Source of the DNA: Clostridia bacterium
Lineage (GTDB): Bacteria; Bacillota; Clostridia; Oscillospirales; CAG-272
DNA: 42,780 bases
Direction: 5' to 3'
Assembly: GCA_017505745.1 (NCBI GenBank)
Contig: JAFVOP010000035.1
Coordinates: 1-42,780, forward strand
A model generated the notes under the pieces. That model worked only from the letters and a program-made list of their open reading frames with translations. It searched no databases and had not been told where the DNA came from. Below are positions 1 to 42,780 of this stretch, one piece after another. Made by a program: the position numbers and the translations under genes. Every line of letters begins with the position of its first letter. The first letter of the stretch is position 1.

Positions 1-2974
1 CATCCGTAACGGCGCCGGTGTTGGTCACGTTGGAAACGTTGATCTTGGCCGATACCGACGAGCCGGTGGTTCCCACCGTTCCGATCACGGCGGATACACT
101 TCCCGTTCCTGCGGTTGCCACCTCAATCGAGCCACTGTTGGTAAAGCCATCCACGGTTACGGTAGAAGCACTTGCCACCGCGCCAACCATGCCGCCGGCG
201 GAGCCTGCCTTGGCGGAGGAACTACCGTTGGTGGATGTAATGGTTCCCGCATTCGAGGAATTCGTCACAGAGAGCGTGGATGCCGATTCGACGTATCCAA
301 CCGCACCGCCCGCATTGTATGCGGAAATGTCCGCATTGTTTGTAAAATCCGAGACGGTGAGAGCAAGCGTTTGGCCAAGTGTGCTACCCAAAAGGCCGCC
401 TGCTTTCCCTATATTGGTAGTTGTAGTAGCAGTGCTGATTGCCTCAACCGCTCCATCCGCGGTGCATCCCGTTACGGTTAAGCTAACAGGATTGGAAAGC
501 GCATTTGTCGGTGTGCTGATCAAACCGATCAAACCGCCCGCGAATCGATCAGCCTCAATCTTTCCCGACTCGTTCCCTGCATTTACCGAACAATTGGTCA
601 GCGTAATTTTCCATGTCAAATTGTCATCCAATGCGGGCTTTTTGGAAAGATCCGCGATGTTATTTTCGCAAAATTGCACCATGCCGATGAATCCGCCCAC
701 GCGCGAATCTCCCGTGCCGGCATCCAGAATGCTGCCTGTAAAGCTACTGTTTTTCATGGTAATTCCATGACGAAGCTTGCCTACAAATCCGCCTATGTTG
801 ATCGGATTTGTAGTTTTGTTGGTTACGGTTCCGGTTTTGATATGCAGATTGTCGACATTGGTGACCGCACCCTCCGTATATCCTACCAAAAGGCCAAATT
901 GGCCGGAAACCGAACCGGACAAATTAATGTTTGGCAGCTCAACGGTCAAATTTTTAATACCGCATGTTTTTTGAGTTACACTGTAAATATCGGATCCATC
1001 CCCTGAATAAGAATCCGCAATCGATATATTTTTCCCTTCGGAATCTTTGTATACAAGCATACCCAGGGTGTTAAACAAGATCCCTGTAGGAGAATTCGTA
1101 AACGTATACTCAATATCCCCATTGGAAACAAGAACCAACTTGTGCCCGTTTCCGTTTAACGTTTCGTGATAGATCTCTCCGCAGATTGGGAATTGTGTTA
1201 CATTGGGAATATAGGGGATAGTCATATCTTCCCGCAAAACGTAATCCTTGCCGCGTTCCATGGTCATGAGCGTAACCGGATTGTACAAATAATATTCCGA
1301 ATTACTGTTTTTTCTCGCAACAGTGGTTTCCGCCAGCGTGGGAGATGTTGCATAATAAGTAGCACCTGCGGTTTCGAGAAGCGAAATGGCTCTTTCTCCG
1401 CTTCGCGTCATGGTAAACACCTGCACGCTGGAGCCTGCAACATACACCGTTCCCTTACAGTCATCTGTAATAGGATTATTCGGCCACTGGGAGCCAAGCA
1501 ATTTCTTCTCATCATCATTTTCGGCAGTCACTTTTGCCTGCACAACTTCCCCGTGGCGTACGCCCGTGGGAATCAAATACCGAGCTGCTGCCAAATTGGT
1601 TTCCAAAAAAGTGGCCAGCACTTCCATAGCCGCCTCTGTTTTTTCATAGGAATCCATGTTTCCGTGGTGCGCAATTTGTACGAAATCTATGGGATGAATC
1701 TTCGTATCAGCCTTGTTATTAATCAGCACATAGGAGCTGTACAAGCTGTTCACTTTTTTGATCACATTATAGGTGGCGTCCCCCGTAAACACGGCTGCAT
1801 AGTTGTAGCTTTTCCCTACCCACTGCACGCGCGAAACAATGGAAAGCGTGTTTCCTCCATCGGTAATCGTATCGGGATACATGACCTGCGGAGTGTAAAG
1901 GATGCTCAGTTCCACCTCATTGAAATAATAGGTTTGCCCCGTATGTGCTTTGTAAACGTCCACACCCATGTGTTGCAAAGCAGTTAAATAACGGTCATAG
2001 ATGGCAATATCAGCTTTCGAGACCTTTGCTTCGTTTTTGTAAATCAAATCGGTTCCGCAGCTTGGAAAATCGGCGATGACGCTTTGCAGTGTGACAGGAG
2101 CACCTTCGTAACCGATGTAGTTGCGGGTAAAAGTGCGAAATGCCCCAATGTGGTCGGAGTGCGGATGGGTAATTACCCAGGCAGCAATCACAACCCTTCC
2201 CGCATAGTCTCCCGCGGTAGGCGCATTCTTTTTGAGCACGTTGTAAAGCTTATCGGCATTCTGCAGCGCAGAGCCTGCATCATCGCGGAAGCCACCGTCA
2301 TATATGATAAATCGGCCGTCGGCCGTGCGGAGCGCATAGCTCATACCGCTACGCTCGGTATCTTTTTGCTCAGGATCGGTATTATCGTCAACACCGATCT
2401 GGATCAGCAACGGATCACAAACGTACGTAGGCGAGTCGGGCTTTGTAAACACATCCAGATAATTTCCGCTGGCATTCACAATCGGCTCTATGGTGATGTA
2501 TGCAACATCGTCACCCTGTGTAATACGGAAGGTATTGATCACGTAGTCATCGTTCGCATAAATCGCGCTTTTGGGGCACTCAATTGTTGGAGCGCTTATC
2601 CCTTTCGGCAATGTTTCAACGGTGGAAAACTTTGTATCAAGAACCGTTGTCTCGGAAACCACTGTTTTAAATCCTTTTTTTTCCAGCTTTTCCACATATG
2701 CCGTCATTTCCTTATAGGTGGTATTGCTTGCCTTCATCAGCCAGCAACCGTTGTGGGCATCAATAGGTCCCTCAACCGTTCCACTGGTGGTGTATAGGGT
2801 TTTGGTCAAGGCAGTCGCTTCCGCTTTTGTTAGGGATGCCGCCTTCAAAGTCGACGTACTCACCGTGGAAGCCGGCGCCTCGGTAGCTCCCGCCGATGCC
2901 GCCGTTGTTGGGAACACCAACGATCCAAGCAGCATGCAGAGAACCAGTACCATGCTCAGAATGCGTTTTTTCAT
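1..2974 (-). CDS. Secreted MBL-fold metallohydrolase with repetitive C-terminal region (3' end outside window)
   Basis: The reading frame is open from ATG 2974 to the left edge, 991 codons without a stop, so the C-terminus is missing. An AAAGGA site lies 8 nt upstream of the ATG. The N-terminus (MKKRILSMVLVLCMLLGS...) is a typical signal peptide ending near TTAASA. Around residues 265-275 the protein has WVITHPHSDHIGAF, the metal-binding HxHxDH motif of the metallo-beta-lactamase fold. An FTGDAT motif and a QIAHHGN motif follow, supplying further metal ligands. From about residue 600 it turns into Gly/Asn/Thr-rich repeats (GGFVGKL, GGLIGLI, GGAVGYVES), which resemble GLUG-type beta-helix repeats. 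It is a paralogue of the protein at 37720-40365, with the same order of signal peptide, MBL domain and repeats. I infer an extracellular hydrolase, perhaps surface-retained; the substrate is unknown. Confidence 0.85.
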   Translation of the reverse strand, partial: MKKRILSMVLVLCMLLGSLVFPTTAASAGATEAPASTVSTSTLKAASLTKAEATALTKTLYTTSGTVEGPIDAHNGCWLMKASNTTYKEMTAYVEKLEKKGFKTVVSETTVLDTKFSTVETLPKGISAPTIECPKSAIYANDDYVINTFRITQGDDVAYITIEPIVNASGNYLDVFTKPDSPTYVCDPLLIQIGVDDNTDPEQKDTERSGMSYALRTADGRFIIYDGGFRDDAGSALQNADKLYNVLKKNAPTAGDYAGRVVIAAWVITHPHSDHIGAFRTFTRNYIGYEGAPVTLQSVIADFPSCGTDLIYKNEAKVSKADIAIYDRYLTALQHMGVDVYKAHTGQTYYFNEVELSILYTPQVMYPDTITDGGNTLSIVSRVQWVGKSYNYAAVFTGDATYNVIKKVNSLYSSYVLINNKADTKIHPIDFVQIAHHGNMDSYEKTEAAMEVLATFLETNLAAARYLIPTGVRHGEVVQAKVTAENDDEKKLLGSQWPNNPITDDCKGTVYVAGSSVQVFTMTRSGERAISLLETAGATYYATSPTLAETTVARKNSNSEYYLYNPVTLMTMERGKDYVLREDMTIPYIPNVTQFPICGEIYHETLNGNGHKLVLVSNGDIEYTFTNSPTGILFNTLGMLVYKDSEGKNISIADSYSGDGSDIYSVTQKTCGIKNLTVELPNINLSGSVSGQFGLLVGYTEGAVTNVDNLHIKTGTVTNKTTNPINIGGFVGKLRHGITMKNSSFTGSILDAGTGDSRVGGFIGMVQFCENNIADLSKKPALDDNLTWKITLTNCSVNAGNESGKIEADRFAGGLIGLISTPTNALSNPVSLTVTGCTADGAVEAISTATTTTNIGKAGGLLGSTLGQTLALTVSDFTNNADISAYNAGGAVGYVESASTLSVTNSSNAGTITSTNGSSSAKAGSAGGMVGAVASASTVTVDGFTNSGSIEVATAGTGSVSAVIGTVGTTGSSVSAKINVSNVTNTGAVTD

Positions 2975-3117
2975 AATCATCATCCTTTCTTCGTATGAAA
3001 ATATGAAGCGTGCATCCGCATTTGGAGTCGGTCAGAACAGTTTACGGAATATAACCAACCATAAAGCGGAGTTCTGTTTTTTTGCGTTTTCCGTTCTCCG
3101 GGGAAAAAACACAGATT

Positions 3118-3149
3118 GCCAATGGGATGATTCGGTTCTCTCCATTGGC
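3118..3149 (-). promoter_or_regulatory. Leader hairpin followed by U-rich run, 5' of the MBL gene
   Basis: GCCAATGG and CCATTGGC form a perfect 8-bp stem in the roughly 180-nt leader between the promoter and the start codon at 2974. On the minus strand it is followed about 9 nt later by a run of six T. It could act as an attenuator or simply as a stable 5' end. No known riboswitch fold is recognised. Confidence 0.35.
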
Positions 3150-3162
3150 TTTATACATTGTC

Positions 3163-3191
3163 ATTATATCACACTTTTTTGTGAATTGCAA
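3163..3191 (-). promoter_or_regulatory. Promoter of the MBL gene
   Basis: On the minus strand, TTGCAA (3186-3191) and TATAAT (3163-3168) are separated by 17 bp. This predicts a transcript start near 3156 and an unusually long leader of about 180 nt before ATG 2974. Confidence 0.7.
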
Positions 3192-3243
3192 TACAAATTG
3201 AGAATTTTTTTTGATTTTTTTGGGCAAATCCGTCCAAATACTC

Positions 3244-3272
3244 TTGACAAACAACCCTTGAATTGTTATAAT
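3244..3272 (+). promoter_or_regulatory. Consensus sigma-A promoter of the GDPD lipoprotein gene
   Basis: TTGACA (3244-3249), a 17-bp spacer and TATAAT (3267-3272) match the housekeeping consensus perfectly. The start codon at 3316 follows a short leader with an AGGAAAGG ribosome binding site. Confidence 0.85.
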
Positions 3273-3315
3273 GCACTCATAAAAATCTTTAAAAATAGGA
3301 AAGGAAAATGAAGCG

Positions 3316-4827
3316 ATGTATCAAGCAAACACTTTATGGAAAACGCTCTTGCTTTTTCTGTTGATCGCCTCTATGCTCACGCTTGCTGCCTGCCAGCCCG
3401 AGAAAAATCCCCCACAGGAAACCGAATCGGATTCGGTCTCCGAAACAGAAAGCGAGACGGAGACGGAAAGTGAAACCGAGAGCGAGACCCAGCCTCTCAC
3501 GCCCGACTCGGCCACCATTGCGGGAACGCCGTTGGCATCCTATTCGATCGTGAACACAACCTTCTTTGATGATCTTGGAACAAAGCTCCAGGCAATTATC
3601 AAGGACTATTGCGGCCATGAGCTCCCAATCGTTTCAGAGAGCGAAGCGGACGGCAAGCCCTTTTTGCAGATCGGCACCTCGGAAACACCCGATTTTTATG
3701 AGTACCGTATTTCCACCGAAAACGGAGCCATCCTTTTCGCGGGATACGATCAATACGCCTACGCCAATGCATTTTTGACCTTTGTGGATCTGCTCACGGA
3801 GCATGAAAACGAGGTCCTTGATGAATCGGCGTTGGAATACACCTACGAGCTTCCCGACCGTGCAGCGTACCTGGAGGATCCCTCCCTGCTGTACATGCGT
3901 TGGGCGGCCAACTGGGAGACGCCCACTTGGATGCTCGACTATGAATACAAAAAGGAATCCCTCTTCAGCGGCAATCCCACATCCGACCTCTTTATCGAAT
4001 CCCACCGTGCCGACTTCCGTCACTATCCCGAAAACAGCATGGAAGCCATCATCAGCTGCTATAATATGGGGGTCACCGCTGTAGAGCTCGATATCCACGC
4101 TACCTTTGACGGCGTTTTGGTGCTTTCTCACGACGCCTCTCTCACCCGTATGACCAACGTCAAGGAGTTTCTCGGAACCCCCGGGTATCCCTCCAGTGCC
4201 AGCATCAGTGCCTGGACCTATGAGCAGCTGCAGGATCTGCGTCTGAAGGAAGGCCAGGGCGGTGACGGAGCTGCTTTGACCGATTTCCGCATTGCTACCC
4301 TGGAGGAGGCTCTGCGCTTCTGCAAGGGCCGGATGTTCATCATTCCCGACAAAGCCGACAACTGGGAATACGTATGGACAAAGACCCGTAATCCCTCGGT
4401 GAGATATCTGTTTTACGATATGGCAAAAGCCGAAAATTACGAATCGATCCTGATCTCCTACGGAGTCGGCTCTGCTGACGATGCACTGACTCTGCAGAAT
4501 CAGATCAAAACACTTACCGGAGAGACGCCCTTGATCATGCTGCGTAGCTCCTCCTCCACTTGCCGAGGCTATCGGGATACCTTGCAGGAAAGCGCTGCCG
4601 GCAGCTACCTGATGCAATTCGGCGGAAACTACAATCCCGGCTCGAATTATGAACGCCTATCCGAAAACTATACAAGCCCGATTGCCGCATGGACGATTGG
4701 AACCGGTGACGGCTTTAACGATCACGCGCCGGTTTGGGAAGAAATGATGGGACGGGGCATCCGTTTTATCCTCACCAACGATCCGCTTGGCATGGCACGC
4801 TACGCCGCCGAGATCCATAAGGAATAA
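3316..4827 (+). CDS. Lipoprotein with glycerophosphodiester phosphodiesterase domain
   Basis: 503 aa. The N-terminus is a lipoprotein signal with lipobox LAAC (Cys26), followed by an acidic Glu/Thr/Ser linker (residues 35-60) typical of a wall-spanning spacer. Residues 65-180 form a module also present in the lipoprotein at 8395-9732. The C-terminal half is a GDPD TIM barrel: ESHRADFRHYPENS (His230-Arg231, Glu239-Asn240), VELDIHATFDG (Glu257, Asp259) and LSHD (His272, Asp273) are the catalytic and metal-binding signatures. The family hydrolyses glycerophosphodiesters to glycerol-3-phosphate and an alcohol. A surface-anchored enzyme might act on lipids or teichoic-type polymers, but that is inference. 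The gene has its own consensus promoter. A 38-bp palindrome separates it from the next gene. Confidence 0.88.
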   Translation: MYQANTLWKTLLLFLLIASMLTLAACQPEKNPPQETESDSVSETESETETESETESETQPLTPDSATIAGTPLASYSIVNTTFFDDLGTKLQAIIKDYCGHELPIVSESEADGKPFLQIGTSETPDFYEYRISTENGAILFAGYDQYAYANAFLTFVDLLTEHENEVLDESALEYTYELPDRAAYLEDPSLLYMRWAANWETPTWMLDYEYKKESLFSGNPTSDLFIESHRADFRHYPENSMEAIISCYNMGVTAVELDIHATFDGVLVLSHDASLTRMTNVKEFLGTPGYPSSASISAWTYEQLQDLRLKEGQGGDGAALTDFRIATLEEALRFCKGRMFIIPDKADNWEYVWTKTRNPSVRYLFYDMAKAENYESILISYGVGSADDALTLQNQIKTLTGETPLIMLRSSSSTCRGYRDTLQESAAGSYLMQFGGNYNPGSNYERLSENYTSPIAAWTIGTGDGFNDHAPVWEEMMGRGIRFILTNDPLGMARYAAEIHKE

Positions 4828-4839
4828 TTTCCTTTTTCC

Positions 4840-4877
4840 ATACGCACCGCAAATGCAGCTGCATTTGCGGTGCGTAT
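4840..4877 (+). terminator. 38-bp perfect palindrome between GDPD and GT-CsaB genes
   Basis: Positions 4840-4858 and 4859-4877 are exact reverse complements (19 + 19 bp, no mismatch), lying 12 bp after the GDPD stop. The following sequence is only weakly T-rich (TGTTAT), so it may be a terminator or partial terminator, or a protein-binding or cruciform site. Confidence 0.6.
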
Positions 4878-4931
4878 TGTTATAAACCGCTTCTTTTCGG
4901 TACACATTAAACAAAAAAGAAAGGAACGGTT

Positions 4932-7112
4932 ATGAACATTCTCTTGCTCACCGACCGCATGGATGCGGGCGGTGCCGAAACGCATGTGGCCCAGCTTGCG
5001 CGGGAGCTGGCGCGCGCCGGAAACGAGATTACCCTACTCTCGGGTGGCGGTTCACTCATTCAGGAGCTGGAGGCCGAGGGAATCCGCACGCTCCCTGCCC
5101 CTCTTCCTACCCACAATCCGCTTCGCCTGCTCCGACTGTATCTCCGTGTCCGCCGTCTGCTTCGAACCGGCAATTTTGCGATTGCACATGCCCATACGCG
5201 TCTCACCGCCCTTTTGCTTCGTGGGTGTGAACGCTACGGCACACGGGCAATTGTCACGGTTCACGCTCACTTTCGAGTAAACGCTCTGTTCAAAGCCCTC
5301 TGCTATTGGGGGCATCGCACCGTTGCAGTCAGTGAGGATCTGCGCACCTATGTCTGCGATGCGTATCACGTCCCCGCCGAGCGGGTAACGGTGATCCCGA
5401 ACGGAATTGATTGCACGCGCTTCGCTCCGCCGTCCAAAAAAGAGCAAGCTGCCACCGCGCGCATCCTTTTTGCCAGCCGTATGGATGCCGACTGCAGTCA
5501 GGCTGCCGAATGGCTCTGTCAAATGACGCCTACCCTGATCCATCGCTTTCCGTATGTCTCCATTGAGATTGCGGGCGGAGGAAGCGCGCTTCCCCATGTC
5601 CGAAAGCTGGCGCAAACCGTCAACCGAGAGGTGGGCTGGGAGGTGATCCGAATCTTGGGACACGTTGCAGATATGCCGTCTCTTTTGCGCGAGCAAGACA
5701 TTTTCGTTGGAGTCTCTCGCGCGGCCATGGAGGCCTGCGCCTGCGGTTGCGCGGTAGTCCTTTGCGGAAACGAGGGATATTTCGGTGTATTGACTCCCGA
5801 ACGGCTCCCCGAGGCCGCCCGCTCAAATTTCTGCGCACGCGGTTGTAAAAAGGGATCTGCCGAACGCTTACGATCCGATCTCTTCTCTCTTCTGGAGAAA
5901 GGGGGCAACTCCAATCCCTCCGCCTGCGTCGCTTGGATCCGTGCCAATCACAACGCCGAGAAAATGGGAGCGCAAACGCTGGCACTCTACCTCGCCTCAC
6001 GCTCTCATCCCATTCAAAAACGGCTTGCCATATGCGGATACTTCGGTTGCGGAAATGCAGGTGACGACGCCATTCTGGAGGGACTGACACACGAGCTTTC
6101 ACGCCTATCCCCTACGCTTCACCCATACGCCCTGACGGGCTCCCCCCGGAGGGACGCCAAACGATTCGGGGTTTCCTGTGTCTGTCGCCGTTCTCCTCTT
6201 GCGATTCTGCGCACCTTTGCTACCTGTGATGCGGTGCTTTTCGGAGGCGGCTCACTCCTGCAAAACACCACCAGCAACCGCTCTCTTTTATATTATCTCA
6301 CATTGGTGCGATTGGCACTCCTTTGGAAACGTCCCGTCTTTTTCGCGGGTGCCGGCATCGGGCCTCTGCTCGGAAAGCGTGCGCAACAAAGAGCAACGGC
6401 CATCTTGAACCGTTGCAACCGGATCAGCCTGCGTGATCCACGTTCCCACCGCCTGTTGCAGGCCCTTGGCGTGGATTTTTCTCTTTTGCACCTTGGTGCC
6501 GATCCCGCCCTACTCCTTCCCTGCCCCCCCAATGGCAGAACCGAACAGCTCCTATGCGATAACGGACTTTCTCCCGATGCCTCTTATCTCGCTGTGGCGC
6601 TGCGAGGCGGTGGCGAAACCGAATCTGACCGCAAGCTGATACAAACCGCTCTGCGGATCGTTTGCGAGCGTTACGGACTGATTCCTCTGTTTTTGGTATT
6701 TGATCCCGGGCAAGACCGTTCCTTCACCCGTGCAGCTTGTCGCGCCATCGGCGGTCGGATCCTCCGATTCCGAGAGCCGGGGGAGGCCATCGCGATCCTG
6801 TCCAAATGCCAACTTCTTGTAAGCATGCGCCTTCACGCCCTGATCCTCTCTGCCGTGGCCAAAACCCCCGCCGTCGCGATCCCGAGCGACCCACGCGACG
6901 AAAAGATCCCCGCATTTGCCGATCAGGTGGGGATGCAGCTCCTGATCCCCGAGCAGCAAAGCGTGCCAAATTTGGTGGAGGCAATTGCACACACCCTTGC
7001 CACACGACACACTCTGGTACCGGTCCTCTGCGATTCCGTGGCAGAAATGCGAAAAAAAGCGGCAAAAGACCTTGCAAATACCGTGGAAATGATTTATAAT
7101 AATAATCAGTAA
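4932..7112 (+). CDS. Fusion: GT4 glycosyltransferase + CsaB-type polysaccharide pyruvyltransferase
   Basis: 726 aa with two domains. Residues 1-357 are a GT-B glycosyltransferase of family GT4: N-terminal DAGGAETHVAQLA, VIPNGID at 154-160, and an acidic-residue segment near 267-281 (AAMEACACGCAVVLCGNEG). Residues 363-726 are a CsaB-like pyruvyltransferase: GYFGCGNAGDDAILEGL at the start, FGGGSLLQ at 437-444, GAGIGPL, and SMRLHALILS near 645. CsaB adds ketal pyruvate to secondary cell-wall polysaccharide, the ligand of SLH-domain S-layer proteins. The fused protein probably both extends and pyruvylates that polymer in the cytoplasm. The stand-alone CsaB length is about 360 aa, so this is a true fusion. 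It lies 19 bp upstream of rarA and is probably co-transcribed with it. RBS: AAAGGA upstream of ATG 4932. Confidence 0.9.
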   Translation: MNILLLTDRMDAGGAETHVAQLARELARAGNEITLLSGGGSLIQELEAEGIRTLPAPLPTHNPLRLLRLYLRVRRLLRTGNFAIAHAHTRLTALLLRGCERYGTRAIVTVHAHFRVNALFKALCYWGHRTVAVSEDLRTYVCDAYHVPAERVTVIPNGIDCTRFAPPSKKEQAATARILFASRMDADCSQAAEWLCQMTPTLIHRFPYVSIEIAGGGSALPHVRKLAQTVNREVGWEVIRILGHVADMPSLLREQDIFVGVSRAAMEACACGCAVVLCGNEGYFGVLTPERLPEAARSNFCARGCKKGSAERLRSDLFSLLEKGGNSNPSACVAWIRANHNAEKMGAQTLALYLASRSHPIQKRLAICGYFGCGNAGDDAILEGLTHELSRLSPTLHPYALTGSPRRDAKRFGVSCVCRRSPLAILRTFATCDAVLFGGGSLLQNTTSNRSLLYYLTLVRLALLWKRPVFFAGAGIGPLLGKRAQQRATAILNRCNRISLRDPRSHRLLQALGVDFSLLHLGADPALLLPCPPNGRTEQLLCDNGLSPDASYLAVALRGGGETESDRKLIQTALRIVCERYGLIPLFLVFDPGQDRSFTRAACRAIGGRILRFREPGEAIAILSKCQLLVSMRLHALILSAVAKTPAVAIPSDPRDEKIPAFADQVGMQLLIPEQQSVPNLVEAIAHTLATRHTLVPVLCDSVAEMRKKAAKDLANTVEMIYNNNQ

Positions 7113-7131
7113 CACGATGGGAGGACATTCC

Positions 7132-8349
7132 ATGAAAAATGCACAGCTTGCCGACCTTTTGCGCCCCGGCGACTTTGACGGCATCGTTGGACAGGAGCAC
7201 CTGTTTGGCGAGCGAGGAGTGGTTCGCCGTATGCTCGCGGGCGGCCGCATTACCAATATGATCTTCTACGGCCCTCCCGGTACCGGAAAGACCACTGCCG
7301 CCTCGGTGATCGCAAAGCAATCGGGCATGACCTTCCGCAAGCTGAACGCCACCTCGGCATCGCTCTCGGACATCAAGGACGTCATCAGCGAAACCAACAA
7401 CGTCTTCGGTGCAGGCGGTGTGCTTCTGTATCTTGACGAGATTCAGTATTTCAATCGCAAGCAACAGCAATCCCTGCTCGAATATATGGAGGACGGACGC
7501 ATTACCTTGATCGCCTCCACCACCGAAAATCCGCATTTTTACGTCTACAACGCCATCCTTTCGCGCTCTTCCCTGTTTGAATTCAAGCCGGTGTCGCCGC
7601 TCGCATTGCGGCCGGTGCTCCGCCGCGCCCTCGACTATCTCAACGAGGAGACCTCGCAGGCCAAGGTTGCCGACGATGCCGTCTGTGACTATATCTCCAC
7701 CTGCTCCCGCGGTGACGTGCGCCATGCGATCGTGCTCTTTGAAAACGCCTATCACGCGGCTGACGGCGAGCTTTTGCGCGAACACGTAGATAGCTTTGAT
7801 ACCTCGGTGAGTGGATTCAACGATGACACGCATTACGATCTGCTTTCCTGTCTGCAAAAGTCGATCCGCGGCTCCGATCCCGACGCGGCGGCGTTTTACG
7901 TTGCCAAGCTTCTTTCCCTCGGAGAGCTGATCTCGGTGTGTCGCCGCCTGCAGGTGATCGCCTCCGAGGATATCGGTCTGGCCTATCCGCTCGCCGCCGC
8001 CGTTACACGCACGTGCGTGGAATCGGCCAAGGAGCTGGGAATGCCGGAGGCGCAGATCCCACTGGCTCACGCCGCGATCCTGCTTGCCACCTCTCCCAAA
8101 TCGAATTCCGCATACCTTGCCGTGGGAGCCGCCGCCGAGGACGTCAAACGCGGCGCGGGTGTCCAAGTCCCCACCCATTTGCAAAGTCCTCTTTTCAAGG
8201 GGTATCTCTACCCGCACGACTACGAAAATCACTACGTTCCCCAGCAATACCTTCCCGACGACCTCAAGGGCAAAACCTACTATACCCCCGGTCCCAACAA
8301 AACCGAGCAGGCCGCGGCGGAGTATTGGAAAAAGATCAAATTGAAATAA
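7132..8349 (+). CDS. rarA: Replication-associated recombination protein A (RarA/MgsA), AAA+ ATPase
   Basis: 405 aa. Walker A is GPPGTGKT (47-54) and Walker B is LLYLDEIQ (about 98-105); the usual DEIH of the family is DEIQ here. Further RarA motifs are IASTTENPHF (sensor 1 region), the arginine-finger segment NAILSRSSLFEF, and the C-terminal tetramerisation part SEDIGLAYPLA and IPLAHAAILLATSPKSN. RarA acts at stalled replication forks. I chose ATG 7132 over the in-frame ATG 7117 because 7117 overlaps the GGGAGG ribosome binding site; the spacing to 7132 is then normal. Cytoplasmic. Same strand as, and just behind, the GT-CsaB gene. Confidence 0.93.
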   Translation: MKNAQLADLLRPGDFDGIVGQEHLFGERGVVRRMLAGGRITNMIFYGPPGTGKTTAASVIAKQSGMTFRKLNATSASLSDIKDVISETNNVFGAGGVLLYLDEIQYFNRKQQQSLLEYMEDGRITLIASTTENPHFYVYNAILSRSSLFEFKPVSPLALRPVLRRALDYLNEETSQAKVADDAVCDYISTCSRGDVRHAIVLFENAYHAADGELLREHVDSFDTSVSGFNDDTHYDLLSCLQKSIRGSDPDAAAFYVAKLLSLGELISVCRRLQVIASEDIGLAYPLAAAVTRTCVESAKELGMPEAQIPLAHAAILLATSPKSNSAYLAVGAAAEDVKRGAGVQVPTHLQSPLFKGYLYPHDYENHYVPQQYLPDDLKGKTYYTPGPNKTEQAAAEYWKKIKLK

Positions 8350-8351
8350 CA

Positions 8352-8396
8352 AAAGACATACAGGCTCCTTCACAAAAAAGGAGCCTGTATGTCTTT
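8352..8396 (+). terminator. Bidirectional terminator between rarA and the EEP lipoprotein gene
   Basis: A perfect 19-bp stem (8352-8370 with 8378-8396) and a 7-nt loop lie between convergent genes. A-rich and T-rich ends flank the stem, so it can work both ways. The right arm overlaps the stop codon of the minus-strand gene. Confidence 0.85.
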
Positions 8397-9732
8397 AGGA
8401 TTTGAACTCTTCCGGAATCAAATAAAGCACCGTGTAAAGCGGTTTATGGTCGGACCCAATACAATTCAATCCGAATTCGGATTTCACCGCCAGAAAGTCT
8501 CCCTTGGAAGCAAAGCAATAGTCGATGATCTTTCCGCTCATCGTAACCACCTTCTCTGCCGTTTTGTGCGTGTCGTCAAAACCGCTTTGCAAAACGTAAG
8601 CATATCCTTGTGCACTGCTTAGCTGGTTAAAATCACCCGTCATGGAGATCGGAATTCCACCGTATTTTTCCGAAAGCCCGTAGGTAAGGGAGAGCAGTAT
8701 CAATGTTTGTTGCTTCTTTACCTCGTCGGCGTAGGGGTTGCTCCCCGTATTGTCGATATGAGTATTTACATGCAGAAAACGGACTCCGTCGGATTTCCGT
8801 TCCAAAACAACATAGGACATTACGCGCGGATAATTTGCTTTTTCCAGCTTTGACGGTATCTCCGGGGTTTCAGTGAGCCAGTAGGTACCGCTCTCGATTT
8901 CGGTAAACATATCGTTGCGATAGAGGATAGCAGAATACTCATTGCCTGTTTTGTTGTAATTTTCATATCCCTCTCGCGGTCTGCCAACGAAACGGTACGT
9001 TTCCAGCAACCCGGCATTCGAAAACTCGTGGATCCAGCCGTAATGGGCTTCTTGCACCCCGATAATATCGGGGTTATAAGCGCGGATATTTCCAATAACC
9101 TGTTCCGAACGAGTTGCATAATCCTTGCCCGTTTTGACGTTGTAAGAAAGGATTTTCAGCGGTTCTCCCAATACAGTAACGGGAATGTTCATAGCAGTTT
9201 CCTCCGTAGAATAATCAATGTTAACCATGACATCGGCAGTCGTTGGAGTAATCTCTTCGAGCAGCGCTTCCAAAACAGCATCCATTGCATATGTACCGGT
9301 TGCCGCAAGCCACAAATGGCCCTGTTGTGTGATCAGCATCCCATTCATCAGATCAAGCCGATAATTGGCAAATCCCTCTACCGTGCTTTTGAACAGATTC
9401 ACGCGATCAGTAACCTCTCCAACGAGGATCTCATGCGCGGCAGGATCGGTGGCATCCACTTCGGATCTCACATCCAGCTCAACCAGAAAGTGCTGTTTCA
9501 AATATTCCGCAAGCACTTCAGCTGCATCTTTTTCTCCATTTTTATTGAGAGAATCGTATACAATTCGAAATTCGGAAATATCCACACCCGAGATCTGCAG
9601 GGTCGGTATCGGTATGGAATCAGATTCTGTTTGAGAGGTTTCTTGCGGCGGTTCATCGGGAAGCGTATTACAACCCGATACAAGTACACAAACAAGCAAC
9701 AAAAGGATAAGCACTCCCAGTATCCTTTTCAT
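8395..9732 (-). CDS. Lipoprotein with endonuclease/exonuclease/phosphatase (EEP) domain
   Basis: 445 aa. Lipobox VSGC (Cys21), then a short Pro/Ser/Thr linker. Residues 45-180 form an alpha/beta module (ISGVDISEFRIVY..., EILVGEVTD, WLAATGTYAMDAVLEALLEE) like residues 65-180 of the GDPD lipoprotein at 3316. Residues 190-445 are an EEP domain: LSYNVK (Asn198), GVQEAH (Glu228), HVNTHID, MTGDFNQ (Asp367, Asn369) and GSDHKPL (Asp428-His429). EEP enzymes cut phosphodiester bonds in DNA, phosphoinositides or sphingolipids; an outer-surface enzyme of this kind could be a nuclease or lipid phosphodiesterase. It starts 24 bp after the MATE gene with a GAGGTG ribosome binding site, so the two are likely one transcript. 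Confidence 0.88.
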   Translation of the reverse strand: MKRILGVLILLLLVCVLVSGCNTLPDEPPQETSQTESDSIPIPTLQISGVDISEFRIVYDSLNKNGEKDAAEVLAEYLKQHFLVELDVRSEVDATDPAAHEILVGEVTDRVNLFKSTVEGFANYRLDLMNGMLITQQGHLWLAATGTYAMDAVLEALLEEITPTTADVMVNIDYSTEETAMNIPVTVLGEPLKILSYNVKTGKDYATRSEQVIGNIRAYNPDIIGVQEAHYGWIHEFSNAGLLETYRFVGRPREGYENYNKTGNEYSAILYRNDMFTEIESGTYWLTETPEIPSKLEKANYPRVMSYVVLERKSDGVRFLHVNTHIDNTGSNPYADEVKKQQTLILLSLTYGLSEKYGGIPISMTGDFNQLSSAQGYAYVLQSGFDDTHKTAEKVVTMSGKIIDYCFASKGDFLAVKSEFGLNCIGSDHKPLYTVLYLIPEEFKS

Positions 9733-9756
9733 GGTAAGAACACCTCACTTTTTTAT

Positions 9757-11124
9757 CTATATTTTCCTATAGACCCCTCTCTGATAGCGGCGGCTTAAAA
9801 TAAACACAATGGTAACGAAAAAGAGGAAATTGAAAAACCACGATACCGGGAAACAGAGCATCACCGTAAAAAAGGTGGGCTTTAACGGGAACACCCATTG
9901 CATCCAAATCACGCGGAACACCAAGGTGAAAACAAGTGTGGAAAGCGTGGCAAGGAAGGGATATCCATAGGACTGCACGGCGCTGAGCAATACGTGCGTG
10001 CTTCCAAGTAAGCATTGAAATAACAATAGCAATGTCAGCTTAGTCATACCAAACGCAATCGCCTCGGTGGCGTCTCCGCCGAGCACCAACGCAAGCCAAA
10101 GCTTGCCGGTTGCCAGCAATCCCAAGCCGAACAGACCGCTGATCAACGCTCCCATCGCCCAGCAATACCAAAAGGATTTTCGCACGCGGCCCTTATTCTC
10201 CACACCGATGTTTTGTCCCATAAAGGTCATGGTGGCAGTGCCAAAACTATCGGAAACGGCAGTTACCAGATGCCAGATCAACGTAGCTGCACTGTTGCCC
10301 GCAATGGCGTCCTCTCCAAAGGAGTTGACCGCCGTTTGAATCTGCAAATTCGCCACGGGCACTACAAGGCGAGAAATGGCACGCGGAATACCAAAACGCA
10401 CGATCTGCACAAAGGCATCCCAATGAAATCGAAGAGCGGAAACCGTAACGCGCGTGTCGTCATCCGTCTGACACAACCGGCGAAATACCAGCACCGCACC
10501 GATCACCTGCGAGGCACCGGTGGCAATGGCAACGGCCGCCACCTTTTGCGAAAGGACCAGGCACAAAAAAACGTTAAGGATCACGTTTGTAATGCCACCG
10601 ATCAGCATATAGACCAAGGGGCGTTGCGTGTCCCCTGCCGTACGTAAAATGGCGGCACCGTAGTTATAGAGCAGGATCGCGGGAGCCGATGCGATATATA
10701 TGCGAATATAAAGCACTGCACCGGCAAAGCAGCTTTCCGGGCAATCCGTCATGCGTAAAAAGACAGGTGCTGTAAAAAAGCCGAAAACTGCCACAAAAAT
10801 TCCCACGCCAAGCGCCGTGAGCAATGCAGTATCCACGGTGGCATGTGTTTTTTCACGGTTGCGCTGTCCAATATAGCGCGCCAACACAATGGTGGTTCCG
10901 TTGGAAAGACCGATAAAGGTGTTGACGATCAGATTGATGATGGCGGTGGTGGCACCCACAGCGGCAACCGAGTTGGTATCTGCCATGTTTCCAAGCACCG
11001 CGGTATCTACCAAGCTGAACAACTGTTGAACAAGCGTGGTGACGATCAGTGGAAGCGTGTAAATGAAAATATTTTTCATCAAAGGTCCCTGCGTGGCATC
11101 CACTTTTCGGGCAATTGCATGCAT
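9757..11124 (-). CDS. MATE family efflux transporter
   Basis: 455 aa, about 12 hydrophobic segments. The start contains GPLMKNIFIYTLPLIVTTLV then LFSLVDTAVLGN, the MATE signature; the two halves repeat the pattern (second half VRFGIPRAISRLVVPVANLQ, MTFMGQNIG). MATE proteins export drugs or metabolites across the membrane against Na+ or H+. I use ATG 11124 because GGAGGTG lies 8 nt upstream; the in-frame ATG at 11139 overlaps that site. Divergent from an AraC regulator with a palindrome between them, so substrate-dependent control is likely. The EEP lipoprotein gene follows. Confidence 0.92.
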   Translation of the reverse strand: MHAIARKVDATQGPLMKNIFIYTLPLIVTTLVQQLFSLVDTAVLGNMADTNSVAAVGATTAIINLIVNTFIGLSNGTTIVLARYIGQRNREKTHATVDTALLTALGVGIFVAVFGFFTAPVFLRMTDCPESCFAGAVLYIRIYIASAPAILLYNYGAAILRTAGDTQRPLVYMLIGGITNVILNVFLCLVLSQKVAAVAIATGASQVIGAVLVFRRLCQTDDDTRVTVSALRFHWDAFVQIVRFGIPRAISRLVVPVANLQIQTAVNSFGEDAIAGNSAATLIWHLVTAVSDSFGTATMTFMGQNIGVENKGRVRKSFWYCWAMGALISGLFGLGLLATGKLWLALVLGGDATEAIAFGMTKLTLLLLFQCLLGSTHVLLSAVQSYGYPFLATLSTLVFTLVFRVIWMQWVFPLKPTFFTVMLCFPVSWFFNFLFFVTIVFILSRRYQRGVYRKI

Positions 11125-11154
11125 CACTTTCACCTCCATCTCCCTTTTTTGCTA

Positions 11155-11207
11155 ATTATAGCACACCCCCTTGACAAAAACAATAAATAGGTTTACAATA
11201 AACCTAT
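11155..11207. promoter_or_regulatory. Divergent promoters with a 9-bp-arm palindrome (MATE / AraC)
   Basis: Plus strand: TTGACA (11171-11176), 17 bp, TACAAT (11194-11199) serves the AraC gene. Minus strand: TATAAT at 11155-11160 serves the MATE gene, with a weak -35 (TTGTTT). ATAGGTTTA (11187-11195) and TAAACCTAT (11199-11207) form a perfect dyad with a 3-nt centre that covers the -10 of the AraC gene and sits just upstream of the MATE promoter. This is an operator candidate for autoregulation plus control of the exporter. Confidence 0.65.
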
Positions 11208-11240
11208 AAAAAATTACAGTTGCTTAAGAGAGGGATTTGC

Positions 11241-12020
11241 ATGGAAATTGATTTGATCTACTACTCCTGCCGCAATCGCGACGCGTCCTTTCGGGAAGAA
11301 ATTCGCATACGCGCTTGGGATATTTTACTTTTAGTAAGCGAAGGATGCCTGGAGGTAACACTGGGAGAGCCTCCGAAAACGGTTGTGATGGAGGAAAAAT
11401 CCATTCTTCTCGTTCCCGCAAATACCCCCTTCGCACGCCACGCGCGAACTCCCGTAAAAATATACTCCCTTTCGTTTCAACCCGATTCGGAGCACCCCTT
11501 TCGGCGCGGCCTCCCTCCCGGAATACTGCATTTACCACCAACACAAGCTGCAAGCATCCTCGCCGATCTGGACCGCGCCGAGATCATTCCCGATAACCGT
11601 GTTCTGCTGTTGCACATTATTGAACATATCCTTGCCGAATACTATTTATTTGGAACGTCTGAAAAGCCGAACTTCCGTCATGTCAGCGAGGAGCTTTTAA
11701 AAATCATCCGTTATATGAATCTTCATTTGAGCGAACAAATCGACATGAAGCGACTTGCCGAGCAATTTTACCTTAGCCATACGGGACTGATCTATAAATT
11801 TCGACACGAGCTTGGCACTACTCCCTCACAGTACCTGATCCTTTTGCGCATTCGCTACGCGAAACAGCTTCTCCTCAACGAGACCTGCTCTATCGGAGAG
11901 GTCGCCGAGCGTTGCGGCTATAACAATCCCTTTTATTTTTCCAACGCTTTTCGCCGTCATACAGGCATGAATCCGTCCGAATTTCGCCGGCATTACCTGA
12001 AAAGCAATCCAACCAATTAA
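11241..12020 (+). CDS. AraC family transcriptional regulator
   Basis: 259 aa. The N-terminal 130 residues look like a cupin-type sensor (DILLLVSEGCLEV, ILLVPANTPFARHA). The C-terminal 100 residues carry the two AraC helix-turn-helix motifs (MKRLAEQFYLSHTGLIYKFRHELGT, then IGEVAERCGYNNPFYFSNAFRRHTGMNPSEFRR read in shorter pieces). ATG 11241 is preceded by AGAGAGGG at good spacing; the TTG seven codons upstream is an unlikely start. Divergent from the MATE exporter, which is its probable target. Confidence 0.9.
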   Translation: MEIDLIYYSCRNRDASFREEIRIRAWDILLLVSEGCLEVTLGEPPKTVVMEEKSILLVPANTPFARHARTPVKIYSLSFQPDSEHPFRRGLPPGILHLPPTQAASILADLDRAEIIPDNRVLLLHIIEHILAEYYLFGTSEKPNFRHVSEELLKIIRYMNLHLSEQIDMKRLAEQFYLSHTGLIYKFRHELGTTPSQYLILLRIRYAKQLLLNETCSIGEVAERCGYNNPFYFSNAFRRHTGMNPSEFRRHYLKSNPTN

Positions 12021-12029
12021 AAAGACCAA

Positions 12030-12061
12030 AAACGGCTCCACCTTGTAAGATGGAGCCGTTT
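12030..12061 (+). terminator. Terminator between AraC and carboxypeptidase genes
   Basis: AAACGGCTCCA (12030-12040), a 10-nt loop, and TGGAGCCGTTT (12051-12061). It lies between convergent genes and has A- and T-rich flanks, so it is probably used in both directions. Confidence 0.8.
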
Positions 12062-12063
12062 GA

Positions 12064-13167
12064 TTACCGTTCGGTCTCTTTCAAAAAATCCCGTAGCGCG
12101 GCGGCGAAGCACTGTCCAAATGCATACATCGTGTTGCGGTTGACCACCACGCTGCCGTCCGCTTCCCCAAAATAGGGGGTTTCCAACGTAAAAGAAAACG
12201 GGTGACTCGGACGGTTGATCACATAGCGAATAAACGTAGCATTGGTAGTCTTATTCCATCCCAAGCCTGCGGGCCAGTTGTTCGTGCGGTCGTATGCAAT
12301 CGCGTCGGGCGTGATCTTGCTCTGGAAAATCTCAGAGAAGCGATCCAAGCGGGGCGCCTCGGATTCGTAGGAATACGGAATATGTACTTTATCGTTGATG
12401 TCACCGCAATGCTTGGGAGAATGAAAATCAAAGGCGCAAACAAGCGGATGTGCATCGGCAAATTTGCGAATCGCCGCGCAGGTATTGTAAATACTGGGGC
12501 TTCCGTCCAGCGGATAATCGCGGTTGTGATCGTGCGGATCGCGGTGCTTGCCCTGGTCGCCGTCCACCACGCCGTCGTAGTCCACAAACGGCACGCAAAC
12601 AATCTCGTAGCCCTCGAGCGGAGCATCGATCAGAGATTGCAGAACCGATTCCATGACGTAGGTTCCCGTGCTCTCACAGCAATGGTGGCGAGACGAAAGC
12701 AGAATCCGCTTTTCTCCCGCTCCCACGCGTACCATAGGAACGCTTCTTCCCTTGTTGGAAAGGCAAAGCTCCTCGATCTTCAAACCGTTTTTCGCGCAAA
12801 AGCCTTCAAAGCGATCCGGGGTATACACCATACTGTGTGCAAAATAGACCTCCTGCTCTTCGGGGCCAAAGGTGTAGGAAAAGGACTCGTAATGTGTTCC
12901 GTCCTCGGCAGTCCAGAGCTTGCGACCACCCGTCCATTCCCAGGAATACAGATCGGTGGATACCGCCGCGCCCCAATAGCCCACGCGATTTTTGTGCGGG
13001 AATTGGAAGGTCACGGTTTTTCCCGCCGCCCCGGTGACGCGAAACGCCCAATAAAACCAATCGTATCCCTCCTGAGTATCGCGCAGCTCACGCTCTACGG
13101 TAACTACGTCTCCGTTGATGTTCAAAACTTCAATATTTCCACTCACAAAATCACGGTCAATCTTCAT
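12064..13167 (-). CDS. M14-like zinc carboxypeptidase
   Basis: 367 aa, no signal peptide, so cytoplasmic. Residues 1-130 form a beta-rich N-terminal domain (WFYWAFRVTGA, WTGGRKLWTAEDGTHY), as in cytosolic carboxypeptidase-like M14 proteins. The zinc site is visible: RHHCCES gives His162 and Glu165 (HxxE), and FDFHSP gives His249. HNRDYP supplies the substrate-binding Asn-Arg (215-216), and FTLETPY gives the catalytic Glu329. M14 enzymes remove C-terminal amino acids or cut side-chain amides. The substrate is unknown. Its own promoter lies at 13239-13267. Confidence 0.82.
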   Translation of the reverse strand: MKIDRDFVSGNIEVLNINGDVVTVERELRDTQEGYDWFYWAFRVTGAAGKTVTFQFPHKNRVGYWGAAVSTDLYSWEWTGGRKLWTAEDGTHYESFSYTFGPEEQEVYFAHSMVYTPDRFEGFCAKNGLKIEELCLSNKGRSVPMVRVGAGEKRILLSSRHHCCESTGTYVMESVLQSLIDAPLEGYEIVCVPFVDYDGVVDGDQGKHRDPHDHNRDYPLDGSPSIYNTCAAIRKFADAHPLVCAFDFHSPKHCGDINDKVHIPYSYESEAPRLDRFSEIFQSKITPDAIAYDRTNNWPAGLGWNKTTNATFIRYVINRPSHPFSFTLETPYFGEADGSVVVNRNTMYAFGQCFAAALRDFLKETER

Positions 13168-13238
13168 GAAAGCACCCTTCCTTCATCATTCATAATGTAT
13201 TTTTCAGGTCTCGGACAGGATCATTCGAGAATACTACA

Positions 13239-13267
13239 ATTGTACCACTTACACATCACAGATACAA
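13239..13267 (-). promoter_or_regulatory. Promoter of the M14-like gene, in the 13168-13582 gap
   Basis: On the minus strand, TTGTAT (13262-13267), 17 bp, then TACAAT (13239-13244). The rest of this 415-bp gap is AT-rich, with a direct repeat ATTCAATCAAAAA (near 13314 and 13346) and the three-hairpin element at 13446-13544. No ORF with coding character is seen. Confidence 0.55.
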
Positions 13268-13445
13268 TATATTTTTTTACGAATATCATATATTATTTTA
13301 AAAATCGGATTTACATTCAATCAAAAATCAATCATTTTCGAAATCATTCAATCAAAAACCGCGATCGCACAATCAAATCGTCTGCTGCATACAAAAGCAA
13401 GCCCCTTCGATGCAAAAGGATGTGGAACCGGTTTCAAATAAATAT

Positions 13446-13544
13446 CCACCCGCATAGCGGGTGGTCAGATCACCGACAAAGTCTATCTCGTGTATGAGAT
13501 AGACTTTGTCAGTGATCTGAAGCCAGACTCTGACGAGTCTGGCT
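13446..13544. repeat. Three-hairpin element, copy 1
   Basis: Three adjacent hairpins occupy 99 bp. A: CCACCCG/CGGGTGG (13446-13464). B: a 25-bp stem, 13465-13489 with 13496-13520, one mismatch, 6-nt loop. C: AGCCAGACTC/GAGTCTGGCT, a perfect 10-bp stem (13521-13544). Hairpins A and B match copy 2 at 37461-37534 in their basal sequence (TCAGATnACnGACAAAG and its complement) but have different, still self-complementary tips. It lies downstream of the MFS gene, where hairpin C could also act as a terminator. Confidence 0.8.
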
Positions 13545-13582
13545 TCTTTCTATTCGCTCATAGTTCGTGCAAATACACATCC

Positions 13583-14896
13583 TCAAACTTTCTCTTTCTT
13601 ATGGAAGTCCTCGTCTCTTTGCCGCACACGCGCAGGCTTTTTCAGCTTTGGCAGGAAGAAAAGCGCCAACCAAGAAAGCATCGCGGCACTGACGATGAAT
13701 AGGATCTGTTGCGGATACACCGAAAATCCCAGCAACTTGTTCCCGTTTTTTTCCACCGCCTCCACCAAAAAAGAGGCCAGAACCGTAAATACGAAGCCAA
13801 CCACCCCACTGATGGCGTTTTGAATACCAAGAACGTAGCGACGGTCCTCGTGGGCGATGTAATCCAGGCACAAATTGGTTCGTCCCGCATTGCTTCCGCC
13901 CAAGGAAAAGGCATAGCAAAGCGAAAATATCGGGTACAGATAGGCAACGGTTTTGGGGGTGCAGATCGCAAATACCAGGTATCCGGCCGCCAGCACCAGC
14001 ATGCAAATGCGAAGCATATACGCCCAGGAGCACCGATCGGCAAGATCTCCCAAAAAACGAGAAACCACCGCGCGAAAAGCGGCGTGTAATACCGCGATCG
14101 CGGTAATATAGGTATAGGACATTCCAAAGGTGCGGGTCAGATACACGCTGTAAAAAAAGATCGATACGTTTGTGACGGAAAACAGCGCGTCAAAGAGAAG
14201 AACACGGCGCAGCGTACGACTGCCAAACACCGCGCGTCGGATCTCGCCAAAGGTTTTTCGGGGCGGTATCCGTTCGGGCACGGGTTCCTTAATCATCCAC
14301 ATAATGATCAAATGCAACACCGAAAGCACAGTGATCGTAACAGCAAAGATCAAAAAGCAGATCTGCATCTCGCCTTTGGCCTTGAAATGATCCAACAGGA
14401 TCCCTGCCCCCTGCGAAAAGAGCATTCCGCCGATCAGGGACACGATCTCCTTGTTCGCCGTAAACACTCCACGGTGATTATCGTCCACCAGGGACATATG
14501 CCAATTGGTGCGCGAGGGTGTGAGATAATGCTGGCAAGCATAAGCCACCGCCAGAAGCACGATAAAGGAGCCAATCTTCAAGGCCTTGGAAAAATCGGTC
14601 ATCGGGATCAGATACAGGACCCCGAACATCAGCTGACTGATCAAATTCAGCCAACATACCCATCTCTTGCAAGGGTAGGTCCGCTTCACTCCAAACACGG
14701 CCGCCAACTGTAAGCAGCAAGCCAGGGACGTGATGGCTGAGATGATCCCTTGCAAGGAGGACGAAACCTCCATCTCATTCAAGATCGCCGTGAGAAAGGT
14801 CGTCGTCACACAAATATGAATAAAATATTCCACTGCCGCCTCCACAATATAGCAGAGACGGCTTTTTTGATACGCATCGCATTCGGTTGATTTCAT
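13583..14896 (-). CDS. MFS family transporter
   Basis: 437 aa with about 12 hydrophobic segments and the loop between helices 2 and 3. There are no soluble domains. The central loop (MIKEPVPERIPPRKTFGEI) separates two six-helix halves; this is the standard MFS layout. It is similar in type to sugar or peptide permeases, but no substrate motif is recognised. The ATG is preceded by GGAGG. It is divergent from a LacI-type regulator (15057), with two palindromes in between, so transport of a regulated carbon source is the simplest guess. Confidence 0.82.
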   Translation of the reverse strand: MKSTECDAYQKSRLCYIVEAAVEYFIHICVTTTFLTAILNEMEVSSSLQGIISAITSLACCLQLAAVFGVKRTYPCKRWVCWLNLISQLMFGVLYLIPMTDFSKALKIGSFIVLLAVAYACQHYLTPSRTNWHMSLVDDNHRGVFTANKEIVSLIGGMLFSQGAGILLDHFKAKGEMQICFLIFAVTITVLSVLHLIIMWMIKEPVPERIPPRKTFGEIRRAVFGSRTLRRVLLFDALFSVTNVSIFFYSVYLTRTFGMSYTYITAIAVLHAAFRAVVSRFLGDLADRCSWAYMLRICMLVLAAGYLVFAICTPKTVAYLYPIFSLCYAFSLGGSNAGRTNLCLDYIAHEDRRYVLGIQNAISGVVGFVFTVLASFLVEAVEKNGNKLLGFSVYPQQILFIVSAAMLSWLALFFLPKLKKPARVRQRDEDFHKKEKV

Positions 14897-14919
14897 AGTT
14901 CCTCCGCTGGGATTGATCT

Positions 14920-14937
14920 ACCTGCATTATAGCAGGT
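14920..14937. promoter_or_regulatory. Operator-like palindrome on the MFS promoter -10
   Basis: ACCTGC (14920-14925) and GCAGGT (14932-14937) with a 6-bp centre that contains the minus-strand TATAAT (14926-14931). A -35 (TTGATT, 14948-14953) lies 16 bp upstream. Its position on the -10 fits a repressor site, probably for the neighbouring LacI-type protein. Confidence 0.55.
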
Positions 14938-14962
14938 TTTCATCGAAAATCAAGTAGCGTAT

Positions 14963-14981
14963 AACAGAAAAATTTTCTGTT
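14963..14981. promoter_or_regulatory. 19-bp palindrome upstream of the LacI-type gene
   Basis: AACAGAAAA and TTTTCTGTT are perfect 9-bp arms around one A. It ends 8 bp before the -35 of the regulator promoter. It is a candidate second operator or UP-like element. Confidence 0.5.
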
Positions 14982-14989
14982 TTCAAAGG

Positions 14990-15019
14990 TTGACACCGCA
15001 TGATTCCGTATGCTATAAT
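14990..15019 (+). promoter_or_regulatory. Promoter of the LacI-type gene
   Basis: TTGACA (14990-14995), 18 bp, TATAAT (15014-15019). It places transcription start after the ATG at 15000, which rules that codon out as the start. Confidence 0.8.
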
Positions 15020-15056
15020 AACCGGGAAGCGATTGAACGAAGGGAGGATAAAAACC

Positions 15057-16025
15057 GTGACACTGAGCAAATTGGCACAGCTGGCAAACGTGTCGGTTTC
15101 GGTAGTATCCAAGGCCTTTTCGGGCAGAGAGGACGTCAGCGACGCCATGCGTGAGCACGTATTTGCCGTTGCGCGGGAACACGGATGCTTCCAGCAATTT
15201 TATCACGCTCCCTATGACAAGCCCGTGGTGGCGGTGATCATTCCCGAGGCCATCAGCGGATTTTATATCCGTTACGTAGAAGTTCTCAAGCAGGCCTTTG
15301 AGGAGCGCGGATATACCCTGCTGCTCTCCATCAGCAATTTCGACCCGCAAATGGTGGAGGAGCTGGTGCGGTATTACACCGCGCACGGCAAGGTGGATGC
15401 ACTGGTGAGCGTTGGAAACATCCAACGGATCCCCGAAAAAACCGATACTGCCGTTATTTGCATTGACGGCGCGCAAAAGGAGCCGATCGCCACCAATTGT
15501 TACCGCATCAAGCACATCCTCGCCACGGGATTGGAGGATGCCCTGCTCCACCTCAAAAAATCGGGACGCAAGCGCATTGCCTACGTAGGAGAGCCCTTAA
15601 CCGTGAGGAAGGAGCCTCTCCTGAAAAAAATCATGGAACAGACCGGACTTCCCGTTTACGACGAGTATTTCATTTGCTCGCGCATGCGATTTTTGGACGC
15701 GGGACGGGATGGGATCGAAAAGCTCTGGCAGCTTTCCGAAAAGCCGGACGCGATCTTTGGATCCTACCGGGAGATCACCACGGGAATGCTGTATGCCTTG
15801 GAGGAGCGCGGCGTATCCGTCCCCCGGGACGTTGCGGTGATTGCCATGAACAACGATCCCGCCCCGATCCATCCTACCCTCGACGTTTCCTGTATCGATT
15901 CGGGCATCGTTCCCATTTGTGCCGAGGTCATGCGCTTGCTGGACGAAACCGTCCGCGTCTCTCCGCCGCCCAAGCCGCGTATTGTCAGCGTTCCTTCGGT
16001 GTTCCATATCGGAAAAACAACCTAA
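15057..16025 (+). CDS. LacI family transcriptional regulator
   Basis: 322 aa. The N-terminal helix-turn-helix is TLSKLAQLANVSVSVVSKAFSG, with SVVSKAF in place of the usual TVSRVLN hinge-side pattern. A periplasmic-binding-like effector domain follows (VVAVIIPEAISGFYIRYVEVLKQAFEERGYTLLL; VDALVSVGN; PDAIFGSYREITTGML; DVAVIAMNNDPAPIHPTLD in short pieces). The start is GTG 15057, because GGGAGG lies just upstream and the promoter -10 is at 15014-15019. It is divergent from the MFS gene and is its likely repressor; effector unknown. Confidence 0.88.
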   Translation: MTLSKLAQLANVSVSVVSKAFSGREDVSDAMREHVFAVAREHGCFQQFYHAPYDKPVVAVIIPEAISGFYIRYVEVLKQAFEERGYTLLLSISNFDPQMVEELVRYYTAHGKVDALVSVGNIQRIPEKTDTAVICIDGAQKEPIATNCYRIKHILATGLEDALLHLKKSGRKRIAYVGEPLTVRKEPLLKKIMEQTGLPVYDEYFICSRMRFLDAGRDGIEKLWQLSEKPDAIFGSYREITTGMLYALEERGVSVPRDVAVIAMNNDPAPIHPTLDVSCIDSGIVPICAEVMRLLDETVRVSPPPKPRIVSVPSVFHIGKTT

Positions 16026-16032
16026 AATACAA

Positions 16033-16064
16033 AAAAGCAGAGAACCGTTTGGTTCTCTGCTTTT
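16033..16064 (+). terminator. Terminator between LacI-type gene and malic enzyme gene
   Basis: AAAAGCAGAGAACC (16033-16046), loop GTTT, GGTTCTCTGCTTTT (16051-16064). It is perfect over 14 bp, lies between convergent genes, and is likely bidirectional. Confidence 0.85.
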
Positions 16065-16075
16065 GCATTGACAGC

Positions 16076-17248
16076 TTAAATTCTTGCAACACCGGTTTCC
16101 TTTGCGGCCTTGATCACGGCCTCGGCAACCACCTTTGCCACGCGCTTATCCAGTGCAGGGGCAATGATGTTCTCTTCGGTCAGCTCGTCATCGGGAATGA
16201 GCGAAGCCAACGCAAAGGAGGTTGCAACCTTCATCTCCTCGTTGATGCAGGAGGCGCGGCAGTCCAGCGCTCCGCGGAAGATGCCGGGAAATGCCAACAC
16301 GTTGTTGATCTGGTTTGGGAAATCCGAGCGTCCGGTTCCAACCACGCGCGCACCTGCCTCCTTGGCAAGGTCGGGCATGATCTCGGGCGTGGGATTTGCC
16401 ATCGGGAATACCACGGCGTCACTGTTCATCGAGCGGATCATATCCTGGCTCACAATGCCGGGAGCCGAAACACCGATAAATACGTCCGCACCCTTCATAG
16501 CATCGGCAAGGTTGCCGTGCAGCATGCGGGGATTGGTCAGCTGCGCGATCTCGGCGTGCGCAGGGTTGAGATCGGTCATATCACGGCAAATGATGCCGAA
16601 GCGGTCTACCATGGTCAGATCCTTTACACCGATGTTGAGCAGGTGCTTGCCAATGGCACAGCCTGCCGCACCGGCTCCGTTGATCACCACCTTGACCTTG
16701 CCGATCTCCTTCTTCACCAGCTTGAGCGCATTGATCAGCGCAGCGGCAACCACGATCGCGGTTCCGTGCTGGTCGTCGTGGAAGATCGGAATGTCACAGA
16801 TCTCCTTGAGCTTGCGCTCCACCTCAAAGCAACGGGGAGCGCCAATGTCCTCCAGGTTGATTCCGCCAAAGCTGCCGGAAATGAGGTAGATGGTGCGAAC
16901 CAGCTCGTCCACGTCCTTGGACTTGATGCAAAGCGGGAAGGCGTCCACGTCGGCAAATGCCTTGAACAGGGCGCATTTTCCCTCCATAACGGGCATACCT
17001 GCCTCGGGGCCGATGTCACCAAGGCCCAGCACGGCAGTTCCGTCGGTGATCACCGCAACCAGGTTGCTGCGGCGAGTCAGCTCGTAAGACTTATTGATAT
17101 CCTTCTGGATCTCCAGGCAGGGCTCGGCAACGCCGGGGGTATATGCCAGGGAGAGGTCGCGACGGTCCTCTACGGGAACACGGGAGATCACTTCGATCTT
17201 GCCGTTCCACTCATAATGCTTTTGGAGCGATTCTTCTCTGATGTTCAT
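16076..17248 (-). CDS. Malic enzyme (malate to pyruvate + CO2), short bacterial type
   Basis: 390 aa, the size of single-domain bacterial malic enzymes. Motifs: [14 protein letters not shown] (Tyr of the active site), [21 protein letters not shown] (malic signature), [12 protein letters not shown] (metal ligands Asp-Asp), and the Rossmann motif [12 protein letters not shown]. It oxidatively decarboxylates malate to pyruvate, giving NADH or NADPH; cofactor preference cannot be read reliably. The gene starts 20 bp after the dehydrogenase gene, in the same operon. Together they could balance malate, oxaloacetate and pyruvate. Confidence 0.93.
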
Positions 17249-17268
17249 ACTTCTCTACCCTTTCGTAA

Positions 17269-18378
17269 TCAGTCCTCAAAGGGGAACTTGTAGTTAAGAC
17301 CCAGCTCGTCACGAACGGCGATGAATTCCTTCTGCACCGACTCGTTGATGGCAACGCCGGCATGACGTGCCAGACGGGTTTCGTATTCCTTCTCACCTGC
17401 GGTGTAGATACGCTCAGCGCCCGGAGCCTTTTGCGTGGAGCGGACCTCGCGGATGATGTCACCCGCGTTCTTGCGGCAAGCCTCTTCGCCCAGGAAATGC
17501 TCGGTATCAATGGCAATGAAGAAGTGGCCAAGACCGAAGGGACGCTTGTTGCCGTTTTCGTCCTTACCGGTGAGGTACTGGCCGTAGTGACCGTTCTGGA
17601 GAGCGGCAGACAGCAGCTCAACGAACATTGCAAAGCCGTAGCCCTTATATCCGCATCCCTCTTCGCCGGGGCCGCCCAGCGTGCAAAGAGCCGCCTCACC
17701 GCGTGCCATGGTCTTGAGAGCATCGTCGGCAGTTCCCTCGTAAGCCTCGCCGTCAATGCCAACGAGCGCGCCTGTGGGAGCATCCTTGCCGATGCGGGCA
17801 TAATACTCGAGCTTTCCGTTTTGGTAGGTAGAGGTTGCGGCATCGAAGTTGAAGTCAAACGCCTCATCGGTGGGAACACCGAGCGTGAGGGGGTTGGTTC
17901 CAAACGCGCCCTTTACACCAAAGGTAGGAGCCACCGTGGGACGTGCGTTGGTACCGGTGAGACCGATGCAGCCTGCCTTGGTTGCCATCGAGGTGTAGTA
18001 GCCGGCAATGCCGTAGTGGCAGGAGTTGCGCACAACGACCATACCCATGCCGTACTTCTTTGCTTTCTCAATTGCCATGTTCATGGCCTTGTAGCCGATC
18101 ACCTGTCCCATGCCGTTGTTGCCGTCTACCACGGCCGTGGTTTCGGTCTCTTTGATGATCTCAAAGTTGGTAATGGGATTCTGAATGCCCGCCTTGATGC
18201 GGTCCAGGTATACGGGCTTGAAGCGGTTGCAACCGTGGGACTCGATACCGCGCTTGTCGGATTCCAGCAGAACATCTGCGCAGATCTCTGCATCGGCGCG
18301 GGGAATTCCGTAACCAACAAACGAATCGATCACGAAATTGGTGATTGTTGTCCAGTCGACAATATTACTCTTAGGCAT
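17269..18378 (-). CDS. Type-2 malate/L-lactate dehydrogenase family protein
   Basis: 369 aa. It has the LdhA-2/ComC/YlbC fold signatures: ESHGCNRF with the conserved His48, VVDGNNGMGQVIGYKAM, VVVRNSCHYGIAGYY, and TNARPTVAPTFG. This family uses NAD(P)H to reduce 2-keto acids (oxaloacetate, pyruvate, sulfopyruvate or ureidoglycolate, depending on member). The malic enzyme next door suggests malate dehydrogenase activity here. I use ATG 18378 (MPKSNIV) because GGAGG is in front of it and the -10 at 18413-18418 lies before it; the longer frame has no ribosome binding site. Confidence 0.9.
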   Translation of the reverse strand: MPKSNIVDWTTITNFVIDSFVGYGIPRADAEICADVLLESDKRGIESHGCNRFKPVYLDRIKAGIQNPITNFEIIKETETTAVVDGNNGMGQVIGYKAMNMAIEKAKKYGMGMVVVRNSCHYGIAGYYTSMATKAGCIGLTGTNARPTVAPTFGVKGAFGTNPLTLGVPTDEAFDFNFDAATSTYQNGKLEYYARIGKDAPTGALVGIDGEAYEGTADDALKTMARGEAALCTLGGPGEEGCGYKGYGFAMFVELLSAALQNGHYGQYLTGKDENGNKRPFGLGHFFIAIDTEHFLGEEACRKNAGDIIREVRSTQKAPGAERIYTAGEKEYETRLARHAGVAINESVQKEFIAVRDELGLNYKFPFED

Positions 18379-18412
18379 AGTATTACCCTCCGTTTTTTTA
18401 TTTCCAACCGAC

Positions 18413-18441
18413 ATTATATCACACTTTCCATCCTTGCGCAA
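18413..18441 (-). promoter_or_regulatory. Promoter of the dehydrogenase-malic enzyme operon
   Basis: TATAAT on the minus strand at 18413-18418, with a weak TTGCGC -35 at 18436-18441 (17-bp spacer). It is the only clear -10 between the XRE gene and the operon. Confidence 0.5.
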
Positions 18442-18530
18442 GATTGTGTGCGAAAGTTGACAAATTGTTATAAAAATGATGAAAAAGTATCGTCAAACGT
18501 GCATGGCTATGCTACTACCCGTAGAAAAAA

Positions 18531-19265
18531 TCACAATTGAATCGGATAATCCCCGTATTCCACATGGCAAGTAATCCCTTGACATGAATATCTCTGCATT
18601 TCAACCGTGGCAAGCAAAATGCACAGGCAGGTGTGGTACGAGCTGTTGATTGCATAAGTAAACCCCAATGCGCGATGCTTTGAGCGTTGCTCCACAACCA
18701 GGTTGGCTTCAATTAAAAGATCCAGCACCCGTCGCAACGTATGGGTATCAAAGCCCAGCTTTTCCTGCAGCTCCGAAAAACTGATGTCGCTCATGGAAAT
18801 AATGGCCATGCAAACAAGCAGATTCTTTTTTTCTGAAAGGATTGGAAGAAAAGAAATTGCAAAATCAGCCGTTTCTTCGTTGATATTTTCAAAAAAGGAG
18901 CGAGTCAGGATCGCCCCGTACCCCTTGCCGGATAATAGAGACAACCCGTTTTTGTCCGATATATGCGCCGGTTGTTCACAAACAGCAATCGCTCCCGGCT
19001 GCGGTTCTTCTCCGTCCGGTGCCATCCTATGCATCTCTTCGCGGCGGCTGTTGCCACTCTCTTTTCCGTAAAATAAATCGTCGATCCGAACGCCGAAATA
19101 ATCTGCGATCAACGGCAATGTTTGTGTGTCGGGTTGAGACGTGTTCGTTTCCCATTTGGAAACGGCTTGCGGAGAGATATGAAGCGCAGATGCCAGTTGT
19201 TTTTGTGTAATCCCTCTTTTTTTACGCAAATCGGTTATATTTTCAGAAATATAAATTTTTTTCAT
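18531..19265 (-). CDS. XRE family transcriptional regulator with C-terminal winged-helix-like domain
   Basis: 244 aa. Residues 5-65 form an XRE/Cro helix-turn-helix (LRKKRGITQKQLASALHISP, QAVSKWETNTSQPD, ADYFGVRIDDLF). Residues 155-215 read like a winged helix (SFSELQEKLGFDTHTLRRVLDLLIEANLVVEQ). The middle is linker. I use ATG 19265 (MKKIYISENIT), since the extra upstream residues of the long frame show no homology. A promoter TTTACA-17-TATAAT is at 19317-19345. Targets are unknown; it stands alone beside the tRNA-Gly region. Confidence 0.82.
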   Translation of the reverse strand: MKKIYISENITDLRKKRGITQKQLASALHISPQAVSKWETNTSQPDTQTLPLIADYFGVRIDDLFYGKESGNSRREEMHRMAPDGEEPQPGAIAVCEQPAHISDKNGLSLLSGKGYGAILTRSFFENINEETADFAISFLPILSEKKNLLVCMAIISMSDISFSELQEKLGFDTHTLRRVLDLLIEANLVVEQRSKHRALGFTYAINSSYHTCLCILLATVEMQRYSCQGITCHVEYGDYPIQL

Positions 19266-19316
19266 AAAAGACGGTCCTTTAAAAAAACTTACCGTGCATG
19301 CTTCGGCTGTGTTCTC

Positions 19317-19345
19317 ATTATAACACGCCGCAGATATTTTGTAAA
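19317..19345 (-). promoter_or_regulatory. Promoter of the XRE gene
   Basis: On the minus strand, TTTACA (19340-19345), 17 bp, TATAAT (19317-19322). The rest of the 19266-19582 gap holds hairpins (AATCCGA/TCGGATT near 19465; GCTTGCGC/GCGCAAGC near 19492) and the inverted repeat at 19532. There is no credible ORF. Confidence 0.65.
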
Positions 19346-19531
19346 TAACTTGTCCCGCGCTCCGCTCAACTAAAGGTTGCGCCTCAAAACCAAAAACCGA
19401 ACGGCAGTTGTTGCGCGCGCAGTTTAACTCCAAATGCCGGATGTCTGACGGGAATCTGAACAAAAATCCGACTTCGTCGGATTGCGTTCATTGCTTGCGC
19501 CGAGCGCAAGCCATGAGCACAGGTTCTCGCA

Positions 19532-19598
19532 CCCGTCACCTGCTCCAACAGAAAAGCCGCCCTTTTTGGGCGGCTTTTCTGTTGGAGCAGGTGACGGG
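19532..19598. repeat. 31-bp perfect inverted repeat containing the tRNA-Gly 3' end
   Basis: Positions 19532-19562 and 19568-19598 are exact reverse complements around TTTTT. The right arm holds the tRNA 3' acceptor strand, CCA and half of the T stem; the left arm is an inverted copy of them. On the minus strand the inner part is also the GC-rich terminator of the tRNA gene. Confidence 0.9.
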
Positions 19599-19656
19599 AA
19601 TCGAACCCGCGTATTCGGCTTGGGAAGCGGACACTCTGCCATTGAGTTACACCTGC
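19583..19656 (-). tRNA. tRNA-Gly (anticodon CCC)
   Basis: On the minus strand the sequence folds as a full cloverleaf of 74 nt with encoded CCA: acceptor GCAGGTG/CACCTGC (7 bp), D stem ACTC/GAGT, anticodon stem TCCGC/GCCGA (one C-C mismatch), anticodon loop TTCCCAA giving anticodon CCC, and T arm GCGGG-TTCGATT-CCCGT. Read as Gly because the body resembles Gly tRNAs with discriminator T. It decodes GGG. A consensus promoter is at 19684-19712, and the downstream hairpin ends transcription. Confidence 0.93.
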
Positions 19657-19683
19657 ACGGCTATCATTTCCGAAAGCTCCTCT

Positions 19684-19726
19684 ATTATAATACAAAATGC
19701 TCCCATTGTCAAGATGATGGGAGCAT
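19684..19726 (-). promoter_or_regulatory. tRNA-Gly promoter nested in the terminator hairpin of the upstream gene
   Basis: On the minus strand, TTGACA (19707-19712), 17 bp, TATAAT (19684-19689): a perfect consensus promoter for the tRNA. The hairpin ATGCTCCCAT (19697-19706) / ATGGGAGCAT (19717-19726), the likely terminator of the LTA-synthase-like gene ending at 19796, contains the -35 in its loop. Confidence 0.8.
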
Positions 19727-19795
19727 TTTTTCAAGATATTTTTGCATTATTTTTTCTGTTTTTTCGCAGAATTTCGCCGTTTTTTGGATCAGAAA

Positions 19796-21328
19796 TCACG
19801 AAAATTCGCGTATATAATAGTCTGAAAACTTACTGATCTCCGCACTGAAATAGGAATACCCCAGCTCCTCCGCCAGCGTCTGCCGATTGGAAAAGAGATT
19901 CACGCCCAGCCCCAGTCGGTCCCCCTCCACCGTAAAGCCCATGGCCGCGAGAGTAGACGGAAAAATATCAAAGCTGGTGCATACGCGTCCCTCGGTTGCC
20001 CCTTGTGGCTCAACAGCCGCGTTGAAGAAGCAGTTGTAGATCGTGCGCGCAAAATAGGGGGTTCCGTCGATCAGGGTGGTATCCATACGCGGATGGTCTC
20101 CCGTTACCACGATCACGCTATCCTCGTAAAATTCCTGCTGCTTACACCACTCGAGAAAGGCAGCGATCTGGCGGTCGGCGCAGCTTACTACGTTGCCCAA
20201 CAGCTCCGCGCCCTCTTCGCCGTCTCCGTATTCGTATCCGCAAAGCGCGCAGCGGTGGCCGTCCACGTGGTGGGTATCCACGGTCAGCATGGTAAAGTTG
20301 AAGGGCTGATCGCCCGCGGCAAACTCGGTCAGCTTGTCCTTGGCAATTTCGTAAAGGTACATATCCTCGTATCCCCAAAAGCCGTCGTAATACGTGGGAT
20401 CGATATACCCCTCGGCTCTGGCGGTGTAAAGATCGTAGATCTCATAATTCCCGTGCTGCTCAAAATAGTTCTTTCGGCCGCCAAACACGGCGTCCGAGCC
20501 GCACAAAAATGCCTGCCGATAGCCTTTTTCCTCCAGAATATCTCCCAACGTCGTCAATCCCGAAGCAAAGACCTCGCGCTCCGACATAGAGTTATGCCCG
20601 TTCTCCCCCACGGGGAAGGAAAACGGGATCCCCGACGTGGTGGAAAGCAGCGCCGCCATGGTCCATCCGGTCCCAAGCGGCGTATGAAAGCCGCCAAGCG
20701 TGCCGTCGGTCTTATCGCTGAAGGAAACGCCCTCCTTTGCAAGCGCGGTCAGATTGGGCATATAGTTATGCTCCTCCTGTGCGCCTCCATCGGCTTTGGA
20801 TGCATAGGTAGTCTCCATGCTTTCCAGATAGATGTAGATCAGATTTTTCGGCCGTCCGTCCGCCGTGATGCTTACCTTGTCGGGATCCACGTAATAATTC
20901 TCATAGATCGTGGTTTTCTGCATCACTGCCTCGAGGTATCCGGGCAGGCGCAGCGCGTACACGGAAAACACCGCGGAGAAAAGCAATACCGCCACGCAAA
21001 GCAGCGCCCCCACGCGGCGACACCAACGGCGATTGCGCGCAAACATCCAAAGAAGGATCACCGCGCCGACGTAAAGCACGGCCGCTCCAAGCACCCAGGG
21101 AAGCGACGACCGCAAGATCAGCGAAACGGTGCTGTCACCGGTTCCCTTCAGCGGCGAAGCCAACGTATACAGAAGCTCCTTGAATTCCAGATCAAACGTA
21201 TTCCGATACCAATTGCAGATCACAAACGCCGCAACGCCGATCAGGAAGAGCAAGCCGAACACAATGCTCTGTATCACATATTTTTTCAGGCTGTAGGATC
21301 GTGAATCGTTTTTGTTTTCCAAGTCCAT
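19796..21328 (-). CDS. LTA-synthase/sulfatase-like membrane phosphotransferase
   Basis: 510 aa. Three N-terminal membrane helices (about 17-38, 74-96, 107-125) are followed by an extracellular sulfatase-fold domain. Active-site segments: NLIYIYLESMETTY (metal-binding Glu169), GTGWTMAALLSTT (probable catalytic Thr223), LCGSDAVFGGRKNYF, LTVDTHHVDG and VVTGDHPRMD (Asp411-His412). Members of this family move glycerolphosphate or phosphoethanolamine from lipids onto glycolipid, polysaccharide or glucan (LtaS, MdoB). LtaS has five helices, so this is a shorter relative and the exact product is open. I use ATG 21328 behind GGGAG. Confidence 0.85.
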   Translation of the reverse strand: MDLENKNDSRSYSLKKYVIQSIVFGLLFLIGVAAFVICNWYRNTFDLEFKELLYTLASPLKGTGDSTVSLILRSSLPWVLGAAVLYVGAVILLWMFARNRRWCRRVGALLCVAVLLFSAVFSVYALRLPGYLEAVMQKTTIYENYYVDPDKVSITADGRPKNLIYIYLESMETTYASKADGGAQEEHNYMPNLTALAKEGVSFSDKTDGTLGGFHTPLGTGWTMAALLSTTSGIPFSFPVGENGHNSMSEREVFASGLTTLGDILEEKGYRQAFLCGSDAVFGGRKNYFEQHGNYEIYDLYTARAEGYIDPTYYDGFWGYEDMYLYEIAKDKLTEFAAGDQPFNFTMLTVDTHHVDGHRCALCGYEYGDGEEGAELLGNVVSCADRQIAAFLEWCKQQEFYEDSVIVVTGDHPRMDTTLIDGTPYFARTIYNCFFNAAVEPQGATEGRVCTSFDIFPSTLAAMGFTVEGDRLGLGVNLFSNRQTLAEELGYSYFSAEISKFSDYYIREFS

Positions 21329-21402
21329 TCTCTCCCATTCTAAAAAATTCCCATACAGTATATCATAAAAACGACCTTGATGCAAGAGCTTTTCCCAAAA
21401 AA

Positions 21403-21428
21403 TGCTCTCCCTCGAACAAGGGAGAGCA
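21403..21428 (-). terminator. Terminator of the five-gene sugar operon
   Basis: TGCTCTCCCT (21403-21412), 6-nt loop, AGGGAGAGCA (21419-21428). On the minus strand it is followed by a run of T, just after the PfkB stop codon. Confidence 0.85.
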
Positions 21429-21439
21429 AAAAACAGATC

Positions 21440-22402
21440 TTAAAGTTCTTTGAAAGCCTTACAAAGCTCCAGCATTTCCTCATAGCTTTTCATGCCGCTC
21501 GTAGCGTCGGGGGCTCCGAGAGAGACGGTGGCAGCCACTCTTGCCATTTGAAGGATCTCGCGGTCGCTCCGTCCTTCATAAATACCGATCAGAGCGCCGG
21601 CGCAATAGGCATCCCCCGCCCCTGTGGTGCCTTGAATGTAGCCGCTCGGGAGCGCATAGGACGGCAGCTCGGTCAAAGTCTCACCGTCAAAGCAAACTCC
21701 CAGCTTGGGGGTGTGCAGGATCACGCGCTCCCGCACGCCAAGCGCTTTGAGCGCCCGCGCGATCTCGGGGAGATTGTTCTCGGTGGGCTCGATCCCGCAA
21801 AGACGCCCGCCCTCAAGCTCATTGATGATGAGATTGTCGGTATAAGGCAGACAGGGACGCACCAGCCGGTAGCGATCGGAGCTTTCGCTCACCAGATCGA
21901 TCGAGGTTCGGATCCCGCGCTTCTGCGCCTCCTGCAGGATGCGGAGCCCATCACCCTGATCCACCCGATCCAACAGAAGAAAATACCCCAGGTGCAAGAG
22001 CTTGCACGGCAGGGTCTCCCAGTTCACGTCCGCAAAGCCAAACGTGGTGCCCACACCGGGAGAAGTAAAGAACGTGCGCTGACCGCCGCGAACACTCATC
22101 ACGTCGGTAAAATCGGTGGTTCCGTCTGCGGAGACCGCCATATGCGTGGTATCCAGACCGTTGGCACTCAAAAAATCCGTCAGAAACTTCCCTTCGGGAT
22201 CGGCGCCAACCTTTCCAACCGCGTATACGGGAAGAGACGGGCGCATGCGTTTGATATCCACGCCGTCATTGGGCACCAGACCACCGGGAGCCAGTGTGAT
22301 CGAACGGATCTTCGTCAGCTCCCCTGCCGCGGGGTAGCGGTCAATCTCCTTGATCTTGTCAACGATACAGGTGCCAACAACGGCAATTCCTTCTCGCTCC
22401 AT
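21440..22402 (-). CDS. PfkB family carbohydrate kinase
   Basis: 320 aa. N-terminal substrate-binding lid GIAVVGTCIVDKI..., then LAPGGLVPND. The C-terminal signature GTTGAGDAYCAG (258-269) has the catalytic Asp264 and the anion hole. PfkB kinases phosphorylate a sugar, nucleoside or similar alcohol using ATP. ATG 22402 lies one base after the stop of the NagB-like gene, so translation is coupled; the longer frame starts inside that gene. It is the last of five genes, and its substrate is probably the product of the upstream enzymes. Confidence 0.88.
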   Translation of the reverse strand: MEREGIAVVGTCIVDKIKEIDRYPAAGELTKIRSITLAPGGLVPNDGVDIKRMRPSLPVYAVGKVGADPEGKFLTDFLSANGLDTTHMAVSADGTTDFTDVMSVRGGQRTFFTSPGVGTTFGFADVNWETLPCKLLHLGYFLLLDRVDQGDGLRILQEAQKRGIRTSIDLVSESSDRYRLVRPCLPYTDNLIINELEGGRLCGIEPTENNLPEIARALKALGVRERVILHTPKLGVCFDGETLTELPSYALPSGYIQGTTGAGDAYCAGALIGIYEGRSDREILQMARVAATVSLGAPDATSGMKSYEEMLELCKAFKEL

Positions 22403-22403
22403 A

Positions 22404-23351
22404 TCAGTTGCACTCCGCAACCAGCGGACCCGCAAGCTCGTTCAGGAAGAAGAGTCTGCCCGCAAGGGTTGGGATATAGGAAGAGGTGATCCAGGGTGTT
22501 TTGCCGTAGCGGAGCGTCATCCAAAGCGACATTCCCTGCCATTGCATGCCTCGGCCCAGCGTTCCGTCGGCGCCGCCAATGGCGTAATCGGCCTGCAAGA
22601 AGAGGCCGGGGCCAATGGTGTTGGCGCGGCAAGGCACCAGCGTGGTTCTCGACTTAAAGCTGGTCAATGCATTCTGCTCCACAGTGAGCGGATGGATCTT
22701 TGCGGCGATGCGATACGGAGCCTTTTCCCACTCCTCTGCCGTTGCGTAATCTGCCGCAAAGGTAGGCTCCCAGAACGCGATGTGGCACATTCTGCCAATG
22801 CCGTAAACCAGCACCAGCTTTGCGCCCTCTGCCTTCAGAGCCGCGATCTTTTCGGGATAGGTGGGAAGATTTTCCTTGGTGGCAAAGTTTCTCTGGTTCT
22901 TGGGAACCGTCAATTCTCCCAGCGGGTTGAAAAGTGCCTGCTCCATGGCGTACTGGAAGGCACCGTGATTGTCGGGGGCCAGCGTATTGCCCTCGCTGTC
23001 GGCCCACTCGTCCATGTTGAAGGTGTATACGTGCTCGCAGGAGACCTTCCACTCTTTGAGGAAGTAAACCACCCACTTATACATTCCCATCGGGCCTACG
23101 GGAAGAATAAACGCGATCTTCTCGCCTCTTTCCTTGGCGAGACGGATCTGCATGGCGATCTCGTGGCCCATGTAGGTTTCAAATTCTCCCAGCGTTGCGC
23201 AAGGCACGGGGGTGAATCCGTCATTCCAGAACGCCTGTCTCTCGGTGACGGTTTCGGGTGCATCAATGCACGCGTCGATCTTATCAAAATCCCAGCCTGC
23301 GGGATAGAATCCCTCCAGGCAGCTTCCTTTTACCGTGGAATTAAAATTCAT
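22404..23351 (-). CDS. NagB-like (glucosamine-6-phosphate deaminase/isomerase family) protein
   Basis: 315 aa. NagB-family segments: [16 protein letters not shown] (phosphate-loop region), YTFNMDEW (Asp114, matching the base Asp72 of E. coli NagB), and [14 protein letters not shown] (184-196). In NagB the last motif is GxGxDGHIAFNEP. Here His190 and Glu195 are kept but the catalytic Asp is Met188, so chemistry may differ from ordinary deamination. The N-terminus carries about 45 extra residues. I use ATG 23351 behind GGAG. It is surrounded by a deacetylase, an oxidoreductase and a kinase, which points to an amino-sugar-like substrate. Confidence 0.8.
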
Positions 23352-23372
23352 GTTCTTTCTCCTTTCCAAACG

Positions 23373-24077
23373 TCAGGGCAACAGTCTCTTCGTGGTGCCC
23401 TTTAAGTAGACCTGGCACTGGCGGAAGCCCTCGGCGTACTCCGCGCCGCACTGATAGCCTCTGTAACGCGAGCAGGTGCGAACCATATCGGCAAAATCAA
23501 TGCCGTCATGCTCGCGCATCCATACCAGCTGGCTCTCGTGGCATTCGAGCATATTGATCTTCAGATCGATCTCCTCGGAAATATCCACGAACTCGGTGGG
23601 GTTGAAATTAACGCCTGCCAGGGTGCCCATGTAATAGATCGGAACCAGCTTTGCGGGCTCCTTGTATTTGCTTTCGTAGTTGGGAAGCGTGGCCGTAAAG
23701 CTGGCATCAAACACCAGGCGCGAAACGGCCGTGTGGTCGGGCATATAGTCGTCGGGGTTGTGCGTGATGATGAAATCGGGATTTGCGTATTTGATGATGT
23801 CCACCAGCTTGTCTCTGGCCTCTTTGTTGTTGTCAAAGATCTCCAGATCGTCAAAGCCTGCCGAAATCACCTCAATCCCTGCCATCGCGCCGGCCTTTTT
23901 GGCCTCGTTGGCGCGGATCACGCGCAATTCGTCCGGCGGAATGACCACATGCCCCAGATTGCCGCTCGAAACGTGGCAGACGATCACGGTGTCTCCGCGT
24001 TTTACACATTTTGCAAGCGTTCCCGAGCAAGCGATCTCAATATCGTCGGGATGCGCTCCAATTGCCAATACTCTCAT
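23373..24077 (-). CDS. PIG-L family N-deacetylase
   Basis: 234 aa. The zinc motif GAHPDDIE lies at residues 7-14 (His9, Asp11, Asp12), followed by HNPDDYMPDHTAVSRL, which gives the third ligand and a catalytic His. PIG-L enzymes remove acetyl groups from N-acetylglucosaminyl compounds (GlcNAc-PI, GlcNAc-inositol, bacillithiol and mycothiol precursors, chitobiose). It is the third gene of the operon; a deacetylated amino sugar would be a suitable input for the NagB-like protein. Cytoplasmic. Confidence 0.9.
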   Translation of the reverse strand: MRVLAIGAHPDDIEIACSGTLAKCVKRGDTVIVCHVSSGNLGHVVIPPDELRVIRANEAKKAGAMAGIEVISAGFDDLEIFDNNKEARDKLVDIIKYANPDFIITHNPDDYMPDHTAVSRLVFDASFTATLPNYESKYKEPAKLVPIYYMGTLAGVNFNPTEFVDISEEIDLKINMLECHESQLVWMREHDGIDFADMVRTCSRYRGYQCGAEYAEGFRQCQVYLKGTTKRLLP

Positions 24078-24113
24078 AGCGTTTCCTCTCCGTTCTTTCG
24101 TTTTGAATCGGCT

Positions 24114-25097
24114 TCAGGCGCCGAAATGCAGCTCTTTCATCAAAAATTTCAGCGAAGCAACACCGTCGGCCAGGGTGGCGTTTTCGATCGCCTCGCCCTT
24201 TTCGGCTCTCTCGCAGAAATAGACCAGCTCATTGTAATAGCCGCCGAGGTCAGAGACGTTTCCGCCCTTGTAGCCCTCTCCCACAAGCTCCTTTTTCTCG
24301 ATCGCGATCTCATGCGCGCCGTCCTTGTCATAGAGCAAGAACTTGCCGCCGGCATTCTCCACAACGGCCTTTTCGAATACCACGCGGAAGGTGGCCTCGA
24401 AGGGATGCGTGCCGGGAAGATCCCAGGTTCCCTCCACACCGATCACGCAATCATCGTAAAGCATCAGCGTGTTGACGTAGGAATTGGGCTCGCCGCAGGG
24501 GTTCTTGGCCGAATAGAAGGTCTTGGGCTCTCCAAAGATCGACAGCACATAGTCCACGTCATGGATGTGCAGATCCTGTCCGGCGCCGCCCGAAAGCGAC
24601 TGATCGAGCAGCCAGTTGTTCCATCCCCACTCGGGGCGCGGGCTGATGCGGCGGAAGTTGGCGTTGATCACCTTTCCGTATACACCGCTCTCGATCATCT
24701 TTTTCAGCTCGACGTATTCATCCCAGAAACGGATCACCTGTCCAACCTGTACGCGGCACCCCGTCTGCTTGCTCTTTTCGAGAAGCGCCTCGCCCTCCTC
24801 TACCGTGAGGGTCACCGGCTTTTCAACGAACACGTACTTCACTTTGTCCATTGCCGCCAGCGCGTACTCCGCGTGCAGATAGGTGGGCAAGCAAATGTCG
24901 ATGATATCCACGTCTGCCTGCGCGATCAGATCCTTGCCCTCGCCGTACAGGACCGCGTTGGTTCCAACGGCAAGCTCCTCGGCCTTTTCGCGGCGCAGAT
25001 CGGCCAGCGCCACGATCTCCACGCCCTCAATATTCTTGTAGCAGTTTGCGTGCATCGCGCCCATAAAACCGCATCCGATCAGTCCAACCTTCAACAT
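24114..25097 (-). CDS. Gfo/Idh/MocA family oxidoreductase
   Basis: 327 aa. Rossmann motif GLIGCGFMGAMH at the N-terminus, then VFVEKPVTL (the conserved Glu-Lys-Pro near residue 92). The C-terminal alpha/beta domain has HIHDVDYVLSIFG, with the conserved Asp and His of the active site. These enzymes use NAD(P) to oxidise or reduce a sugar or inositol carbon, often making 3-keto intermediates. It starts 3 bp after the isomerase gene. Confidence 0.9.
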   Translation of the reverse strand: MLKVGLIGCGFMGAMHANCYKNIEGVEIVALADLRREKAEELAVGTNAVLYGEGKDLIAQADVDIIDICLPTYLHAEYALAAMDKVKYVFVEKPVTLTVEEGEALLEKSKQTGCRVQVGQVIRFWDEYVELKKMIESGVYGKVINANFRRISPRPEWGWNNWLLDQSLSGGAGQDLHIHDVDYVLSIFGEPKTFYSAKNPCGEPNSYVNTLMLYDDCVIGVEGTWDLPGTHPFEATFRVVFEKAVVENAGGKFLLYDKDGAHEIAIEKKELVGEGYKGGNVSDLGGYYNELVYFCERAEKGEAIENATLADGVASLKFLMKELHFGA

Positions 25098-25100
25098 CTC

Positions 25101-25940
25101 TTATTTCCTCCCCAAAATCTTGTCCATCGCATTGGACGTGTTGTAAATAATCGTTTCGGTATAGAAGCGGTAAGCAGGTATCATCTCTGCCGTCACCCAA
25201 CCGTCATATCCGATCTCGGCAAACGCCTTCATCACCTCGGGATAGTCAATATCTCCCGCCAACAGATCCACAAAGCCGTGCAGTCCGCCAGCCGCCTTGC
25301 GGTAGTCCTTGAAATGCACCTTTTTGATCTTCTTTCCGAGAATGCGGATCCAGTGCTCGGGAAAGCCGTTGAACGCCACGTTTCCAACGTCGAAGTAGCT
25401 ACCCACGAAATTGCTTCCCACCTTATCGAGGAAATCGTTCATTTCCATGGGAGAGGTGAGGAACTTGTTCCATACGTTTTCCACGCCGATCGCCACACCA
25501 AGCTGCTCGGCGTAGCCCTTGAGCTCACGGAGTGCCTCCAGGCTTCTTTCGTACGCGGTTTTGTAGTCCACCACCTTGCTCGGGTCCTCAAAATCCACGT
25601 TTACGCTTCCGGGAACCACCAGAATGGTGTCGCAGCCCAAAGTCTTTGCCACCTCCAGGTGACGGCGCACGATTGCCTTTGCCTTTTCGCGCTCCTCTTC
25701 GCAGTCGGCGGTCAGCCAATATTTCCAATACAAGCCGCTTGCCACGCTGTACAGCTCGATCCCGCATTCCTCCGCCGCCCGACGGATCTCGGCAAGCTCT
25801 GCATCGGTGGTGGTCAGAGAAAGCTCTCCAACCTCGTCAAGCGCAACCTCCACACCCTCAAATCCGGCATCCTTTGCCAAAACGAAGCTCTCGCGAAGCG
25901 ATTGCGCCGGAAAAGACCAAATACTGATACCTTTTTTCAT
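25101..25940 (-). CDS. Sugar phosphate isomerase/epimerase (xylose isomerase-like TIM barrel)
   Basis: 279 aa. Motifs VALDEVGELSLTTTDAELAEIRRA (in part), VVPGSVNVDF, GVAIGVENVWNKFL (metal-binding Glu), GSYFDVGNVAFNG (Asp), IKKVHFKDYRKA (His), and a terminal WVTAEMIP (Glu). These give the four usual metal ligands of the AP-endonuclease/xylose-isomerase family. It may isomerise or cleave a keto-sugar made by the oxidoreductase. ATG 25940 has AAGGAG in front; the TTG two codons upstream is not needed. It is first gene of the operon and divergent from an AraC regulator. Confidence 0.88.
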   Translation of the reverse strand: MKKGISIWSFPAQSLRESFVLAKDAGFEGVEVALDEVGELSLTTTDAELAEIRRAAEECGIELYSVASGLYWKYWLTADCEEEREKAKAIVRRHLEVAKTLGCDTILVVPGSVNVDFEDPSKVVDYKTAYERSLEALRELKGYAEQLGVAIGVENVWNKFLTSPMEMNDFLDKVGSNFVGSYFDVGNVAFNGFPEHWIRILGKKIKKVHFKDYRKAAGGLHGFVDLLAGDIDYPEVMKAFAEIGYDGWVTAEMIPAYRFYTETIIYNTSNAMDKILGRK

Positions 25941-25951
25941 CGTCAAACTCC

Positions 25952-25988
25952 TTGCATTTTGATGTATTTTGTGTTATACTTAATTATA
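25952..25988. promoter_or_regulatory. Overlapping divergent promoters of the sugar operon and its AraC gene
   Basis: Plus strand: TTGCAT (25952-25957), 17 bp, TATACT (25975-25980). Minus strand: TATAAT at 25983-25988 with a weak -35 (TGTTAT, 26006-26011), typical of an activator-dependent promoter. The two start sites lie almost back to back, so a regulator bound here would control both. Confidence 0.55.
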
Positions 25989-26073
25989 AAATATACAACC
26001 CCAAAATAACAGTTATTTTTTTACCTTATATGTTCAATTTCGTATACAAGAAAAACGAAAAGCGAGGATAAAT

Positions 26074-26967
26074 ATGAAAGCGACATACATCAAAACCCAA
26101 CCGAAATGCGTGATCAACGTCTCCAAGATCGTTACCATCCACGACTACGAATTTGATAAGACCTTTACCTTTGCCGGTGAAAGCCATGATTTTTGGGAGC
26201 TGGTTTACATCGACCGCGGGCAGGTGCTTGTGCAACGCGACCAAGAGGAGATCACGCTGGGGCAAGGAGAGATCCTGTTTCACGCGCCCAACGAGTTTCA
26301 CTCGATCCGCGCGCTGGATTCCTCGCCCAACTTTTTCGTGCTTTCCTTCGTTTCCAATTCGCCCTCCATGCAGTATTTTGAAAAGTACCACACGCCGCTG
26401 GACAGTACGCTCCGATCCTTTCTCTCTTCGATCATCAAGGAATCCGAGCGCACCTACGAGCTCCAAAAAAACAATCCGCATCTGAAAAAGCTGGTGAAGC
26501 GACAGCACGCCCCCATCGGCGGCGAACAGCTGATCAAGACCTATCTCGAGCAGCTCCTGATCTTTCTGATGCGCCGCATCACCAAGGAACAGGAGAGCGA
26601 CGTCTTTCCCACCAAGGAGACGATGGAAAATCACCTGGTAACCGAGATCCGCGACCTGATCCGCACACACACGGAGGAAGGGCTGCGGATCAGCGACATC
26701 TGCGCCTCGCTCGGATACAGCAAAAGCTATCTGAGCCGCCTTTTCAAGGAGCAGACCGGGGAGACCATTGCCGGCTACGCCACCCGCGAAAAGATCAAGC
26801 GTGCCAAGCTGATGATCCGCGAGGGTGAATGGAACTTTACCCAGATCTCCGACCGCCTCTCCTTTGACAATCCTCAGTATTTTTCCCGCGTGTTCAAGCG
26901 CGTTACCGGTATGTCTCCCACCGAATTCAAGCAGTCGCTCAAATACCACAACACGGGAAACGAATAA
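26074..26967 (+). CDS. AraC family regulator with cupin sensor domain
   Basis: 297 aa. The N-terminal cupin part is seen in FTFAGESHDFWELVYIDRGQ, ITLGQGEILFHAPNEFHSIRA. A middle linker follows. The C-terminal HTH pair is ICASLGYSKSYLSRLFKEQTGETIAGYA and ISDRLSFDNPQYFSRVFKRVTGMSPTEFK, read in short pieces. RBS GCGAGG before ATG 26074. Divergent from the five-gene sugar operon and separated by a shared regulatory region, so it is its probable activator. It ends in a strong terminator. Confidence 0.9.
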   Translation: MKATYIKTQPKCVINVSKIVTIHDYEFDKTFTFAGESHDFWELVYIDRGQVLVQRDQEEITLGQGEILFHAPNEFHSIRALDSSPNFFVLSFVSNSPSMQYFEKYHTPLDSTLRSFLSSIIKESERTYELQKNNPHLKKLVKRQHAPIGGEQLIKTYLEQLLIFLMRRITKEQESDVFPTKETMENHLVTEIRDLIRTHTEEGLRISDICASLGYSKSYLSRLFKEQTGETIAGYATREKIKRAKLMIREGEWNFTQISDRLSFDNPQYFSRVFKRVTGMSPTEFKQSLKYHNTGNE

Positions 26968-26991
26968 AAAAAGAATCCGGACATCAAATAT

Positions 26992-27019
26992 ACCCGGAAG
27001 GTTGCATTTCCTTCCGGGT
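26992..27019 (+). terminator. Terminator after AraC gene
   Basis: ACCCGGAAGG (26992-27001), 8-nt loop, CCTTCCGGGT (27010-27019), then TTTCTG. The opposing gene ends at 27049. Confidence 0.85.
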
Positions 27020-27048
27020 TTTCTGTTGATTAGTCGGGATCGCCCGTT

Positions 27049-28383
27049 TTATTCAAAAAGCATCTTTTGAATCCGTGCAATGTAAGCCGCCCGTTTTTCC
27101 TCCGGATCCTCTCCTTCTAGGATGATCTGCCATTCGCCTAAATAGCTGGAAACCGGATTGTGCCAGGGAATGATATAGATGTCCTCTTCATCCAAGTCGT
27201 AAGTGGATAAAATGATCCGCATCTCTTCCGCGTACGTACCTCCAAGCGCCCACACCTCACGAAAATCGTGTTCCTGTTCTGAATGCGGCAATAAACCAAA
27301 CGAATAATGTCCGGGAGCCATTTGCGAAACGAAAACGTCAAGCCCGGCCGAAGCATCCAGCCCAAAAAACTCAGGGTATTGCTCCATCAGAGCGATTGCC
27401 GCATCACTCAGCTGATCAGGATCGGTCTCTCCCAAATTTGGAGTGGGTTTGACCGGATCGGTTAAAAAGCAGACGGAAAGAACGATACCGGCCACAACCG
27501 CAACGAGAAGGATCCAAAAGGCGGGCTTTTTATAGTGGAGAACCGACTTGACACGGTGCTTCACGTCCACCTCGCCAAAAGCCAGCGGGCAGGCCGCTAT
27601 CCTTCGGCGCTTTGCGCTACACGAAAGAAGCGCTTGCGAATAGTCGGCTCTTGCATTGCGGTCAAGATCCTTTATCACTTTTTCATCACACGCCAGCTCG
27701 ATGTCGCGGCAAAACAGAACGTAGCCGATCCACAGAAGAGGATTGAACCAATGGAGTGTCAGCAAGAAAAAGCCGAGAGGCTTCCAAAGGTGGTCTTTGC
27801 GTCGGATGTGCGCCAGCTCGTGCGCGATAACGTGCTCTCTATCTCCCTCACTCATTTGGAACGGAAGATAGATGTTCGGCTTGAAAATTCCAAGCACAAA
27901 GGGAGACGTAACGTTCTCGCTCTGATACATATTCTCATGAAGCAACACCGCAGTTGCAACCGTTCGCTTTACGCGTACATAACCGATCACGGCATAAGCA
28001 AGAAGCGCCGCCATACCAACGGTCCACAGCAGCGCAACCGTTGGAATCCATACTTGCAAGGGGTTGGCACTGGTGGCAGGATCGGGCGCAAACGAGCTAC
28101 CAATCATGGGGTTTACCACTTGATTGACGATTGGAATTCCCGTGTGTATTTCGGGCGTTTGATCCATCATGATGTCGGGGCTTACCGTTTCCGCGCTGGG
28201 AATCAGGCTAAACACGCTGGGAATCGAAAACGGGCAGATCAAACGGATCGCCACGGTACCCCAAAGCGCAACCGTACACCATTTGGGCGCACGCCGGAAA
28301 AGCAAGCGAAGCAAGAGCACCGCAAGGATCAGGTAACTCGCGGAAATACTCCTGTTGAGGATCTGTAAAAAGACGTGCGTCAT
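27049..28383 (-). CDS. BlaR1/MecR1-like M56 family sensor metallopeptidase
   Basis: 444 aa. N-terminal membrane helices (about 12-30, 36-50, 110-135), a cytoplasmic zinc peptidase site HELAH (188-192) followed by RRKDH, with the third ligand in RDIELACDEKV (Glu229), then more helices and a C-terminal extracellular part (about 310-444). In BlaR1 the outer part binds beta-lactam; here it is short and lacks the penicillin-binding SxxK-type domain, so the signal is different. It is translationally coupled to the BlaI-type gene, 2 bp upstream, whose end supplies its ribosome binding site. It presumably cleaves or signals to that repressor. Confidence 0.88.
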   Translation of the reverse strand: MTHVFLQILNRSISASYLILAVLLLRLLFRRAPKWCTVALWGTVAIRLICPFSIPSVFSLIPSAETVSPDIMMDQTPEIHTGIPIVNQVVNPMIGSSFAPDPATSANPLQVWIPTVALLWTVGMAALLAYAVIGYVRVKRTVATAVLLHENMYQSENVTSPFVLGIFKPNIYLPFQMSEGDREHVIAHELAHIRRKDHLWKPLGFFLLTLHWFNPLLWIGYVLFCRDIELACDEKVIKDLDRNARADYSQALLSCSAKRRRIAACPLAFGEVDVKHRVKSVLHYKKPAFWILLVAVVAGIVLSVCFLTDPVKPTPNLGETDPDQLSDAAIALMEQYPEFFGLDASAGLDVFVSQMAPGHYSFGLLPHSEQEHDFREVWALGGTYAEEMRIILSTYDLDEEDIYIIPWHNPVSSYLGEWQIILEGEDPEEKRAAYIARIQKMLFE

Positions 28384-28385
28384 CG

Positions 28386-28751
28386 TTACTCTCCTTTCCG
28401 ATAGCGATCGATCATCGCTTGAATCGCATCCAATTCCTTTTCCGAAAGATTTTGATGCTTGGTAAAGGCAGCAATAAATGCGGGAAGCGAGCCTTCAAAG
28501 GTCTTCTCCACCATTTCATTGAGTTCGGCGGCTTGCACCTCGTCCTTACTGACAAGAGCCGAAACCGTAGAGTTCTCGTTTTTGAGTACGCCCCTTTCGG
28601 ATAACCGCTTGATCACCGTATAGGTTGTGGTAGGCTTCCATCCCAGCTGCTCTCTGCACAGCCGTACAAGCTCCCCGCTCTTGATGGGCTCATGCTCCCA
28701 TAAAATCAGGCAAAAACGGTATTCACTTTCAAAGATCTTTGGCGTTTCCAT
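28386..28751 (-). CDS. BlaI/MecI/CopY family transcriptional repressor
   Basis: 121 aa. Winged-helix signature ESEYRFCLILWEHEPIKSGE, then WKPTTTYTVIKRLSERGVL, the BlaI recognition helix and wing, followed by a dimerisation tail (EVQAAELNEMVEKTFEGSLPAF). It normally represses its own operon until the partner M56 peptidase inactivates it. Three TTAGA half-sites lie at its promoter (28776-28806). Confidence 0.93.
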   Translation of the reverse strand: METPKIFESEYRFCLILWEHEPIKSGELVRLCREQLGWKPTTTYTVIKRLSERGVLKNENSTVSALVSKDEVQAAELNEMVEKTFEGSLPAFIAAFTKHQNLSEKELDAIQAMIDRYRKGE

Positions 28752-28775
28752 GTTTTATCCTCCTTTCTCTACTCC

Positions 28776-28818
28776 GTTAGAGCAATTATAGTCTAACACA
28801 TTAGAGTGGCTTTGTCAA
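28776..28818 (-). promoter_or_regulatory. BlaI-type operator and promoter
   Basis: GTTAGA (28776-28781) and TCTAAC (28792-28797) form a dyad around TATAAT (28785-28790, minus strand). A third half-site TTAGAG lies at 28801-28806. TTGACA on the minus strand at 28813-28818 can pair with TAGACT at 17 bp. The spacing suits cooperative binding of BlaI dimers. Confidence 0.65.
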
Positions 28819-28880
28819 TAGGTTTTTCAAAAAAAGCTGAAATTTTTGTTTTTCCCGATTCATGTGATATGGACATCAAA

Positions 28881-28929
28881 AAACGAGCCCTCCGTCAACG
28901 GCGTTTCGTCCGTAACGGAGGGCTCGTTT
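28881..28929 (-). terminator. Terminator of the GT2 operon
   Basis: A 15-bp stem (28881-28895 with 28915-28929) and a long 19-nt loop. On the minus strand it is followed by a T run (28875-28883). Located just after the glycosyltransferase stop. Confidence 0.8.
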
Positions 28930-28951
28930 TCTGTGTCGATCGGTAATTCCG

Positions 28952-29986
28952 TCACCCAAACAGGCGATATACGATCTTGCGAAGCATCACAAAGGGAAAG
29001 CGCAACGGCCCATACTTGCGGATCGCGCGGCGCAAGCGGAACCAAAACGTGGGCTGTGGCATCACGTACGGCTCCTGCGTGTCCCCCGCCGTGATCGGCC
29101 AGGAGCCACACCCCGCGGTCACATACGGAATGGCTTGCAGCTTTTCCATGATATAGGCGCGGTTTTTGAGCCACTCATCGTTTTGATGCAGCGTGTGCGA
29201 GGTTTCGGCATTCTGCCACAGGCGATACAGAAAGGTGATCTCCCCCGTGTCAAACACCCCGCAAAGCAAGGCACATTGCATCAGAAAATCCCAGTCCTCC
29301 GCCGTGGTAAGCGCTTCGTCAAAGGAGATCCCAAACACCGCGTAACAAGCACGCGGGATCGCCATACAGGAGATTGGCGTATAGTTCTCCGAAAGATGCT
29401 TTTGCAGGTCAAAGGGCGTACAATAGGTGGGCTCGGGCGTGGCAACGGCCTGCAAACAGACCTGCCCGTTTGGCCCGGGATTCGATTTCCAGAACTGCGT
29501 CATGGCGTAGCAACGGATCGCGCGCCCCTCGTGCGCCAACGCGCCCTTGTGAAAATTCTCGATCCAGTCCTCAAATACCAAATCGTCATCATCCAGCATC
29601 GTGATATAACGTCCGCGCGCCAGGGACAGCGCCAGGTTGAGCGGCGCGGCGCGCGTTCCGCTCTCCAATGCGCGCACGGTGACCTTTTCCCGCATGGAAG
29701 GCGACAGCGACGCCACCAACGCTTCGGTGGTCTGCCGATCTTGCTCCGCGGCGCGGTGCAGAATCAGGATCACCTCAAAATCTCCGTCGGTTTGCGCTTC
29801 TAAAGACAGCAACGCCTCCTTGAGCGCCTCGAAGCGTTTTCCTTGGGTCCGCATGAGGACCGACAAAAAGGGGGCGTCGGGTTCCTCGGTCAGCTCACGC
29901 CCCTGCGCGCGCTCCTCTACCCATTGCAGATACCGCGTTGCCGCCGCGTCACGTCCCAACGCGGAAAGATACGTAGGTTGATTCAT
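28952..29986 (-). CDS. Family 2 glycosyltransferase
   Basis: 344 aa. GT-A fold: PFLSVLMRTQGKRFEALKEALLSLEAQTDGDFEVILI near residues 40-80 and the metal-binding DxD-type motif ITMLDDDDLVFEDW. Second-half motif ALTTAEDWDFLMQCALL matches the ED acceptor-side motif. It transfers a sugar from a nucleotide donor, probably to a surface polymer; the acceptor is not known. ATG 29986 has AAAGGAG in front; the frame extends upstream over the end of the previous gene. It follows the other GT2 gene by 26 bp and is probably co-transcribed with it. Confidence 0.88.
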   Translation of the reverse strand: MNQPTYLSALGRDAAATRYLQWVEERAQGRELTEEPDAPFLSVLMRTQGKRFEALKEALLSLEAQTDGDFEVILILHRAAEQDRQTTEALVASLSPSMREKVTVRALESGTRAAPLNLALSLARGRYITMLDDDDLVFEDWIENFHKGALAHEGRAIRCYAMTQFWKSNPGPNGQVCLQAVATPEPTYCTPFDLQKHLSENYTPISCMAIPRACYAVFGISFDEALTTAEDWDFLMQCALLCGVFDTGEITFLYRLWQNAETSHTLHQNDEWLKNRAYIMEKLQAIPYVTAGCGSWPITAGDTQEPYVMPQPTFWFRLRRAIRKYGPLRFPFVMLRKIVYRLFG

Positions 29987-30012
29987 CGGATCGCTCCTTT
30001 CCCGGTTTCGTC

Positions 30013-30918
30013 TCACATCAAAAACCGATGTTGATCCATTTGCTTCTTAAACGTCGAGGTATCCCCCGCGATCTGCCGAAGCTTGCCGCCGTGAAGCCGT
30101 TTCTCAAAGGATTCCAGCGCGGCGCGCTGATACTCGTTGCCGTCGCGGCAAAGTCCCTTGACGTAGCGGAGCATCGAACCGAATTTCCATTTGTAGGCAA
30201 ACACCATCTGCGCCTCCGCCGAATGGCGAAGCTCGGTGGCGGTGTGCATCAGAGAGCCATCCTTTGTGTCAAATTTTCGACTGTGATACACAGGAGCCGT
30301 GGGGCGGTAGATCAACCGCTTCCCCGTTTGGCGGATGCGGAAGGAAAGATCCACGTCCTCGCAATACATGAAAAAGCTCTCGTCGTCAAACCCGCCAAGT
30401 GTACGGTAAAGAGCGGCGGGCATCACAAAGCAGGCCCCCGATGACCAATAAGTCTCTCCTGTCCGCTCGTCGTAGTACTTCGGGTGCTCCACCGGGGTTT
30501 GACGCGCTTCAGTAAGTCCCACCGTTTCGTCGGCAAACGGAGCGAGCATTTCTTTAAAGAAATCGTGGCACACCACGATTTCGGGGTTCAGGATCAGCAA
30601 AAAATCGCAGGTTGCATTGGAAAAAAGGCGGTTGTGCCCCTTGCCGTAGCCCGTGTTTTCATCAAAAAAGACGTAGCGCAACGTCGGCGCAGACTCGCCA
30701 AACGTGCGTGAGAGCTCCGCGGACCACGCCGCGATCTCCTCTTCCCCAAAAAGCGGATTCGGAGAGGCATCGCCCCAAAGGAGCGTCACATCCCCCAAAA
30801 TTCCCCGCCCCCGGGCAACCAGCACCGCGTTTGCCAATGAGTGGAGCGAGCGTTTGAGACTTTCCCGCGAGTTGCCGTAAAGCACCGCCTGTATTTGCAA
30901 AGATAGGTTCTTGTTCAT
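30013..30918 (-). CDS. Family 2 glycosyltransferase (rhamnosyltransferase-like)
   Basis: 301 aa. Features: NTGYGKGHNRLF, then FLLILNPEIVVCHDFF (where rhamnosyltransferases have LNPD), WSSGACFVMPAALYRTLGGFDDE, and FMYCEDVDLSFRIRQTG (ED motif). Likely makes an oligosaccharide or polysaccharide branch. ATG 30918 (MNKNLSLQIQ) follows GAGG, and the promoter at 30967-30995 lies in front; the 52 extra upstream codons in the long frame cover that promoter and are not translated. Confidence 0.85.
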   Translation of the reverse strand: MNKNLSLQIQAVLYGNSRESLKRSLHSLANAVLVARGRGILGDVTLLWGDASPNPLFGEEEIAAWSAELSRTFGESAPTLRYVFFDENTGYGKGHNRLFSNATCDFLLILNPEIVVCHDFFKEMLAPFADETVGLTEARQTPVEHPKYYDERTGETYWSSGACFVMPAALYRTLGGFDDESFFMYCEDVDLSFRIRQTGKRLIYRPTAPVYHSRKFDTKDGSLMHTATELRHSAEAQMVFAYKWKFGSMLRYVKGLCRDGNEYQRAALESFEKRLHGGKLRQIAGDTSTFKKQMDQHRFLM

Positions 30919-30966
30919 AACATCCTCAATTCCATTCGCAATGTTCCCGTTCGATCCGTATGCCTT

Positions 30967-30995
30967 ATCATACCACAGTTTTCCCACTTTGTCAA
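30967..30995 (-). promoter_or_regulatory. Promoter of the two GT2 genes
   Basis: TTGACA (30990-30995), 17 bp, TATGAT (30967-30972) on the minus strand. Confidence 0.75.
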
Positions 30996-31222
30996 GCCGA
31001 TAGACGGAACAGACCCGTTTGGAAAGAAACTTCTTTTCCATACGCTTCGTTTTCGTAAAATAGGATGTTTCCATATCAAAACGAACTGTTTGGACCGTTT
31101 TGCGGTCGAAGGCTTCTCTGCAAGAAGCTGTCCCAAAACGCTAGCGGGAGCTATTGTTTATCCACCGCGCACGAAAGTAGCCAATTTCGCAATAAAAATA
31201 TGTGTAAAGTTCTTGAAAGGGG

Positions 31223-31258
31223 TCTGGGGAAAACTTCTTTCAAGAAGTTTTCCCCAGA
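31223..31258. terminator. Hairpin after the CorC-type operon
   Basis: A perfect 17-bp stem (31223-31239 with 31242-31258). It is followed by an A run on the plus strand, so on the minus strand the T run precedes it. It is the only clear structure in 31075-31274. It probably ends or stabilises the CorC-type transcript, although the orientation is not classic. Confidence 0.5.
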
Positions 31259-31274
31259 AAAAAATTCATCTCTA

Positions 31275-32588
31275 TCAATCCAATTCCCGCCCGTCTTCGG
31301 CCTTGGGCTCGCAGAGGACGGTAAGCTTGGTTACGCGCTCCTCCTCCATTTGTGCCACGATCACAAACAGGTTTTTGTAGCGGAAGCTGTCGCCCACGTG
31401 CGGATCCGCCGCCAGCATTTCGATGGCCCAGCCGCACATGGTGGAGTATTCGCAGGTAAAGGATGCCGGCTTGGCGAAATCGATCTCCTCAAAGAAGTCG
31501 TCGATGTTCATTTCCCCCAATACCTCGTAGGTGTTTTCTCCGGTTGCCATACATTCGGTCACGATCACGTCGGTGTCATCCCAGATGTCGCCCACCAACT
31601 CTTCGAGAATATCCTCCATCGTTACCACACCCAGCGTGCCGCCAAATTCATCAATAACGATCGCCAGATGCATCTTGGCTTCGCGAAGCTTTGCAAGAGC
31701 GGCAGGAAGCTTCATGGTCTTATGGAGCTTGCAGGGCTTGAGCAACAGCGAACGCAGATCGGGAGACTCGGTCTCCAGACCCGCCTTATAATACCGTGTT
31801 AGCGACAGAATTCCGATGATATTATCAATGCTGTCCTCATACACCGGCAAACGCGAGAACTGTGCCGTATCCGAAAGCAATGCCAGGATCTTTTCGGGCT
31901 CATCATCAATGTCGATCGCCGTCATATCGATGCGGGGCGTCATGATCTTTTCGATCGTGGTGTCGCTGAATTCCAGCGTAGACTGCAAGAGCTCACCTTG
32001 CTCCTCGTTGATCACGCCCTCTTCCTCAACCGTATCGATGATCGAAACCAATTCCTCTTCGGTAACGGTGGGATCGTCATCCTTTCGGTCGCTTCCCCAA
32101 AGCTTGCGCAAAACAAAGAGGAGCGCCATTACAAGAAAAACGAACGGGCAGAGCAACACCGTCAGTACACGTGTGGGGACTGCCACCCAGCGCACCACCG
32201 TATCGGCGTTTTGCTTGGCAAGGATCTTCGGCATGATCTCTCCAAAGATCAGAATGATCACGGTTACCAGGATCGTTGCCACTGTGGACGCAAGTGCCAC
32301 GTTGTCGGCAAACAGATCCATCACGATCAGTGTGCTGCAAGTGGAAACCGCGATGTTGGCAAGGTTGTTTCCGATCAGGATCGCCGAAAGCGACACCGTG
32401 AATTTTTCGGCAATGCGATGCGCGATCGCGGCCGTTTTGCTTCCGCTCTCCGCGGCACGCCGCAGGCGCATCTTGTTAGCAGAATTAAAGGCGATCTCGG
32501 AGGCCGAGAAGTATGCGGAAAAGCAGATCATGACGAAGATCACTACGTACGCCCACCACATATGGGCAAAATGCGCTTGAAACGTCAT
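31275..32588 (-). CDS. CNNM/CorC (hemolysin III-like) membrane protein, second of tandem pair
   Basis: 437 aa. N-terminal DUF21 domain with four helices (FSASEIAFNSANKMRLRRAAESGSK and IGNNLANIAVSTCSTLIV, in part), two CBS domains (IMTPRIDMTAIDIDDEPEKIL, FSRLPVYEDSIDNIIGIL, LAIVIDEFGGTLGVVTMEDILEE in short pieces) and a C-terminal CorC_HlyC domain (CEYSTMCGWAIEMLA). CNNM/PaeA-type proteins are thought to be Mg2+/Na+ antiporters or divalent-cation efflux proteins; old name hemolysin. The ATG overlaps the stop of the first copy by 4 bases, so the pair is coupled. Confidence 0.9.
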   Translation of the reverse strand: MTFQAHFAHMWWAYVVIFVMICFSAYFSASEIAFNSANKMRLRRAAESGSKTAAIAHRIAEKFTVSLSAILIGNNLANIAVSTCSTLIVMDLFADNVALASTVATILVTVIILIFGEIMPKILAKQNADTVVRWVAVPTRVLTVLLCPFVFLVMALLFVLRKLWGSDRKDDDPTVTEEELVSIIDTVEEEGVINEEQGELLQSTLEFSDTTIEKIMTPRIDMTAIDIDDEPEKILALLSDTAQFSRLPVYEDSIDNIIGILSLTRYYKAGLETESPDLRSLLLKPCKLHKTMKLPAALAKLREAKMHLAIVIDEFGGTLGVVTMEDILEELVGDIWDDTDVIVTECMATGENTYEVLGEMNIDDFFEEIDFAKPASFTCEYSTMCGWAIEMLAADPHVGDSFRYKNLFVIVAQMEEERVTKLTVLCEPKAEDGRELD

Positions 32589-33925
32589 ACCGTCACCGCC
32601 TCTCCGAGCTCACGCGCCTGTCTGGCCGCAAGATCCTCTGCATCCAGGATGTGAACGATCACCTCGGTCACGCGCCCTTCCACAACGGTTTTTGCCGTGA
32701 TTTCCAGATTGCCGTAAACGAAGGACTCGTCCTCCTCTGGCAGATGCCCCAGCGTTTCCAAAATAAAGGAAAGCAACGGCTTGAACGCAATGCTTCGCGG
32801 GGCTTTTTCGATCCCCATACGCTCGTAAGCACTTGATACCAGCATGTGCGTGTTGATCATATATTTATTTCCGCCGAGAGCCTGGAAGTTCTGATCCACC
32901 ACGTCTTCTTCGTCAAAGATCTCACCCACCAGCTCCTCCAGAATGTCTTCAATGGTCACGATGCCCACCATGTTGCGGTTGTCGTCCTGCACGATCGCGA
33001 TCTGCAATTTGTGCTGACGCATATCGGTGAGCAGATCGTCGATCTTGGCTTTTTCGCGAACGATGTAAGGCTTGGTCAGAAGCGAGCGAAGCGACACCGA
33101 CGGATTCCGCTTATGCGCGGCAAGGTAGGCGCGCGTGCGCAAAATACCTACGATACGGTTGGAATTTGACGCCTTTACGGGCAACCGCGAATGATTGGAC
33201 AAACGGATGGCTTCCAAGATCTCCTCGGTAGTGGCTTGCATACTGATCAGGTCGACGTCCTTTTCCATCGTCATGATCTCATCCACCGTGGTTTTGGAAA
33301 ATTCCAACGCGGATTTGAGCATGTCACTCTGCTCCTCATCCACAACGCCCTCTTCCTCGGCCGTGGCAATGATCTCGGTCAGCTCATCCTCCGTGATCGA
33401 AGGCTCGGCCTCGCCTTTGGAAAAGAGCTTGGACACCGCCGCGGAAATCAGATTGAAAAAGGCCGCGATCGGCGCCAACGCCTTCATCAGAAAGCGCAGA
33501 GATCCTTGGAAAAAGAGCGATACGGTCTCGCTGCGGTCATTTGCAAAGCTCTTGGGGATCATCTCGCTGAACAGGAAAATGATCACAGTACTCATGACGG
33601 AGCAGATCATCGAAAAGGCAAAGGAATTGAGAAAGGTTTCGTCCTTGCCAAGCGCCTCCCGAAAAATATCGGTGGCCAAAAGCGTGAACACCGATGCTCC
33701 CGCGATCTTGGTGACGTTATTTCCGATCAGGAGCGTGGTAAGGGCCTTGTCAAATTTGCCAAGGATCCACATCACACCCTTTGCCCGTTTATTGCCGTCG
33801 TCGGCAAGCGTTTTGATCTTGATTTTGTTAGCCGCCGAAAACGAGCTTTCCGTGGCGGCAAAATACGCGCCGCCCACAACACAAACCACGAACAGAATCC
33901 ATAACGGTATACTGTCACTACCCAC
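32585..33925 (-). CDS. CNNM/CorC (hemolysin III-like) membrane protein, first of tandem pair
   Basis: 446 aa, same architecture as the downstream gene (DUF21: TESSFSAANKIKIKTLADDGNK; CBS pair: VDEIMTMEKDVDLI, HSRLPVKASNSNRIVGIL, LQIAIVQDDNRNMVGIVTIED; CorC_HlyC at the C-terminus). The frame begins at GTG 33946, but AAGGAG lies just inside it, so GTG 33925 (MGSDSIPLW) is a better start. A strong promoter is at 33979-34007. Tandem duplicates of this family are common in Firmicutes and may act as a heteromer. Confidence 0.9.
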   Translation of the reverse strand: MGSDSIPLWILFVVCVVGGAYFAATESSFSAANKIKIKTLADDGNKRAKGVMWILGKFDKALTTLLIGNNVTKIAGASVFTLLATDIFREALGKDETFLNSFAFSMICSVMSTVIIFLFSEMIPKSFANDRSETVSLFFQGSLRFLMKALAPIAAFFNLISAAVSKLFSKGEAEPSITEDELTEIIATAEEEGVVDEEQSDMLKSALEFSKTTVDEIMTMEKDVDLISMQATTEEILEAIRLSNHSRLPVKASNSNRIVGILRTRAYLAAHKRNPSVSLRSLLTKPYIVREKAKIDDLLTDMRQHKLQIAIVQDDNRNMVGIVTIEDILEELVGEIFDEEDVVDQNFQALGGNKYMINTHMLVSSAYERMGIEKAPRSIAFKPLLSFILETLGHLPEEDESFVYGNLEITAKTVVEGRVTEVIVHILDAEDLAARQARELGEAVTV

Positions 33926-33978
33926 GAACAAACCACTCCTTCTCACGTTTCTACCATTTCAAAATAGTGTTATGTACC

Positions 33979-34007
33979 ATTGTACCACCAAAACACACTT
34001 TTGTCAA
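33979..34007 (-). promoter_or_regulatory. Promoter of the CorC-type pair
   Basis: TTGACA (34002-34007), 17 bp, TACAAT (33979-33984) on the minus strand. Confidence 0.75.
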
Positions 34008-34063
34008 GTCATACAAGAATAAAAAGTATAAAAACCCCAAAAAAGAAAAAACTGCACAAAAAA

Positions 34064-34091
34064 TCCGGACGGCTTACGGAAGTCGTCCGGA
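34064..34091 (-). terminator. Terminator of the FAD/Rieske gene
   Basis: TCCGGACG (34064-34071) with CGTCCGGA (34084-34091). The loop contains the stop codon (34074-34076). On the minus strand it is followed by a T run. Confidence 0.7.
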
Positions 34092-35399
34092 AATTTCGCT
34101 TTTCCCGTTTGTGGCCGGATTATCGATCAGATCCCCATTCTCCTCGAAGCGTGAGCCGTGGCAGGGACAATCCCAGGAATGCTCTTGCGCGTTATATTTG
34201 AGCGCACATCCAAGGTGCGGACAGCGCGGCACCGTTGGCGTCAAAAGCCCCCTCACGGATTCCACCGTATTGATCGCCAATTGCGGGCGCAACATGCTCC
34301 GCATGGGCGAGAAAACGGCGTCTGCCTGCGTCTGTTTTCCCAGGATCTGATCTCGCAATCGCATGGCGGCTACCATCGACGAGCTCATCCCCCATTTTGA
34401 AAAACCCGTGGCCACATACCAATTGGGCGTGTAGTGCGCGTATTGCCCGATATAGGGGATCCCGTCGAGTGACATGCAGTCCTGGGTAGCCCAGCGGAAA
34501 ACCGCCTCGGATCCGGGATAATACCTCTGCGCCACGCTCTCCAATGCACGCCATCCGCCCCCTTTCTTTCCGGTGCGGTGAGAGCCGCCGCCAAGCAACA
34601 GCTTTTCCCCGTAGCTTCGAAAGGAAAGTCCTTTGAGATCGGCGTCCACGTACATCCCGTCAAGCCTTGGGGCATGATCGAGAGCTAACACGTAGGAACG
34701 GTGCTGATACAGTTTGAGAACGTACATTCCGTGCGTATTGATAAACGGAAAATGGGTGGCAACGATTGCTTTTCGAAAAAAGACGCTCCCCTGTGCGGTC
34801 TTTGCGGTGTTGGCGTCAAGTTTTAAAACCTTTGATTTCTCATAAACGGGAAGCTCCTTTGCAATGCCGTAGGCAAATTTCAGAGGATGAAACTGCGCCT
34901 GCCGTTCGACACACACCGCCCCCGCGACTGCAAACGGCAGCGGAAGGTCAAGCGTAAAACGAGCCGATACGCCAAGCGCCTGTAAGGCCTCCATTTCCCG
35001 TTCTACCGAGCGTCGGTCCTTACAAGAATAGACGTAAGAAGCCTGTTCCTCATAGTCGCAGGAAATCGTCTGACAGAGCGCGCGGTACTCGTTCAAAGCG
35101 TCCTGTTGCGCCTGCACGTATGTTCGCGCCGCTTGGCGACCGAACCGGCGGATCATCTTGTCATAGCAAAGCCCGTGCTGAAGCGTAATTTTTGCCGTGG
35201 TATTCTTCGTGATCCCACCGCATATGCGCTCGGCCTCCAATAGCACGCAGTCTACTCCTGCGCGCCGCAAAAGATAGGCGCATAACAGCCCCGCCATTCC
35301 GCCGCCAATGATCAAAACGTCGCAGTCCCGTTTGCCCTCCAAGTGCGGAAAGCAGGGGCGTTCTTCCGTTTCCACCCAAATGGAATTCTGATTTGACAT
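34074..35399 (-). CDS. FAD-dependent oxidoreductase with C-terminal Rieske [2Fe-2S] domain
   Basis: 441 aa. N-terminal DAO-type FAD domain: CDVLIIGGGMAGLLCAYLLRRAGVDCVLLEA has GxGxxG and the terminal acidic residue; later VATGFSKWGMSSSMVAA is the flavin C-terminal motif. Residues about 385-415 form a Rieske cluster: CPHLGC and CPCHGSRFEENGD give the two Cys-His pairs. Proteins of this layout act as amine or sugar-type dehydrogenases that hand electrons to the Fe-S centre; the natural substrate here is unknown. GAGGGGG precedes ATG 35399. Its neighbours do not point to a pathway. Confidence 0.88.
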   Translation of the reverse strand: MSNQNSIWVETEERPCFPHLEGKRDCDVLIIGGGMAGLLCAYLLRRAGVDCVLLEAERICGGITKNTTAKITLQHGLCYDKMIRRFGRQAARTYVQAQQDALNEYRALCQTISCDYEEQASYVYSCKDRRSVEREMEALQALGVSARFTLDLPLPFAVAGAVCVERQAQFHPLKFAYGIAKELPVYEKSKVLKLDANTAKTAQGSVFFRKAIVATHFPFINTHGMYVLKLYQHRSYVLALDHAPRLDGMYVDADLKGLSFRSYGEKLLLGGGSHRTGKKGGGWRALESVAQRYYPGSEAVFRWATQDCMSLDGIPYIGQYAHYTPNWYVATGFSKWGMSSSMVAAMRLRDQILGKQTQADAVFSPMRSMLRPQLAINTVESVRGLLTPTVPRCPHLGCALKYNAQEHSWDCPCHGSRFEENGDLIDNPATNGKSEISGRLP

Positions 35400-35494
35400 G
35401 GTTGCCCCCTCGTTTCAAATTTTCAGTCACCAAAATCCACCCGTGCCGTGACCTCTGTTAGTATGCTCCGTTTTGCAACGATTCATGAAAAAAA

Positions 35495-35520
35495 CATAGG
35501 CAGTGCAACGCCTGCCTATG
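35495..35520 (-). terminator. Terminator of the XRE/beta-helix gene
   Basis: CATAGGCAG (35495-35503) and CTGCCTATG (35512-35520), 8-nt loop. Followed on the minus strand by seven T. Confidence 0.8.
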
Positions 35521-35555
35521 ATCGTTTTTCGCCGAATCGAACCGTTCTCATTCCG

Positions 35556-36287
35556 TCAATCTGCTTTCTTTACCGTAACATCGCCTTCCACCTTATCACA
35601 TTTGAAGGAATTGCAAACAATATTCCCTTTTATTCTTACGGCTTCCACGTTCCCCTTCACGGTCAGTTCCCCTCCGCAGTGAATATCGCCCGAAAGATTG
35701 CCTCCACAGAGGATATCACCGCCGGTATTGCATCCTCCGGACAAATGACCGCGCACCGTGATATCTCCGCCGGTATTGCAACCGCCGGACAATGGCCCTG
35801 CAATCACAACGTCAGCGCCGGAATTGCAGCCCCCCGAAACCGATCCGGTAACGGCGATATTGGCCCCCGCTTCGCAGCCACCGGATACGTTTCCGTTTAC
35901 CTCAATATTGCATTCACTCTGTACGTTCTTTGCCTCGCCGATGATCTCAAAGGTAAATCTGTCAACCAAAGATTCGCATTGCAATATTTTTCTTCCTTCA
36001 CAAACCACTCCGCGGATCACGTCGTCATCTGCCCAAGGGAAGGACGCACAGTGATCGTAATGAATTTCACGCTTGACCTCGCGCGAGAACAAATCGTCGA
36101 TGCAGCAGCCAAAAATGTCGGCCATCTTCGGCAGAAATGCAATATCGGGTGCGGCTTTTGCGTTTTCCCATTTGGAAACCGCTTGGAAGGTAACACCCAA
36201 TTTTTGTGCAAGCTCGTCCTGGCTGAATCCGCTTTTCTTTCGATACTTTAATATGTTTGCTGCCAAATCAACGTTTACGTTTTCCAT
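35556..36287 (-). CDS. XRE regulator fused to a bactofilin-like beta-helix
   Basis: 243 aa. Residues 5-65 form an XRE helix-turn-helix (ILKYRKKSGFSQDELAQKLG, FQAVSKWENAKAAPD, FGCCIDDLF). Residues 66-125 form a linker. Residues 126-235 are regular repeats with an exact 16-residue period: SGGC at 135, 151, 167 and 183, each followed by a G-D/N-I-x-V type strand. This reads as a right-handed beta-helix like bactofilins or polymer-forming proteins. It would place a DNA-binding head on a self-assembling stalk. No membrane helix. GGAG precedes the ATG. A dyad and promoter lie upstream (36303-36351). Confidence 0.82.
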   Translation of the reverse strand: MENVNVDLAANILKYRKKSGFSQDELAQKLGVTFQAVSKWENAKAAPDIAFLPKMADIFGCCIDDLFSREVKREIHYDHCASFPWADDDVIRGVVCEGRKILQCESLVDRFTFEIIGEAKNVQSECNIEVNGNVSGGCEAGANIAVTGSVSGGCNSGADVVIAGPLSGGCNTGGDITVRGHLSGGCNTGGDILCGGNLSGDIHCGGELTVKGNVEAVRIKGNIVCNSFKCDKVEGDVTVKKAD

Positions 36288-36302
36288 ATCGTCAGCTCCT
36301 TT

Positions 36303-36351
36303 CGTTGATTATATTATAACACACATAATCTTTCAACACAATAAATCAACG
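36303..36351. promoter_or_regulatory. Promoter and inverted-repeat operator of the XRE/beta-helix gene
   Basis: CGTTGATT (36303-36310) and AATCAACG (36344-36351) flank the promoter. On the minus strand TTGTGT-17-TATAAT lies between them. The placement suggests autoregulation by looping or flanking binding. Confidence 0.5.
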
Positions 36352-36384
36352 GTTTAATTTTTTCAACCTGAGGTTGAGGTTGCT

Positions 36385-36660
36385 GATTCAAGTCCAAAAG
36401 GTCATAGAAAAGGTACAATGGTGAAAAGGGGGGTTACCCCTAAAAACACAAAAAGCCCTTGAAATTCAAGGACTTTTGTGTTAGGTTGCAAAATTGTTGC
36501 ACCGTTATGGCTAGCCGGCATCAAACCAAGCGAAAGGCTACGAATGCCTTGGTCATTCGTAGCCTTTTCACGCTTCGTGCGAGCAGGGTGTCATAGGCAA
36601 GTACAGTAGGGGAAAAGATCCAAAACAAAACCCGAGGCTATCGCCTCGGGTTTTGTTTTG
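36385..36660. repeat. Hairpin-rich cassette repeat, copy i
   Basis: Order from left: GATTCAAGTCC (36385-36395), shared AAAGGTnCAAnGGTGAAA-type segment, shared stem AACACAAAAAGCCCTTGAA with its partner (36445-36482), GGCTAGCC, a 14-bp hairpin (36533-36546 with 36554-36567), and a perfect 18-bp hairpin (36621-36638 with 36643-36660). The first third is clearly homologous to copies ii and iii; the rest is diverged. It fills most of the 36288-36702 gap; no ORF. Confidence 0.75.
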
Positions 36661-36702
36661 GGCACATAATACAAAAATGCAAATCTATAAATCAGTAAAG
36701 CT

Positions 36703-37095
36703 TTAGCTATAAATAGATTGGCAATCTTTTCTACAATAAAAGCTATTTTTTGTCCTATTCAATTCTCGTTCTTTTATTGCTAACGATTCTTTTGCTTCTT
36801 TAACTTCTTTTACTGTATTATTTTCGTCAGCAATAAGTACTTTTAATTTTTGAATTTCTAATATTATTCTCTCGATTTTTTCATTTTTCTCTGTATTGAA
36901 GTCTGCTTCAGCGATATCCTCTTTTTGTTTGATTACGTACTTTTCTAAAACCTCTTGAGATACATAAAATTCTACATGTCCACATTTATCACAAACGAAA
37001 GGAACAAAATCCACCGAATTCCAGTATCCGTCATCAGTGGGTCCTTCAAGCTTAGTTCTGAATAATTTATCATTCCCGCACTGAGTACATTTCAT
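36703..37095 (-). CDS. Zinc-ribbon protein with coiled coil, function unknown
   Basis: 130 aa. N-terminal CxxC pairs at Cys3/Cys6 (MKCTQCGND) and Cys35/Cys38 (PFVCDKCGHVEFY) make a zinc ribbon. Residues 55-115 are highly charged and look like a coiled coil (NTEKNEKIERIILEIQKLKV). A last pair FYCRKDC sits near the end. Small zinc-ribbon/coiled-coil proteins are seen in transcription or nucleic-acid contexts, but I do not recognise a family role. AT-rich codons set it apart from the metabolic genes. ATG 37095 is chosen behind GGAG; promoter at 37152-37180. It is bounded by repeat copies i and ii. Confidence 0.78.
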   Translation of the reverse strand: MKCTQCGNDKLFRTKLEGPTDDGYWNSVDFVPFVCDKCGHVEFYVSQEVLEKYVIKQKEDIAEADFNTEKNEKIERIILEIQKLKVLIADENNTVKEVKEAKESLAIKERELNRTKNSFYCRKDCQSIYS

Positions 37096-37151
37096 AATAT
37101 ATTCTCCTTCCAATTCTTTATTGTCATATAATTTTTGGGGATTTTTATTTT

Positions 37152-37180
37152 ATTATATCACAAAGTACTATGAAAGTCAA
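37152..37180 (-). promoter_or_regulatory. Promoter of the zinc-ribbon gene
   Basis: TTGACT (37175-37180), 17 bp, TATAAT (37152-37157) on the minus strand. Confidence 0.7.
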
Positions 37181-37206
37181 GAATTATAGAGAGCATTGAA
37201 GATTTT

Positions 37207-37460
37207 TAAAAGGTGCAATTGTGAAAGAGGAGATTTTTACCCCTAAAAACACGAAAAGCCATTGAAATTCAAGGGCTTTTGTGTTGGAGTGGAAATTTGT
37301 TTCCCAATTATAGCTAGCAGGACTCGAACTCAGCTAAACTTCGAGCCGCAAGCGGCTCTCGTCGAATGAATTCCTTCAGAATTCATTCCCCTGTTCCTCC
37401 CTTCGCTCGGAGCAGTCTGTTGCTACGCCTCAAGCCTAACAAAAGGAGCCAAAACAAAAA
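37207..37460. repeat. Hairpin-rich cassette repeat, copy ii
   Basis: Near identical to copy iii over most of its length. Contents: the CACAAAAG/CTTTTGTG-type stem (37249-37283), TAGCTAGCAGGACTCGAACT (T-loop-like GTTCGAGTCC on the minus strand), hairpin CGAGCCGC/GCGGCTCTCG, the perfect stem GAATGAATTC/GAATTCATTC (37364-37388), and a final GGAGCCAAAACA leading into the three-hairpin element at 37461. No ORF in 37114-37582. Confidence 0.8.
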
Positions 37461-37562
37461 CCACCCGATTGGGTGGTCAGATTACTGACAAAGGGCTCAG
37501 AACCGTAGTCCTGAACCCTTTGTCAGTAATCTGAGACTCCCACGCAATATTGCGTGGGAGTC
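37461..37562. repeat. Three-hairpin element, copy 2
   Basis: A: CCACCC/GGGTGG (37461-37476). B: 24-bp stem, 37477-37500 with 37511-37534, one mismatch, 10-nt loop. C: a perfect 28-bp palindrome (37535-37562). A and the base of B are shared with copy 1 at 13446. Relative to repeat copy iii, which goes straight from GGGTGG to TTTCTGTTTTGGCT, hairpins B and C look like an insertion of about 85 bp. Confidence 0.8.
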
Positions 37563-37582
37563 TGTTTGGCTTGGCTTCGGCA

Positions 37583-37705
37583 TTAAAAATCTGCCTCATG
37601 CCCATGGTCGTATTGGTTTTCCCAGGAGGTTCTTAAAACGTCTTCCTCGGGAAGCGCAATGTACTCTGCCTCAGGAGCGCGGTATTCTGCTTTTTTCATC
37701 ATCAT
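37583..37705 (-). CDS. 40-aa companion ORF of the secreted MBL gene
   Basis: Begins 14 bp after the MBL stop with a strong ribosome binding site (GGGGAGGGG) and three tandem ATG codons (37705, 37702, 37699). The peptide reads MMMKKAEYRAPEAEYIALPE then EDVLRTSWENQYDHGHEADF. It resembles the short 'KxYxxPxxExxxLxxEDVxxTS' peptides found near secreted proteins in Clostridia; I recall the pattern but not a function. Acidic, no signal peptide or membrane segment. Too short for most gene callers. Co-transcription with the MBL gene is likely. Confidence 0.7.
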   Translation of the reverse strand: MMMKKAEYRAPEAEYIALPEEDVLRTSWENQYDHGHEADF

Positions 37706-37719
37706 AGTCCCCTCCCCTC

Positions 37720-40365
37720 TCAGTTGTTTCCTGCAAAGGTGTTCAAAACGTCCAGATATTTGGTGTAATCCACGTTACCGGCTTTGTGATCCTCCAAAGC
37801 GCGCTCGGCAACGGTCTTGGCACTTCTCGCGTGATCCTTTGCATCGTAGGCGGTGTAAATACGCGCGGTCCAATCGCCCTTCGAGATCTCCAAATACGCG
37901 GTGCAGGTATATTCGGTCTCGTACGAGGTGATGTTATAGAGTGCCACTGTATATCCGTGGCAATAGCCGTCCTGTGTCAGATTGGGAACGGTACTTCGCA
38001 GATTTGCGTTGCCCTTTTCATAATTCTTATCCGAATAATCGGTGTCGGTTGCATCCAGAGCGGCCTTGGTAAAGGCACCGCTGATATAGGATTTACGCGT
38101 CACCAACGATCCGTAGCGGACGTCAAAGCCGGCATTTTCCAGCTCGGAGATCATCGCCTCATCCAGCTCCACGTCAAAGCGGATGCCGCTCTGTTGCAAC
38201 GCATTCGTTCCCGAAGCCACGCGGATCCGGGCACCGGGAAGTACACGGAAGGTGTTGTCGGAGAGATCCAAACAGTTGGTCGTTGTCGCGGAACCGCTGC
38301 CAACGAAGGCGTCGGTGGTGGAGCCGGTAAGAGATACCAGATTTACAAAGTTGGAAATCGTCACTGTTCCCGCCGTGATACTTGCAACGGCACCTGCGGC
38401 TTTCCCTGTTCCAACTGAGATAGAACCCGTTGCCATACAGTTTTGTATCGTCACATTAGCGCCTGCATTCGTAACCGCGCCGATAAACGCCCCCAAAGAG
38501 CCTTTTCCGCTACTGTTTAAAACCTTGACGGTACAATTTTCGATTGTCAGTTTTTGTGCACTGTTCATCTTGCCAATGAATGCACCAACATTTACGTTCT
38601 CCGTATTGATATTGCTTTTGGTATATGCAATTTCGATCGTGACGTTGGAGATCTTCGTTTCTGCTCCAATCGCATGCGCAAGCACACAGTGCTGGGAGCC
38701 GCCGTCGGGAGCCGCATTGATGCTCACGCCTGTAATGTTCAGATCCTTTACGGTCCCACCAAGCGTTTTGAAGAACACGGACTGGGTACCGGTATAATTA
38801 AGCGTTGCATTGCTGAAATCAACGGTATATCCATCACCGTCAAGCGTTCCGTAAAAATTAAGAGCACCAAAGAGCAAGGATTCACCGGCCGTTGTCTCGG
38901 TACATGTGCCCTTTACGGAAATATCATTCGCTAAACGATAATTTGCATTCGGATTCTCTGCAATTTTTTGGAATTGCGCCAGATTGGAGATCAGATAGTA
39001 TCCATCCGTGTCCTTCTCCAATTCAATCGTTGTATTTTCCGTCTTGGTATAATTGGTTCCGGTAAACGGCAGTTCAAACACAAACGTATCAAAGCCCGCT
39101 ACGAAATGATGCTTGGAAGGTGTATACTTGCTGCTGAACAAGTATGCATTGTGATCAAAATCCGTGGTATCCACAGCCTGCACCGCTTCATACCGTGCGA
39201 CATCACAGGGCCAAAGTACCCAGGTGGGATCTACCAACCCGGCCAACGTGTTGGTGTTTCCGCCGTGTCCGTGGTGCGGGGTCTGGTAGAAATCGGATTT
39301 CAGCGAGGAGCCGTACATTGCCTCCATACGGGTATTGGCGTTGGTGGTGGTATCGCCCGTGATCAGGAAGGTCTGCCCTTCCACCGTCACCTGAGCCACG
39401 ATCGAAAGGGAGTTTCCGGATCCCGACTGTTTGTTAACTCCAATTCTTGCCTCGTGGGTGTAGATGACCTCCATCTGCGCGTCTCCGAAGAGCATTTTCT
39501 GTCCGAGGTGCGTTTGATGGATCCTTGTTCCGTTTGCTGCCAGCTTGGCGAGTTGAGTTTTATAACTGTTCATTTTGGTAACCAAGGAATCGCCGTTGGT
39601 TACTTCACTTTTAATAAACGAATCCGAATATCCGTTCCACAAAACGTTTTCCACCGTAATCGTGGAATCGTTAGCATAATTCTTGCAGAAATATTGGATC
39701 GCACCGTAGTGGTCGATATGAGGATGCGTGATCAGCCATGCCGCCACACGAACGTTGTTGGGATCGGGGGCATAGTCCTTGAGGATCTTTACAATGCGCT
39801 GGCAGTTTTGATACGACGAACTCGAATCGTCAAATCCACCGTCCGCGATCAAAAACTCTCCGTTCGCAAAGCGGAAGATATAGCACATTCCCGAAGCGGC
39901 TCCGGTTCCCACCTGGAAAAAGAGCGGCTCACAAATCTCGGCGGTATTGTTTGCAACCCGTAGGTCGTCGTAATATCCGTTGCCCTGCACCGGTTCAAAG
40001 AAAACGCGCAGCTGGCTGTTATCACCGGTGTAAAACATCGTTGCAAACAGCTTTTCATCGGCATACGAAGCGTATAGATTGTTGGAATTGTTCAGCACCG
40101 AGCGCTTGGGTTCCACAACCGTCATGCCGTAATTGGTTAATACCGTTTGATAAGACGTAAACGTGCTTGCCGATGCATTATTAAACAGCAGCATATCACA
40201 GCCGGTTCCGTCATCATAGATCGAGGCAGTATTACTGCCCACCTTTAAAAGAGTCTCACTCAAATTGTTTTGGGAGGAATCCACCGGGTCTACTGCCGCA
40301 GCCGAAAGGCAAAAAGACGACAGTATCATCAAAGTCGCTAACAAAAAGCTGATGAATCTTTTCAC
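37720..40365 (-). CDS. Secreted MBL-fold metallohydrolase with beta-helix and C-terminal domain
   Basis: 881 aa. Signal peptide MKRFISFLLATLMILSSF...SAAA, then a short N-terminal region. The MBL domain (about 130-430) has WLITHPHIDHYGA (His214, His216, Asp218, His219), ITGDTT (Asp338) and TPHHGHGGN (His364-His365). Residues 450-700 are a GLUG-like beta-helix opening with YYLISNLAQFQKIAENP and ending in GAVASI-type repeats. Residues 720-881 form a C-terminal domain (RVLPGARIRVASG..., ISKGDWTARIYTAYDAKDHARSA) of the kind found at the end of other clostridial secreted proteins. Start is GTG 40365, because GGAG sits 7 nt before it. Paralogue of the gene at 1-2974. Substrate unknown. Confidence 0.88.
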   Translation of the reverse strand: MKRFISFLLATLMILSSFCLSAAAVDPVDSSQNNLSETLLKVGSNTASIYDDGTGCDMLLFNNASASTFTSYQTVLTNYGMTVVEPKRSVLNNSNNLYASYADEKLFATMFYTGDNSQLRVFFEPVQGNGYYDDLRVANNTAEICEPLFFQVGTGAASGMCYIFRFANGEFLIADGGFDDSSSSYQNCQRIVKILKDYAPDPNNVRVAAWLITHPHIDHYGAIQYFCKNYANDSTITVENVLWNGYSDSFIKSEVTNGDSLVTKMNSYKTQLAKLAANGTRIHQTHLGQKMLFGDAQMEVIYTHEARIGVNKQSGSGNSLSIVAQVTVEGQTFLITGDTTTNANTRMEAMYGSSLKSDFYQTPHHGHGGNTNTLAGLVDPTWVLWPCDVARYEAVQAVDTTDFDHNAYLFSSKYTPSKHHFVAGFDTFVFELPFTGTNYTKTENTTIELEKDTDGYYLISNLAQFQKIAENPNANYRLANDISVKGTCTETTAGESLLFGALNFYGTLDGDGYTVDFSNATLNYTGTQSVFFKTLGGTVKDLNITGVSINAAPDGGSQHCVLAHAIGAETKISNVTIEIAYTKSNINTENVNVGAFIGKMNSAQKLTIENCTVKVLNSSGKGSLGAFIGAVTNAGANVTIQNCMATGSISVGTGKAAGAVASITAGTVTISNFVNLVSLTGSTTDAFVGSGSATTTNCLDLSDNTFRVLPGARIRVASGTNALQQSGIRFDVELDEAMISELENAGFDVRYGSLVTRKSYISGAFTKAALDATDTDYSDKNYEKGNANLRSTVPNLTQDGYCHGYTVALYNITSYETEYTCTAYLEISKGDWTARIYTAYDAKDHARSAKTVAERALEDHKAGNVDYTKYLDVLNTFAGNN

Positions 40366-40396
40366 GGGTAATCTCCTTTTTTATTTAATATGAGAA

Positions 40397-40425
40397 ATTA
40401 TACACGAAAAAAGAAGAAAAGTCAA
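40397..40425 (-). promoter_or_regulatory. Promoter of the secreted MBL gene
   Basis: TTGACT (40420-40425), 17 bp, TATAAT (40397-40402) on the minus strand. The 40366-40650 gap also holds a dyad at 40589 for the opposite gene. No other ORF. Confidence 0.75.
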
Positions 40426-40588
40426 GCCTTTATTTGAAAATCATCCACAAAAAGATCCGATTTCACGCGCGTTGCGCGCCGAAAGAAACAAGTCTCTGCG
40501 CCGAAATCTCGCAAGCCCTCGGGCACAATCGAATCGAGGTCGCGGTCAATTCCTGTTTAAGATAATTTATGAATCAAGCTTGGCAAAC

Positions 40589-40613
40589 TTCTGTTTCTTA
40601 TAATGAAACAGAA
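40589..40613. promoter_or_regulatory. 25-bp dyad centred on a -10 box
   Basis: TTCTGTTTC (40589-40597) and GAAACAGAA (40605-40613) are perfect 9-bp arms around TTATAAT. The -10 TATAAT (40599-40604) of the 52-aa ORF lies exactly in the centre; the -35 is weak. Strong candidate repressor site. Confidence 0.55.
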
Positions 40614-40650
40614 CGGCGGTTCTAATCTTATTCTTCATAGGAAAACAAAA

Positions 40651-40809
40651 ATGAAAGAGTCTGCCAAAATAGATCTTGAAATCTCAAAGGAACAAATCCA
40701 ATCGTTGGCACGCGTCCTGCTCCCCTGCCTGCAAGAATACCTATCCTCTGAGCAGGGGCAAAAGGATTTTGCCGAATGGAAGCAAAAGGAAAAGACAGAT
40801 CGCACCTGA
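40651..40809 (+). CDS. 52-aa protein, small helical, mobile-element-associated type
   Basis: Starts MKESAKIDLEISKEQIQSLA, ends QKDFAEWKQKEKTDRT; AGGAAA precedes the ATG. ATG 40603 in the same frame overlaps the promoter and is unlikely. It has the pattern 'I(S/P)KEQIxSLARxLLPxIQxxFxSEEGQxxFAEWK', which I recall from small proteins beside serine recombinases and integrative elements in Clostridia; role unknown. A terminator overlaps its stop. Its presence fits the recombinase debris at the right end. Confidence 0.65.
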   Translation: MKESAKIDLEISKEQIQSLARVLLPCLQEYLSSEQGQKDFAEWKQKEKTDRT

Positions 40810-40822
40810 TGCGGTCTGTCTT
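40792..40822 (+). terminator. Terminator of the 52-aa gene
   Basis: AAGACAGATCGCA (40792-40804) and TGCGGTCTGTCTT (40810-40822), one G-T pair, with the stop codon in the loop. Followed by CCTTTCT. Confidence 0.75.
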
Positions 40823-41004
40823 CCTTTCTATAAAAGATCAACGTAGAAAACGCTCAAACTCCTCAAAAAGACAAAATAGCCCGAACGATCTTTTCACAGA
40901 AAAGAGGTTCCAGCTATTGAGTCTTGGGTTCATAGTACAAAAATGCAACTTGTTATTTTATGAAATATTTAACGTTAAAAATGCGAATTAGCACAATACA
41001 ACTC

Positions 41005-41646
41005 TTAAGGTAGGAGATTATTCTCCACCAACACATTCAAAAAAGCTTCCGACAGGGCAAACGCCTCATCGTACTCAATATAATACCACTTTTCATTTAT
41101 TTTACAAATTCTCAATTCCACAATTAGTCTCGGGTAATCTTTCACATAAAAGTAAAGGTTTGTACCATGATACGCCTTACCCTCAAGGTGTTTTTTATAA
41201 CTAACATCTTCCGTTTTAATAAAGGCAGACGAAAAATCAAATTCATAATCCGTGTCTTGTAACACATAGCATAAGGGCGCTTGATACAGATCCTCTCTTA
41301 AATATACACAAGTCATTATTACGCTTCCGCTTGCTATATATTCAGCATTTTCTGCCGCGTTTGCGTAATAGCCGATATTCGGGAAAAACGGGAAATTGCT
41401 TGTTTGTCCCAAAAGCAAATCTTCCTCTGTAATATTAAAATTAAAATCCCCGTTAAACTCTTCAATTAAAATGTAATTATTTCCCCCAAAAACAAACTTA
41501 CCTTTATCATTTCCGCGAGAAAAATCTCCAACCGGATCAATAATATCCCCGGAGATAGAATATGACAAAGCATTAAAAACACTACAAGAAAAAAGATTTA
41601 TACAAACAAGAAATAATGTTACAATTAAAACAAATCTTTTCATCAT
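41005..41646 (-). CDS. Lipoprotein of unknown function, AT-rich
   Basis: 213 aa. Two adjacent ATG codons (41646, 41643) follow GGCGG; the rest of the long frame lies upstream of the promoter and is excluded. The signal peptide RFVLIVTLFLVCINLFSC has the lipobox LFSC. The mature part has no recognised domain; it contains acidic and aromatic segments (EEFNGDFNFNITEEDLL, DTDYEFDFSSAF) and KINEKWYYIEYDEAFALSEAF at its end. Its AT content is much higher than that of its neighbours, suggesting separate acquisition. A perfect promoter lies at 41669-41697. Between repeat copies ii and iii. Confidence 0.78.
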   Translation of the reverse strand: MMKRFVLIVTLFLVCINLFSCSVFNALSYSISGDIIDPVGDFSRGNDKGKFVFGGNNYILIEEFNGDFNFNITEEDLLLGQTSNFPFFPNIGYYANAAENAEYIASGSVIMTCVYLREDLYQAPLCYVLQDTDYEFDFSSAFIKTEDVSYKKHLEGKAYHGTNLYFYVKDYPRLIVELRICKINEKWYYIEYDEAFALSEAFLNVLVENNLLP

Positions 41647-41668
41647 ATCACCGCCTTTCTTAAGTTGT

Positions 41669-41697
41669 ATTATATCAAAAAAGTTCTTTAATGTCAA
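41669..41697 (-). promoter_or_regulatory. Perfect consensus promoter of the AT-rich lipoprotein gene
   Basis: TTGACA (41692-41697), 17 bp, TATAAT (41669-41674) on the minus strand. Confidence 0.85.
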
Positions 41698-41717
41698 TAT
41701 GTCCTTATAAAGCCACT

Positions 41718-42025
41718 GGTTCAAGTCCATAAGGTTCTGGAAAAGGTGCAACGGTGAAATAGAGGTATTTTTATCCCTAAAAACACAAAAAGCCCTTGAA
41801 AATCAAGGACTTTTGTGTTGGAGTGGAAAATTGTTTCCCAATTATAGCTAGATGGGCTCGAACTCAGCTAAACTTCGAGCCGCAAGCGGCTCTCGTCGAA
41901 TGAATTCCTTCAGAATTCATTCCCCTGTTCCTCGCTTCGCTCGAAGCAGTCTGTTGCTACGCCTCAAGCCTAACAAAAGGAGCCAAAACAAAAACCACCC
42001 GATTGGGTGGTTTCTGTTTTGGCTC
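41718..42025. repeat. Hairpin-rich cassette repeat, copy iii
   Basis: Begins with GGTTCAAGTCC (41718-41728). Contains the CACAAAAAG/CTTTTGTG stem, TAGCTAGATGGGCTCGAACT, the same hairpin series as copy ii, and ends in a long stem (41979-41999 with 42004-42025, one mismatch). From about 41826 to 42010 it is almost identical to copy ii. It fills 41698-42145 together with a short AT-rich tail; no ORF. Confidence 0.8.
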
Positions 42026-42145
42026 CCCCCAACAATTTCGAACCTTTGACGATTCGGACGATTTTGGAGGGCTTTTTCTTAACAAATAGATTATAGCACA
42101 ATCAAGCAGCTAAGTCAATAGAATTTTGAAATGTTTAAAAAGAAT

Positions 42146-42640
42146 TCACACTTTTTCTTTGCCGTGGATTCCACCTTTCAGAATGATCTCAATCGTTCTG
42201 TCCGGAGAAACTTTGATGCACTCCACCAAACGTCTCACAACCGTATCATCATACTCAGTAAAACTATCTCCACTATACTCTTGGATAGTTTTCATAAACC
42301 TTTCGATTTCAGATTGGATGCTTTCGTTTGTTGCAGCTTGCTCTTTAGCCAAACGCAGTTGCTCACGAAGGACTCCGATTTTTTCATATAAGCCGACAAT
42401 AGCCTTTTCGTATCTTTCGGGATCTCCCTGCGTTGTTTCTTCTTTCTCCATCAATAGGTCGATTTCATCTTGGTGTGTGCGGATCTGATTTTCGATTGCA
42501 TAGGCATCAAGAACCTTTGTATCTCCCGTAAGTGCATACTGCAAGTTGGTACGACACAAATTGATGACTTCTTCCCTGCTATCCATCATATCCGAAAGGC
42601 ATCTACAAATAGCAGAATGAAGTTTCTTTTCTTCTAAGCC
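42146..42640 (-). pseudogene. C-terminal fragment of a large serine recombinase
   Basis: The frame from about 42640 reads LEEKKLHSAICRCLSDMMD, a coiled-coil stretch with repeated Glu/Lys, and ends SFTEYDDTVVRRLVECIKVS, the signature of the far C-terminus of large serine recombinases from clostridial mobile elements. The catalytic N-terminal domain with the active Ser and the zinc ribbon are missing; 5' of the fragment is polymerase sequence. The protein cannot be active. The upstream TTG 42700 that opens the frame lies in the polymerase fragment and is not a real start. Confidence 0.85.
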
Positions 42641-42643
42641 TAC

Positions 42644-42780
42644 TCGTCGTAATGCGGAGAAACAATAAGCAATCCGGGGCATTTCTGTTTGGCTTGCCAA
42701 ATGGCTTCACCCGTGCTGACTCCTTTTGCCTTCGCCTTGTAATTCTTTGCGAGGACAATACCGTGTCGTTCTTCCACATC
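42644..42780 (-). pseudogene. Y-family DNA polymerase (UmuC/DinB-like) fragment, frameshifted
   Basis: Runs into the window from the right. It reads DVEERHGIVLAKNYKAKAKG then VSTGEAIWQAKQKCPGLLIV, a conserved part of UmuC/ImpB-type translesion polymerases (usual ...TGEAIWQAKQKCPxLVIVPPxYDEY). At about 42660 the frame breaks: PHYDE continues in another frame, then homology stops and recombinase sequence begins. It is a remnant, joined to the recombinase fragment by deletion or recombination. Confidence 0.75.

Follow-up and report, generated by a model that had tools for sequence, protein, structure and literature searches.

Two places in a 42,780-nucleotide stretch of DNA from a Clostridia bacterium (hereafter the window; contig JAFVOP010000035.1) fold into three successive hairpins, A, B and C, and they raise the question of what kind of element is repeated there. 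A preliminary description, made from the sequence alone, regarded both places as copies of a single dispersed unit that is selected for its fold in RNA or single-stranded DNA. We found that the three hairpins are different things: a transposon end remnant and two ordinary host terminator-like hairpins.

Two three-hairpin sites and their surroundings

The three-hairpin fold was borne out at both sites, with z-scores of about -12 against shuffled sequence. Copy 1 has a minimum free energy of -72.7 kcal/mol, against -28.4 (sd 3.7) for its shuffles (z = -12.1), and copy 2 has one of -75.3 (z = -12.6). The features of the two sites are as follows.

13446..13464, minus strand: hairpin A of copy 1, a predicted terminator of leftward transcription (terminator scan: minus-strand stem 13464-13446, tail ATATTTATTT)
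13465..13520, no strand assigned: B of copy 1, a 56-bp palindrome of right-end (RE) type, with arms that are an insertion sequence (IS) terminal repeat and a tip like the RE hairpin of the G155 IS
About 13519..13546, plus strand: hairpin C of copy 1, a predicted terminator of rightward transcription (terminator scan, tail TTTCTATTCG)
13583-14896, minus strand: MFS transporter gene (MFS by Pfam) upstream of hairpin A of copy 1
37208..37477, no strand assigned: dispersed repeat of about 270 bp that has hairpin A of copy 2 as its last part and ends at the B boundary
37461..37476, minus strand: hairpin A of copy 2, the resident hairpin of the dispersed repeat (terminator scan 37478-37459, tail TTTGTTTTGG)
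37477..37534, no strand assigned: B of copy 2, a 58-bp palindrome of left-end (LE) type, the reverse complement of which is identical to the B on G295:C7
About 37534..37563, plus strand: hairpin C of copy 2, called by the terminator scan for rightward transcription, with a weak T tract, GTTTGGCTTG
41741..42026, no strand assigned: paralogous site without B or C (repeat at 41741-42011 including hairpin A, then TTTCTGTTTTGGCTCC)

The C-G to T-A change that had been noted between the copies is real and lies at position 7 of B. The stem of B folds on itself as described, though imperfectly, since copy 1 has a C.A mismatch at position 10 and copy 2 has two internal mismatches in its tip. The idea of one three-hairpin unit did not hold: B is the sole recurring part of the arrangement, and A and C are local, site-specific hairpins that have nothing in common across sites beyond their terminator-like character. 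In the source genome assembly (87% complete, 121 contigs), the arm of B, TCAGATNACNGACAAAG, has seven matches at up to two mismatches, and the four exact ones are the four arms of copies 1 and 2. Hairpins of the form CCACCC..GGGTGG occur at six places in this genome, two of them adjoining B, so hairpin A is a common terminator type outside the repeated unit and was rejected as a part of it. Hairpin C of copy 1 had no second match in the source genome at E up to 0.001, in a low-sensitivity search in which the copy 1 query did not recover copy 2, and hairpin C of copy 2 had none at E up to 1. Both A and C have the G+C-rich stem followed by a T run that marks an intrinsic terminator, the T run being weak in C of copy 2. 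They point in opposite ways, with the T run of A on the minus strand and that of C on the plus strand, an arrangement such as the splitting of one bidirectional terminator would give.

The dispersed repeat at copy 2 and its paralogue (37208-37477 and 41741-42011) are identical in 255 of 272 alignment columns, and their homology ends at the B boundary. The stem of hairpin A recurs in L147 and in L149, a related repeat copy on contig C82; the sequence past hairpin A at these two loci is absent to the right of the copy 2 B, as it might be after a deletion. A third place in the window, 36434-36535, matches the repeat only in part. Within the repeat is a stretch like a tRNA T-arm, which reads GCAGGACTCGAAC in the first copy; a terminator-like hairpin forms the end of the repeat. 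Between hairpin C of copy 2 and the gene of a large metallo-beta-lactamase-fold protein lies a 40-aa open reading frame on the minus strand (37583-37705), which ends just to the right of the hairpin. For copy 1, homologues of the neighboring MFS gene were present in 7 of 35 genus genomes, source included (E up to 1e-60); an empty site was not recovered, as the left-hand gene was not found in the flanks of the four nearest MFS loci, the flank at L128 being short. Elsewhere in the window, downstream of a tRNA (19586-19656, minus strand), 19532-19598 forms a perfect 31-bp inverted repeat with a 5-base loop, in which a terminator-like stem reaches into the tRNA 3' end, as if copied back inverted.

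Hairpin B and the ends of IS1182-family elements

The outer arms of B are conserved as sequence (TCAGA.....GACAAA), and they are the terminal repeat of an IS. Among 295 family genomes searched, eight had the arm, source genome counted, and the matches L016 and L017 from this search look like chance. In G155, G096, G117, G223 and G109 the arm lies 77 to 523 bases from a contig end (mostly 75 to 150). This is where the end of a mobile element with many copies would be expected to fall, and almost every such arm has a hairpin immediately in front of it. One G155 contig continues from the arm into an IS1182-family transposase (NCBIfam IS1182 NF033551, E 6e-59 over the N-terminal 227 aa; Pfam DUF772), with a score of 200 bits that stays below the 270-bit whole-protein cut-off because the contig ends. 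The left end of the IS reads TCAGATTACTGACAAAGGGTTCAGGAC....CCCTTTGTC, followed by a stretch that is promoter-like by eye and then by the transposase start. The right end reads TCAGATTACTGACAAAG, then TCTATCTC or CCTATCTC, and closes with GATAGGCTTTGT; in four of five cases at least six T in a row come next. Related ends with flanking hairpins occur in water-deer gut Clostridia, Bacilli, Desulfosporosinus, Sporomusa, two proteobacteria and other named genomes. The 87% complete source assembly yielded no IS1182 copy, and the window itself yielded no transposase, the best match having E 1.9.

The arms of B equal or nearly equal the terminal repeat of the IS that carries this transposase, and terminal repeats stand at both ends of B with 0 to 3 mismatches from arm to arm. 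The tip of B is a subterminal hairpin of an IS end, which is closed by a second, inverted terminal repeat. In copy 1 the tip is alike but unequal to the RE hairpin of the G155 IS (87-89% over 45 bases), and both arms read TCAGATC, where the nearest IS type has TCAGACC at its LE and TCAGATC at its RE. Read on the strand of G295:C7, the first 48 bases of the copy 2 B are the LE of the IS in G295. That genome holds left ends, right ends and four B elements, two of each type, and the tips of these and of copy 2 are equal to, or a few bases off, the subterminal hairpin of its left or right IS end. The tips of the two window copies therefore differ because one is of right-end and the other of left-end type, and not, as had been proposed, through selection for a fold. 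Judged by these matches, B is almost certainly a derivative of an IS1182-family end. Like a miniature inverted-repeat transposable element (MITE), B is short and geneless and bears the terminal inverted repeats of an autonomous IS; the flanking target-site duplication of a MITE is lacking, in that flanking hairpins matched at none of 14 B elements.

These 14 places, the two of the window included, are spread over 9 of 395 family genomes, which agrees with the earlier view that the element is dispersed; of the sampled genomes, the 20 others from the same genus had no such place. An order-wide search returned 3 of 394 genomes, namely the source genome, G096 and G612, the last with a different 35-bp form. 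Four of the 14 (L111, L117, L118, L120) have a terminal repeat that was not met in any IS, and for L112 and L116 only more distant IS1182 elements showed the arm (L082; L090). G612 also contains two MITE-like copies of about 240 bp that are 94% alike (L143, L144), with TCAGCTTGTAGACAAA at the start, a 35-bp B-like palindrome at one end and a closing TCTGA end. Spread by viruses was considered and rejected: viral contigs contained no match to the palindrome pattern. The single arm matched there at 22 loci, which look like chance; their flanks, when read, showed no abutting hairpin, a terminator-like hairpin lay near L068, and a search for a transposase start-codon pattern in the viral contigs found nothing.

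Further copies with other tips, such as the preliminary description anticipated, were thus found in related genomes, and some of their stem pairs differ on both sides. The pairing counts cover eight B elements out of the 14, together with eight IS ends; the left end of G223 (of other length) and the L079 ends were omitted. The outer 10 bp pair in 50/50 cells of LE-type and 29/30 of RE-type B, and in only 16/40 at left and 16/40 at right IS ends. The inner hairpin pairs in both (67/68 and 60/60 in IS ends; 85/85 in LE-type and 41/45 in RE-type B). Pairs altered on both sides number three outer and four inner in LE-type B and one of each in RE-type B. The strong folds and these double-sided changes speak for a structured RNA or single-stranded DNA element that is selected for its fold and dispersed as one unit. 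Against it, the outer arms are a terminal repeat that is unpaired in the IS, the inner hairpin is already present there, and A and C share only a terminator-like character across sites. Rfam at gathering score matched only the tRNA at 19586-19656 in the window and nothing at the element, and a structured RNA family was rejected. Selection for a fold is largely ruled out by the IS match, and we consider it extremely improbable. A mobile-DNA origin takes the place of the claimed new RNA fold. The case is also a warning: where copies of a palindromic IS remnant differ by compensatory changes, these can look like covariation in an RNA.

Hairpins beside insertion sequences and beside B

The IS ends show a clear choice of target. 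A hairpin with a net score of at least 6 lies within 2 bases of the boundary at 32 of 34 distinct ends (the exceptions being L012 and L019), compared with 60 of 2000 positions drawn at random from the same loci. Seven elements contribute both of their sides, 14 ends in all, so that about 27 sites are independent. Removed before this count were L016 and L017 (no flanking hairpin, taken as chance), L152, duplicate loci and the chance-like one-mismatch matches L158, L162, L163, L166, L168, L177 and L178; L052 was entered, although no terminal-repeat match was obtained for it. The removed L152 (G007:C77) has a single sequence like an IS right end next to a hairpin; the inner hairpin of this sequence is decayed, and it is possibly an old one-ended remnant. 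The 32 of 34 ends place these elements with those IS1182 members that target terminators or palindromes. PMC9208149 reports over-representation of IS1182 insertions between convergent genes, and PMC12056078 describes IS1182 transposition with or without target duplication or deletion.

The comparison of complete elements drew on 33 loci, of which 26 were entered and 12 had both ends readable; four were excluded for want of a right side (L078, L080, L083, L092) and ten for want of a recognizable or complete end pair. The same or a similar hairpin stood on both sides of 10 of the 12 (identity 0.80-1.00, six at 1.00), and the flanks were unequal in L086 (0.41) and L089 (0.59). Seven further reverse-complement hairpin pairs were seen by eye among contig-end copies of G155, G117, G109 and G295, and the remaining 20 of the 34 ends had no partner within the set. 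Together, the ten elements and the seven contig-end pairs indicate that duplication of the whole hairpin is usual on insertion.

The flanks of B differ from this. Hairpins with a net score of at least 6 lie to the left of 12 and to the right of 11 of the 14 B elements, and on both sides of ten; the hairpins of L117, L118 and L123 are weaker on at least one side, and the right side of L122 lacks one. The left and right hairpins of the same B are 0.37-0.63 identical, and hairpin pairs from different B sites average 0.48; a single cross-site pair at 0.95 belongs to G295 B elements with related neighborhoods. L143 and L144 were run in this comparison but stand outside the set of 14. The B elements L113, L119 and L122 and the IS end L165 (G295) lie beside stretches like tRNA 3' ends, followed by hairpins; ARAGORN found no tRNA in L113, L119 or L122. 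The L116 site has a relative in G236, one of ten other loci, where the same convergent gene pair is adjacent and has a single bidirectional hairpin between the genes. As G236 keeps the pair adjacent, the second hairpin of L116 did not arise by the joining of distant sites, and a second local terminator must be assumed there. Long-range rearrangement as a general cause of unequal hairpins is unsupported at this site.

Origin of the palindrome and comparison with known systems

Our preferred reading is that B is probably a solo palindromic remnant of an IS1182-family end, which lies at the foot of a terminator hairpin between the two host terminators A and C. How it came about we can propose only tentatively, by excision and survivorship. 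An IS1182-family element would insert at the foot of a terminator hairpin, and nearly the whole IS would later be deleted between short direct repeats that its subterminal hairpins create. CTTTGTC is shared by the LE hairpin and the RE terminus, and a deletion between the two would give an LE-type B; ACAAAG is shared by the LE terminus and the RE hairpin, and deletion there would give an RE-type B. We read B as an excision-type remnant because the outer 10 bp pair in B and not in the IS, while the inner hairpin pairs in both. Such a deletion would resemble the nearly precise excision of Tn10, which leaves a short terminal remnant. In remnants of the Tn10 type, direct repeats around a palindrome should delete cleanly. 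Where the hairpins flanking B were identical, a second, precise deletion would then leave no trace, and B would persist where the flanks of the IS were already unequal, for example after an IS-mediated adjacent deletion to a neighboring terminator. The absence of B with equal hairpins (0/14) is expected in this model, since such sites would vanish, and L086 and L089 have the unequal flanks that its precursors would need. The lack of an IS1182 copy in the source assembly and of a transposase in the window, the B elements for which no IS of the same repeat was met, and the adjacent gene pair of L116 in G236 count against it.

Instead, B may be a living MITE that is moved in trans by an IS1182 transposase to the T-tract side of a resident terminator, bringing or creating the second hairpin. 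Terminal repeats at both ends with few arm-to-arm mismatches, dispersal over nine genomes, the similar ends of the two MITE-like copies in G612, a published IS1182-derived example (MITEPye1, PMC11578231) and the two-hairpin site L116 against the single hairpin of its relative L140 all favor this. The joint occurrence of LE and RE types in one genome (1 + 1 in the window, 2 + 2 in G295), however, points to repeated birth and not to amplification of a single MITE. After insertion of an IS the hairpins of the two sides are mostly the same, whereas those of B did not match at any of the 14 places; in G295, comparison by eye found no hairpin shared between the six IS ends seen and the four B elements. 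We therefore hold a mobile MITE to be unlikely. A foldback of aborted transposition would account at once for single-end tips, palindromy and unequal flanking hairpins: the copying strand would enter an IS end from the target terminator, switch strand in the subterminal hairpin and copy back out through the terminal repeat and the flanking hairpin of the donor, leaving target hairpin, B and donor hairpin in a row. The arms of copy 1, both RE-like, and the foldback-like palindrome at a window terminator (19532-19598, into the tRNA) would fit. This course seems very unlikely to us; it requires a second template switch to rejoin the target. The predicted donor hairpins, that is C of either copy, were not found in the source genome, which weighs little since the copy 1 query (E up to 0.001) missed copy 2. 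It is distinctly unlikely, too, that single-end palindromes are the work of an IS1182 transposase guided by structure, and that they settle between two terminators and bring or recruit the second. If so, one bidirectional terminator would become a three-hairpin transcription barrier, and transposition would be a route for the duplication and exchange of bacterial terminators.

On the preferred reading of B as a solo end remnant, the remaining oddity is that such remnants have two non-matching flanking terminators. In the open-licence literature we found no description of IS1182 end palindromes that stand alone between terminators of unlike sequence; terminator-targeting IS1182 members and IS1182-derived MITEs are already published (PMC5678879, PMC4923244, PMC11578231). 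What is added here are IS1182 elements, from gut Clostridia and elsewhere, with the terminator hairpin retained on either side instead of deleted.

The elements described here share with IS1272 and TnSha1 a transposase of the IS1182 family, hairpin targets of any sequence and insertion at the foot or in the stem (PMC5678879, PMC4923244). IS1272 targets stem-loops, many of them terminators, and both IS1272 and TnSha1 replace or partly delete the target hairpin without duplication, unlike most complete elements here, which have it on both sides; the model in PMC5678879 includes duplication of the whole hairpin as an alternative outcome (pathway b). B resembles MITEPye1 of Paracoccus yeei in being short and intergenic, with IS1182-type terminal repeats and a long stem-loop and without a transposase, but MITEPye1 is flanked by 4-bp direct repeats (PMC11578231), whereas B has no matching flank hairpins and comes in two end-types. 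With the nearly precise excision of Tn10 (PMC12524634) it would share a deletion between short direct repeats near the ends in which a hairpin is involved; Tn10 belongs to another transposon family, and B keeps the subterminal hairpin and is a palindrome throughout.
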